A stretch of 46,184 bases of DNA, taken from the NCBI GenBank assembly GCA_036387335.1, contig DASVTZ010000191.1, forward strand, positions 1 to 46,184. Direction: 5' to 3'. Position numbers and translations under genes: made by a program. Shown here piece by piece: positions 1 through 46,184 of this stretch; within the stretch, counting starts at the first letter, position 1; each line of letters starts with the position of its first letter. Below the pieces are notes generated by a model. That model had not been told where the DNA came from and searched no databases. It saw nothing but the letters and a program-made list of their open reading frames with translations. This DNA is from Longimicrobium sp. Lineage in GTDB: Bacteria; Gemmatimonadota; Gemmatimonadetes; Longimicrobiales; Longimicrobiaceae.

Positions 1-1603
1 CGAAGATGGCGGCGTAATCCGACGACATCTCGCCGGTCTGGCCGCCGAGCGAGCGGGTGAAGCGCTGTGCCCGCCCGGCTTCGAGCTCCGCCAGGCTCGC
101 GAAGGTGAAGGTGCCGGACGCGTCCGCTGCTCCGCGCCGCACGACCCGCTCTGCCTGGTACGCGCCGCCGAGCAGGATCTGGTGCCCGCCGTTCAGGGAG
201 AGCGTGAAGCGCTCGGCGGCCTCCAGCGCGGAGCGGTCCTCGTCCGGAATGGAAAAGGGCGCGGCCCCGAACGACACGAGTGTGCCACCCACGCCGGTGT
301 CCTGACCCAGCCACAGCCTTCCCGTGGGACCCTCGTACGTTCGCAGCGAGCGCTGGGTGCCGCCGGAACGGTACACCGTCAGGTCGTTGCCCGCGCGCCC
401 CATCCGGGAGACGAGCTGTGCGAAGACCCCGCCGTCCTTCCCCTCGTCGCGCCCGCCGCTGGTGATGGCGAGGGGGGAGCCCAGAGCGCCGTCGGATCTC
501 CGGGCCCGGCCGTCCAGGCGCAGGGTGGCGGTGTGGTTGGCGCCGGGCAGAAAGTCGATGCGCGCGATCGTCGAGGCGGCATGGGTCCGCCGCTCCCCGC
601 CAGCGCCCTCGCCGATCCCGAACCCCCGGATGAGCTGGAGAAATCTCCGCAGCGAGTCGGGTGAGATTCCGTAGCGCAACGCTTCCGCGCCCGCGGGATC
701 CAGCGGTGAGCTGAACGAGCTGCGCGTGGTCGCCTGCACGGCGCCGTACACGAACAGGCGTCCGCGCACGAGGGGCCCGCCACCCCCGCCTCCCACCTGC
801 GCCCAGAGGGGCCCCGCCGCGCCCGAGGCACCGGCCGGGCCGGCATACTGCAGGCTTGGATGCTGGATGGAGGTACGGAACACCCCGCCCCACAGGTTCG
901 TCCCGCTCAGGGTGCGGCCGGCGATCTCGCCCCCCGTGAACTGCCCGCGCGACACGTCATACGGGTGGGCGAGGACGCCCGCGGCGGCCATCGCCTCCGG
1001 AGGAAGCGAGCTTGCATCGAACCCGGCGCCATCCACCGTGACGCGGTTGCCGGAAGGAGGCTGTCCCGACACGGAAATCGCCCCCGCACCGGACGGCACG
1101 TACTGCCCCGAAATACCCGATGAACCGGCGAGATCGCCCGGATCGCCGGGGTACGCCGCGGCGCTGTGCCCGCTCAACGATGAGAGGCCGCTGCCTGGAG
1201 ATTCGCCCCGCCGCACGGGCACGGGCGCTCTTGCGGGAGCCTGCACCAGCAGCGGATCGAGCGTGTAGCCCCGCTCTTCGGCCGCGGTGAGACGCACATT
1301 GTGCGGAGCCGGCCCGGCCAGCACCAGCGCCGTCGCGGCCACGTACCCTTCTTTCTCCACCGTCACCACGTGCTCACCCCGCACGTCCAGGTGGTAGCGC
1401 CCCGCCGCGTCCGTGCGCGCCGACACCGCGAGTCCGCCCGCCGACGGACGCGCGGTAACCTGTGCGTCCGGCAGCGGCTTCCCGTCCGGGCCGGTGACGA
1501 CCCCCGCGATGTACGTGGCGCCGCCTGCGTCCTGGGCGAGGGCCGGTGCGCCGCCGGACACCAGCAGGATTGCCGTGAGGCATGCCCCCGCGACGAACCG
1601 CAT
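1..1603 (-). CDS. Oar-like TonB-dependent outer-membrane receptor with N-terminal carboxypeptidase-regulatory domain (C-terminus outside window)
   Basis: The chosen ATG opens a signal peptide (MRFVAGACLTAILL, then small residues up to ALAQ). Residues 28-110 read as a carboxypeptidase-regulatory-like beta-sandwich (AGVVTGPDGKPLPDAQV, then DAAGRYHLDV and KEGYVAA). A plug-like region follows, with SGNRVTVDGAGFDAS and GQFTGGEIAGRTLSGTNLWG, then the alternating pattern of a beta-barrel. Family knowledge: this architecture matches Oar-type TonB-dependent receptors of the outer membrane, whose substrate is usually unknown. The frame is open to base 1, so about 534 residues are visible and roughly half the barrel is missing. 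No good Shine-Dalgarno is visible. An in-frame GTG just after the stop of the upstream PDZ gene would add an Arg-rich leader and looks less likely. It is the last visible gene of a co-directional set with the PDZ, DsbA-like and Cys-rich genes, so it could handle or export the same substrate; that is inference. Confidence 0.8.
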   Translation of the reverse strand, partial: MRFVAGACLTAILLVSGGAPALAQDAGGATYIAGVVTGPDGKPLPDAQVTARPSAGGLAVSARTDAAGRYHLDVRGEHVVTVEKEGYVAATALVLAGPAPHNVRLTAAEERGYTLDPLLVQAPARAPVPVRRGESPGSGLSSLSGHSAAAYPGDPGDLAGSSGISGQYVPSGAGAISVSGQPPSGNRVTVDGAGFDASSLPPEAMAAAGVLAHPYDVSRGQFTGGEIAGRTLSGTNLWGGVFRTSIQHPSLQYAGPAGASGAAGPLWAQVGGGGGGPLVRGRLFVYGAVQATTRSSFSSPLDPAGAEALRYGISPDSLRRFLQLIRGFGIGEGAGGERRTHAASTIARIDFLPGANHTATLRLDGRARRSDGALGSPLAITSGGRDEGKDGGVFAQLVSRMGRAGNDLTVYRSGGTQRSLRTYEGPTGRLWLGQDTGVGGTLVSFGAAPFSIPDEDRSALEAAERFTLSLNGGHQILLGGAYQAERVVRRGAADASGTFTFASLAELEAGRAQRFTRSLGGQTGEMSSDYAAIF

Positions 1604-1698
1604 CCGCCGCAGCCAGCTCGCCGCCCCCGGCAGGTGGACGCGGTCGCCCCACCGCCCACGGCGGGGGCTGCCCGTGCGGATACGGCTCTGCCTCACCC

Positions 1699-2121
1699 TC
1701 AGGAGCCGCCGCGGGCGGATGGCTGGGGGGCGGGAATGCTCGTGATGGTCACGTCACGCGTGCTGTTGCCGCGCCGGATCCTGAACACGTACACCTTCCC
1801 CGGCCGGCCCACGAGCGATTCGGGGTCCCGCCCGTCGGTTCCGTTCACGAGCAGGATCACGTCTCCCGCCGCGACCCCCAGCTTCGCCGCGGGCGACCCC
1901 GGGTCGACGGACCGGACCGTCGGATAGGTCGCCCATCTCATCCCGCCTCCCGGGGAAAACCGCGGCTGTCCGCTGAGATAGATCCCGGTGTACGGCACGC
2001 GGGCGCGCGCGCCCGCGGACCGCGTCTGGCCCTGGGAGACGCTGGGCGGAGCCCCCGGCTGGGCCGCGGCGGCATCCGCACAAGCCGCAAGCAAGATCAA
2101 ACTGAACACGATCCGCGTCAT
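1699..2121 (-). CDS. Small secreted PDZ-domain protein
   Basis: The protein has about 140 residues. The start used is the internal ATG giving MTRIVFSLILLAACADAAAAQ, a clear signal peptide; an ATG ten codons earlier would put charged residues before it. The mature part holds one PDZ domain (about residues 45-125) with YPTVRSVDPGSPAAKLGVAAGDVILLVNG in pieces: the VRSVDPGSPA carboxylate-binding loop, the AGD turn and the ILLVNG strand. No protease domain is attached, so it is a free-standing periplasmic PDZ module, which in other systems binds C-terminal peptides. It lies 37 bases after the DsbA-like gene and about 95 bases before the receptor gene, all on the minus strand, so co-transcription is likely. 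Its ligand is unknown. Confidence 0.75.
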   Translation of the reverse strand: MTRIVFSLILLAACADAAAAQPGAPPSVSQGQTRSAGARARVPYTGIYLSGQPRFSPGGGMRWATYPTVRSVDPGSPAAKLGVAAGDVILLVNGTDGRDPESLVGRPGKVYVFRIRRGNSTRDVTITSIPAPQPSARGGS

Positions 2122-2158
2122 CACCGCTCCATCGTCTGGGTGGATGTACACCGCGCCC

Positions 2159-2821
2159 TCAACGCCCGGCGCTCTTCAGCTCTCGCTCCACCATGGCCTC
2201 CAGCCGGGCCAGCCCGGAGGAGGTGAGGAGCGTCCCGTTCACGATCAGCGCGGGCGTCCCGGACACCGCGAGCCGTTTCGCCGCGTCGACATCCTGCTCG
2301 ATTCCCGCGGCGGGGGCTTCACTCGCCATACACTGCGCGAGCTCCGCAGGGTCCGGGACGCCCGCGGCAGCCGCGAGAGTCGTCCACGGGATGCTGCCGA
2401 TGGAGTCCTGATGGGCGAACAGCGCGTCGTGATACGCCTCGAAGCGCCCCTGCCTTCCGGCGCACTCGCTCGCCGTCGCAGCGGATTGTGCGTGGGTGTG
2501 GTACGGCAGGGGAAGATGCCGGTACACCACCGCGACATCCTCCGGGTGCGCCTGCCTAATCGCGCGCAGACGGCCGGACATGGTGCGGCAGAAGGGGCAC
2601 TGGAAATCGGAGAATTCGACAATGGTGACCCGCGCGCCTGGCGGTCCCATCCGCCGCCCGCGGGCGTAGCTGCGCCAATCGGGGACGGGGCGAGTGTCCT
2701 CGGAGTATTGGGCGGCCGGAAGGCTCGGTGGCGCCAATTCCCGGCGGATCGCCAGTCCCGTCACGGTTAGCGCGCAAAGCACGAGTATCGCCGTCGCGGT
2801 GTTCGCAAGGAGCTTGTTCAC
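2159..2821 (-). CDS. DsbA-family thiol:disulfide oxidoreductase, membrane-anchored or secreted
   Basis: The protein has 220 residues. An N-terminal hydrophobic segment (about residues 8-25, TATAILVLCALTVTGLA) serves as signal anchor or signal peptide. The thioredoxin fold starts at about residue 62 (GARVTIVEFSDFQCPFC), with the active-site pair Cys75-Pro-Phe-Cys78. The helical insertion (YHTHAQSAATASECAGRQGR) is typical of DsbA/DsbG-like thioredoxin_4 proteins, and the cis-proline loop reads VSGTPALIVNG. Known role of the family: oxidising or isomerising disulfides in the periplasm. An extra cysteine pair sits in the insertion (Cys in ASECAGR) and before the cis-Pro loop (LAQCMAS). The gene follows the six-cysteine mini-protein by about 108 bases, so that peptide is an obvious candidate substrate (inference). 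Confidence 0.85.
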   Translation of the reverse strand: MNKLLANTATAILVLCALTVTGLAIRRELAPPSLPAAQYSEDTRPVPDWRSYARGRRMGPPGARVTIVEFSDFQCPFCRTMSGRLRAIRQAHPEDVAVVYRHLPLPYHTHAQSAATASECAGRQGRFEAYHDALFAHQDSIGSIPWTTLAAAAGVPDPAELAQCMASEAPAAGIEQDVDAAKRLAVSGTPALIVNGTLLTSSGLARLEAMVERELKSAGR

Positions 2822-2880
2822 GCGTGCTCAGCGAAGGAGAGATGAACGCGGCACCATCAGAACACCGGTCGCGGCTGGAC

Positions 2881-2916
2881 GCTCTGGGGACCTGCTCCGA
2901 TGCGTGCCCCCAGAGC
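2881..2916 (-). other. Intercistronic hairpin between the Cys-rich peptide gene and the dsbA-like gene
   Basis: The arms GCTCTGGGG (2881-2889) and CCCCAGAGC (2908-2916) form a perfect 9-bp stem around an 18-base loop, 14 bases after the stop of the Cys-rich gene. No T-run follows on the minus strand, so it looks more like an RNA-stabilising or attenuating hairpin than a full terminator. It could keep the peptide message more abundant than the downstream genes. Confidence 0.45.
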
Positions 2917-2929
2917 CCTCGCTAGACGC

Positions 2930-3166
2930 TCAGCTCGGCGCCGGGATGCACTCGATGTTGGTGATCTGGCAGGATTCCACCGTGTAGGTGCATCGCGCCC
3001 AACCAGACGAGCAGTAGCCTGCGGCGTACGAGCAGTACTCCTCGACCGACGCGCGGCAGTCGAACGCCTCGGAGCTCGCGTCGGCCCGGGCGGGGCTCGC
3101 GAGCAGGCCACCCCCGCAGAGGATGGTCAGGAGCGAAGCGAGGCACATCTGGGTTCTGCTCGGCAT
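2930..3166 (-). CDS. Small secreted six-cysteine protein of unknown function
   Basis: The protein has 78 residues. The start is fixed by an excellent Shine-Dalgarno (GGAGG, six bases before the ATG); a longer frame upstream lacks one. A signal peptide (MPSRTQMCLASLLTILCGG, then LLASPARA) is followed by a mature part of about 50 residues with six cysteines: EAFDC, VEEYC, AAGYC, WARC, VESC and NIEC, ending in IPAPS. Six cysteines allow three disulfides, and the spacing (7, 6, 6, 6 and 6 residues between them) is strikingly regular. I do not recognise the family. The gene is first in a row with a DsbA-like oxidoreductase, a PDZ protein and an Oar-like receptor, and has its own promoter. Possible roles are a disulfide-rich effector, bacteriocin-like peptide or structural surface peptide; nothing in the sequence decides between them. 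Confidence 0.75.
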   Translation of the reverse strand: MPSRTQMCLASLLTILCGGGLLASPARADASSEAFDCRASVEEYCSYAAGYCSSGWARCTYTVESCQITNIECIPAPS

Positions 3167-3229
3167 GGAATCCTCCGTCGTAAGTGACCGCGGCGTCAAG
3201 CAAACGCTTTCCGCCAATCCACGATCAGC

Positions 3230-3258
3230 AGCATAACCGGAGGAGTTTCCCGAGTCAA
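3230..3258 (-). promoter_or_regulatory. Sigma-70-type promoter of the Cys-rich peptide operon
   Basis: On the minus strand TTGACT (3258-3253) and TATGCT (3235-3230) are separated by exactly 17 bases, inside a locally AT-rich stretch. Transcription would start near 3222, leaving a leader of about 56 bases before the GGAGG-ATG of the peptide gene. Confidence 0.6.
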
Positions 3259-3463
3259 TGATACTGTCGCATTCTAATCTCCCACAACGCCGAAGTCTAT
3301 GCGGGTCAGCTGTTTTATGGCCGGCCTATACGGCGCGGCGAGCGCGCGAGCGCCGCGCCGATACCCTGTAGGGGCGCGATTCATCGTCGATTCATCGCGC
3401 CCGTGCCCCGCCATACACCGCACATTGCCGCCGCGCGAGACCGCTTCAGCGGTCTTCCCGTGG

Positions 3464-3597
3464 TTCCAGCCGGGGGCTTCAGCCCCCGGCGTGGCCCGCG
3501 CGACCCCGGACCCCGCTCCCCGCTCCCCGCACCCATCCCGCCTCGGAGCCTGCGTAGGCAGGCTTCCCGCGGTTGTTGCAGCGGTTTCAACCGCCGG
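3464..3597. repeat. Dispersed intergenic repeat, copy 1 (hairpin plus 'GCCTGCGTAGGCAGGC' block)
   Basis: The 3259-3663 gap holds no gene. It contains a perfect hairpin (GCCGGGGGCT-TC-AGCCCCCGGC, 3469-3490) and the block GCCTGCGTAGGCAGGC followed by TTGTTGCAGCGGTTTCAACC. The same two modules in the same order lie at 43524-43653, with a few substitutions. The stretch just before (3300-3420) is unremarkable. Confidence 0.6.
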
Positions 3598-3663
3598 CCC
3601 CGCCCTTCACCCGCCTGCTCACACTTTACCTCACCCACACCCCCACCCACTCCAGCACCCCCC

Positions 3664-4293
3664 TCACCCCTGCGCCTGCGCCAGATAATTCCCCAAGATC
3701 CGGTTCGTGGCGTTGAGCACCGCCAGCGACGCGGAGTGGTAGAGGTTCTCGTTGGCGAGCGCGGCGCCGATCAGCGTGCGGCCGTCCGGGGTGCCGCCGC
3801 GCAGGACGGCGACCACCACCTCGGCGTCGAAGGCGCGGAAGCCCTTGATCCCCACCAGATCGAACTCCACCCGCCCACCCAGGATGGCGTGCAGCGAGCG
3901 CAGCGTGGCGAGGGCGGCCAGGCGCAGCTCCAGCGGCGCGCCCCCCTCCCCCTCGACGACCTGGCGAAACGACTCGCCCGCCCACTCCAGCTCCACCTCG
4001 GCGATCGCGCGGCCGGGGCGGGGCTGCGTGAGGCGTGCGGATACGAAGCGCACGCGGCGCCGCGGCTCGGCCGTGGGGAGGAAGGCGAGCTGCACGTCGG
4101 CGCCCACGAAGCCCATGCGCGCAAGGATGCCGCGGGCCAGCGCCTCGATGGGGCCGCCGTCGCCGCGCTCGCAGATCAGGTAGATGGAAGGAGACGATTC
4201 GCCGTCGACCACCGCGCGGCGGACGCCGGCCACGGACTCCAGCTCGGCGCGCAGGCGCTCGCGCCCGGCCTCGTCCAGCATGGCTGCGGGCAT
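3664..4293 (-). CDS. Conserved hypothetical two-domain protein
   Basis: The protein has 209 residues, with no signal peptide or membrane segment, so it is probably cytoplasmic. Residues 10-65 (LESVAGVRRAVVDG, IYLICERG, IEALARGILARMGF) have the beta-alpha-beta-beta rhythm of a small ligand-binding or ACT-like domain. Residues 75-205 form a second alpha/beta domain (VRFVSARLTQ, IAEVELEWAGESFRQVVEG, RLAALATLRSLHAIL, VVVAVLRGG, TLIGAALANENLYHSASLAVLNATNR). The second part recalls proteins in which a similar repeat binds a small molecule or dimerises, with some likeness to the dimerisation domain of isopropylmalate synthases, but I cannot name the family. It has its own promoter and stands alone on the minus strand between a repeat region and the baeRF gene. 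Function unknown. Confidence 0.65.
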   Translation of the reverse strand: MPAAMLDEAGRERLRAELESVAGVRRAVVDGESSPSIYLICERGDGGPIEALARGILARMGFVGADVQLAFLPTAEPRRRVRFVSARLTQPRPGRAIAEVELEWAGESFRQVVEGEGGAPLELRLAALATLRSLHAILGGRVEFDLVGIKGFRAFDAEVVVAVLRGGTPDGRTLIGAALANENLYHSASLAVLNATNRILGNYLAQAQG

Positions 4294-4333
4294 GGGGGGA
4301 TTTGAACCGGAAGGAATTGGGAGGTGAGTGGCG

Positions 4334-4363
4334 AACGTAGCAGCGTTTTGTTGCAGTTGTCAA
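4334..4363 (-). promoter_or_regulatory. Probable sigma-70 promoter of the 3664-4293 gene
   Basis: On the minus strand a perfect TTGACA (4363-4358) is followed after 18 bases by TACGTT (4339-4334). It lies about 40 bases upstream of the ATG, in a locally AT-richer patch. Confidence 0.45.
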
Positions 4364-4378
4364 GCGGCGGACAGAAGT

Positions 4379-4412
4379 GCGGGGCCCGGAGACGCTCGTC
4401 CCCGGGCCCCGC
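4379..4412 (-). terminator. Strong hairpin after the baeRF gene
   Basis: Perfect 11-bp stem (GCGGGGCCCGG / CCGGGCCCCGC) about 18 bases past the stop codon. The T-run that follows on the minus strand is poor, so it is an imperfect intrinsic terminator. Confidence 0.5.
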
Positions 4413-4429
4413 CTGTCACCCTCGAAGGC

Positions 4430-5554
4430 TCAGAAGCGGAGCAGCGCGCCTGCGCCCTTGAGCTCCTGCACCTCGGCGGCGGCGGCGAAGGCGATCTGCA
4501 CCCCCTGCCCTTCCGCCATCCGCACCATCTCCTCCACCACGTCCACCCCTTCCAGCGTGGACGAGCCGTCGTACGGGCACGTCTTCAGCTCGCGCGCGAA
4601 GACGAAGCCGCACTGGCCGCAGCGCACCCCGTCCTGCCGGTGGTCGCTGGCCAGGACGAGCGTGTCCACCTTGCCTTCCTGGAGCGCGGTCAGCGTCCCC
4701 TGGAACCCTGCGGTGGCCAGGTAGTCGTGCGCCACGCGGTCCTTGAGCTGCTCGACCACCTCGCGGTTGTGGCGCTCCAGGTCGGCGCGCAGGAGGGGCT
4801 CCAGCTTCTCCATCACCCCGGCGGCGGGCTCGTCCACCCACATGTTGCCGGTGTGGACCACGCGCTGGAGGATGGAGTCGGAGAGGAACTCGCGGAACTT
4901 GGCCGTGTTCTCCTCGGTCCCCAGCAGCACCAGGTCCTGCGGGTGGTAGCGCTCCACGAACTCCTCCACCTCGGCGGCGAAGTCCTTGAAGAAGTGCCGC
5001 ATCTCCTCCGCCTTGCGGCGCTGGAGGCGCGACTGCGAGTAGCCTCCCGCCTTGACGTGGCTGGGGATTGGGAGCGGGTCGCCGTGGAGCTCGATCTCGT
5101 CCAGCAGCGAGCCCAGGTACACGCTCAGGATGCGCACGTGCTCCCGGTCCAGCAGGATGACGCCGTAGTGGTGGTAGCTCTCCAGCACCTGCGCCAGCGG
5201 TCCGACGACGGGACGCTCGCTCACCACCATGCGGTTCTGCACGGGGACGGGAAACTGCATCGCCTCGAAGTAGTCGCCGCCGACCTCGGCGTAGATCACC
5301 ACGCCGCGGTTCGACTGGTCGAAGTCGTCCGCGATCCACGTGCGGATGCGCGCCGCCAGCTCGTCCACCGCCGCGCCTTCACGCTGGATCAGCTCGGGCT
5401 CGATCTCCTCGAGCTGGGCGCGCTTCTGGCTGAGGAAGACGTCCCACTGACGCTTGTTGTTGTGGTTGACCGACATGTCGAGGAAGAGCGAGATCACGGG
5501 GCGACCGCCCGGCTCGCGGGAGATGAGCCTCTCGAGGTCTTGCTTGGTAATCAT
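4430..5554 (-). CDS. Bacterial archaeo-eukaryotic release factor (baeRF, eRF1/Vms1-like) family protein
   Basis: The protein has 374 residues from the ATG giving MITKQDLERLIS, which has AGGA five bases upstream. Order of parts: an N-terminal eRF1-like domain (VISLFLDMS, KRQWDVFLSQKRAQLEEIE), a central alpha/beta domain (YGVILLDREHVRILSVYLG, then a charged SQSRLQRRKAEEMRHFF), an eRF1 domain 3-like part (FLSDSILQRVV, AAGVMEKLEPLLRADLERHNREVVEQLKD), and a C-terminal L7Ae-like fold carrying a short zinc-ribbon-like insert (CGQCGFVFARELKTCPYDG). Such proteins are relatives of eRF1 and of Vms1/ANKZF1, which cleave peptidyl-tRNA on stalled ribosomes; a role in translation quality control is inference. 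I see no GGQ catalytic tripeptide, as is common in this family. Neighbours do not reveal a partner. Confidence 0.8.
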   Translation of the reverse strand: MITKQDLERLISREPGGRPVISLFLDMSVNHNNKRQWDVFLSQKRAQLEEIEPELIQREGAAVDELAARIRTWIADDFDQSNRGVVIYAEVGGDYFEAMQFPVPVQNRMVVSERPVVGPLAQVLESYHHYGVILLDREHVRILSVYLGSLLDEIELHGDPLPIPSHVKAGGYSQSRLQRRKAEEMRHFFKDFAAEVEEFVERYHPQDLVLLGTEENTAKFREFLSDSILQRVVHTGNMWVDEPAAGVMEKLEPLLRADLERHNREVVEQLKDRVAHDYLATAGFQGTLTALQEGKVDTLVLASDHRQDGVRCGQCGFVFARELKTCPYDGSSTLEGVDVVEEMVRMAEGQGVQIAFAAAAEVQELKGAGALLRF

Positions 5555-5739
5555 ACCATCCTGTGTTGAAGGAGGCGGAATCGGCCGCAGGTCCGCCCTG
5601 CGCGGCGAGCGTGCGGCTCGGTGCAAAAGAGGAGCCAGTGCCCCCCCGCTTGACGCCTCTGCTACCTTCCGGTGCCCCCGCGGTGTACCGGGGCGCGCGG
5701 TGCCGCCGGGCTCCGCCCATCTGACTGGAGGATAACGAG

Positions 5740-6279
5740 ATGACCGACCTGGACTACCGGGCGTTCTGGGACGAGGGATGGACCTGGGCCGACTACCTGG
5801 GCAACGAAGTGCGCGAGCACCGCGACCTCTGGCTCGCGGTCGACAGCCGCGCCGTGGTCCCCGCCTGGGCCGCCGATGAGGCCGCCGCGATCGGCGACGG
5901 CTGGAAGCTGCTGGTGATATCGGAGGACTGGTGCGGCGACGCTTCCAACACCGTCCCCGTGATCGCCAAGCTGACCACGATCGCGCCGGGCCTCGAGCTG
6001 CGCGTGGTGAAGCGCGACGAGCACCCCACGCTGATGGACCGCCACCTCACCAACGGCGCGCGCTCGATCCCCCTCGCCGTGGTGCTGGACCGCGACTTCC
6101 GCCCGGTCGGCCAGTGGGGCCCTCGCCCCTCGGAGCTGCAGGAGATGGTGCTGCGGGAGAAGAAGGCCGCCCTGCGCCCCCTCTCCGAAATCTACCGCGA
6201 CGTCCGCCGCTGGTACGCCCGCGACCGAGGCGAGAGCACCCTGCGCGAGATCCTCGCGGTGGTGAAGCAGGCCGCCTGA
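5740..6279 (+). CDS. Thioredoxin-fold family protein
   Basis: The protein has 179 residues, with Shine-Dalgarno GGAGG nine bases before the ATG. It has a helical N-terminus (FWDEGWTWADYLGNEVREHRDLW), then a thioredoxin-like core from about residue 50 (GWKLLVISEDWCGDASNTVPVIAKL). The active-site position reads WCGDA, so the second cysteine of the usual CxxC is missing. The cis-Pro loop is RSIPLAVVLD. This matches the thioredoxin-like family with a WCGD motif that is common in Bacteroidetes, Firmicutes and Gemmatimonadota. With a single cysteine it may act as a monothiol reductase or bind a thiol cofactor; the role is not established. No signal peptide, so it is cytoplasmic. Confidence 0.8.
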   Translation: MTDLDYRAFWDEGWTWADYLGNEVREHRDLWLAVDSRAVVPAWAADEAAAIGDGWKLLVISEDWCGDASNTVPVIAKLTTIAPGLELRVVKRDEHPTLMDRHLTNGARSIPLAVVLDRDFRPVGQWGPRPSELQEMVLREKKAALRPLSEIYRDVRRWYARDRGESTLREILAVVKQAA

Positions 6280-6290
6280 CGAACAACGGC

Positions 6291-6436
6291 CTCACGCGGA
6301 GACGCGGAGCCGCGGGAAAGAACCGCACGCCCGTGCCTGTCACTCGCACCTGTCATCCTGAGTGACGCGCCGCCCCGATCCCGACCGTTCACCGCCCTTC
6401 GGCGCGGAACGAAGGATCTACTGCGCGTTTCGCGGC
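6291..6436. repeat. Partial 'CTCACGCGGAGACGCGGAG' palindrome arm followed by a half copy of the 12-bp-TIR element
   Basis: CTCACGCGGAGACGCGGAG begins at 6291, matching the arms of the palindromes at 10982 and 34200. TGTCATCCTGAG at 6351 is the left terminus of the ~193-bp element seen whole at 13849-14042 and 35466-35657. The internal GAACGAAGGATCTACTGCGCG-like block is present at its end, but the right terminus is absent, so this copy is truncated. Confidence 0.6.
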
Positions 6437-6481
6437 GCCGGGGGCGACACGCCTTCCTACGCGGCTCACGCAGGGAAAAGC

Positions 6482-6517
6482 CAGAGGCACGGAGAGATGT
6501 TCTTCTCCGTGCCTCTG
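6482..6517. repeat. Short perfect palindrome
   Basis: Perfect 14-bp arms (CAGAGGCACGGAGA and its reverse complement) around an 8-base loop. Near-identical palindromes lie at 13767-13799 and 26604-26637. Confidence 0.65.
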
Positions 6518-6606
6518 TTTCTCTGTGCAGCCCAACCATCCCGGTGCATCGCCAAGCACAGCGCCGGGTCGAGCACGGGCAGCCACGTGGGGCTGCCCCT
6601 ACGGAC

Positions 6607-6830
6607 ATCGGTGCGCGCGGCGGCGGTCGAGGCGCGGCGAGGTCGACGGGAATCGGTGCGCGCGGCGGTAGTCGAGGCGCGGCGAGGGTGGGCAGACACG
6701 CGCGTCAACGAACATCGGTTCGCCTGGCGGTGGTGGAGGCGCGGCGAGGGTACGCAGACACGCAGGTCCACGGACATCGGTGCGCGTTGGCGGTGGTCGA
6801 GGCGCGGCGAGGGTGGGCGCGATAAATCGC
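6607..6830. repeat. Tandem array of about four imperfect ~62-bp units
   Basis: Units start at about 6607, 6652, 6714 and 6776. Each begins ATCGGTGCGCG or a close variant, continues with GGCGGTGGTCGAGGCGCGGCGAGG, here split as GGCGGTGGTCG and AGGCGCGGCGAGG, and ends in ACACGC(A/G)-type DNA; the first unit is short. The remainder of the 6518-6919 gap contains GGGCAGCCACGTGGGGCTGCCC-type DNA, seen inverted near 31760-31793, and no gene. Confidence 0.6.
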
Positions 6831-6919
6831 GCCCCTACGACGGATGCGGACCGGGAGTCCGCGGAGGCGGACTTTGTGCTGTTGTTGCCGCGAGTTTACT
6901 CGCCCGGTCTGAGGGGGCC

Positions 6920-8209
6920 TCAATCCCCTGCACCCACCTCCTCCATGTCCGAGGCGAGGCGGGCGAGCTCGGGGGCGAAGCCGAGGGCGCGGTAGATCTC
7001 GCCGGCGGCGTCCAAGTAGGCGCGGGCCTCGGAGGGGCGGTTGCAGCGCGCGTGCAGGACGCCGTAGTCGTGCAGGATCGCCGCTTCGCTCTTGTGCGGC
7101 AGGCCGCGCTCGCGGCACACCCGCAGCGCCTGCTCGTAGAACACGAAACCCTCCTCGTCCCGCTGCGCGCGGGCGACGGAGCCGAGCAGAAGGTACACGT
7201 CCACCAGGTCCGGCACGAAGCGGTTGAGGATCGCGATCTCCTCGGCGCGGCGGGCCTCGTCCTGCGCTTCCAGGAGGCGGTCCTGCGGTACGAGGGCGCC
7301 GCCCAGGTTCACCCGCAGCGTCACCTCCCAGTCCGGACCCGGTCCGCGCGCCAGCGCCTCGCGGAAGACCTCCTCCGCCGCCAGCGCCTCGCCGCACTCC
7401 ACCAGCAGGAGGCCGCGGTTGTTGAGCCAGTACAGGAGCGGGTCCTCGGCGCCGGAGGCTTCGATCCGCTCGCGGGCGCGGTCCAGCAGGCGCTCGGCCA
7501 GGGGGAGCTTCCCCTCCAGCATCGCCAGCACGGAGAGGTTGGTGTAGAAGGGCCACTCCACCGAGGGGTCGTCCAGCCGGCGGGCGATCTCCAGCCCGCG
7601 CTCGAACCAGGCGCGGGCCTCGGGACGCTCGCCGCGGTCGTCGCACACGTTGCCCAGGCCCTGGCAGGCGACGGACTGGCCCGTGTCGTCGCCCTGGGCC
7701 ACGCTCAGCCGGTGGCTGCGCTGGTACCACTCCCACGCCTCGTCCAGCCGCCCCGCCGCGCGCGAGCTGCGCCCCAGGCGGCGCAGCGCCAGGATCTCGG
7801 GGTCCTTGTCCCGCAGGTCGCGCGACACCTCCAGGGCGAGCGTGTAGATCTGCTGCGCCTGCTCCAGCCTGCGCTCCCCCTCCTCCACCTCGCCGGCGCG
7901 CACCAGCGCGCGCGCCGCCCCCGCCGCGTCCCCCTCGCCCTGCAGACGGACCGCGTCGATCACGAGGGCGAAGAGGCGCTCCATCCGCTCCTGCGCGCGG
8001 GTGACGACGGCGGGCACCAGCGCCGCCAGGCGGTCCGCGTCCAGCACCCGCTTCCCCACCGTGGAGTACTCCGCCGAGCGCGCCCAGAGCTTCTCCCGGT
8101 CCGTGTGCGACGCGCCGATGAGGGCGTCGCTCAGGGGGAGAAACTCATCGCCGAGTGGAACGAGCGCGAGCGCGCGCTCCACCAGCAATTGCGTGGCGGG
8201 CCGGGACAC
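6920..8209 (-). CDS. TPR-repeat protein
   Basis: The protein has 429 residues starting at a GTG, with AGG a few bases upstream. It is almost entirely helical tetratricopeptide-like repeats of about 34-40 residues, for example ALRRLGRSSRAAGRLDEAWEW, VACQGLGNVCDDRGERPEARA, FYTNLSVLAMLEGKLPLAERL and LRVNLGGALVPQDRLLEAQDE. No catalytic domain, signal peptide or membrane segment is visible. It resembles the TPR domains found in sensor or regulatory proteins and is likely a protein-interaction scaffold. It lies 30 bases downstream of the lipoprotein gene on the same strand and could be expressed from that gene's sigma-54-type promoter. The binding partner is unknown. Confidence 0.75.
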   Translation of the reverse strand: MSRPATQLLVERALALVPLGDEFLPLSDALIGASHTDREKLWARSAEYSTVGKRVLDADRLAALVPAVVTRAQERMERLFALVIDAVRLQGEGDAAGAARALVRAGEVEEGERRLEQAQQIYTLALEVSRDLRDKDPEILALRRLGRSSRAAGRLDEAWEWYQRSHRLSVAQGDDTGQSVACQGLGNVCDDRGERPEARAWFERGLEIARRLDDPSVEWPFYTNLSVLAMLEGKLPLAERLLDRARERIEASGAEDPLLYWLNNRGLLLVECGEALAAEEVFREALARGPGPDWEVTLRVNLGGALVPQDRLLEAQDEARRAEEIAILNRFVPDLVDVYLLLGSVARAQRDEEGFVFYEQALRVCRERGLPHKSEAAILHDYGVLHARCNRPSEARAYLDAAGEIYRALGFAPELARLASDMEEVGAGD

Positions 8210-8239
8210 TTTGACCTGTGGGGTGGAAGGGGCCGGCGG

Positions 8240-8779
8240 TCAGCCGCCGGCCATGACGTACTTGCCCGCGTACGCCGAGAAGTGCGGCGTCTGGCCGGAG
8301 AGCACCGTGCCCAGCACGTTGACGCTGCCGCCCAGCGAGGTCCACCCGCCGTTCTCCCAGCGCGCCACCTCGATGGGGCTGCCGTTCAGCGAGACGCCGG
8401 TGAGGGGAAAGCGGAGCGTGACCGGGGTGTTGAACTGGATGCCGTGCGGACCGAACTCCGCCATCACCCGCTTGGCGAGCGCCGGATCGGTGGGGAGGTC
8501 GATGGTCACCACCGTGTCGGCCGGGAGCGCGCCGGCGGGGATGTCGACGCGGAAGCCGTTCAGCTCCACGAAGCCGCCGTCGGCCGCGCTGATCCGCTTC
8601 TCGGCGTGACGCGCCCCGGCAAGGTTCGGGAGCGACGAGAAGTGGAGGAGCGTGGTGACGTCGGCGGCACCCAGCAGGCGGCCGGCGTCCGGAGTGGGCG
8701 CGAGCGGGGAGTTCTCGGTGCAGCCGGCGAGCAGAAGCAACGAAGCGAGCGCGGCGCTGAGGGAGCGTCGAAGGGTCAC
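8240..8779 (-). CDS. Lipoprotein with ZU5-like domain
   Basis: The protein has 179 residues. The start is taken at GTG 8779 (VTLRRSLSAALASLLLLAGC), which gives a textbook lipoprotein signal with lipobox LAGC and has AAAGGAA upstream; a longer frame exists but begins inside the neighbouring regulatory DNA. After a linker (TENSPLAPTPDAG), residues 75-130 carry a ZU5-like module: GGFVELNGFRVDIPAGALPA, then DTVVTIDLPTD, and TPVTLRFPLTG. The final part (SPIEVARWENGGWTSLGG, SGQTPHFSAYAGKYVM) also follows this fold. Known ZU5-like secreted proteins in related bacteria are surface or periplasmic binding modules; function here is unknown. The gene is preceded by the best sigma-54 promoter match of the window and an EBP-type palindrome. 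Confidence 0.75.
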   Translation of the reverse strand: MTLRRSLSAALASLLLLAGCTENSPLAPTPDAGRLLGAADVTTLLHFSSLPNLAGARHAEKRISAADGGFVELNGFRVDIPAGALPADTVVTIDLPTDPALAKRVMAEFGPHGIQFNTPVTLRFPLTGVSLNGSPIEVARWENGGWTSLGGSVNVLGTVLSGQTPHFSAYAGKYVMAGG

Positions 8780-8825
8780 GGACGGTTCCTTTCCGGAGTG
8801 AGCGAGAGTTCCGGCTGGCACAGAT

Positions 8826-8840
8826 AGCACGTGCCGTGCC
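8826..8840 (-). promoter_or_regulatory. Sigma-54 (-24/-12) promoter of the lipoprotein gene
   Basis: On the minus strand GGCACG-GCAC-GTGCT fits the consensus TGGCACG-N4-TTGCW at the whole GGCACG block and at TGCW, with the invariant GG and GC ten bases apart (8840-8839 and 8828-8827). The start point would be near 8815, giving a leader of about 36 bases to the GTG start codon at 8779. Confidence 0.5.
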
Positions 8841-8924
8841 CGCGCCGCGCAACGCCGAAATCGCGGAAATCTCCAGCGTTCACGCGGCGAATCGGCCACG
8901 AGGCGCCGTGTGCGTGCGGAGGGC

Positions 8925-8945
8925 GCTGCACCAAAACGGGGCAGC
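8925..8945. promoter_or_regulatory. Candidate enhancer (EBP-binding) palindrome upstream of the lipoprotein gene
   Basis: The arms GCTGCACC and GGGGCAGC are inverted repeats with one mismatch around AAAAC. The left half TGCACCAAAAC is identical to the motif upstream of the first subtilase (11114) and recalls the NtrC half-site TGCACCA. It lies about 100 bases upstream of the -24/-12 element, the usual distance for an activator of sigma-54 polymerase, and directly after the stop codon of the EBP gene. Confidence 0.45.
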
Positions 8946-8949
8946 TTCA

Positions 8950-10329
<1,380 letters not shown>

Positions 10330-10468
10330 GCGCTCGGGGGCACCTGGGGAGCGGAACGGGGGAACGCCGCAATCTGAGGCGGCGCGGGGGAGTGTGCAAC
10401 GCTTGCGGGCACACGCGGGGCCGCGTAACCTGTGGCTGCACCCGATTCCCGTACCTCTGGAGAAGACC

Positions 10469-10915
10469 ATGCAGCGAGCCCACCTCCCCGCGCGGCGCCT
10501 GGACCGGGCCGGCATGACGCTGATCGAGATCATCGTCGTCATCGTGGTGCTCGGCATCCTGGCGGCGGTGGTCGGCACGCAGGTGTTCGGGCGGGTGGGC
10601 GAGAGCCGCACGCAGGCGGCGCGCACGCAGATCGAGCAGTTCGGCATGCAGCTCGACCTCTACCGTCTGGACAACGGCCGCTACCCCTCCACCGAGCAGG
10701 GCCTGGCCGCGCTCCGCACGCGCCCCACGACGCCCCCTGAGCCGCGCGCGTGGAAAGGGCCCTACGCCAAAAAGGACATCCCGCCCGATCCCTGGGGCAA
10801 CCCGTACCAGTACCGCTTTCCCGGCGAGCACGGCGACTACGACCTGGTCTCCCTCGGCGCGGACGGCAAGGAAGGCGGCGAAGGCGAGGACGCGGATCTT
10901 GTGAGCTGGAAGTAA
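10469..10915 (+). CDS. gspG: Type II secretion major pseudopilin GspG
   Basis: The protein has 148 residues from the ATG with GGAGAAG six bases upstream. It has a prepilin signal: cleavage after Gly15 (LDRAG, then MTLIEIIVVIVVLGILAAVV), giving Glu at mature position 5. The C-terminal GspG signature is complete: LYRLDNGRYPSTEQGLAAL, then WKGPYAKKDIPPDPWGNPYQY and DYDLVSLGADGKEGGEGEDAD, which includes the calcium-binding loop residues. GspG polymerises into the periplasmic pseudopilus that drives exoproteins through GspD. It stands apart from the other gsp genes, with two subtilase genes in between. It diverges from the EBP gene; the 140-base gap contains an inverted GTGTGC/GCACAC pair (10392-10414). 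Confidence 0.95.
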   Translation: MQRAHLPARRLDRAGMTLIEIIVVIVVLGILAAVVGTQVFGRVGESRTQAARTQIEQFGMQLDLYRLDNGRYPSTEQGLAALRTRPTTPPEPRAWKGPYAKKDIPPDPWGNPYQYRFPGEHGDYDLVSLGADGKEGGEGEDADLVSWK

Positions 10916-10938
10916 GCCCAAATTACTTCTGACTCAAC

Positions 10939-10969
10939 GGCGCGGATGCCCAATGTGGGTGTCCGCGCC
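10939..10969 (+). terminator. Intrinsic-type terminator after gspG
   Basis: Stem GGCGCGGA / TCCGCGCC with extra CCCA/TGGG pairing inside, 24 bases past the gspG stop and followed by GTCTTCGTATT. It implies that gspG is mainly transcribed on its own. Confidence 0.6.
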
Positions 10970-10981
10970 GTCTTCGTATTG

Positions 10982-11073
10982 CCTCACGCGGAGACGCGGA
11001 GACACGGAGGAGAACGGCCGGAGGGTCAGTTCTCCGCGGCTTGCAGTTCCCTCCGCGGCTCCGCGTGAGGCTT
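10982..11073. repeat. Large imperfect intergenic palindrome of the CTCACGCGGAG family
   Basis: The left arm starts CCTCACGCGGAGACGCGGAG and the right arm ends CTCCGCGGCTCCGCGTGAGG, followed by CTTTTTC. It may work as a second, bidirectional terminator. Related copies are at 6291, 14057, 19058 and 34200. Confidence 0.65.
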
Positions 11074-11082
11074 TTTCAAGTC

Positions 11083-11130
11083 TGCATCGGTATGGTGAAG
11101 ATGGGCCGCTTCCTGCACCAAAACAGTGAA
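11083..11130. promoter_or_regulatory. Paired 17-bp motif upstream of subtilase 1
   Basis: TGCATCGGTATGGTGAA (11083-11099) and TGCACCAAAACAGTGAA (11114-11130) share the pattern TGCA-N8-GTGAA and are 31 bases apart, about three helical turns. The second copy differs at one base from the site at 14162-14178 upstream of subtilase 2. Confidence 0.45.
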
Positions 11131-11203
11131 GGCGCCGGATGCGAGAAATGGCGAACTGAGGCTAAGTGCTTATCCTGCAACGCGCAGCGAGTAGGGCACG
11201 CGC

Positions 11204-11217
11204 GGACCACGTCGTGC
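11204..11217 (+). promoter_or_regulatory. Possible sigma-54-like -24/-12 element of subtilase 1
   Basis: GG (11204) and GC (11216) are ten bases apart and followed directly by TAAGAGGGGC, a decamer that also follows the equivalent element of subtilase 2. Apart from GG/GC the consensus match is poor, and GG-N10-GC is common by chance in GC-rich DNA, so it rests on the parallel with the paralogue. Confidence 0.25.
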
Positions 11218-11279
11218 TAAGAGGGGCGGGCGCCGGGCCGATCGTCGCCAATCGCCACCTCTCACCCTCCGGGGGAGCC

Positions 11280-13745
11280 ATGCTCCGTTCAGCACCACGC
11301 CGGTTGCTGCTGCTGGTCGCCGTCACGCTGCTCTGCGCCACCAACGCGGTCGCGCAGGCCATTGATCCCGCACTCAGGAACGTCCTCGCGTCGGCCCGCA
11401 CGGCCGAGGTGATCGTCACCTTCAAGGGGAACAGCGCCCCCGCGCTCCTCGACCTGAACGTGCTGCGCGCCGTCGGCATCACGGGCGGCACCACCTTCCG
11501 CTCGCTGCCGATGGTGGGGACGGTGGCGACCCTGGCGCAGGTGAACGCGCTGGCCGCGAACCCGCGGGTGCGCTCGGTGTTCCTCAACAAGCGGCTGACG
11601 TACTTCAACTACGACGCGCGCCACCTTACGGGCGTGGAGCGGCTGCGGGCCAGCGCCGCCATGACCGCGCTCAACCGCGGCCTTCCCGTCACCGGCAAGG
11701 GCGTGGGCCTCTACATCGCCGACAGCGGCATCGACGCCACGCACCCCGACCTGCAGCTCGGGAAGAACGTCGTCCAGAACGTGTGGGCGCCGATCCAAAA
11801 GGATCTGGTGGGCGAGGAGACGGGCTTCCGTCCCGTGATCGTGGTGGAGAACCAGCCCAACACGGACAACGGCGGCAGCGGGCACGGCACGCACGTGGCC
11901 GGCATCTCGGGCGGCACCGGCCAGGCGTCCGCCGGGCGGAACTCGGGGGTGGCGCCGGGCGCCAGCCTGGTGGGCTACGGCTCGGGAGCGGCCATCTTCG
12001 TGCTCAACGCCATCGGCAGCTTCGACTACCTGCTGACCAACCAGGCGCGCTACGGCATCCGGGTGATGAACAACTCCTGGGGCTCCAACGGGCCCTTCTA
12101 CCCGGACGATCCGGTCAACGTCGCCTCGCGCATCGCGGCGGAAGACCGCAACGTTGTGGTGGTGTTCGCGGCGGGGAACGGCACCTATCCCAACTCGCAC
12201 AACCCGTACGCCCGCGCGCCGTGGGTGATCTCGGCGGCCAACGGCACCAAGTCCGGCACGCTGGCGGAGAGCTCGTCCAAAGGCACCCCGGGCGGGCCCA
12301 AGACGGTGACGGCCGCCAACGGCGAGGTCATCACCTGGCTCGACGAGCCCACGGTGACGGCGCCGGGCACGGACATCGTCTCCGTTCGCGCCTCCATCAG
12401 CGCCAGCACGAGCACGGACCCGTTCTACACGGTGATGAGCGGCACCTCCATGGCCAGCCCGCACGTGGCCGGCATCGCGGCGCTGATGCTGGAGGCCAAC
12501 CCGCTGCTCACGCCGCAGCAGGTGAAGCAGATCCTGAAGGCGACGGCCACGCACATGCCGAGCGCGCTTCCCGGGGCGGAGGACAAGGGCTTCGAGGTGG
12601 GCGCCGGCTACGTCAACGCCTTCGCCGCCGTGCAGAAGGCGTTCGACCTGAGCACGCCGTTCGGCCGCATCCTGGACGGCTACGAGGTGCTGGGGCACGC
12701 GGAGATGAAGGTGCTGCGCGACCATGCCTTCGACTACAGCCCGCTGGCGCCCACGGGGAGCTACAAGCGCACCTTCTCGGTCGAGCCGGGCGCGGACCGC
12801 CTGGAGGTGGAGATCGCCTTCGACGGGCTGGAAGTTCCCGCGTACGGCAGCGCGGCCAACTCGCTGACGCTGGACGTGTACGATCCGCAGGGGAACCGCT
12901 ACTACACGTACGACCTGCTCTTCGCCGTCTACGGCACGAACCGGCTGGTGGTGGTGGTGCCCAATCCGTCGGCCGGCACGTGGACGATGGAGACCAAGAT
13001 GTTCACGCTGCTGGGCACGGAGGGGAACCTGGCCGCCGCGCCGGACAAGGTTCGCGAGCAGGTGCGCACCTTCACCTTCGACGCTCCCGCGATCGCGGAC
13101 ATCCAGGGGAGCGCGGACCGCGGCGCCATCGAGTGGGCGCTGACCAACGGCTACATGGGGCTGTGCGCGGAGGGGGCGTTCTGCCCCGACCAGCCGCTCA
13201 CCCGCATCCAGCTGGCCCGCAGCCTCACGCAGTTCGCGGCGATCCGGCAGTCGCTCCCCTTCAACGGCGGCGCCACCTTCAGCGACGTCGCCGAGGCGGA
13301 CCGGCCGTTCGCGGAAGCGGTGGCCGCTCCCGGGGCGGCGCTCCGCGACCCGCAGTACCGCTACGGCGGCGTGATGGAAAGCTCGGGAAGCACCTTCAAC
13401 CCCGGCAACGGCATCAGCCGCGGCCACTTCGCCCGGATCCTGGTGCGCGCCATCGGCGGCGAGGGTGCCGCGCTCGCCCACACGGGTGACGTGACGGTGG
13501 CCTACAACGGCCAGACGTACGTGGTGGCCGACCAGAACTCCATTCCGGCGGCGGTGCGCGGCCACGTGCACGCGGCGATCAACTCCGGGATGCTGAACGT
13601 GTTCTGGAAGATCGAGCAGGGTCCGCTCGACCCGGCGCCGGTGCTCAAGCCCTACTTCTTCCCGACGTCCGACGCGTCCGCGCCCGTGACGCGCGCCGAG
13701 GCCGCCGTGGCGATCTCCCGCTACCATACGCAGTTCTTCCAATAG
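11280..13745 (+). CDS. Secreted subtilisin-family serine protease with C-terminal SLH repeats (paralogue 1)
   Basis: The protein has 821 residues. The ATG after GGGGGAG opens a signal peptide (MLRSAPRRLLLLVAVTLLC, then ATNAVAQ). Residues 40-105 are an I9-like propeptide (TAEVIVTFKGNSAPAL, VRSVFLNKRL). The S8 catalytic domain runs from about 130 to 460. The triad is Asp148 (GLYIADSGID), His202 (GSGHGTHVAG) and Ser390 (SGTSMASPHVAG), with the oxyanion Asn in FAAGNG. A beta-sandwich region (about 490-610: TFSVEPGADRLEVEI, LDVYDPQGNRYYTYDL) follows. Three SLH-like repeats end the protein: IADIQGSADRGAIEWALTNGY with LTRIQLARSL, FSDVAEADRPFAEAV with ISRGHFARILVRAI, and a last one with VTRAEAAVAISRYH. 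It ends in HTQFFQ. Its place between gspG and the rest of the gsp cluster makes it a likely T2SS substrate (inference). SLH repeats usually anchor to cell-wall polymers; their partner in this Gram-negative is unclear. Confidence 0.92.
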   Translation: MLRSAPRRLLLLVAVTLLCATNAVAQAIDPALRNVLASARTAEVIVTFKGNSAPALLDLNVLRAVGITGGTTFRSLPMVGTVATLAQVNALAANPRVRSVFLNKRLTYFNYDARHLTGVERLRASAAMTALNRGLPVTGKGVGLYIADSGIDATHPDLQLGKNVVQNVWAPIQKDLVGEETGFRPVIVVENQPNTDNGGSGHGTHVAGISGGTGQASAGRNSGVAPGASLVGYGSGAAIFVLNAIGSFDYLLTNQARYGIRVMNNSWGSNGPFYPDDPVNVASRIAAEDRNVVVVFAAGNGTYPNSHNPYARAPWVISAANGTKSGTLAESSSKGTPGGPKTVTAANGEVITWLDEPTVTAPGTDIVSVRASISASTSTDPFYTVMSGTSMASPHVAGIAALMLEANPLLTPQQVKQILKATATHMPSALPGAEDKGFEVGAGYVNAFAAVQKAFDLSTPFGRILDGYEVLGHAEMKVLRDHAFDYSPLAPTGSYKRTFSVEPGADRLEVEIAFDGLEVPAYGSAANSLTLDVYDPQGNRYYTYDLLFAVYGTNRLVVVVPNPSAGTWTMETKMFTLLGTEGNLAAAPDKVREQVRTFTFDAPAIADIQGSADRGAIEWALTNGYMGLCAEGAFCPDQPLTRIQLARSLTQFAAIRQSLPFNGGATFSDVAEADRPFAEAVAAPGAALRDPQYRYGGVMESSGSTFNPGNGISRGHFARILVRAIGGEGAALAHTGDVTVAYNGQTYVVADQNSIPAAVRGHVHAAINSGMLNVFWKIEQGPLDPAPVLKPYFFPTSDASAPVTRAEAAVAISRYHTQFFQ

Positions 13746-13766
13746 CCCGCAACGCGGCGAGGGCCG

Positions 13767-13799
13767 GCGAGGCACGGAAACCAGTTCTCCGTGCCTCGC
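13767..13799 (+). terminator. Palindrome acting as probable terminator after subtilase 1
   Basis: Perfect 12-bp arms (GCGAGGCACGGA and its complement) 22 bases past the stop codon. The core GAGGCACGGA is shared with the palindrome at 6482. Confidence 0.5.
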
Positions 13800-13848
13800 T
13801 TCCGTTCTGCCGCGCGACTCTGAGCATCTCACGATATACCCTCCCCCT

Positions 13849-14042
13849 TGTCATCCTGAGTGACGCGCGGCTCCGCCCTCTCCCATCACCGTACTTTGGC
13901 GCGGAACGAAGGATCTACTGCGCGTTCCGAGGGGTCTGGTGCTGCAACGCGGTTCCCGGCCTGGCTCCGGCTAGATCCTTCGGTCGCCGCAGGAAGTAAT
14001 GAGAGACGGAGAGTCCCGTCCTGCGGCTCCCTCAGGATGACA
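13849..14042. mobile_element. MITE-like element, full-length copy (194 bp) with perfect 12-bp terminal inverted repeats
   Basis: It begins TGTCATCCTGAG and ends CTCAGGATGACA. Internal CGAAGGATCTACTGCGCG and its inverted counterpart TAGATCCTTCG form a nested inverted repeat. It carries no gene. The same element is at 35466-35657 (192 bp) and a left half at 6351. A half palindrome (CGCGTCTCCGCGTGAG) abuts it at 14057-14092. I see no clear target-site duplication. The rest of the 13746-14322 gap holds the regulatory sites listed separately. Confidence 0.65.
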
Positions 14043-14139
14043 AAAGGTGTTCCCTCCCGCGTCTCCGCGTCTCCGCGTGAGTCCTGTTGGTTGTCTGTGT
14101 CAGCAGTGCGTAGCAGATGTTGAACCATTTCAGTGACGG

Positions 14140-14178
14140 TGCATTAGAACGGTGAAGCGGTTTCACTGTTTTAGTGCA
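14140..14178. promoter_or_regulatory. Paired 17-bp motif upstream of subtilase 2
   Basis: TGCATTAGAACGGTGAA (14140-14156) and, inverted, TTCACTGTTTTAGTGCA (14162-14178; reverse complement TGCACTAAAACAGTGAA). The two are 22 bases apart, two helical turns. The second matches the subtilase 1 site at 16 of 17 positions, although the surrounding intergenic DNA of the two paralogues is not alike. Confidence 0.5.
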
Positions 14179-14250
14179 ACAGGAAGATCCGAAGGGAGGT
14201 GCGAAAATCGTAAGCTGTTTATCGGGCGCAGGATAGCTCGGGCGGAAGTT

Positions 14251-14265
14251 TGGCGGCACACGTGC
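14251..14265 (+). promoter_or_regulatory. Possible sigma-54-like -24/-12 element of subtilase 2
   Basis: TGGCGGCACACGTGC has GG and GC ten bases apart, with TGGC and TGC matching the consensus. TAAGAGGGGC follows two bases later, as it does at subtilase 1. It lies about 80-90 bases downstream of the paired 17-bp motif. Confidence 0.35.
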
Positions 14266-14322
14266 ATTAAGAGGGGCCAGTCCAGAAGGACTCGTTCGCC
14301 ACCCAACACGTGGAGCCCCCTG

Positions 14323-16779
14323 ATGCACCTGCCGATGATCCGGCGACTGTTCGCGCCCGTAGCAGCCCTCCTCATCGCGGCGGCCCCCGGGTTCGCCCAG
14401 AGGATCGACCCGGAGCTCACCCGCACGCTGGCCAGCCTGCCCGCGGGGCGCACCGCGGAAGTGATCGTCACCTTCGAAGGGAACTCCGCGCCGGCCGTCG
14501 CCGACCTGGATGCGCTCAAGGCGATCGGCATCCGGGGCGGCATCACCTTCCGGTCGCTGCCGATGGCCGCCGTGCTGGCCACCGGCGACCAGGTGCGGGC
14601 GCTGAGCGGCAACACGCGGGTGCGCTCGGTGTTCCTCAACAAGCGGCTCAGCTACTCCAACTACGACGCGCGCCACCTGACCGGCGTTGAGCGGCTGCGC
14701 GCCGACCGCGCCATGACCACGCGCAACGGCGGCCTTCCGGTTTCCGGCAAGGGCATCGGCATCGTGATCAACGACTCCGGCGTCGACGGCACGCACCCGG
14801 ACCTGCAGTTCGGCAAGAACCTGGTGCAGAACGTCCTGGCGCCGGTCTCGGGAAGCGACCTGGCGGTGACGGGCTTCGCGCTCGCCCCCGCGCTGGAGAA
14901 CACGGTGAACACCGACCTCGGCAGCGGGCACGGCACGCACGTGGCCGGCACCGTCGGCGGCACCGGGCAGGCGTCGGCGGGCAAGCAGTCGGGCGTGGCC
15001 AACGGCGCCAACCTGATCGGCTACGGCTCGGGCGCCGTGCTCTTCGTGCTCAACGCGCTGGGCGGCTTCGACTGGACGCTGGCCAACCAGGGGCGCTACG
15101 GTATCCGCGTCATCACCAACTCGTGGGGCTCCAGCGGCGGCTTCGATCCGGACGACCCGATCAACGTGGCATCGCGCATCGCCAACGAGCGCAACATCGT
15201 GGTGACCTTCGCGGCGGGGAACGAGGGCTCGGCGCCGGACACGCACAACCCCTACGCCAAGGCTCCCTGGGTGATCTCGGTGGCGGCGGGCACCAAGACG
15301 GCCACGCTGGCCGACTTCTCCTCGCGCGGCCGCCCGGGCGGCGCCCGCACCGTGACGTCGCAGAGCGGTGAGGTCATCACCTGGTTCGACGAGCCGGCCA
15401 TCACGGCGCCGGGCGTGGCGATCACCTCGGCGTACGCCCACACGGGCGCGCTGGGCGCCCTCGCGCCGGACCCCACCAACCCGTACTACACCGTCATGGA
15501 CGGCACGTCGATGGCGACGCCGCACGTGGCGGGGATCGTGGGGCTGATGCTGCAGGCCAACCCGCTGCTCACGCCCGACCAGGTGAAGCAGATCATCCAG
15601 GAGACGGCCAGCAAGATGCCGGGCTACCGCGCGTTCGAGGTGGGCGCGGGGTACGTGAACGCCTACGCCGCGGTGCAGAAGTCCTTCGACCTGTCCACCC
15701 CCTTCGGCCGCACGCTGACGGTGGAGACGGTGCCGGCGCAGGTGCGCGAGGACGCGGCCTACGACAAGACGTTCGACTACTCGCCGGTCTCGCTGCCGGG
15801 CACGTACAAGCACACCTTCCAGGTGACGCCGGGCGCGAGCCTGCTGGAGGCCAAGATCGAGTTCCAGGGCGTGAACGTGCCGGCGGTGGGCAACGCGGGC
15901 AACCCGCTCCTCTTCGACGTGTACGACCCGAACGGAAACCGCTACAACGCCTTCGACCTGTACTTCGCGCAGAACGGCACCACGCGGCTGGTGCTGGTGG
16001 TGAACAACCCGACGCCGGGCACCTGGACGGCCGAGGTGAAGGCGCTCACTCCCAAGGGCCAGGAGGCGGGCAACTTCGCCACCTTCCCCGACAAGGTGCA
16101 CGAGACGGAGATCCTGACCTTCATCACCCCGCCGGCCATCGCGGACATCCAGGGGCACGCGGCCCAGGGCGCCATCGAAGTGGCGCTGGTGAACGGCTAC
16201 CTGGGGCTCTGCGCGCCCGGCTCGTTCTGCCCGGACGCGGACCTCACCCGCATCGACCTGGCCCGCGGCTTCACGCAGTTCGGCGCGGTGCGCCAGAACC
16301 TGCCGCTGGGCGGCGCCAGCACCTTTACCGACGTGTCCGCGGCGGACAAGCCCTTCGCCGAGGCGGTGGCGGCGCAGGGCGCGGCGATGCGGGACCGGGA
16401 GCACCGCTTCCGGGGCATCATGACCGGCAACGGCTCCAGCTTCGTGCCGGGCGGCACCGTCCTCCGCTCGCAGCTCGCCCGCATGCTGGTGCGCGGCATC
16501 GGCGGCGAGGCGGCGGCCGCGGCCCACAACGGCGACGTGACCTACACCTACAACGGGCAGACGTACGTCATCGCGGACCAGGCCCAGATCCCCACGGCGG
16601 ATCGCGGCCACGTGCAGGCGGCGATCAACTCCAACATGCTGAACGTCTACGCCGAGATCGAGCAGGGTGCGCTGGACCTGACGCCGAAGCTGAAGTTCTA
16701 CTTCCGGCCGACGAACGTGGTGAAGCGCGGCGAGGCGGCGCTGGCGATCGCCCGCTACCATGCGCAGTTCTTTCAGTAA
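14323..16779 (+). CDS. Secreted subtilisin-family serine protease with C-terminal SLH repeats (paralogue 2)
   Basis: The protein has 818 residues; the ATG lies seven bases after GGAG, and the next ATG (MIRRLF) four codons on is possible. A signal peptide ends APGFAQ. The I9-like propeptide (TAEVIVTFEGNSAPAVADL, VRSVFLNKRLSYSNYDARHL) is nearly the same as in paralogue 1. The triad is Asp151 (IVINDSGVDG), His203 (GSGHGTHVAG) and Ser396 (DGTSMATPHVAG). A beta-sandwich region, then three SLH-like repeats (IADIQGHAAQGAIEVALVNGY, FTDVSAADKPFAEAV, GEAALAIARYH) end in HAQFFQ. The two proteases align end to end with strong identity, so the pair arose by tandem duplication. Divergence is greatest in the loop after the catalytic Asp (around residue 165-195) and near the active-site Ser, which suggests different substrate specificity. 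It is a likely T2SS cargo, as for paralogue 1. Confidence 0.92.
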   Translation: MHLPMIRRLFAPVAALLIAAAPGFAQRIDPELTRTLASLPAGRTAEVIVTFEGNSAPAVADLDALKAIGIRGGITFRSLPMAAVLATGDQVRALSGNTRVRSVFLNKRLSYSNYDARHLTGVERLRADRAMTTRNGGLPVSGKGIGIVINDSGVDGTHPDLQFGKNLVQNVLAPVSGSDLAVTGFALAPALENTVNTDLGSGHGTHVAGTVGGTGQASAGKQSGVANGANLIGYGSGAVLFVLNALGGFDWTLANQGRYGIRVITNSWGSSGGFDPDDPINVASRIANERNIVVTFAAGNEGSAPDTHNPYAKAPWVISVAAGTKTATLADFSSRGRPGGARTVTSQSGEVITWFDEPAITAPGVAITSAYAHTGALGALAPDPTNPYYTVMDGTSMATPHVAGIVGLMLQANPLLTPDQVKQIIQETASKMPGYRAFEVGAGYVNAYAAVQKSFDLSTPFGRTLTVETVPAQVREDAAYDKTFDYSPVSLPGTYKHTFQVTPGASLLEAKIEFQGVNVPAVGNAGNPLLFDVYDPNGNRYNAFDLYFAQNGTTRLVLVVNNPTPGTWTAEVKALTPKGQEAGNFATFPDKVHETEILTFITPPAIADIQGHAAQGAIEVALVNGYLGLCAPGSFCPDADLTRIDLARGFTQFGAVRQNLPLGGASTFTDVSAADKPFAEAVAAQGAAMRDREHRFRGIMTGNGSSFVPGGTVLRSQLARMLVRGIGGEAAAAAHNGDVTYTYNGQTYVIADQAQIPTADRGHVQAAINSNMLNVYAEIEQGALDLTPKLKFYFRPTNVVKRGEAALAIARYHAQFFQ

Positions 16780-16782
16780 CTG

Positions 16783-16892
16783 AAGTGCTAAGTGCTAAGT
16801 CCTAAGTGCTGAGTCAACAGCGCACTCACGCACTGACGCACTCACGCACCGCAGTTCAGCACTTGGCACTTAGGACTTAGCACTCAGGACTT
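16783..16892. repeat. AGTGCTAAGTCCTAAGTGC palindrome with octamer repeats in the loop
   Basis: The left arm (16783-16814) is built of AAGTGCT and AAGTCCT words and the right arm (16855-16892) is its inverted counterpart. The loop holds GCACTCAC, GCACTGAC, GCACTCAC in tandem. It starts directly after the subtilase 2 stop and is followed by TTTTCC, so it probably terminates transcription. Confidence 0.6.
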
Positions 16893-16896
16893 TTCC

Positions 16897-16926
16897 ATGC
16901 GCCGGGGGTTTCCGCCCCCGGCGCAT
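16897..16926. other. Perfect 12-bp hairpin upstream of gspI
   Basis: ATGCGCCGGGGG and its complement around TTTCCG, 34 bases before the gspI start. No T-run follows. It may belong to the GC-rich hairpin repeat at 3469. A weak promoter-like pair (TTGTCT, 17 bases, TACTGT) follows at 16926-16954. Confidence 0.4.
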
Positions 16927-16960
16927 TGTCTATCCACCCCACCGGCTTTACTGTGTACGC

Positions 16961-17335
16961 GTGAAACGCTTTCCCTGGCACACCCCCGCGCAATCGCGCG
17001 CCGGGTTCACCCTCCTGGAAGTGATCGTCGCGCTCGCCATCCTGGGGACGGGGGTGGTGGCCGCGCTCGGCATCCTCGCGACCGGCACCTCCGTGACCGC
17101 GCGCGCCAGCACGCGCCTGCTGGCCACGGAGCTGGCGGAGTCGCGCATGGAGGAGACCCTGCTGCGCCCCGCCGACGCCCGTGGCCGCGACGAGGGGATG
17201 TTTCCGCCGCCATACGACGACTTCCGCTGGCGCACGCGCGTGGGGCCGGGGCCGGTGGACGGCACCATGTCGGTGGAGGTGTCGGTGCTGGGGAACGGCG
17301 ACTCCGTGCACCTCGCCACGCTGCGCCGCCGATGA
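16961..17335 (+). CDS. gspI: Type II secretion minor pseudopilin GspI
   Basis: The protein has 124 residues and starts at GTG. The prepilin signal cleaves after Gly15 (AQSRAG, then FTLLEVIVALAILGTGVVAAL) with Glu at mature position 5. The short body (TRLLATELAESRMEETLLRP, FRWRTRVGPGP, VSVLGNGDSVHLATLRRR) fits GspI, which with GspJ and GspK caps the pseudopilus. Its stop overlaps the gspJ start (ATGA), so the two are translationally coupled. It is the first gene of the gspIJKLM-C-D-E-F-H run. Confidence 0.85.
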   Translation: MKRFPWHTPAQSRAGFTLLEVIVALAILGTGVVAALGILATGTSVTARASTRLLATELAESRMEETLLRPADARGRDEGMFPPPYDDFRWRTRVGPGPVDGTMSVEVSVLGNGDSVHLATLRRR

Positions 17336-17937
17336 AGGGGCGCGCGGGGTTCACGCTCATCGAGCTGGTCGTCGCCCTGGCGCTGGCCGGGCTGGCGATG
17401 GCGCTGGTGGCCGGAAGCGTGCGCGCCGCGGTGGACACCGGCGAGCGGCAGTCGCGCGCGGTGGGGCAGGAGCATCGCGCACGCGTCACGCGCGAGTTCG
17501 TGCGCGAGGCGGTGCGCGGGCTGGCGGTGGAGCGCGCCGGGCGCGGCGATCTGGTGATCCTCACCACGGGCGGCTCGCGCGAGCGACCCATGGACCGCGT
17601 CGTCTTCTCCACCCACGGCGGCGCGGTGTTCGGGTGGGAGGGCGACCTCAAGGCCGTGCAGCTCCTGGTGGACGCCGACCCCGCCACCCCCGAGAGCGGC
17701 GTGGTGGCGCGCGTCCTCCGCACCGTTTCGGGCGCCGCGGTGGAGGAGACGCTGACCCTCCTTCCCGACGTGACGGGGATGCGGATCAGGATGCTGGACG
17801 CCGGCGGCGAGTGGCAGGATGCGTGGCCGGACGCCACCCGCGCCCCCGCCGCCATCGAGTTCCGCTTCACCGGCGGCGATGCGGAGCCCGGCGTCTCGCC
17901 GCTGGCCGCGCTCCCCCTGCGCGTGCGGGTGCCGTGA
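17332..17937 (+). CDS. gspJ: Type II secretion minor pseudopilin GspJ
   Basis: The protein has 201 residues and a type IV pilin-like signal: Gly6 then FTLIELVVALALAGLAMALVAG, with Glu5 of the mature form. The body includes RVTREFVREAVRGL, DRVVFSTHGG and EFRFTGGD, consistent with the long, beta-rich GspJ that sits in the tip complex with GspI and GspK. It overlaps gspI by four bases and gspK by four bases (GTGA), so this part of the operon is tightly packed. No repeat is present at these junctions, in contrast to gspK/gspL. Confidence 0.85.
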   Translation: MKGRAGFTLIELVVALALAGLAMALVAGSVRAAVDTGERQSRAVGQEHRARVTREFVREAVRGLAVERAGRGDLVILTTGGSRERPMDRVVFSTHGGAVFGWEGDLKAVQLLVDADPATPESGVVARVLRTVSGAAVEETLTLLPDVTGMRIRMLDAGGEWQDAWPDATRAPAAIEFRFTGGDAEPGVSPLAALPLRVRVP

Positions 17938-18953
17938 GGGACCGGCGGGGGATCGCGCTGGTAGCGGCGCTCTGGGCGCTCCTCCTCCTTGCCTCGCTCG
18001 GGACGGCGGTGGCGCTCACGGCCCGCCGCCACCTGTGGATGGTGGGTACGCAGGACCGCCGCGCCGCCGCCCGCTGGTCCGCCGAAGCCGGGATCGCCGA
18101 GGCCGAGACGCGGCTCGATTCCGTGCTCGTGGAGCTGATCACGCGCACCCCCGCCAACATCGGCGCCGCGTCGCTCGGTGCCGAGGAAGACCCGGCGATG
18201 CGCGAGCTTCGCGCCCGTGCCCGCGCGGCGCTGGAGACTTTCAACTCGCTGGACTCGGTGGTGGCGCGCGGCGGCGACCGGCGCCTTCCCAACGGCGCGG
18301 AGTACGCCCTCCGCGTGCACGACGTGAGCACGCGCCTGAACCTCAACGCCGCCGATGAGCCGGAGCTGCGCAGCTTCTTCAGGCAGTGGATCGTGGACGA
18401 GCGGGAGCTTTCCATCTTCGTGGAATCGCTCCTGGACTGGCGCGACGAAGACGACCTGGCGCGCGCCAACGGCGCCGAGCAGGCGTTCTACGCGCGCCGC
18501 GACGAGCGGGTGCGCAACGGGCTCCTCCTTTCCGTTCGCGAGCTGCTGCGGGTGCGGGGGATGACGCCGGAGATCCTGGAGCAGGTGGAGCCGTTCCTGG
18601 TGGTGCTTCCGTCGCGCCAGCTGCGCGTCAACGTGAACGCCGCGCCGGTGCCGGTCCTGGCCGCCATCCCCGGCTTCTCCCGCGAGATGGGGACGGCGCT
18701 GGTCTTCCGCCGCAGGGCGCAGGGCCCCTTCCTCTCCGCCGCCGAGATCACCGCGGACCAGACGCTCCGCTCGCTCTTCGATGCGGGCGCCGGCGGCCGC
18801 GCCATCAACGTGATCGCCACGCACCCGGAGGTCCTCGAAGTCTGGAGCGCCGGCCGCGCCTCCGAGGGCGAGTCCACGCACACGATCCGCACCCTCTACG
18901 CCGTCGACGGCGCCGCCCTCCGCCGCCTGGAGCGCGAGGAGGCGGACCGGTGA
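17934..18953 (+). CDS. gspK: Type II secretion minor pseudopilin GspK
   Basis: The protein has 339 residues and starts at the GTG that overlaps the gspJ stop. N-terminus: Gly6 then IALVAALWALLLLASLGTAVAL. As usual for GspK, there is no Glu at mature position 5. The large periplasmic domain shows GspK landmarks: ARWSAEAGIAEAETRL, RVHDVSTRLNLNAADEPEL, IVESLLDWRDEDDLARANGAE-like text (FVESLLDWRDEDDLARANGA), RELLRVRGMTPEILEQ, LRVNVNAAPVPVLAAIPG and FLSAAEI. This is the SAM-like helical domain that tops the pseudopilus. It is followed by a palindromic repeat rather than an overlapping gspL. Confidence 0.88.
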   Translation: MRDRRGIALVAALWALLLLASLGTAVALTARRHLWMVGTQDRRAAARWSAEAGIAEAETRLDSVLVELITRTPANIGAASLGAEEDPAMRELRARARAALETFNSLDSVVARGGDRRLPNGAEYALRVHDVSTRLNLNAADEPELRSFFRQWIVDERELSIFVESLLDWRDEDDLARANGAEQAFYARRDERVRNGLLLSVRELLRVRGMTPEILEQVEPFLVVLPSRQLRVNVNAAPVPVLAAIPGFSREMGTALVFRRRAQGPFLSAAEITADQTLRSLFDAGAGGRAINVIATHPEVLEVWSAGRASEGESTHTIRTLYAVDGAALRRLEREEADR

Positions 18954-18970
18954 ACATCCTGAACAGCAAT

Positions 18971-19090
18971 CTCACACAGAGACACAGAGACACAGAGAGA
19001 GAACTTCTTTGTCTTTCCTCTGTGTCTCTGTGTCTCTGTGTGAGCCCTGCCGTTCTGCCTTTTCCCGCGTCTCCGCGTCTCCGCGTGAGG
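18971..19090. repeat. Perfect 27-bp-arm palindrome plus half of a second palindrome, inside the T2SS operon
   Basis: The first palindrome (18971-19044) begins CTCACACAGAGACACAGAGA and ends with its exact reverse complement, with arms of 27 bp and a loop rich in T. It has markedly lower GC than its surroundings. CGCGTCTCCGCGTCTCCGCG (19064-19083) is one arm of the CTCACGCGGAG family. The insertion separates gspK from gspL, which elsewhere in this operon would be expected to overlap. Confidence 0.75.
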
Positions 19091-19110
19091 CCCGCTGTTG
19101 AGGGGCCGAG

Positions 19111-20427
19111 ATGATCCGCCGCGTGGGAGTCGCGGTGGCGGATGGGGAGCTGCGGACGGCGCTGGTGGAGCGCATCGGGACACGGGTGCGGGTGCGCGGG
19201 GTGCACCGCACGCACGTCGCCGGTGCGCGCACGCTGGACGACGCCATCCGCGACGCCGCCGAGGTGCTGGCCCCTGGTCGCCGCGCCGAAGTAGGCGTCG
19301 CGCTGTCGCCGCGGGATGCGTGGCTCAAGCTGCTGGCGCTCCCCCCGCTGCCGCCCGCGGACCGCACCCGGCTCGTGGAGATGGAGGCCGAGCGCTACTT
19401 CCCCGTGCGCGGCGAGGCGGTACTGGCGGATGCGTCCAGCGAGGGGCCGGTCGCGGCGGCGCGGGCGGACGCGGTGGAGGCGCTCGTGGGGCGCGTGGAG
19501 GAGACGCTCGGGCGCGTGGTGGCCGTGGAGCCGCAGGCGCGCGCCGCGGTGCGCGCGTGGGCCGCGCTCCAGCCCGCGCTGGGACGCGGCGTCTTCGCCA
19601 CCGTCACGCGCACGGGCGAATGGTGGGAGGTGTCCGTGGCGCGCGGGGGGACGCTGCTGGGGCATGCGCGGCTGCTGGGCGCGGAGCCGGAGGCGGTCGC
19701 CGATGCCCTCGCCAGCGCCGTGCAGCAGGGCGGAGTGCTGCCGCGCGTGCTGATCGGTGTGGACCCGGCGGAGGAGGAGTGGCTCGCGTCGCGCCTGGCG
19801 GCCGCAATCGAGGCGCGGCTCCCCGGCACGGTGGCGGAGGCGTGCGGAGAGCTGGCGCCGGGGGTTCCCGCGGAGTTCGCGGCGGCCATCGGCGCAGCGC
19901 TGGCGCCCGCGGGTGGGCTGCTGCCGCCATCGCACCGCGAGCGGCTTAGCGCGTCGGGGCGGCGGCGCACGACGGCGTGGGTGGGGGCGGCGGCGCTCGC
20001 CTTCCTCCTCTTCCTCGGCGCCGGCCCCTGGCGCGAGTCGCGCCGCGCGAAGGCGCTGGAGGCCGAAGCCGCCGCGCTCGCCCCCCGCGCCGACGCCGCC
20101 GCGGAGCTGCTGGAGCGTGTACGGCGATCCACCTCCACCGTGCGCTTCACCGACTCGCTGGACGCGGCGCGGCCCCGCTGGCTCGACGCGCTCGAAGAGC
20201 TGGGGCGGCGCCTTCCGCCCGGCGCGTACCTCACGGAGTTCCAGGCCGACGCGGAGAAGAACTCGGTGGAGATCCGCGGCTACGCGGGGCGCGCCTCGGC
20301 CATCGTCCCGCTCCTGGAGCAGTCGCCGCGCTTCTCCGGCGTGGAGTCGGTGGAGCCGGTCACACGCCGCACGGTGGGCTCCGTGGAGCTGGAGAACTTC
20401 GCCATCCGCATGCAGGTGGCCCCGTGA
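19111..20427 (+). CDS. gspL: Type II secretion inner-membrane platform protein GspL
   Basis: The protein has 438 residues. The N-terminal cytoplasmic part (1-285) has the actin-like fold of GspL/PilM (VGVALSPRDAWLKLLALPPLP, RLVEMEAERYFPV, GVFATVTRTGEWWEVSVARGG, LAPGVPAEFAAAIGAAL). One membrane helix lies at about residues 287-306 (TAWVGAAALAFLLFLGAGPW), followed by a coiled-coil-like stretch (RRAKALEAEAAALAPRADAA). The C-terminal periplasmic domain is PilN-like (LDALEELGRRLPPGAYLTEF, SVEIRGYAGRASAIVPLLEQ). GspL links the ATPase GspE to GspM and the pseudopilus. The start ATG follows the palindromic repeat, and GAGG lies nine bases upstream. It overlaps gspM by four bases. Confidence 0.85.
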   Translation: MIRRVGVAVADGELRTALVERIGTRVRVRGVHRTHVAGARTLDDAIRDAAEVLAPGRRAEVGVALSPRDAWLKLLALPPLPPADRTRLVEMEAERYFPVRGEAVLADASSEGPVAAARADAVEALVGRVEETLGRVVAVEPQARAAVRAWAALQPALGRGVFATVTRTGEWWEVSVARGGTLLGHARLLGAEPEAVADALASAVQQGGVLPRVLIGVDPAEEEWLASRLAAAIEARLPGTVAEACGELAPGVPAEFAAAIGAALAPAGGLLPPSHRERLSASGRRRTTAWVGAAALAFLLFLGAGPWRESRRAKALEAEAAALAPRADAAAELLERVRRSTSTVRFTDSLDAARPRWLDALEELGRRLPPGAYLTEFQADAEKNSVEIRGYAGRASAIVPLLEQSPRFSGVESVEPVTRRTVGSVELENFAIRMQVAP

Positions 20428-20987
20428 CGCCGCGCGAGAAGCGGGTCGTCATCGGCGGCGCGGTCGCTGCGGTGCTGATCCTCCTGATCGGCCTGGGTCC
20501 GCGCCTGTTCGGCGGCGGCGATGGGGAGAGCGGGGCCGCGCTGCAGGCGGAGCGGGTGGCGCGCTTCCGCGGGCTGGCCGCCAGCCGCGACACGCTGCGC
20601 ACCCTGTCGCAGAGCGCGGCGGCGGCGGAACGGATCGCGGCGGGGAGGTACCTGGGCGGCAACACGCCGCAGGTGGCCGCGGCGCGCCTCTCCTCCGTGG
20701 TCCAGGCGATCGCCGAGGATGCCGAGGTGGAGGTGGTGCGCGAATCCATCCTCCCCCCCGCCCCCGCCGGTCCGGCGACCGCCACCTCGCTCCAGATCGT
20801 GGCGCGCGGCGACGCGACGGGGCTGATGGAGCTGCTCAAGGGTGTGGAGCAGAGCCCCGTCCTGCTGCGCGTCGATGACCTGACGGTGGGCGGCGATCCG
20901 CGGGAGGGCGCGGGCACGCCGTCCCTCACCATCAGCCTGCGCGTGACGGGTTACCTGCTCCGTCCCGCCGAAGAGGAGGCATCATGA
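20424..20987 (+). CDS. gspM: Type II secretion platform protein GspM
   Basis: The protein has 187 residues and starts at the GTG overlapping the gspL stop. A short cytoplasmic tail (TPREKRVV) and one membrane helix (about 9-24, IGGAVAAVLILLIGLG) are followed by a coiled-coil-like stretch (GAALQAERVARFRGLAA) and a periplasmic ferredoxin-like domain (VAAARLSSVVQAIAEDAEVEV, LQIVARGDATGLMELLKGVE, SLTISLRVTGYLL). This is the size and layout of GspM, partner of GspL. It overlaps the next gene by four bases (ATGA). Confidence 0.85.
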   Translation: MTPREKRVVIGGAVAAVLILLIGLGPRLFGGGDGESGAALQAERVARFRGLAASRDTLRTLSQSAAAAERIAAGRYLGGNTPQVAAARLSSVVQAIAEDAEVEVVRESILPPAPAGPATATSLQIVARGDATGLMELLKGVEQSPVLLRVDDLTVGGDPREGAGTPSLTISLRVTGYLLRPAEEEAS

Positions 20988-21652
20988 CCACGAACGACCG
21001 CATCTGGGCCGGCGCCACGGCGCTCCTCCTGGCCGGGGCCATGTGGAGGGCGACGGGAGCCGGCGAGTCACCGCGGGTGATCTGGCCCGAGCTGCCGCGC
21101 GCATCCGCCGCCACCCCCCGCCCCCCCGCGCGCGACCCGGAGGCGGTGGTGCGCGGGGCACTGGACCGCAACGTCTTCAGCGCGTCGCGCACGGCCCCGC
21201 GGAGCCGCTACCGCGTGGGGATGCAGCTCACCCCCGCCGTAACGCCGACCACGCTGACCATGCCGGCGCCCGCGCCTGCGCCGCCCCCTCCGCCGCCGCC
21301 CCCGCCGACCTACCGCGTCGCCGGGACGATGGTCTCCGCCACGGGCGGGATGGCGCTGATCGACGCGGACCCGTCGTCCCCCGGCCCGGAGGTGTACCGG
21401 GTAGGCGACGCGGTGGGCGGATACCGGCTGGAGCGGGTGGCGTACGACCACGTGGTGATGGTGGGCGCCATGGGCGAGCTGCGCATGGACGTCGCGCGCC
21501 CTGGCGAGGGGCGGCGGGCGGCGGCCGCGGCTGCGTCGCTGCCCTCGGGCACCCCACTTCCCAACGCCGCGCCCACCCCCGAAGTGCCCATGAACCAGCG
21601 CGCCAAGAGCGCGGCCAACACCCCGCCCGGCGCCATTCCGCCCGGGTGGTAG
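20984..21652 (+). CDS. gspC: GspC-like (type II secretion HR-domain) protein
   Basis: The protein has 222 residues. One N-terminal membrane helix (about 7-22, WAGATALLLAGAMW) is followed by RDPEAVVRGALDRNVFSASR, typical of the start of the GspC homology region. A proline run (ten consecutive Pro within PAPAPAPPPPP) links it to the HR domain (TYRVAGTMVSATGGMALIDAD, VYRVGDAVGGYRLERVAYDHVVM). GspC normally couples the inner-membrane platform to the secretin via this domain. The C-terminal PDZ or coiled-coil seen in many GspC proteins is absent; instead there is an Ala/Pro-rich tail. The position directly before gspD agrees with the assignment. Confidence 0.75.
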   Translation: MTTNDRIWAGATALLLAGAMWRATGAGESPRVIWPELPRASAATPRPPARDPEAVVRGALDRNVFSASRTAPRSRYRVGMQLTPAVTPTTLTMPAPAPAPPPPPPPPPTYRVAGTMVSATGGMALIDADPSSPGPEVYRVGDAVGGYRLERVAYDHVVMVGAMGELRMDVARPGEGRRAAAAAASLPSGTPLPNAAPTPEVPMNQRAKSAANTPPGAIPPGW

Positions 21653-21656
21653 CCCC

Positions 21657-23345
21657 ATGTCATCGTCCCGAGCGAGAGTACACCGGGTGAGAAGCCAAAC
21701 CGTGCACCGTGCGCTGGCCGCCGCGCTGGCCTGCCTCCTCCTCGCCGCGCCGCCCGCGAGCGCGCAGGTGAGGATCAACTACCAGGACGCGGAGCTGACG
21801 ACGGTTATCAGCGCGCTCGCCGAGATGGCGGGGCTCAACGTCGTCTTCGTGGGCGTCGATCCCGCCACGCGCGTCACCATCAAGATGGGCCGCCCCATCG
21901 CGCCGGACGAGATCCCGGGGCTGATCCGCACCATCCTGGAGAGCGCGGGGTTCGCCACGGTGGACCGGGGCGGCATCCTGCAGGTGGTGCCCGCCGGGCA
22001 GGCGCCCACGCTGGGGGAGACGCAGGTCTTCGTGCACCCGCTGCGCCACGCATCCGCCACCGAGCTGGCGCTGACGCTGGCCGCCATCTACGGAAGCACC
22101 GACGCCGCCAACGCCGCCGCCGGCGACACGCGCGGGCGGCGGTCGCTGAGCGAACAGCTTCGCAGCGAGCGCAACGGCAGCGCCATCGCCACCTTCCCCG
22201 GCAGCACCAACACGGTGACGGGCTCCCCGCTCGGCGGCGCGGGACGGGACCGGCCCACGCTGTCGAACCCCAACGCGGGCCAGGCGCCGGTGGTGGGTGG
22301 GCTGATGGTGGGCGAGGCGGCCGTGGTCCCCTACACCGCCACCAACTCGCTCATCATCCGCACCACGCCGCGCAACTACGAGCTGCTGCGGCAGACCATC
22401 GACCGGCTGGACACGCGCCCGCTGCAGGTGGTGATCGAGGTCTTCGTGGCCGAGGTGACGCTGGACAAGGAGACGCAGTTCGGGGTGGACTGGGTGGCGC
22501 GGCTCGGAAACAGCGCGGGCGGGCAGGCGGTGCGCTCGGTGGAGCGCTTCCGCACCCTTGCGGACACGACCCCGGGTGGCGCGGTGGTCACGCTGGGCTT
22601 CACCGAGGGCGACTTCGACGTGCGCGCCACGCTGCGCGCCATCGCCGCGGACGCGCGCGTGAACGTGCTGGCCACGCCCAGCGTCCTCGCGCGCAACAAC
22701 GAGGAAGCGCGCATCCTGGTGGGCAGCCAGGTCCCCTTCACCCAGATCGCGCGCTCGGGGCTCTCGGGTGAGGTGCTCGACCGCGTCGTCCAGTTCCGCG
22801 ACGTGGGGACGGAGCTCGCCATCGTCCCAACCATCAACCAGGACGGCTACGTCACGCTCAGCGTGCTGCAGCAAGTCTCCACCCTCACCAATCAGACGCT
22901 CTTCGGCGCGCCCATCATCACCGTGCGCGAGGCGCAGACCTCGGCCGTGGTGCGCGACCGGCAGACGGTGGTCATCGGCGGGCTGATCGGCTCGGAGGAG
23001 TCGCGGTTCCGGCGCGGCATCCCGATCCTCAAGGACATCCCGCTCCTCGGCTACCTCTTCCGCGACACGGAGACGCGCGGCAGGAAAACGGAGCTGGTCA
23101 TCTTCCTCACGCCCTACCTGGTAGAGTCGGACGCGGACCTGGAGCGGCTGCGCGAGCGCTCCATCGAGCGCACCAACAGCCGCCAGCAGATCCGCAGGGA
23201 GCTGGACCGCAACCGGCTGGACAGCGTTCGCGTGGTGCCGTCCGCGCCCGTGCCCGTTCCGCCCGCGCCGCAGGGGACGCCGCCCGCCGCGCCCGTGCCG
23301 CCGGTGACGCCGCAGGCGCAGCCCGCGCGCACCCCGCAGCCCTGA
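21657..23345 (+). CDS. gspD: Type II secretion outer-membrane secretin GspD
   Basis: The protein has 562 residues, shorter than typical GspD (about 650). A signal peptide (VHRALAAALACLLLAAPPASA) is followed by an N0 domain (VRINYQDAELTTVISALAEM, LIRTILESAGFATV), one N1-like domain (TQVFVHPLRHASATELALTL) and an N-domain after a glycine/serine-rich insert (YTATNSLIIRTTPRNYELLRQ, IDRLDTRPLQVVIEVFVAEV). The secretin core reads VNVLATPSVLARNNEEARIL, VGSQVPF, QTVVIGGLIG, GIPILKDIPLLGYLFR and KTELVIFLTPYLV. At least one N repeat is missing, explaining the length. The C-terminus is a proline-rich tail of about 35 residues where pilotin-binding S domains usually lie. It forms the outer-membrane exit channel. 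Confidence 0.93.
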   Translation: MSSSRARVHRVRSQTVHRALAAALACLLLAAPPASAQVRINYQDAELTTVISALAEMAGLNVVFVGVDPATRVTIKMGRPIAPDEIPGLIRTILESAGFATVDRGGILQVVPAGQAPTLGETQVFVHPLRHASATELALTLAAIYGSTDAANAAAGDTRGRRSLSEQLRSERNGSAIATFPGSTNTVTGSPLGGAGRDRPTLSNPNAGQAPVVGGLMVGEAAVVPYTATNSLIIRTTPRNYELLRQTIDRLDTRPLQVVIEVFVAEVTLDKETQFGVDWVARLGNSAGGQAVRSVERFRTLADTTPGGAVVTLGFTEGDFDVRATLRAIAADARVNVLATPSVLARNNEEARILVGSQVPFTQIARSGLSGEVLDRVVQFRDVGTELAIVPTINQDGYVTLSVLQQVSTLTNQTLFGAPIITVREAQTSAVVRDRQTVVIGGLIGSEESRFRRGIPILKDIPLLGYLFRDTETRGRKTELVIFLTPYLVESDADLERLRERSIERTNSRQQIRRELDRNRLDSVRVVPSAPVPVPPAPQGTPPAAPVPPVTPQAQPARTPQP

Positions 23346-23352
23346 GGAGCGC

Positions 23353-24843
<1,491 letters not shown>

Positions 24844-24857
24844 CAAGAACTGCATGC

Positions 24858-24931
24858 CTCACGCGAAGACGCAAAGCCGCAAAGAAAGCACTTCCCTGTC
24901 TTTCCTTTGCGTCTTCGCGTCTTTGCGTGAG
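24858..24931. repeat. Intergenic palindrome between gspE and gspF
   Basis: The left arm begins CTCACGCGAAGACGCAAAG and the right arm ends CTTTGCGTGAG (arms about 27 bp, a few mismatches, T-rich loop). GC is lower than in the flanking genes. The layout is the same as at 18971-19044, but with different wording: GCGAAGACGCAAAG in place of ACAGAGACACAGAG. Confidence 0.7.
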
Positions 24932-24955
24932 ATTGCTGTTTGGGATGCCCGCGCC

Positions 24956-26152
24956 ATGACGGCATTCCGCTACCGGGCCGCGACGCCGGAAGGGAAGATC
25001 GTGGAGGGCGTGCTCCAGGCGCCCTCGCGAGACGGTGTGCTGGCCGACCTGCGCGCGCGGGCGCTCTTCCCCGTGGCCGTGGAGGAGGCGGGCGACGCGG
25101 AGGTATCGGGCGGGCGAGCGGGGCGCGCCGGGGCATCGCTGCGGCTGCAGCTCACCCGCTCGCTCTCCACGCTGCTGGAGTCGGGCTTCCCCGTGGACCG
25201 CGCCCTCTCCGTCGCCGCGGACCTGACGGACGACGCGATGCTGCGCGGCGTGGTGCAGGCGGTGCGGCAGGACGTTCGCGCCGGGCGGCCGCTCTCGGAT
25301 GCCTTCGGGGCGCACCCGCGCATCTTCCCGCCCGTATACGTCGCCATGGTCGCGGCCGGCGAGGCGGGCGGGACGCTGGGGCCCACCTTTGGCCGCCTCG
25401 CCACGCTCCAGGAAGAGGAAGCCGAGCTCCGCTCCAGCCTCGTCTCCGCCCTGCTCTACCCGGCGCTGATGATGTTCGCGGGTGGGATGGCGGTTACGCT
25501 CCTGGTCTTCGTCGTCCTGCCGCGGTTCGCGGGCGTGCTCCAGGACGCGGGCGCGAAGCTCCCCTTCACCACCCGCGTCCTCCTGGCGACGACCACAGCC
25601 GCGAGCCGCTGGGGATGGCTGGTCGCGCTGGTGGTGGCCGCGGGCGTCTGGGCGTTCGCGTATGCCATCCGCACCCCCGCCGGCCGAGCGAAGTGGGACG
25701 CGCTCCTCCTGCGCATCCCCGGCGTCGGCGACCTGATCCGCCGCGTCGCCACGGCGCGCATCGCCCGCATCCTGGGCATGCTCCTGCAGAACGGCGTCCC
25801 CCTCGTCAACTCGCTGGAGATCGCGCGCGGGACCGCGGGAAACGTCGTCCTCGCCCGCGGCCTGGGCGATGCCGTGCGCGCCGTCCGCGAGGGGAAGACG
25901 CTCGCCGCATCCGCCGGACCCGTGCTCCCCAAGCTGGCGCGCCAGATGATGTCCGTGGGCGAGGAGACCGGCACGCTCCCCGAGATGCTTCTGCGCGTCG
26001 CCACCGTGTACGACCGCCAGGTGCGCGACACCCTCAAGCGCGCCATCACCCTCGTGGAGCCCACGCTGATCCTGCTGTTCGGCGCCATCGTCGGCTTCAT
26101 CGCGCTGGGCATGCTCCAGGCGATCTACAGCATCAACGCGGGCGCGCTCTGA
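24956..26152 (+). CDS. gspF: Type II secretion inner-membrane platform protein GspF
   Basis: The protein has 398 residues. The ATG 24956 gives MTAFRYRAATPEGKIVEGVL, the normal GspF N-terminus; the longer frame upstream is translated palindrome. Two T2SSF domains are visible: LTRSLSTLLESGFPVDRAL, VYVAMVAAGEAGGTLGPTF, then RIARILGMLLQNGVPLVNSLE and MMSVGEETGTLPEML. Three membrane helices are visible (ALLYPALMMFAGGMAVTLLV, WGWLVALVVAAGVWAFAYAI, LILLFGAIVGFIALGMLQAI). No good Shine-Dalgarno lies before this start, possibly because the palindrome now occupies the junction with gspE. Its stop overlaps the gspH start (TGATG). Confidence 0.92.
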   Translation: MTAFRYRAATPEGKIVEGVLQAPSRDGVLADLRARALFPVAVEEAGDAEVSGGRAGRAGASLRLQLTRSLSTLLESGFPVDRALSVAADLTDDAMLRGVVQAVRQDVRAGRPLSDAFGAHPRIFPPVYVAMVAAGEAGGTLGPTFGRLATLQEEEAELRSSLVSALLYPALMMFAGGMAVTLLVFVVLPRFAGVLQDAGAKLPFTTRVLLATTTAASRWGWLVALVVAAGVWAFAYAIRTPAGRAKWDALLLRIPGVGDLIRRVATARIARILGMLLQNGVPLVNSLEIARGTAGNVVLARGLGDAVRAVREGKTLAASAGPVLPKLARQMMSVGEETGTLPEMLLRVATVYDRQVRDTLKRAITLVEPTLILLFGAIVGFIALGMLQAIYSINAGAL

Positions 26153-26754
26153 TGCGGCGCCGCGACGGCTTCACCCTGATCGAGCTGATCGTGGTGATCG
26201 CGATCATGGGGATCATGCTCTCCGTCTCCGTCGCCGCGCTCGGCCGCACCTTCGGCACCGAGACGACCCCCGCGGGCATCGTGGGCGAGCTCGCATCCGA
26301 AGCCCGCCTCCAGGCCGCGCGCCGCGAGGAGCCCATCCGCGCCACCCTCCTCTCCGACGGCAGCTACCGCCTCGCCTCCGCCCGCACCGACTCCGTCATC
26401 GGCGAGGGGAAGCTGGCCATCCAGGGCGTGCAGCCCAGCCCCTGGTCCGCCACCTTCTTCCCCCTCGGCACCTCCACCCGCTCCGACCTCCGCATCCGCC
26501 TTGACGACAGCTGGCACACCGTCCGCCTCGACCCGGTCACTGGCAGCGTGCAGACCGTGGAGCAGGCACGTACGACACGCTTGATAACAGGTCGGGAAGC
26601 AACAGAGGCACAGAGAAGATCATCTCTCTGTGCCTCTACTTCGTCATCACTCGCGAACGCGCCTGCGTTGCTCCTAAACAGGTTTGCGCCCTATGGCACG
26701 TCTATACGAGCAGGTTATCCACCACAATCTCCAGCGTTTCCTTCTCCAGGATGA
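26152..26754 (+). CDS. gspH: Type II secretion minor pseudopilin GspH with repeat-derived C-terminal tail
   Basis: The protein has 200 residues. The prepilin signal is Gly6 then FTLIELIVVIAIMGIMLSVSVAAL with mature Glu5. The body (IVGELASEARLQAARREEPIRA, DGSYRL, WSATFFPLGTSTRSDLRI, WHTVRLDPVTGSVQTVEQ) is a normal GspH and by itself ends at about residue 140. The last 55-60 residues are read through a palindrome (26604-26637) and unrelated DNA, and overlap the opposite gene by 53 bases. They look like the result of a repeat insertion that removed the original stop. Whether the tail is tolerated is unknown. It is the last gene of the T2SS run; no prepilin peptidase gspO is in the window. Confidence 0.85.
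   Translation: MRRRDGFTLIELIVVIAIMGIMLSVSVAALGRTFGTETTPAGIVGELASEARLQAARREEPIRATLLSDGSYRLASARTDSVIGEGKLAIQGVQPSPWSATFFPLGTSTRSDLRIRLDDSWHTVRLDPVTGSVQTVEQARTTRLITGREATEAQRRSSLCASTSSSLANAPALLLNRFAPYGTSIRAGYPPQSPAFPSPG
26604..26637. repeat. Short perfect palindrome within the gspH reading frame
   Basis: Perfect 12-bp arms (AGAGGCACAGAG and its complement). The core is the same as the palindrome at 6482. It marks the left edge of the lower-GC islet. Confidence 0.6.
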
Positions 26755-27172
26755 GCGTGAGCGTGCGTCCACTGACCTGAACTCCCCGTGCGATGGGGGT
26801 AGTATCGAGCACTGGAACGACATAGTACTTCCCGATCTGCACGATGATGAGCCGGTGCGGAAATAGACCGACCGGTAACCGTGCCTCGACGGCGGCTGCC
26901 ACGGCGGAACAGGTGGCCGCATCAGACACGGGGCTGATCGGTGCCCCGGGATCTACTTTGACTAGCCCATGCGCGCTTCTGAACTCGACACTTTCTTCGT
27001 CGGTCCCCACGAAGTCGGGTGCAAGATCTTCGACCCATCCAGCCGCTTCCGCAGAGTCGGAGCACGCAGTTGTACGCTCTGCGGACTGTGCGCCGGACAT
27101 AGGCGCGAGCGTCAAGGAGATTCCGATCAGGAACACGACGGCCGCGCCTAATGACTGGTGCCGGTAACGCAT
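26702..27172 (-). CDS. Small secreted protein of unknown function, partner of the JAMM-like lipoprotein
   Basis: The protein has 156 residues from ATG 27172, with GGAG seven bases upstream. A signal peptide (RYRHQSLGAAVVFLIGISLT, then LAPMSGAQSA) precedes a mature domain with two cysteines (TTACSDSAEAAGWV and DAATCSAVAAAV) that could form one disulfide, and a beta-rich C-terminal half (LIIVQIGKYYVVPVLDT, GRTLTLILEKETLEIVVDNLL). I do not recognise the family. The start lies inside the last 25 bases of the upstream lipoprotein gene, so the two are translationally linked. The small partner may bind or regulate the lipoprotein (inference). GC content is lower than in the chromosome around it. Confidence 0.6.
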   Translation of the reverse strand: MRYRHQSLGAAVVFLIGISLTLAPMSGAQSAERTTACSDSAEAAGWVEDLAPDFVGTDEESVEFRSAHGLVKVDPGAPISPVSDAATCSAVAAAVEARLPVGLFPHRLIIVQIGKYYVVPVLDTTPIARGVQVSGRTLTLILEKETLEIVVDNLLV

Positions 27173-28905
27173 CGGTTTGCTCCGCTGTTTAGATGAAGGG
27201 TGGTTTTCACCGGCGTACCGCCGCTTGGACTTTTCCGTTCCCATCGGTGAATGTGCCGCGGGTCAACTACGTACCCTGGGTAATCCTTGCTACCATCCTT
27301 CCACGGCCCAAGGTCCAAAGAACTCGGGCCATCTTGATATGCAACGTTCGGAAACGAACTTGCGGGAAACTGGGTGCATGTACCAGGATTGGCAACCTGC
27401 CCGTTGTATGCGGTCGGATGTGAGTGCACGCGAGCCAAAATCTGATACGCGTTGTTTTTATAATGTACGTCCTCGTCTTGATAGTACGCGAGCTGGCATC
27501 CGTCCGGAGCACCAGCCGTGCTCGGAAAATATTCGACCTTTCCATCCTTCTCGGCGATAAGCCCACCATGCTCATACCGCGTACTAAGTGGCCCATCAAA
27601 GTTCGTCTGCTTTGCGAGATCCAGCAGAATCTGTTGCACCCCAGGTCGTTGCAAGGTCGGATCACCAGGAGGTTCCTTGAAGAAATCACAGACATTCAAA
27701 CGCGTGCTCGCCGACAGATCCACCCCAGCGACTTTGCCCCTCACCGTAACGCTACCGCCCTGAAGTGGCTGAAAGCTCCAGCTCTTTACATCGCCTGCCT
27801 GACTCGCTGCGGCGCCCGAATCTCCCGCGAAGCTGAAGCTCTCGACTACGAAGGTAGCGCTGCTCGGCTGCGCGGCGGCGGTGCAGGTCGTCGTGATTCC
27901 ACGAGGAAGGCGGGACGGCACGCAGGACAATGTCAGGCTGGGAGGCGTGACTTTCACCACCTGGCTCAGCGCGTCGACCACGTTATTGTCCATGATCCCT
28001 CGCGCGCGCATCCGACCGCTCTTGGTCACGCTCATCGTGCACGTGGTTTTCCCTTCGCATTCGGACAGAGCGGACCAGTTCGGGGACGTCACGGAAGTGG
28101 ACAGGAGCGCACGGGGAGCGCGTGACGCGGAAGCGGTTCCCGTGGGGAGGGTGTCTCCTTCGACGAAGACCCAGCGAAGACCGCTGAGTGCGCCGGGACC
28201 TGTGGCGGTGAAATTCACCCGAGTCGCGGGATCTACCTGCTCCTGGTCGGCGCGAACGCTGAGCGGGTTGAACTCCTCCACAATTACGGTTTGTCCACCC
28301 GAGAGGAGGTAGTGCCCTGCCCGATCCGGATCGTGGGTGCAGGCGTAGCAGTCCCCCAGATCGTACAAGCCTGAACGGCCCACGAGCACTGGGGTGCCGG
28401 CGCTGACCCACATCACGTCCTCTGCGGTCGCTCCGTCACCAGATTGGGGAGTCCACATGTAATACGCGTTGTGCATCGCCACCTGCACCTGCAAACCGGC
28501 CTGAACTCCCAGCGGACCCACGGAGGCACCGTCGTACGGAGGCGGACACTCCGATGGGGGTCCCGGATTGCAGAACTTCCGTACCCACTCCGGATCGGCC
28601 TTCACCTCCACCGTGCCCGCCACCCGGATCCGAATCCACATGTCTCGGGGTATCACGATGCCGGTGGGATTCAGATGCACGACACCGAACTCGTATTTCG
28701 TACTCGACGGGACCGGAATCGTATGGCTCGCGCTGAACGAAGGTGCCGTTACAGCGGCAGGTGTTCCCTCGGGCCGCATCCCTCCAGCCGGAGAGGTGGG
28801 CTGATCGGCGCAGGCCACGGCGAACGGAACCAGGGCGGTCCCTGCAAACCGAGCGAGAAGCGCCGTTAGTCTCGGCACCAGTGATAACGGCGGGAATCGA
28901 GTCAT
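27148..28905 (-). CDS. Large lipoprotein with C-terminal JAMM-like (HSHP) putative metalloprotease domain
   Basis: The protein has 585 residues. A signal with lipobox (TALVPFAVAC, Cys32) is followed by about 200 residues of unassigned beta-rich sequence with a possible disulfide (KFCNPGPPSEC). Two or three Ig-like domains come next (FNPLSVRADQEQVDPATRV, VVKVTPPSLTLSCVPSRLP, SWSFQPLQGGSVTVRGKVAG). The C-terminal domain of about 160 residues reads YEHGGLIAEKDGKVEYF, then ILARVHSHP (His494, His496) and GPSSLDLG (Ser528/529, Asp531). That order, Glu...HxHP...SxxD, is the JAMM/MPN zinc-peptidase ligand set, though the gap between HSHP and SSLD is about 30 residues where JAMM has seven, so it is divergent and DUF4329-like. 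Base composition around 27420-27540 drops to roughly 45% GC, suggesting recent acquisition next to the tRNA genes. Confidence 0.7.
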   Translation of the reverse strand: MTRFPPLSLVPRLTALLARFAGTALVPFAVACADQPTSPAGGMRPEGTPAAVTAPSFSASHTIPVPSSTKYEFGVVHLNPTGIVIPRDMWIRIRVAGTVEVKADPEWVRKFCNPGPPSECPPPYDGASVGPLGVQAGLQVQVAMHNAYYMWTPQSGDGATAEDVMWVSAGTPVLVGRSGLYDLGDCYACTHDPDRAGHYLLSGGQTVIVEEFNPLSVRADQEQVDPATRVNFTATGPGALSGLRWVFVEGDTLPTGTASASRAPRALLSTSVTSPNWSALSECEGKTTCTMSVTKSGRMRARGIMDNNVVDALSQVVKVTPPSLTLSCVPSRLPRGITTTCTAAAQPSSATFVVESFSFAGDSGAAASQAGDVKSWSFQPLQGGSVTVRGKVAGVDLSASTRLNVCDFFKEPPGDPTLQRPGVQQILLDLAKQTNFDGPLSTRYEHGGLIAEKDGKVEYFPSTAGAPDGCQLAYYQDEDVHYKNNAYQILARVHSHPTAYNGQVANPGTCTQFPASSFPNVAYQDGPSSLDLGPWKDGSKDYPGYVVDPRHIHRWERKSPSGGTPVKTTLHLNSGANRCVTGTSH

Positions 28906-29152
28906 CCGTAGCGGATGTGATTAGTAGTACGGGAAAGCAGCCGAGAACCAGCCCGTACCTGGATTGGCAGATCGCTGGCAAAGCACGGCGGCACCACTTC
29001 TGACGTTTTGCGGCCGCATCCGGTTCTGTCAAATCTAGATGTTCTACGCCGTTCGCGCGACTGTTGCAAGAGGTACGTCGCCGAGAAGATGGTGGCGGGG
29101 CGAACGTTTCGTTACCAGTACCGTTACCATGAGGCTCTCAAGGCGGCAGCCA
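28906..29152. other. Intergenic, lower-GC right end of the islet; no gene seen
   Basis: No convincing reading frame. A 13-bp word CGGTTCTGTCAAA at 29021-29033 recurs at 30027-30039 within the tRNA cluster. GTTACCAGTACCGTTACCAT at about 29110 contains a GTTACC repeat. A frame covering 28436-29032 on the minus strand is a shadow of the lipoprotein gene. Confidence 0.4.
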
Positions 29153-29153
29153 A

Positions 29154-29190
29154 ACAAAAGAAGCCCCGCGGCAAAGTGCCGTGGGGCTTC
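29154..29190 (-). terminator. Intrinsic terminator of the tRNA/rnpB cluster
   Basis: A 13-bp stem, GAAGCCCCACGGC / GCCGCGGGGCTTC on the minus strand with one wobble, loop ACTTT, followed by TTTTGTTTGG. It lies 13 bases after tRNA-Arg(CCG). Confidence 0.8.
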
Positions 29191-29202
29191 GTGTTGGTGC
29201 AG

Positions 29203-29276
29203 TGCGCTCGACAGGATTCGAACCTGTGGCCTTCGCCTCCGGAGGGCGACGCTCTATCCAGCTGAGCTACGAGCGC
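29203..29276 (-). tRNA. tRNA-Arg(CCG)
   Basis: 74-nt cloverleaf. Acceptor GCGCTCG/CGAGCGC with discriminator A, D arm GCTC..GAGC, anticodon stem TCGCC/GGCGA with loop CTCCGGA (anticodon CCG, codon CGG), T arm ACAGG-TTCGAAT-CCTGT. CCA is not encoded. Confidence 0.95.
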
Positions 29277-29284
29277 AGATGTTC

Positions 29285-29663
29285 AGGGAGGCGAATAAGC
29301 CGAGTTCTGTCCCCGGCGAGCCGGGGGAGGACCATTTCTCTGGGACCGGCGTTGCCGCCGGCCTCGTGCAGCCTACCCGTGACTGTGAAGAACCGGGGTC
29401 CTTCGCGGGACGGGCCGCCCCTCGTCACTGCTTGGCCTTGCTCCGGGTGGGGCTTGCCGTGCCACGGCTGTCGCCAGCCGCGCGGTGCGCTCTTACCGTC
29501 ACCGTTTCACCCTTGCCTGTGCTGCCCCGAAGGGAGCCATCGGCGGTTTGCTTTCTGTTGCGCTTTCCGTCGCCTCGCAACGCCCGGACGTTATCCGGCA
29601 CCCTGCCCTGCGGAGCTCGGACTTTCCTCGACGCCGAAGCGCCGCGGTCCTCACTCGCCTCCC
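29285..29663 (-). ncRNA. rnpB: RNase P RNA (class A)
   Basis: About 379 nt. The 5' GGGAGGCGA pairs with the 3' CGCCTCCC to form P1. Conserved core blocks are all present on the minus strand: GAGGAAAGTCCGAGCTCC, GGGTGAAACGGTGACGGTAA, AGAGCGCACCG and ACAGAACTCGGCTTA. With protein RnpA it trims tRNA 5' leaders. It sits between tRNA-Leu(AAG), 19 bases upstream, and tRNA-Arg(CCG), 8 bases downstream, on the same strand and before a common terminator. It is therefore probably co-transcribed with its own substrates and cut out by them. Confidence 0.95.
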
Positions 29664-29682
29664 AGATCCGAATTGTCAAAGA

Positions 29683-29766
29683 TGCCCAGGAGAGGACTCG
29701 AACCTCCACGCCGGTTAAGGCACCAGATCCTTAGTCTGGCCTGTCTACCAATTTCAGCACCTGGGC
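29683..29766 (-). tRNA. tRNA-Leu with AAG anticodon
   Basis: 84-nt class II tRNA. Acceptor GCCCAGG/CCTGGGC with discriminator A, D loop AAATTGGTAGA, anticodon stem CCAGA/TCTGG with loop CTAAGGA (anticodon AAG), long variable arm GCCTTAACCGGC, T arm GGAGG-TTCGAGT-CCTCT. In bacteria the CUU/CUC box is normally read by GAG. A34 would need deamination to inosine to read both codons. Confidence 0.92.
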
Positions 29767-29798
29767 ACAAACAACAGCCGGTACCAGGCTTCGGACAG

Positions 29799-29882
29799 TG
29801 CTCTCGAGAGGACTCGAACCTCCACGGGCTTACGCCCACTAGATCCTGAATCTAGCGCGTCTACCAATTCCGCCACAAGAGC
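29799..29882 (-). tRNA. tRNA-Leu(CAG)
   Basis: 84-nt class II tRNA. Acceptor GCTCTTG/CGAGAGC, discriminator A, anticodon stem CTAGA/TCTAG with loop TTCAGGA (anticodon CAG, codon CUG), variable arm GGGCGTAAGCCC, T arm GGAGG-TTCGAGT-CCTCT. Confidence 0.95.
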
Positions 29883-29943
29883 GAGAATGTCCGTAGCTGG
29901 TACCGACTGGCCGGAGGCGCGGGGGTTAGCCACGCCGCCGAAG

Positions 29944-30017
<74 letters not shown>

Positions 30018-30036
30018 ATATACCGACGGTTCTGTC

Positions 30037-30057
30037 AAAAAAACACGCTTGCGCGTG
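30037..30057 (-). terminator. Hairpin with T-run after tRNA-Lys
   Basis: On the minus strand CACGC-GCAA-GCGTG is followed by seven T. It lies directly after tRNA-Lys, so at least part of the transcripts should stop here. The stem is short, so read-through to the next tRNAs is possible. Confidence 0.55.
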
Positions 30058-30060
30058 AAG

Positions 30061-30133
<73 letters not shown>

Positions 30134-30153
30134 GTTGCCACTGGAAGCCTTTC

Positions 30154-30182
30154 AAGCTAGGCATTCCGACCGAGATTGTCAA
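30154..30182 (-). promoter_or_regulatory. Promoter of the tRNA/rnpB cluster
   Basis: On the minus strand a perfect TTGACA (30182-30177) and TAGCTT (30159-30154) are separated by 17 bases. The start point would be about 13 bases before tRNA-Lys. A second TTGACA lies further up at about 30233. Confidence 0.6.
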
Positions 30183-30296
30183 CCCGCCGCCGGGCCGAAC
30201 CTCAAAGCTACGGCCGTTGCGGGCCACGAATATGTCAACCCGCCCGATCTCCGTCAACCCCTCCCGCCCACGCCGCGGGAGGGGCCGCCGAACGCC

Positions 30297-31481
30297 TCAG
30301 TACGCGGCGTAGCCGGTGACGTCCTGGCCCAGGATGAGGCCGTGGACGTCGTGCGTGCCCTCGTAGGTGTAGACGGACTCCAGGTTGGCCATGTGGCGCA
30401 TGGCGGAGTACTCCACCAGGATGCCGTTGCCGCCCAGCAGGCGCCGCGCCTCGCGCGCGACGTTGGTGGCGATGTCCACGTTGTTGCGCTTGGCGAGCGA
30501 CACCTGCTCCGGCCGCATCGTCCCGGCGTCCTTGAGGGTGCCCAGGCGCCAGGCCAGGAGCTGCGCCTTGGTGATATCGGTGAGCATCTCGGCCAGGCGC
30601 GTCTGCTGGAGCTGCGTGGCGGCGATGGGCTTGCCGCCGAACTGCACGCGGTTCTTGGCGTACTGCAGCGCCTCGTCGTAGCACGCCATCGCCGCGCCAA
30701 CGGCACCCCACGCGATGCCGTAGCGCGCCTGCGTCAGGCACATCAGCGGGCTCTTGAGCCCCCCGGACTTGGGCAGCAGCGCCGTCTCGGGCACGTGTAC
30801 GTCCTGCAGCACCAGCTCCGACGTGTCGGACGCCAGCAGGGAGAGCTTCCCCTTCTGGTCTCGCGCGGTGAAGCCGGGCGTGTCGGTGGGGACGATGAAG
30901 CCGCGGATCGACTTGGTGTCGTCCAGCTCGCCCGTCTTGGCCCAGATGATGGCGATGTTCGCGGTGGAGCCGTTGGTGATCCACATCTTGGCCCCGTCGA
31001 TCACGTAGCCGTCGTCCGTCTTGCGGGCGCGCGTGATCATCCCGCCGGGATTGGAGCCGAAGTCGGGCTCGGTGAGGCCGAAGCAGCCGATCACCTCGCC
31101 GGCGGCCATGCGCGGCAGGTACTCGCGCTTCTGCTCCTCGCTGCCGAAGGCGTAGATGGGGTACATGCAGAGCGCGCCCTGCACCGACGCGAACGAGCGG
31201 ATCCCGGAGTCGCCGCGCTCCAGCTCCTGCATGATGAGGCCGTACGAGACGTTGTCCAGCCCCGCGCACCCGTACTCTTCGGGAAGGTTGGCGCCGAACA
31301 CACCCAGCTCCGCCATCCCGGGGATGAGCTGCTTCGGCAGGTAGCGGCCGATGTACGCGTCGTTGATCACGGGGAGCAGGTTCTCGTCCACCCACTCGCG
31401 CACCGTGTCGCGGATCATCCGCTGCTCCTCGGTGAGCAGCCCGTCTATGTCGTAGTAGTCGACGCCCTGGAACCTGGCCAT
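30297..31481 (-). CDS. gcdH: Glutaryl-CoA dehydrogenase (acyl-CoA dehydrogenase family)
   Basis: The protein has 394 residues from ATG 31481 (MARFQGVDYYDIDGLLTEEQ); the longer upstream frame is intergenic repeat. All three ACAD domains are present: the N-terminal helical part (MIRDTVREWVDENLLPVIND), the FAD-binding beta barrel (CFGLTEPDFGSNPGGM, KMWITNGSTANIAIIWAK) and the C-terminal helices (RVQFGGKPIAATQLQQTRLAEM). The catalytic glutamate lies in the GCDH-type motif YEGTHDVHGLILGQ, and GLKSPLMCLTQARYGIAWG is also characteristic. Reaction: oxidative decarboxylation of glutaryl-CoA to crotonyl-CoA in lysine and tryptophan breakdown, with electrons to ETF. No other genes of that pathway are adjacent, though an SDR reductase lies 3 kb away. 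Confidence 0.88.
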   Translation of the reverse strand: MARFQGVDYYDIDGLLTEEQRMIRDTVREWVDENLLPVINDAYIGRYLPKQLIPGMAELGVFGANLPEEYGCAGLDNVSYGLIMQELERGDSGIRSFASVQGALCMYPIYAFGSEEQKREYLPRMAAGEVIGCFGLTEPDFGSNPGGMITRARKTDDGYVIDGAKMWITNGSTANIAIIWAKTGELDDTKSIRGFIVPTDTPGFTARDQKGKLSLLASDTSELVLQDVHVPETALLPKSGGLKSPLMCLTQARYGIAWGAVGAAMACYDEALQYAKNRVQFGGKPIAATQLQQTRLAEMLTDITKAQLLAWRLGTLKDAGTMRPEQVSLAKRNNVDIATNVAREARRLLGGNGILVEYSAMRHMANLESVYTYEGTHDVHGLILGQDVTGYAAY

Positions 31482-31549
31482 CGCTCTTGCCTGTCGAAGG
31501 ATTGTATAAGCCGCTGCGATGCGGGAATATAGGCCGTGCGGGGGAGGAG

Positions 31550-31849
31550 CGGCAAGCACCCGGCCCCCACCCCCCGGCCCCCTCCCCCGCCTGCGGGGGC
31601 GCAGGGCGGGTGAGGGGGAGAACATCCTGTCCGTTGCGCAGATCGCGCCCGTGCCCGGCGCCGCTCCGCCCCTCGCCTCACGCACCCCAACCTTGGTAGG
31701 GGCAGACCTGCGTGTCTGCCCACCCTCTCCCCCGCGCCGATCTCTGCCTCGCAAACCGATCCCCGTAGGGGCAGCCCCGCGTGGCTGCCCGTGCCTTCCC
31801 CCGCGCCGCCCCCCGCACCCGCGCACCCATGCCCGCCAAACACCAAACG
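31550..31849. repeat. GC-rich dispersed-repeat region upstream of gcdH
   Basis: No gene. It contains the C-rich/G-rich pair CCCCTCCCCCGCCTGCGGGG, two copies of GTAGGGGCAG..TG(T/G)CTGCCC (about 31697 and 31768), and the segment 31760-31793, which is the reverse complement of DNA at about 6575-6610. Confidence 0.5.
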
Positions 31850-31879
31850 CCCCTCCCCCAGGTAGTTTTGGGGGAGGGG
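31850..31879 (-). terminator. Perfect 11-bp hairpin
   Basis: CCCCTCCCCCA and its exact complement around GGTAGTTT. It lies 43 bases past the stop of the 31923-32147 gene and is followed on the minus strand by GCGTTTGGTGTTTGG, so it is a reasonable terminator for the idh-linked genes. Confidence 0.5.
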
Positions 31880-31922
31880 CCGCGAGTCGACGAGCGGGGG
31901 AGGGGGCCCGCCCCGCCCCCGC

Positions 31923-32147
31923 CTACTCGATCGTGTGCGACCCGTCCCGTTCCGTCTCCGCGACGCCGGGCTTGGCTTTGCGGTGGTCGTACAGGGCCCA
32001 CCAGAGCAGGAGGAACCCCGCCAGCGACGCCACACCCGCACCCACCGTCGCGGTGTGGAAGAGGCGGCCGATGCCGAAGCCCAGCAGGATGCCTCCGACC
32101 GTGGCGGCCAGGACGTTGATCAGGGGGTTCGCGAGGAAGCCGCGCAT
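31923..32147 (-). CDS. Small two-helix membrane protein
   Basis: The protein has 74 residues from ATG 32147; a GTG three codons earlier overlaps the stop of the upstream gene (GTGA) and is an equally plausible coupled start. Two membrane helices are visible: LINVLAATVGGILLGFGIG and VGAGVASLAGFLLLWWALY, followed by a charged tail (DHRKAKPGVAETERDG). No family recognised. It is the last of three tightly spaced minus-strand genes after the isocitrate dehydrogenase gene. Confidence 0.55.
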   Translation of the reverse strand: MRGFLANPLINVLAATVGGILLGFGIGRLFHTATVGAGVASLAGFLLLWWALYDHRKAKPGVAETERDGSHTIE

Positions 32148-32152
32148 CGCCG

Positions 32153-32470
32153 TCACCCCCGCGCGCGGGGCGTCATGCGGCCGCGGATGACGTCGAACGC
32201 GACGCGCCGCGCCACCTTGAACACCACCCACGCCAGCGCCACCCCCAGCGCGATCCACACCACCATGAAGCGCGACTCCAGCAGCCCGCCCCACACCAGC
32301 AGGTAGCCGAAGAGCAGGCCGAAGACCACCGCCGGCGCCCACGCCACCCGCGTGGAGCGGGAGACCAGGCGCGCGCGGCAATCCGAGCACCATCCGGCCG
32401 CGTCCGGCTTGTCGTTCTCGCCGAACTGGCGGCCGCAGACGCGGCAGGGGCCCGTCCACTCTTCGGACAT
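32153..32470 (-). CDS. Zinc-ribbon membrane protein
   Basis: The protein has 105 residues. An N-terminal zinc-ribbon-like finger (CRVCGRQFGENDK, then WCSDCRARL) gives a CxxC...CxxC ligand set. Two membrane helices follow (WAPAVVFGLLFGYLLVWGG and FMVVWIALGVALAWVVF), and then a basic tail. The start is one base after the stop of the dehydrogenase gene. Function unknown; the coupling to a TCA-cycle gene may be accidental. Confidence 0.65.
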   Translation of the reverse strand: MSEEWTGPCRVCGRQFGENDKPDAAGWCSDCRARLVSRSTRVAWAPAVVFGLLFGYLLVWGGLLESRFMVVWIALGVALAWVVFKVARRVAFDVIRGRMTPRARG

Positions 32471-32471
32471 G

Positions 32472-33485
32472 CTAGAGCCGCCGGATGAGGGCGTCGGTGA
32501 ACGAGTCCGTCGTACCGGTGCCGCCCAGATCGGGGGTCAGCGTGTCGTTCTCGCGGATTGCGCCCTCCAGCGCCGCGACGATGCGGCGCGACGGCTCGCG
32601 CATCCCCAGGTGGTCCAGCATCAGGGTGGCGCCCATGAGGAGCGCGGCCGGGTTGGCGATGTTCTTCCCCGCGATGTCCGGCGCGGAGCCGTGCACCGCC
32701 TCGAAGATCGCCGCGTCCTTGCCGATGTTTGCGCCCGGCGCCAGACCGAGGCCGCCCACCAGCCCCGCGATCAGGTCCGAGAGGATGTCGCCGAACATGT
32801 TCTCGGAGACGATCACGTCGAACCTGCCCGGATCCATCACCAGCTTCATGGCGGCGGCGTCGATGATCTGGTCCTCGAACTCCACGCGGCCCTCGTACTC
32901 CTTTGCGATCTCCTTCCCCAGGTCCAGGAAGAGGCCCTGCGTGTACTTGAGGATGTTGGCCTTGTGCGCCAGCGTCACCTTCTTGCGCCCGTTGTTCACG
33001 GCGTACTCGAAGGCGTAGCGCAGGATGCGGTTGACGCCGAAGCGCGTCACAAGCATCACCGACTCGGCGGCGGCGCGCGGGTCGTCGCCGATGCCGATGT
33101 AGTGCTCCACGCCGCTGTACAGCCCCTCGGTATTCTCGCGGATCAGGACGATGTCGACCGCCTCGTAGCGCCCGCCCTGCACCAGGGTGCGCGCGGGGCG
33201 CACGTTGGCGTACAGGTCGAACTCCTTGCGCAGCGCCACGTTGATGGAGCGGAAGCCGACGCCTGACGGCGTGGTCAGCGGCCCCTTGAGCGCCACGCGC
33301 GTCTCGCGAATGGAGTCGATCGTCTCCTGCGGGAGCGGGGTGTTGTGCGTGGCGACGGCGGATACGCCCGCCGGCCTCTCGTCCCACGCGAGCTCGGCGC
33401 CGGCGGCTTCCAGCACGCGCACCACGGCACGGGTGATGTCGGGCCCGATTCCGTCACCGGGGATCAGCGTTACGGTCTGCGGCAT
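32472..33485 (-). CDS. Isocitrate/isopropylmalate-family dehydrogenase, probably NAD-dependent isocitrate dehydrogenase
   Basis: The protein has 337 residues, the short-chain size of the IDH3/IPMDH clan. Landmarks: TLIPGDGIGPDITRAVVRVL, ALKGPLTTPSGVGFRSINVALRK, LYANVRPARTL, IRENTEGLYSGVEHYIG, KVTLAHKANILKYTQGLFLD, FDVIVSENMFGDILSDLIAG, FEAVHGSAPDIAGKNIANP and GTGTTDSFTDALI. The S-V-N substrate loop (RSINVALR) and the ENTEGLYSGVEH motif favour isocitrate over isopropylmalate, and the NAD-type subfamily resembling mitochondrial IDH3. Homoisocitrate dehydrogenase is the main alternative. Known reaction: oxidative decarboxylation of isocitrate to 2-oxoglutarate in the TCA cycle. Confidence 0.8.
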   Translation of the reverse strand: MPQTVTLIPGDGIGPDITRAVVRVLEAAGAELAWDERPAGVSAVATHNTPLPQETIDSIRETRVALKGPLTTPSGVGFRSINVALRKEFDLYANVRPARTLVQGGRYEAVDIVLIRENTEGLYSGVEHYIGIGDDPRAAAESVMLVTRFGVNRILRYAFEYAVNNGRKKVTLAHKANILKYTQGLFLDLGKEIAKEYEGRVEFEDQIIDAAAMKLVMDPGRFDVIVSENMFGDILSDLIAGLVGGLGLAPGANIGKDAAIFEAVHGSAPDIAGKNIANPAALLMGATLMLDHLGMREPSRRIVAALEGAIRENDTLTPDLGGTGTTDSFTDALIRRL

Positions 33486-33563
33486 GGGGTACGGCTTCAG
33501 TGGTAAGGGACAGGGTAAACAGTACAGACGGATGGGCCGTGCAAGACGGATGCGAGCGCGCGC

Positions 33564-34166
33564 TCAGCGGCTCCCCGCCACCAGCATCCGCTCCGCCAGC
33601 GCGGCGGCGGCGCTGGCGAGGGCGGTGCGGTCGAAGCTCGGCCGCTCGTCGCCCTCCGCGTCGCCGTGCCAGATGACGCGGGCGCTGCGGGCGTCCACCA
33701 CCGCGGCCGTCATCCTCACGCGCCCCCCTGCGCTCCCCGGCATCCATCGCGCGGCGCGGGGGATGACGACGACGCGCGCGTCGGCCAGCGCGGAGTAGCG
33801 CCGCACGATGCCGCCCAGCGGGTCCACGATGGAGCGCTCGCCATGATGGATGTACGGGTCATCGGGGAGCGTGCCGGGGTCCGCCGCGTAGCCCGGTGCC
33901 GCGCGCAGCGCCCGCCGAAGCTGCTCGGGCGTCACCCACTGCGCGCGCGCGTCGCGCTCGGCGAGGGCGAACACCAGCTCGCTCGTCGCCTCGTCGCGCG
34001 TCCCCACCCCCTCCGCCGCCTGTACGGGAAGGATCAGCACCCGCTGCCCTCCCAGGTCCATCGCTGGCATCGCCACCGGCGCGGGCACGGTCGCCGGGCC
34101 CGGTGCCGCGGCACGCTGCCCGCCGCACCCGGCGAGGGCCAACGCCAGAACGAAAAACGCTCTCAT
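33564..34166 (-). CDS. Putative lipoprotein
   Basis: The protein has 200 residues from ATG 34166 (MRAFFVLALALAGCGG), with lipobox LAGC and GGAA upstream; a longer frame is translated palindromic repeat. After a Pro/Ala linker the domain reads GQRVLILPVQAAEG, SELVFALAERDARAQWVTPEQLRRAL, DARVVVIPRAARWM, VRMTAAVVDARSARVIWHGDAEG. This alternation of beta strands and helices with a VIWHGDAEG-like end recalls outer-membrane lipoproteins related to CsgG or LpoB, which assemble at the periplasmic face. The assignment is weak. It stands alone between the dehydrogenase gene and a palindrome. Confidence 0.6.
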   Translation of the reverse strand: MRAFFVLALALAGCGGQRAAAPGPATVPAPVAMPAMDLGGQRVLILPVQAAEGVGTRDEATSELVFALAERDARAQWVTPEQLRRALRAAPGYAADPGTLPDDPYIHHGERSIVDPLGGIVRRYSALADARVVVIPRAARWMPGSAGGRVRMTAAVVDARSARVIWHGDAEGDERPSFDRTALASAAAALAERMLVAGSR

Positions 34167-34199
34167 ACCAGGTTCCGTGTGCATCCTAAAACCGCAGGG

Positions 34200-34346
34200 T
34201 CTCACGCGGAGGCGCGGAGACGCGGAAGAGAAAAGAGGAGGACAGAAGGAGTTCACACAAAGCCACAATAGCGAACTGAAAGAACAACCATCATCGCTTT
34301 CTCTCCCTGTTCTCCTCTCTGCGTCTCCGCGTCTCCGCGTGAGACT
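34200..34346. repeat. Largest CTCACGCGGAG-family palindrome
   Basis: The left arm starts TCTCACGCGGAGGCGCGGAG and the right arm ends CTCCGCGTCTCCGCGTGAGA. About 80 bases of A-rich, lower-GC DNA form the middle (GGAGTTCACACAAAGCCACA). It carries no gene and lies between two minus-strand genes. Confidence 0.7.
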
Positions 34347-34365
34347 TCTGTCTCGTGTCCCGCCA

Positions 34366-35292
34366 TCAAAGCAGGTGCCCGCCGTCTACGGGGATGACCG
34401 CGCCGGTGATGTGGCGCGCGTACTCGGAGCAGAGGAACATGACCACGTTGGCTACGTCCTGCGGATCGCCCAGGCGGCCCAGGACGGCGCGCTCGCGGGC
34501 CGTGTCCAGGATCTCCGCGGGGACGCCACTGGTGAGGCGCGTAGTGCGGATGTAGCCCGGCGCCACCGCGTTCACGTTCACGTTGCTCGGCCCCAGCTCC
34601 AGTGCCGCCGAGCGGGTGAGGCCCAGCAGCCCCGCCTTGGACGCGCTGTAGTTGGCCAGCCCGAACTCGCTGCGGATGCCGTGCACCGACGACACGTTCA
34701 CGATCTTGCCGTCGGACTGGCGGCGGAACATGGGCGCCACCGCGCGGATCATGTGGAAGGCGCCCGTCAGGTTGGTGTCCAGCACCGTCCTCCACTGCTC
34801 GTCCGTCAGCCGCCAGAGGGCGCGGTCGCGGGCGATGCCGGCGTTGTTCACCAGGATGTTGATGGCGCCCAGCTCCTCGTGCGTGTCGTTCACGAAGCGC
34901 TTCACCTCGCCCGGGTCGCGCACGTCGCACGATGCGTGGTGCACGCGCACCTCCATCTGCGCGATCTCGCGCGCGGTGGCCTCGGCCTCCTCGCGCAGGT
35001 CCTCGCCGTCGTCGTAGCAGAAGTAGTTGAACGCCACGGCGGCCCCGTGCCTCGCGAACTCCAGCGCGATCGCCCTGCCGATCCCCGTGGCCCCGCCCGT
35101 GACGATGGCGACGCGCCCGCGCAGGCTGGAGCCGTAGCCCAGCGACTTGCTCTGCGTCTCCTCGCTCATCTCCACCAGGAGCTGCTCCACCTGGTCCTGC
35201 ATCTGGACCATCTCGGGAGCGGTCGGGGAGTACTGCGCCGCGGGTTGCGGGGTGTGGCCGTGGGGAAGTCGCTCGCTGGGGTGCGGAGGCAT
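34366..35292 (-). CDS. Short-chain dehydrogenase/reductase (FabG/acetoacetyl-CoA reductase-like) with N-terminal extension
   Basis: The protein has 308 residues. The SDR core starts at about residue 58: cofactor loop TGGATGIGRA, NNAGIARD, catalytic Ser (VNVSSVHG) and YSASK (Tyr/Lys), then LGPSNVNVNAVAPGYIRT and the C-terminal ITGAVIPVDGGHLL. Classical SDRs are about 245-250 residues, so there is an extra N-terminal segment of some 57 residues (MVQMQDQVEQLLVEMSEETQ forms a likely coiled coil). FabG and PhaB-type reductases are the closest in style (3-oxoacyl-ACP or acetoacetyl-CoA, NADPH). The FNYFCYDDGEDLREEAEATAREI insert after the second strand is unusual. A substrate cannot be assigned from context. 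Confidence 0.8.
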   Translation of the reverse strand: MPPHPSERLPHGHTPQPAAQYSPTAPEMVQMQDQVEQLLVEMSEETQSKSLGYGSSLRGRVAIVTGGATGIGRAIALEFARHGAAVAFNYFCYDDGEDLREEAEATAREIAQMEVRVHHASCDVRDPGEVKRFVNDTHEELGAINILVNNAGIARDRALWRLTDEQWRTVLDTNLTGAFHMIRAVAPMFRRQSDGKIVNVSSVHGIRSEFGLANYSASKAGLLGLTRSAALELGPSNVNVNAVAPGYIRTTRLTSGVPAEILDTARERAVLGRLGDPQDVANVVMFLCSEYARHITGAVIPVDGGHLL

Positions 35293-35465
35293 CAAGCGAC
35301 CCGGGGGTGGGAGGTACGATGCTGCTGTGCGCGCGGAAGCTTACGGGCACGGGAGGGTGGGGTGCAAGCTCCCGGCGCGCGGGCACAGGGCGGCCATCGT
35401 TACACAGAGCAAGCTCCGCGCCGGGCCAACGCTGCGCGTGCGGGGGCGGAGGGTTCCCCCTTTTA

Positions 35466-35657
35466 TGTCATCCTGAGGGAGCCGCGGGACAGGCCTCCGT
35501 GGAACGCCGGACTCCGCCGGCGACCGAAGGATCTAGCCGGCGAAGCAGGAGGCCTGCGTTCGAAGGCGGTCCTCGCGTCACGCGCAGTAGATCCTTCGCT
35601 CCGCGCCAGACATGGTCGAAGGGGCGAGGACGGTGCGGCGCGTCGCTCAGGATGACA
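35466..35657. mobile_element. MITE-like element, second full-length copy (192 bp) with perfect 12-bp terminal inverted repeats
   Basis: It begins TGTCATCCTGAG and ends CTCAGGATGACA, with inner CCGAAGGATCTAG and TAGATCCTTCG again inverted. The central part differs from the 13849 copy, so the ends and inner inverted repeat are the conserved parts. Length differs by two bases. No target duplication is evident. The remainder of the 35293-35686 gap holds nothing recognised. Confidence 0.65.
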
Positions 35658-35686
35658 AAGGGAAAGTGCCCCGCAATGACGGCCCG

Positions 35687-36373
35687 CTATGCGCCGGAGA
35701 GCGCCCCCGCCCCGTGTTTGATCGAGCGGCCTTCGACCAGGAAGACCACGTCCTCGCCGATGTTGGTGGCGAGGTCGGCGATGCGCTCGAGGTTGCGGCT
35801 CGCGAGGAAGAGGGACATGGCGCTGCCGATGCGGCGCGGGTCCTCCATCATGTGCGTGACGAGGATGCGGAAGACGGAGTCGTGGAGCTGGTCCACGCGG
35901 TCGTCGCGGCGGCACACCTCGCGCGCGCCGGCCGCATCGCCGCGCACGAAGCAGTCGAGGGCGTCGGAGAGCATCTCGCGGGCGAGGCGCGACATCTCGT
36001 CGATCTCCGCCAGCTCCATGCTCACCGGGTGCTCCGCCTGGTGGCGCACACCCTCGGCGATGTTGACGGCGTGGTCGCCTACCCGCTCCAGGTCGTTGGA
36101 GATCTTCATCGCCATGGTGATCAGCCGTAGGTCGCGCGCCATCGGCTGCTGAAGCGCCAGCAGGTGGATGCAGGTGTCGTCCACCGCGATCTCCATGGCG
36201 TCCAGATCGTTGTCGCGCGCGATCACCTGCTCCGCGAGCGACACGTCGCGCTCCGTGCGGGCCTGCACCGCCATCCCCACCAGATCCTCGGCCAGCGCGG
36301 ACATGTTGAGGAGCTGGTGCTTGAGGCGCGCCAGCTCCTCGTGGAAGTGGCGCACTCCCGGCGTCGGGCTCAT
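35687..36373 (-). CDS. phoU: Phosphate signalling protein PhoU
   Basis: The protein has 228 residues, the normal length. Two three-helix PhoU repeats carry metal-binding motifs: [27 protein letters not shown] in the first (EXXXD-type acidic cluster around [10 protein letters not shown]) and [23 protein letters not shown] in the second. PhoU couples the Pst transporter to the PhoR/PhoB two-component system and keeps the regulon off in phosphate-replete cells; no phoR or phoB lies in the window. It overlaps pstB by four bases (ATGA) and is the last gene of pstSCAB-phoU. Confidence 0.95.
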
Positions 36374-37188
36374 CCGAACCTCCCGGTGATGTACGCCTCG
36401 GTGCGGTCCTCGCGCGGGTTGGTGAAGATCTGGTGCGTCGATCCCACTTCCACCAGCCCGCCCATGTAAAAGAAGGCGGTGACGTCCGACACGCGCGCCG
36501 CCTGCTGCATGTTGTGGGTCACGATCACGATGGTGTACTCGTCCTTGAGCTGGTAGATCAGCTCCTCGATCTTCTGCGTGGCGATGGGGTCCAGCGCGCT
36601 GGCGGGCTCGTCCATCAGCAGCACCTCAGGCTGCACCGCCAGCGCCCGCGCGATGCAGAGGCGCTGCTGCTGCCCGCCGCTGAGCCCGAGCGCGCTGCGG
36701 TCCAGGCGGTCCTTGACCTCGTCCCACAGCGCGGAGGATTGCAGCGAGCGCTCCACGATCTCGTTGAGCTCCGCGCGGCCGCGTGCGAGGCCGTTGACGC
36801 GCGCGCCGTACGCCACGTTGTCGTAGATCGACTTGGGGAAGGGGTTGGACTTCTGGAAGACCATCCCCACCCGCTTGCGCAGGTTCACCACGTCCAGCCG
36901 GTCGCGGTAGACGGACTCGCCGCGGATCAGGATCTCGCCGTCGTGCCGCACGCCCGGGATCAGGTCGTTCATGCGGTTGATGGAGCGCAGAAAGGTGCTC
37001 TTGCCGCACCCCGACGGGCCGATCAGCGCCGTCACCTGCCGCTCGGGCACCTCCAGCGTGATGCCGTTGAGCGCGCGGTTGCCGCCGTACCAGAAGGAGA
37101 AGTCGCGCGCCTCCACGGCGAGCGGCACGGTGGCGTTCGCGGGCGCAGCCGGCGCGGTGCGCGGCGCGGCGGTGGCGATCTGTTGCAT
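36370..37188 (-). CDS. pstB: Phosphate ABC transporter ATPase PstB
   Basis: The protein has 272 residues from ATG 37188; an Ala/Pro-rich lead of about 24 residues precedes [22 protein letters not shown] motifs: Walker [11 protein letters not shown]-loop [19 protein letters not shown] (PstB-specific), signature [15 protein letters not shown], Walker [15 protein letters not shown] and H-loop [14 protein letters not shown]. It powers high-affinity phosphate import through PstC/PstA. Its stop overlaps phoU and it starts two bases after pstA, so the operon is compact. Confidence 0.95.
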
Positions 37189-37190
37189 GT

Positions 37191-38054
37191 TCAGCGTCCC
37201 TTGTATGGGCTGCGGATGAGGAGGCGGGCCGCGAGGCTCACCCCCAGCACCAGCGCGATCAGCAGGAGCGACGCGGCCCAGGCCAGGCGGTGCCACTCCT
37301 CGTAGGGCGAGATGGCGTACTGGAAGATCTGCACGGGGAGCGCGGCGATCGGCTCGTTCAGCTTCCACCCCCAGAACGGGTTGCCGAGCGCGGTGAAGAG
37401 GAGCGGCGCCGTCTCGCCCGAGATGCGCGCCAGCGCCACCAGCACGCCGGTCAGGATGCCGCTGCGCGCCGCGGGGAGCACGATCCCCAGCGTGGTGCGC
37501 CAGCGGGTGAAGCCCAGCGCCAGGCCGCCGTCGCGCAGCTCGCGGGGCACCAGGCGAACCATCTCCTCGGTGGTGCGAGTGACCATGGGGATGAGCATGA
37601 TGGCCAGCGCCACGCCCCCCGCCAGCGCGGAGAAGTGCCCCATCGACACCACCACCCACGCCCACACGAAGATGCCGATGACGATGGACGGGATTCCGTT
37701 CATCACGTCGGTGATGAAGCGGATTGCGTTGGCCACGCGGCTCCCCTCCGCCTCGGCCAGAAAGAGCCCCGCGCCGATGGCCACGGGCAGCCCGAAGACG
37801 GCGCCGAGCCCCACCAGGATGGCGGTGCCCAGGATGCCGTTCCCCACTCCGCCGCCGGGCTCGCCCACCGGCGCCGGGGTCTCGGTGAAGAAGTCGCCGT
37901 TCATGGCCGTGATCCCGGCCCGCAGCAGGTGCCACAGGATCAGCACCAGCGGGAGCACCGTGAGCAGCGCCGCTACCCCGGTCATCGCCAGCATCACGGT
38001 GCTGGTGGTGCGCCGCCGCCGGTCGCGCCACGAAGGCGCCGTCGCGGTGTTCAT
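37191..38054 (-). CDS. pstA: Phosphate ABC transporter permease PstA
   Basis: The protein has 287 residues with six predicted membrane helices. Family motifs: [40 protein letters not shown] and the EAA-like loop [26 protein letters not shown], ending with [15 protein letters not shown]. It pairs with PstC to form the channel for phosphate released by PstS. The start lies three bases after the stop of pstC. Confidence 0.95.
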
Positions 38055-38057
38055 CGT

Positions 38058-39056
38058 CTACTTCCCCGCGCGGCGCGCGACCCGCCACACCAGCAGGCGC
38101 GCCACCGAGTTGACCACGATGGTGATGCCGAAGAGGATCAGGCCGATCTCCATGAGCGCGGCCAGGTGCAGGTCGTCGGAGGCCTCGCTGAACTCGTTGG
38201 CGAGCACGCTGGCCATGGTGTAGCCGGGCGCGAAGAGCGAGGTGGGGATGTCCGGCCGGTTGCCGATGACCATGGTGATGGCCATCGTCTCGCCCAGCGC
38301 GCGGCCCAGCCCCAGGATGGTGGCGCCGATGATTCCCGGAACCGCGTAGGGGAGCACGACCTGCCACGTCATCTCCCAGCGCGTGGCGCCCAGGGCGAGC
38401 GCGGCCTCACGCTGGTCGCGCGGCACGGCGGCCAGCACCTCGCGCGAGACGGCGGAGATGAAGGGGACGATCATGATGGCCAGGATCGCCCCGCCCGCCA
38501 TGATGCTGGTGCCGTACGCCGGCCCCGCAAAGAGCGGAAACGAGTCGCCGAACGCGCCCGCCAGCGGCTGCTGGATGCTGGAGCGCAGCCAGGGCACCAG
38601 CACGAAGATCCCCCACAGCCCGTAGACCACGGAGGGGATGGCGGCCAGCAGCTCGGTTCCGAACGCCACCGGCGCGGCCACCCAGCGCGGCGACAGCTCG
38701 GTAAGAAAGATGGCGAGCCCCACGGCAAGCGGCACCGCGATCAGCAGCGCCAGGAGCGACGACGCCAGCGTACCGAAGATGAAGGGAAGCGCGCCGTAGC
38801 TCCCGGCGACCGGGTTCCAGTCGGACCCCACGACGAAGCCGCCGCCGAACCGCCGCAGCGCGGGCCAGGCGGCGGTCCCCACGCGCAGCAGGATGAAGCC
38901 GAAGAGGATGGGGATCGCCGCGCCGAACGCGCCCAGCGTGATGGCGTAAGCGCGGTCCGCCAGGTTGCCGTGGCGCACGGACGGCAGCACGCGGCGGACC
39001 CAGGACGGGGGTCCGCCGCCCGCCAGCACGCCTGCCTGCTCGGGAGTGGGCTGCAT
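38058..39056 (-). CDS. pstC: Phosphate ABC transporter permease PstC
   Basis: The protein has 332 residues with six membrane helices. Motifs: [61 protein letters not shown], and the EAA-like loop [20 protein letters not shown], then [19 protein letters not shown]. It has a somewhat long cytoplasmic N-terminus ([15 protein letters not shown]). It lies six bases after pstS and three before pstA. Confidence 0.95.
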
Positions 39057-39062
39057 CGCGCG

Positions 39063-40166
39063 TCAGCCGGTCAGCGCGGGCTGGCGCTGGGGGCCGCAGG
39101 TGACGCCCTGGAGCTTCTGCAGCACCTGCGCGCGCACAGCGTCCGGCAGCGGCGCGTAGTGGAGCTGCCGCGCCATCTCGCCGCCCTCCGCGAGCGTCCA
39201 GCGCACCAGCCCCACGAGCGCCTTCGCCTTGCCGCAATCCTCCATCTGCCCGGGGACCAGCAGGTAGGTGAACGACGACACCGGGTACGCCTGCGCGCCG
39301 GGCGCGTTCACCACCGACATGCGCAGGTCGGGGTGCTGCCGGAGCTGCTCGCCCAGGTCGGCGGCCGCGGCGGTGGTCGACTCCACGCTGGGCTGCACGA
39401 AGGCGCCGGCCGAGTTGCGCAGCGCCGTCACCGGGAGCTGGTTCTGCGTGGCGTAGGCGAGCTCCACGTATCCGATGGCGCCCTCGCTCTGCTTCACCGA
39501 GCCCGTCACCCCCTCATTCCCCTTGGCACCGAGGCCGGTGGGCCACTTCACCGACTTCCCCGTCCCCACCCGCTCCTTCCACTCGGGGCTGATGGTGGTC
39601 AGGTAGTCGGTGAAGACGTGCGTCGTGCCGCTGCCGTCCGTGCGGTACACGGGCAGGATGTCCGCGTTGGGGAGCGCGACGCCGGGGTTGAGGCCGGCGA
39701 TGCGCGCGTCGTTCCACTTGCGGACGGTGCCCAGGTAGATGGCGGCCAGCGTGGGCCCGTCCAGCCGCAGCGGCTGGCGCAGGCCGCGGAGGTTGTACGA
39801 CACCGCCACCGACCCCAGCACCGTGGGCACGTGCAGGATCCCCGGCTTGCGGGCGAGCTCCGCGTCCGTCATCGGCGCGTCCGATGCGCCGAAGTCCACG
39901 GTGCCCTGCGTGATCTGCCGGATACCGGCGCCCGAGCCCACGGAGGCGTAGTTCACGCGCACCGGGTTGCTCTGGCCGTAGGTGGCGAACCACTTGGAGT
40001 AGATGGGCATGGGGAAGGTGGCGCCCGCGCCCGTCAGCGTGACGGTGCCCGGCGCGGCGCCCGCGCTCCCCTTCATCGCGCCCGGCGTGCTCCCCCCGCC
40101 GTCCCCGCCGCACGCGGCGAGAAGGGAGAGCGCGAGCACGGCGGGCAAGAAACGGCGATTCGTCAT
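39063..40166 (-). CDS. pstS: Phosphate-binding lipoprotein PstS
   Basis: The protein has 367 residues. Lipobox: FLPAVLALSLLAAC. The mature protein carries the PstS core: LTGAGATFPMPIYSKWFATY, VNYASVGSGAGIRQITQGTV, DFGASDAPMTDAEL, VAVSYNLRG, LAAIYLGTVRKWNDARIAGL, PVYRTDGSGTTHVFTDYL and GVTGSVKQSEGAIGYVELAYA. SGAGIRQ, TDGSGTT and ASDAP supply the phosphate-binding side chains. It captures phosphate in the periplasm and passes it to PstC/PstA. The gene is preceded by a Pho-box-like promoter and no clear Shine-Dalgarno. Confidence 0.95.
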   Translation of the reverse strand: MTNRRFLPAVLALSLLAACGGDGGGSTPGAMKGSAGAAPGTVTLTGAGATFPMPIYSKWFATYGQSNPVRVNYASVGSGAGIRQITQGTVDFGASDAPMTDAELARKPGILHVPTVLGSVAVSYNLRGLRQPLRLDGPTLAAIYLGTVRKWNDARIAGLNPGVALPNADILPVYRTDGSGTTHVFTDYLTTISPEWKERVGTGKSVKWPTGLGAKGNEGVTGSVKQSEGAIGYVELAYATQNQLPVTALRNSAGAFVQPSVESTTAAAADLGEQLRQHPDLRMSVVNAPGAQAYPVSSFTYLLVPGQMEDCGKAKALVGLVRWTLAEGGEMARQLHYAPLPDAVRAQVLQKLQGVTCGPQRQPALTG

Positions 40167-40214
40167 GTCGGTAGTCCACGGTTGGTCGAAGATCGGCCTC
40201 CTCGATGGCGCGTG

Positions 40215-40246
40215 ATCCTACCCAGGCTGCGTAACGCGTAAGTAAC
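40215..40246 (-). promoter_or_regulatory. Pho-box-like promoter of pstS
   Basis: On the minus strand GTTAC (40246-40242) and GTTAC (40235-40231) are direct repeats with an 11-base period, followed after exactly ten bases by the -10 hexamer TAGGAT (40220-40215). That is the known arrangement of PhoB/PhoP boxes, which replace the -35. A third GTTAC lies at 40267-40263. The actual regulator is not in the window. Confidence 0.55.
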
Positions 40247-40404
40247 GGCGCGCGCTCGCGGCGTAACCGGGCCGTGCAACACCCTTTTCCCCGCGCGGGA
40301 CGCACGATAGCTTTGGCGCGGGATTCCGGGGGCGGCGCCGGGGTGCCGCGCATTCCGCACCGGAATGCCTCATCGTTACACATCGATTTCCCCTGGAGGA
40401 CGCA

Positions 40405-41019
40405 GTGGGCCTCTTTCCAAGAGACGAGCAGTTCTTCCCGATGTTCAGCGAGATGGCCAAGCGCCTCTCGGGGTGCGCGGAGCTGATCGCGCAGATGTTC
40501 GCCGAGCCGGCGCGCATCGACGAGCTGGTGATGGAGATCAAGCGGCTGGAGCACGAGGCGGACGTGATGACGCGCGAGATCAACGCACGCATCGACCGCA
40601 GCATCGTGACCCCGCTGGACCGCGAGGACATCCACCTGCTGGCCGGCCGCCTGGACAACGTGATCGACCTGCTGGACGGCACCGCGCGCCGCGTGCAGAT
40701 GTTCCACGTCCGCCAGATGCGCCCGGAGGCCGCGCGCCTGGCCGACGTTCTGCGCCGCGCCGCCGCGTGCATCGAGGCGGCGGTCATCAACCTCAAGAAG
40801 CCCAAGCTGATGCTGGAGCACACCAGCCAGCTCAAGGCGCTGGAGGAGGAGGGCGACGCGATCTACTTCGAGGCGGTGCACGCGCTGTTCGCCAACTCGA
40901 CGGGCGACCCGCTCGAGATCATCAAGTGGAAGGAGCTGTTCGACAAGCTGGAGGATGCCATCGACGAGTGCGACCACGTGTCGCACGTGCTGGAGAGCAT
41001 CGCCATCAAGAACGGGTGA
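40405..41019 (+). CDS. DUF47/PhoU-like Pit accessory protein
   Basis: The protein has 204 residues starting at GTG with a strong GGAGG six bases upstream. All-helical PhoU-like fold: FFPMFSEMAKRLSGCAELIAQM, RIDELVMEIKRLEHEADVMT, REDIHLLAGRLDNVIDLLDGTARR, and C-terminal WKELFDKLEDAIDECDHVSHVLESIA. This is the DUF47 family, normally encoded next to Pit phosphate transporters and thought to modulate them. It overlaps the pit gene by four bases (GTGA) and diverges from pstS. Confidence 0.92.
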   Translation: MGLFPRDEQFFPMFSEMAKRLSGCAELIAQMFAEPARIDELVMEIKRLEHEADVMTREINARIDRSIVTPLDREDIHLLAGRLDNVIDLLDGTARRVQMFHVRQMRPEAARLADVLRRAAACIEAAVINLKKPKLMLEHTSQLKALEEEGDAIYFEAVHALFANSTGDPLEIIKWKELFDKLEDAIDECDHVSHVLESIAIKNG

Positions 41020-42068
41020 CCGCCGTGGACGCGAACGTCGTATACATCCTGGTGATCATCGCGGTCGCGTTCGCCTTCGACTTCATCAACGGCTTCCACG
41101 ACTCGGCGAACTCGATCGCGACGGTGGTGGGCACCCGGGTGCTGAGCCCGGTAAAGGCGGTGTTCTGGGCGGCGTTCTTCAACTTCGCCGCGCTCTTCGT
41201 GGTGGGCACCGCGGTGGCGAAGACGCTGGGCAAGGGGATGATCGACGTGAACATCGTCACCCCCAGCGTGGTGATGGGAGGGCTGCTGGGCGCCATCGCC
41301 TGGAACCTGATCACCTGGTACTACGGCATCCCGTCGTCGTCGTCGCACGCGCTGCTGGGCGGCTACGCGGGTGCGGCGGTGGCCAAGGCGGGGTTCGGCG
41401 CCATCATCCCAGGCGGGTGGATCAAGACGATCCTCTTCATCTTCCTCTCCCCGCTGATCGGCATGGCACTGGGATGGCTGCTGATGCTGATCGTGCTCTG
41501 GATCTTCCACAAGAGCAGCGCGGGCTTCGCGGACCGCTTCTTCCGCGTGGCGCAGCTCGCCTCGTCCGGCGTCTTCTCCCTTTCGCACGGCGGCAACGAC
41601 GCGCAGAAGACGATGGGGATCATCGTTGGGCTGCTGGTGTCGTCCAAGGCGGCGTTCGCGGGGCAGACCGGGTGGATGCGCTACCTGTACCTCCCCAACG
41701 CCGACCACGTGCCGCTCTGGGTGGAGCTGCTGGCGTACACCATGATCTCGCTGGGCACGCTCTTCGGCGGCTGGCGCATCGTGCACACGATGGGCACGCG
41801 CATCACCCGCCTGCGCCCGGTCGGCGGCTTCTGCGCGGAGACGGGCGGCGCCATCAGCATCTTCATCGCGACGTTCTTCGGCATCCCGGTGAGCACCACG
41901 CACACCATCACGGGCGCCATCGTGGGCGTGGGCGCGACGCGGCGCCTTTCCGCCGTGCGCTGGAACATCGCGGGGCGCATCGTGTGGGCGTGGTTCCTCA
42001 CCATCCCCGCCGCGTTCGCTATCTCGGCCGTCTGCTATGTGCTGCTGAAGGTGACCGTCGCCCCCTGA
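41016..42068 (+). CDS. pit: Low-affinity inorganic phosphate transporter (PiT family)
   Basis: The protein has 350 residues. The GTG overlapping the upstream stop is preferred; a GTG three codons later is possible. About ten membrane helices. The two inverted PiT signatures are clear: DFINGFHDSANSIATVVGTR in the first half and SLSHGGNDAQKTMGIIVGLL in the second. Also typical are WYYGIPSSSSHALLGGYAGA and GIPVSTTHTITGAIVGVGAT. It imports phosphate (or metal-phosphate) driven by protons or sodium. A terminator follows directly. Confidence 0.93.
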   Translation: MTAVDANVVYILVIIAVAFAFDFINGFHDSANSIATVVGTRVLSPVKAVFWAAFFNFAALFVVGTAVAKTLGKGMIDVNIVTPSVVMGGLLGAIAWNLITWYYGIPSSSSHALLGGYAGAAVAKAGFGAIIPGGWIKTILFIFLSPLIGMALGWLLMLIVLWIFHKSSAGFADRFFRVAQLASSGVFSLSHGGNDAQKTMGIIVGLLVSSKAAFAGQTGWMRYLYLPNADHVPLWVELLAYTMISLGTLFGGWRIVHTMGTRITRLRPVGGFCAETGGAISIFIATFFGIPVSTTHTITGAIVGVGATRRLSAVRWNIAGRIVWAWFLTIPAAFAISAVCYVLLKVTVAP

Positions 42069-42093
42069 TCCTCCCGGTCGATGACGAGAAAGG

Positions 42094-42120
42094 CGCCCGG
42101 ACCCGTCACGAGTCCGGGCG
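42094..42120 (+). terminator. Intrinsic terminator after pit
   Basis: Perfect 9-bp stem CGCCCGGAC / GTCCGGGCG with loop CCGTCACGA, 25 bases past the stop, followed by TCTTAC. Confidence 0.65.
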
Positions 42121-42163
42121 TCTTACAATCCCGCTCAACACCCCCGAACAGTCACACCATCCG

Positions 42164-43246
42164 ATGCCCCTCGCCCGCCGCGCTACGGCAGCCGTTACAT
42201 GCGCGCTCGCCGTTACGTTCGCCCATCCGGCCTGCGCCCAGCAGCAGCCTGCCCCGACCTTCACCGTCAACGGGATGGAGGTCACGCTCGGCGCGCGCCT
42301 GCAGGCGCAGTTCAACACCAGCAGCGTGGACTCGGTGCCGGTGACGGACTGGTTCCTCCGCCGCGCGCGGGTGGAGATCGCCACGCGCTACGGTCCCGTG
42401 GTGGCGGGGCGGCTCCAGATCGACTTCGCGGGGAACCGGGTGACGTTCAAGGATGCGTACGTGCGGCTGAACCTGCACCCCGCCCTCAGCGTGCTGGCCG
42501 GCAACGCGCAACGCCCGTTCGGCGCGATCGCGCAGACCAACTCCGCGCAGATGGCGCCCATCGAGCGCGGCGTGCGCGTGCGCGGCCTCCGCGCCCGCGA
42601 CGAGTACTCGCTCGTCACCGACCTCGGATACTCGGAGCGCGACCTGGGCGTGCAGCTCACCGGGAGGCCTGGTGGTCTCCCGCTGCGCCCCTTCTACGCT
42701 GCCGCCTTCACCAACGGCCCCGTGCACACCGTGGATGGCGGCGAACGCAGCTACCAGCTCTCCGCGCGCGCCGGCATCCAGCCGCTACCCGGCTTCACCC
42801 TTGCCGGCTCCTGGGGCCGCCGCGACTTCGTGCAGCCCCCCGCCGACTCCGCGCCCGCCCGCTCCCGCGGCGGCCACGCCTGGGCCATCGACGCGGAGGT
42901 GGGCGGCTACCGTCCCGGCCCGCACGCCATCGCCGAGCTCGCGTTCGGCGACGGCGACCCATTCGCCGGCCGCCGCTTCCTGGGCGCGCAGGGCTGGATC
43001 TCGTACCGCACGAAGCCGCTCACCAGCCGCATCGCCTCCGTCGAGCCCCTCCTCCGCATCAGCCACGGCGACCCCGACAGGGACCACGACGCCCCCGACG
43101 ACGGCGCCGGCACCCTGATCACCCCCGGCTTCAACGTCTACCTCGGCGGCCTCAACCGCGTGATGTTCAACTACGACCTCTGGCACGGCTCCCACGACGC
43201 GCCGAGCGGCCAGAGTTTCAAGGCGCAGTTCCAGATGGCGTTTTGA
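42164..43246 (+). CDS. Phosphate-selective porin O/P-like outer-membrane protein
   Basis: The protein has 360 residues. A signal peptide (MPLARRATAAVTCALAVTF, then AHPACAQQ) precedes a beta-barrel with alternating strands: VTLGARLQAQFNTS, DWFLRRARVEIATRYGPVVA, GRLQIDFAGNRVTFKDAYVR, LSVLAGNAQRPFGAI, RDLGVQLTGRPGG, and the last strands NRVMFNYDLWHG and SFKAQFQMAF ending in Phe, the usual C-terminal outer-membrane sorting residue. The R-x-R and KDAYV features and the location after pit and pst suggest the porin O/P family, used for phosphate or polyphosphate entry. Substrate preference is inferred from context, not shown. No Pho box is visible before it. Confidence 0.75.
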   Translation: MPLARRATAAVTCALAVTFAHPACAQQQPAPTFTVNGMEVTLGARLQAQFNTSSVDSVPVTDWFLRRARVEIATRYGPVVAGRLQIDFAGNRVTFKDAYVRLNLHPALSVLAGNAQRPFGAIAQTNSAQMAPIERGVRVRGLRARDEYSLVTDLGYSERDLGVQLTGRPGGLPLRPFYAAAFTNGPVHTVDGGERSYQLSARAGIQPLPGFTLAGSWGRRDFVQPPADSAPARSRGGHAWAIDAEVGGYRPGPHAIAELAFGDGDPFAGRRFLGAQGWISYRTKPLTSRIASVEPLLRISHGDPDRDHDAPDDGAGTLITPGFNVYLGGLNRVMFNYDLWHGSHDAPSGQSFKAQFQMAF

Positions 43247-43259
43247 GGGGTGGGTGCCT

Positions 43260-43357
43260 GGGGTGCCCGGGGTAGGCCGGGGTGGCCCGGGTAGGCCGGG
43301 GTGGCCGGGGTGGCCGGGGTAGGCCGGGGTAGGCCGGGGTGCCCGGGGTAGCCCGGC
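43260..43357. repeat. Decamer tandem repeat (GGCCGGGGTA/GGCCGGGGTG)
   Basis: About nine head-to-tail copies of a ten-base unit, with the last base G or A and some CCC variants. It starts 14 bases after the porin stop. G-rich on the plus strand, it has slipped-strand and G-quadruplex potential. Confidence 0.7.
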
Positions 43358-43523
43358 GACTGAAGTCGCGGCTACAACAGCACAAAGTCCGCCTTCGCGG
43401 ACTCGCGGGCGAGATCCCGGTCCAGAGCGAATACATTCGCCGCTGGAAACACGCAACGTCCGCCTGCGCGCACTCCGGCTCCAATGCTGGCGTGCACGAG
43501 CCGGCTTCAGCCGCCTTCGCGTC

Positions 43524-43653
43524 GTTCCAGCCGGGGGATTCATCCCCCGGCGACCCGCCGCCGGACCGCCCCGGCCGCCCCGCACCAATCCCGCCCCCGC
43601 AGAGCCTGCGAAGGCAGGCTTCCCGCAGTTGTTGCAGCGGTTTCAACCGCCGG
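43524..43653. repeat. Dispersed intergenic repeat, copy 2
   Basis: The hairpin GCCGGGGGA-TTCA-TCCCCCGGC is followed by GAGCCTGCGAAGGCAGGC and TTGTTGCAGCGGTTTCAACC, in the same order as at 3464-3597. At 43356-43420 the segment with CAACAGCACAAAGTCCGCCT is the reverse complement of DNA at 6850-6880. The 43247-43741 gap otherwise carries no gene. Confidence 0.6.
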
Positions 43654-43682
43654 CTCCAGCAGCTTTACAGCCGCGCACACAA

Positions 43683-43718
43683 AGAAGCCCCCGCTCTTCA
43701 CCGAGCCGGGGCCTCTTC
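43683..43718 (-). terminator. Terminator of the comEC-zincin-fbp operon
   Basis: On the minus strand AAGAGGCCCCGGCTC and GAGCGGGGGCTTCTT pair (two mismatches), followed by TGTGTGC. It lies 23 bases past the fbp stop codon. Confidence 0.65.
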
Positions 43719-43741
43719 GCATCCCAAAACCCCACCGCGCC

Positions 43742-44767
43742 TCAAACCAGCGCGCCCGCCTCCGTCCCCGCCAGGAAGCGCTCCGCCAGCTCCACGTACT
43801 CGGTCGTCCCGATGAACAGGGGCGTGCGCTCGTGCAGGTCGTGGGGGACGATCTCCATGATGCGCTGCTCGCCGTTGGAGGCGCGGCCCCCGGCGTGCTC
43901 GGCGATCATGGCGAGCGGCGCGGCCTCGTACAGCAGGCGCAGCTTCCCCTGGGGGCACTTCACGTCCGCCGGGTACATGAACATCCCGCCGTACAGCAGG
44001 TTGCGGTGGAAGTCCGCCACCAGCGAGCCGATGTAGCGCGCGCTGAACGGCTTGGGGTTGTCGCCGTCCGCGTTCTTGAGGTGGTCCACCAGCCGGCGCT
44101 GCTCCTCGGACCAGCGGGCGTAGTTCCCCTCGTTGACGCTGTAGATCCGCTGCCCGGGCGAGGGGATCTTGATGTTGGGGTGCGACAGGAGGAACTCGCC
44201 GATCGACGGCTCCAGCGTGAAGCCGTGCACCCCGTTGCCGGTGGTGTACACCAGCATCGTGGACGACCCGTAGACGATGTACCCCGCCGCCACCTGCTTC
44301 GTCCCGGGCTGCAGGCAGTCCTCCACGCAGCCGCGCGCGTGGTCGCTCACCTTGCGATGCACCGAGAAGATGGTGCCCACGCTGACGTTGGCGTCGATGT
44401 TCGACGAGCCGTCCAGCGGGTCGAAGAGCACGCAGTAGTTCCCCGTGGGGAACCGGTCGGGGATGGGGATGAAGTCCTCCACCTCTTCGGAGGCCATCCC
44501 GCACAGGTGCCCGGTGTGGTCCAGCGCCTTGAAGATCACCTCGTTGGCGAACTCGTCCAGCTTGCGCACCTCCTCGCCCTGGACGTTCACCTCGCCGGTG
44601 AGCCCCAGAATGTCCGCGAGCCCGGCGCGCCGCACCTCGCGCGCGATCATCTTGGCGGAGAAGGCCAGGTCGTACAGGATGTTGCTGAACGCCCCCGTCG
44701 CCTCGGGGAACTCGCGTTCCGCCTCGATGATGTGGCGCTCGATGGTGACCAGGCCTTTGGGAGTCAC
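43742..44767 (-). CDS. fbp: Class I fructose-1,6-bisphosphatase
   Basis: The protein has 341 residues starting at GTG 44767 with GAGG upstream ([17 protein letters not shown]). Class I FBPase motifs: metal-site Glu in [30 protein letters not shown] (the DPLDGSSN signature), [54 protein letters not shown], and [19 protein letters not shown]. It hydrolyses fructose-1,6-bisphosphate in gluconeogenesis. The C-terminus is normal. It overlaps the zincin gene upstream by four bases (GTGA), so it is expressed with comEC. Confidence 0.95.
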
Positions 44768-45156
44768 GCGTTCCTCGGGGTTGTTGGGGTCCGGGGGAAG
44801 GCCCGCTCGGCCTCCGCCCGCGCCTCGACCTCGTACCGGTTCTGCAGGTACCCGTGCCGAAGCGACTGCAGCGCGTACTTCAGGGGGAAGAGCCGGTCCT
44901 CGCCCCACTGCCGCACGTGCGTGAGCTCGTGCACCAGGAGCCGCGGCGAAAGCTCCGCGCCGGGGAGCACGACGATGGTGCGCCCCAGCGTCACCGCCGT
45001 CATCGGGCCCTTCGTCTTCGCCAGCACTCCGCCGATGGCCGGCACCAGCCGCCCCTTGCGAAAGGTGACGCCGGGCGGGAGCGCGCTGGCGGGCACGGCG
45101 GAGGGCGGCGGCGCCACGGGTCCCAGCACCGAGTCCAGGAGCCGGTTCCAGAGCAT
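44764..45156 (-). CDS. Small HExxH zincin-like protein
   Basis: The protein has 130 residues. One zinc-peptidase motif is clear: [12 protein letters not shown], with a likely third ligand in [10 protein letters not shown] about 30 residues later. The preceding [15 protein letters not shown] is the strand and helix typical of DUF4157-like zincins, as found near contractile injection systems and phage-like particles. No signal peptide; the N-terminus ([17 protein letters not shown]) is hydrophobic and proline-rich. The start codon overlaps the comEC stop (TGATG) and the stop overlaps fbp. Its substrate is unknown, and nothing links it to an injection system here. Confidence 0.75.
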
Positions 45157-46184
45157 CACGGCTCCACGCGCTCCCAGAACGCGCCGCCGGGGTGAACCCG
45201 GACGACGACCGTCCCCTCCAGGTCCGTGCGCGCAACGGGCACGCCGCGCGCGGCCAGGCGCTCCAGCGTCTCGGGCGCGGGATGGCGGTAGCGGTTGCGT
45301 ACGCCGCAGGAGATCACGGCCAGCTCCGGTTGCACGGCGCGGAGGAACGTGTCGGAGGTCGCGGTGCGCGATCCGTGGTGCCCCACCTTGAGCACGGCGG
45401 AGCGGAGCGCGGCGCCGTAGCGGCTCACCAGCCTCGCCTCAACCTCGGAGGGTGCATCGCCGGTGAGGAGCGCGGTGAAGGCCCCGTACCGGAGCCGCAC
45501 CACGGCGCTAATGTCGTTCGCGTCCGCGGGGGCGTCAAGCGATCCGGCGGACGGCCAGAGGAACGCCAGTTCCACTCCGTCGATTTGCAAGACCCGGTCC
45601 TGCCTTGCCACAGACCAGACGGCGCCTCGTTCCTCGATGGTGCTGAGCAGGTCGCGATAGAGCGGCGTGCCGAACGGCAGCCCCGGCTCCACGACGCGCC
45701 CCACCCGCATCCCGCGCAGTACGGCCCCCGCCCCGCCGATGTGGTCGGCGTGCGGATGGGTGAGGATCATCGCCTCCACCACCGTCGCGCCGCGGCTGCG
45801 CAGGAAGGGGAGGACGCGCTTCTCCCCCGCGTCGAAGCGCTCCTCGATGGGCCCCGCATCCACCAGCAGCCAGCGCCCCGCCGGCGTGCGGATGGCGACC
45901 GCGTCCCCCTGCCCCACGTCGAGGAAGGCGAGCTCCAGCCCCTGTGCGGTGGGCGCGGCGGGGAGGACGAGGAACGCCGCGCACGCCGCCGCTGTCGCGA
46001 GCGACCCGCGCACCCACCCGCGCATCCTCGCGCTCCACTCCAGCGCGAGGAGGATGGCGAGCGCCGCCGCGCCCCAGAGCCCCCAGCGCGGCCGGGCCAC
46101 CGCCGCGTGCCCGCCCGGCAGCTCCGCCGCCACGTCCACCACTCGCTGAAGCCAGTCCAGCATCAGCGACGCGCCGTCCGCGAA
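45156..46184 (-). CDS. comEC: ComEC/Rec2 DNA-uptake protein, C-terminal part (N-terminus outside window)
   Basis: About 342 residues are visible. The frame is open to the right edge, reading [11 protein letters not shown], so the N-terminal membrane competence domain lies outside. Two membrane stretches ([17 protein letters not shown] and [18 protein letters not shown]) are followed by the metallo-beta-lactamase-like domain: [23 protein letters not shown], the metal motif [17 protein letters not shown] and [18 protein letters not shown]. ComEC forms the inner-membrane channel for DNA in natural transformation; the C-terminal domain may degrade the non-transported strand. Coupled translation with the zincin and fbp genes is indicated by overlapping codons. 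Confidence 0.88.

What the first reader, a model, noticed from the sequence alone, without database searches (positions are those of the whole stretch)
2159..3258. Six-cysteine mini-protein encoded with its own DsbA-like oxidoreductase
A mature peptide of about 50 residues with six evenly spaced cysteines, a perfect GGAGG start and a 17-spaced sigma-70 promoter heads a row with a DsbA-like CPFC protein, a PDZ protein and an Oar-like receptor. The regular spacing and dedicated oxidase suggest an abundant disulfide-rich secreted product with its own folding and outer-membrane partner. I know no described system with this order.
Basis: partly seen in the sequence, partly recalled or inferred. Interest (0 to 1): 0.72.

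Follow-up and report, generated by a model that had tools for sequence, protein, structure and literature searches.

The report
Disulfide mini-protein cassettes with dedicated DsbA
A Gemmatimonadota bacterium carries a small exported protein probably held together by disulfide bonds, encoded with its own bond-making enzyme and an outer-membrane channel; similar cassettes with very different mini-proteins recur across the phylum, pointing to an undescribed class of secreted mini-proteins.

Summary
The 78-aa peptide (2930-3166, minus strand) has a signal peptide and six Cys spaced 7-6-6-6-6, a GGAGG site and a TTGACT-17-TATGCT promoter, and heads DsbA, PDZ and Oar-like genes. Chance is excluded: the four-gene cassette occurs five times in this genome and four times in three congeneric genomes.

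The constant core is wider. A membrane-anchored DsbA subfamily (79 of 298 Gemmatimonadota genomes) has a small signal-peptide, Cys-rich ORF beside it in 55 of 89 fetched cases, against 1 of 80 generic DsbA genes of other phyla. The window peptide and most others tested match no known family. Cys number is even in 58 of 64, and Cys persist in relatives 35-56% identical. The other partner varies: Oar barrel, beta-propeller, MacB or RND pump.

Best explanation: a strong promoter and a hairpin after the first gene favour excess peptide; Sec exports it, the dedicated DsbA oxidises it, and Oar passes it across the outer membrane, as reported for Myxococcus PopC. Anatomy supports production and oxidative folding well; export through Oar and the final role (antagonism or signal) are inferred. 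I found no description in the open literature searched.

The parts
3230..3258 (-). sigma-70-like promoter TTGACT-17-TATGCT
   Evidence: sequence; the pattern TTGACn-15..19-TAnnnT precedes all 10 peptide genes of the genus cassettes with PDZ and Oar, against 4 of 250 control genes
3172..3176 (-). ribosome-binding site GGAGG
   Evidence: sequence
2930..3166 (-). six-Cys mini-protein precursor, 78 aa; probable signal peptide residues 1-28 (cut by eye after ARA, no signal-peptide program used), mature part 50 aa
   Evidence: single-sequence AF2 model of residues 30-78: helix then two strands, pLDDT 81.9
2883..2918 (-). intercistronic stem-loop, 9-bp perfect stem, 18-base loop, no T-run
   Evidence: stems of 8-13 bp follow the peptide gene in most genus cassettes
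2159..2821 (-). membrane-anchored DsbA-family oxidoreductase, CPFC active site, Thr-cis-Pro-type TP motif, second conserved Cys pair
   Evidence: Pfam DSBA/Thioredoxin_4, A2/A5 alignments, PDB relatives DsbA 4pwp, BdbD
1699..2151 (-). small exported PDZ-domain protein
   Evidence: Pfam PDZ_6 1.2e-08, A3 alignment
2..1696 (-). Oar-like outer-membrane barrel protein with CarboxypepD_reg N-terminal extension; truncated by contig end
   Evidence: Pfam CarboxypepD_reg 1.5e-13; 47-48% identity to the complete C70 Oar; probable continuation on contig C213

Best explanation
The cassette makes, oxidatively folds and exports a disulfide-rich mini-protein. The first gene is transcribed from a strong promoter and made in excess because a stem-loop follows it (inferred from sequence). 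Sec carries the precursor to the periplasm and signal peptidase cuts it (inferred from the signal peptide). The co-encoded, membrane-anchored DsbA introduces three disulfides and is recharged by the VKOR protein encoded elsewhere in the genome (presence shown, action inferred). The PDZ protein acts as a periplasmic holder or adaptor, and the Oar-type TonB-dependent transporter passes the folded product across the outer membrane, as Oar does for PopC (inferred by analogy). The product probably acts on other cells, as an antagonistic peptide or a signal. In sister cassettes a propeller lipoprotein, a MacB permease or an RND pump stands in the place of Oar.
For: Nine four-gene cassettes in four genomes of the genus. 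DsbA-subfamily loci chosen only by DsbA similarity have a strict signal-peptide ORF with at least 4 Cys beside them on the same strand in 55 of 89 cases, opposite strand 3 of 89, generic DsbA of other phyla 1 of 80; generic in-phylum DsbA without the anchored N-terminus have none, while five further anchored ones do. Cys count even in 58 of 64 after removing three artefacts. Orthologous peptides: pN below pS, Cys columns kept 5/5, 4/4, 7/7, 6/7, 6/6, 8/8. Peptide-only profile lands beside the DsbA gene in other families (G162, G108, G082). Promoter 10 of 10 against 4 of 250. Stem-loop at least 8 bp in 8 of 11 against 28% of control genes. Partner exchange on the DsbA tree. Precedents read: Oar secretes PopC (PMC6434023); STII uses Sec, DsbA and MacAB-TolC (PMC5985334); TMcin clusters carry their own DsbA (PMC13252029). 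VKOR present at C177.
Against: No experiment: no disulfide, secretion or activity is shown. Known TonB-dependent transporters mostly import, so Oar could be an importer or receptor. The Oar proteins have their own conserved Cys and could be the DsbA substrate. Pfam Plug was not detected in them. No immunity gene was recognised. Some cassettes lack one part (L082 no DsbA, L072 no PDZ), and 34 of 89 DsbA genes had no strict candidate. Excess expression rests on consensus sites only.
Confidence: 0.6

Rival explanations
1. Uptake reading: the folded peptide is released as a scavenger (for a metal, haem or another nutrient) or is kept at the surface as a receptor accessory, and the Oar-like transporter imports the loaded peptide or its ligand.
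For: TonB-dependent transporters are classically importers (PMC11658791, listed); a dedicated barrel next to a small secreted peptide is also what a peptide-chelator uptake system would look like.
Against: Sister cassettes have exporter-type proteins (MacB/FtsX, HlyD, AcrB-type RND) or a propeller in place of Oar; parity of Cys and the DsbA argue that Cys form disulfides rather than bind metal. Oar is the one subclass with a reported export role.
Confidence: 0.15
2. The DsbA serves the envelope in general (including the Oar barrel, which has conserved Cys pairs) and the small peptide is a periplasmic helper or redox sensor, not a secreted product.
For: Cassette Oar proteins have conserved Cys, 4/4 columns kept between C2 and G013.
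Against: Most loci with this DsbA and a peptide have no Oar at all; the peptide is the more constant neighbour and is often duplicated in tandem (L071, L081, L084, L174, L222); separate generic DsbA genes and VKOR exist; peptide promoters and stem-loops suggest a bulk product.
Confidence: 0.15
3. Ordinary hypothetical ORF beside unrelated genes: the peptide is a chance or decaying ORF.
For: P0001 has no relative outside its genome; the C70 copy is frameshifted by an 11-bp tandem duplication.
Against: Paralogues with conserved Cys and promoter; purifying selection in orthologous peptides; strong statistical linkage.
Confidence: 0.03

Closest known systems
Oar-PopC secretion of Myxococcus xanthus (PMC6434023)
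   Same: Oar-class TonB-dependent transporter with a PF13620 N-terminal extension moving a protein outwards across the outer membrane
   Different: PopC is a cytoplasmic protease, no dedicated DsbA or PDZ gene; here the candidate cargo is a Sec-exported disulfide mini-protein encoded in the same row
E. coli heat-stable enterotoxin STII route: Sec, DsbA, MacAB-TolC (PMC5985334)
   Same: Small Sec-exported peptide, periplasmic disulfides by DsbA, then outward export; some sister cassettes also have MacB-type permeases
   Different: STII uses the housekeeping DsbA and a general pump; no sequence relation tested or claimed
TMcin bacteriocin clusters of staphylococci (TmcD, PMC13252029)
   Same: Peptide gene cluster with its own DsbA-like oxidoreductase needed for the active disulfide form
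   Different: Gram-positive, one disulfide, transmembrane helix, S2P protease and ABC exporter; no Oar, PDZ or propeller
NVEALA peptides of Bacteroidota (Pfam PF14055)
   Same: Small exported Cys-containing peptides; from memory, near 6-bladed beta-propeller genes, as in 26 loci here
   Different: PF14055 matches none of 150 Gemmatimonadota genomes; the window cassette has no propeller
DsbA/BdbD-type oxidoreductases (PDB 4pwp DsbA, 3eu3 BdbD)
   Same: Fold family and CxxC active site
   Different: Distinct membrane-anchored subfamily tied to mini-protein genes

Membership tests
DsbA family (PF01323/PF13462) | thioredoxin fold domain above the curated cut-off with a CxxC active site | tested here: met
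   74.3 and 78.6 bits against cut-offs 25.6 and 23.2; CPFC and TP motif invariant or nearly so in 19 rows
DsbA family (PF01323/PF13462) | oxidase activity on the co-encoded peptide | not testable with these tools
   needs biochemistry
Oar subclass of TonB-dependent transporters | N-terminal CarboxypepD_reg (PF13620) | tested here: met
   51.4 bits against cut-off 32.3 in the window protein; also C70, C2, C105
Oar subclass of TonB-dependent transporters | outer-membrane beta barrel | tested here: met
   PF25183 93.9 bits (cut-off 30) in the complete C70 paralogue, also C2 and C105; in the window only the start of the barrel is present, below cut-off (17.9)
Oar subclass of TonB-dependent transporters | Plug domain (PF07715) with TonB box | tested here: inconclusive
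   PF07715 not reported at E 0.01 for C70, C2 or C105; a plug-like conserved stretch lies between the extension and the barrel; TonB box not tested
Oar as exporter (PopC-like function) | required for outward passage of the cargo | not testable with these tools
   analogy with PMC6434023 only
NVEALA peptides (PF14055) | match to the Pfam model | tested here: not met
   no match in 150 Gemmatimonadota genomes including the own genome, control Bacteroides positive
CS-alpha-beta (defensin-like) fold | helix-strand-strand with CxxxC in the helix and CxC in the strand, known-fold match | tested here: not met
   single-sequence model is helix-strand-strand, but the Cys spacing lacks both motifs and no PDB fold matched
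PDZ domain | Pfam PDZ above cut-off | tested here: met
   PDZ_6 35.0 bits against 27

The most novel reading that the evidence does not exclude
Gemmatimonadota possess a phylum-wide, hypervariable class of ribosomal disulfide-rich mini-proteins, each folded by a dedicated membrane-anchored DsbA and delivered to the outside by interchangeable exporters, with Oar-type TonB-dependent transporters acting as a dedicated outward route for folded mini-proteins.
Probability: 0.35. Interest if true: 0.88.

Novelty: new variant of a known kind. Interest (0 to 1): 0.7.

Why it matters
If true, it adds a large, unannotated source of disulfide-rich mini-proteins (possible antibiotics, signals or binding scaffolds) from a poorly cultured phylum, and it makes a simple test possible of whether TonB-dependent transporters of the Oar class are a general outward route for small folded proteins. 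The dedicated DsbA gives a sequence handle for finding genes that similarity searches miss, because the peptides share little but signal peptide and cysteines.

Tried and rejected
Scan of genome contigs with the peptide alone: no relatives. Plasmids: none. Viral contigs with the peptide profile: alignment too divergent to search. Pfam and NCBIfam: no family for P0001; among the other peptides scanned only weak, sub-cut-off matches. PDB by sequence and by fold: nothing. NVEALA membership: rejected. Weak peptide hits in G013 and G004 (E 0.05-0.09, with internal stops) were not followed as relatives. The long 'fused' DsbA frames in L071, L081 and L085 are shadow frames, not fusions. Three entries of the peptide list (L072 wrong frame, L206, L212:6184) were discarded as artefacts; the real L072 peptide, with six Cys, is.

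Full report
What is there. On the minus strand of window 2-3258 lie a promoter (TTGACT-17-TATGCT), a GGAGG site, a 78-aa precursor with a signal peptide and six cysteines spaced 7-6-6-6-6, a 9-bp stem-loop, a DsbA-family protein with CPFC, a PDZ protein, and the first 565 codons of an Oar-like barrel protein that runs off the contig. The window is the whole of contig C191 of a 5.8-Mb genome in 265 contigs.

Is it more than chance. The peptide finds two paralogues in its own genome, on C70 (51% over 62 residues, E 1.9e-12) and C179 (E 1.3e-3), and nothing like it outside. Both paralogues are followed by DsbA and PDZ genes 40-56% identical to the window's and have an Oar gene alongside. The C70 peptide gene carries an 11-bp tandem duplication that shifts its frame after the fourth Cys, so that copy is broken or misassembled; I aligned it across the shift only to compare Cys positions. 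Profiles of DsbA and PDZ then showed two further cassettes in this genome (C2, C105) and four in related genomes (G013:C1, G015:C93, G017:C1, G017:C6), nine in all with peptide, DsbA, PDZ and Oar, in varying gene order. Others lack or replace a part: G012:C133 has a propeller protein instead of Oar, L072 has no PDZ, L082 no DsbA. In the own genome the four complete cassette Oars score 1641-1793 bits against the Oar profile, the next best protein 941, so they are a subfamily of their own; since the profile was built from such Oars, part of this gap is by construction.

The wider class. A profile of 19 cassette DsbA proteins finds members at E below 1e-42 in 79 of 298 Gemmatimonadota genomes. 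I fetched 60 of these loci by DsbA score alone and looked for small ORFs by fixed rules (ATG, Shine-Dalgarno-like site, hydrophobic N-terminus with a positive charge, 50-120 aa, at least four Cys after the core). Such an ORF lies beside the DsbA gene on the same strand for 44 of 64 DsbA genes in these loci and 11 of 25 in the family loci; on the opposite strand for 3 of 89; elsewhere in these loci only 6 in about 389 kb; beside generic DsbA of other phyla for 1 of 80. In 24 further Gemmatimonadota loci with lower-scoring DsbA, the generic types (for example those fused to other domains or next to VKOR) had none, while five with an anchored N-terminus had one. The rules for candidates were set after the first cassettes had been read, so the family figure is not blind; the phylum and control figures used the same rules unchanged. 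An independent check: a profile of nine genus peptides, with no DsbA information, lands beside the DsbA gene in G162, G108 and G082, although at weak E-values.

What the peptides look like. After removing three artefacts, 58 of 64 predicted mature peptides have an even number of Cys (4, 6, 8 or 10); with a coin-toss expectation this has a probability of about 5e-12, overstated because some peptides are related. Between orthologous cassettes the peptides are 35-73% identical, evolve faster than or about as fast as their DsbA, show fewer nonsynonymous than synonymous changes per site, and keep nearly all Cys. This is what real, fast-changing disulfide proteins look like. Spacing differs between families, so the window's even 6-6-6-6 is a property of this peptide, not of the class. 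P0001 matches no Pfam, NCBIfam or PDB sequence. A single-sequence AlphaFold2 model of its mature part gives helix-strand-strand with mean pLDDT 81.9, pTM 0.53; two of the five models were near 62, and no solved fold matched, so the fold is a hypothesis.

Expression signals. TTGACn-15..19-TAnnnT occurs upstream of all ten peptide genes of the genus cassettes with PDZ and Oar but of only 4 of 250 other genes in the same loci; outside the genus it is rarer (4 of the remaining 56 peptide genes). A perfect stem of at least 8 bp follows the peptide gene in 8 of 11 genus cassettes listed, against 28% of control genes and 5% of shuffles; the C70 copy has one of 9 bp. There is no T-run, so it is more likely a partial block or mRNA stabiliser than a full terminator. 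Together this is the usual layout of an operon whose first product is needed in excess (inference).

Partners. Counting gene families within 4.5 kb: beta-propeller protein in 26 loci (PF17170 above cut-off in two of those tested), Oar in 15, PDZ in 8, MacB/FtsX permease in 8, HlyD in 4 and AcrB-type RND in 3. On the DsbA tree the partner label changes many times (at least 7 well-supported changes for the propeller, 4 for MacB, 2 for Oar). Peptide and DsbA are the constant pair and the rest is modular.

Mechanism. Shown by sequence: signal peptide by inspection, DsbA domain with CPFC, linkage, Cys parity, partner genes, and a VKOR gene elsewhere in the genome (C177). Inferred: Sec export, oxidation of the peptide by this DsbA, recharging by VKOR, a holding or adaptor role of the PDZ protein, and outward passage through Oar. 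The precedents I read are Oar-dependent secretion of PopC (PMC6434023), Sec-DsbA-MacAB-TolC export of STII (PMC5985334) and the dedicated DsbA of TMcin clusters, where the disulfide is needed for killing (PMC13252029). The final role is open; fast evolution with fixed Cys, many different copies per genome and tandem copies fit antagonism or self/non-self signalling better than housekeeping.

Novelty. I found no description of these cassettes in the open library; that library lacks most subscription journals, so absence there is weak evidence. Each element has a precedent; the combination, its phylum-wide spread and the pairing with Oar-class transporters appear new. I therefore call it a new variant of a known kind, with a more novel reading (Oar as a dedicated mini-protein exporter) left open at about one in three.

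Noticed in passing
L006:3250-3540 (G000:C70): The C70 copy of the peptide gene has an 11-bp tandem duplication that shifts its frame after the fourth Cys, while its DsbA, PDZ and Oar genes look intact.
   Followed up: partly
L069 (G013:C123) compared with L007 (G000:C179): Same neighbourhood (HisS-like gene and a small conserved gene), but G013 keeps only the PDZ gene; peptide, DsbA and Oar were not found there, suggesting loss or gain of whole cassettes.
   Followed up: partly
L092 (G000:C96:26000-38906): A PDZ-Oar pair without a DsbA gene or a recognisable peptide gene.
   Followed up: partly
L071, L074, L081: Cassettes followed by HlyD and AcrB-type RND pump genes (L071 and L081 with two tandem CC-CC-C-C peptides); an FAD-oxidase-like gene also sits downstream in L071 and L075.
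   Followed up: partly
L166:8547-8816: A Chloroflexi DsbA with a Cys-rich signal-peptide ORF directly downstream, the only such case among 80 generic DsbA genes of other phyla.
   Followed up: no
window 11166-13745 and 14152-16779: Two tandem paralogous subtilase-like exported proteins with a repeat-like C-terminal tail resembling SLH domains (by eye).
   Followed up: no
window 6540-6840: Degenerate repeats of about 60 bases (GGTGCGCG...GGTCGAGGCGCGGCGAGG) in an intergenic stretch.
   Followed up: no
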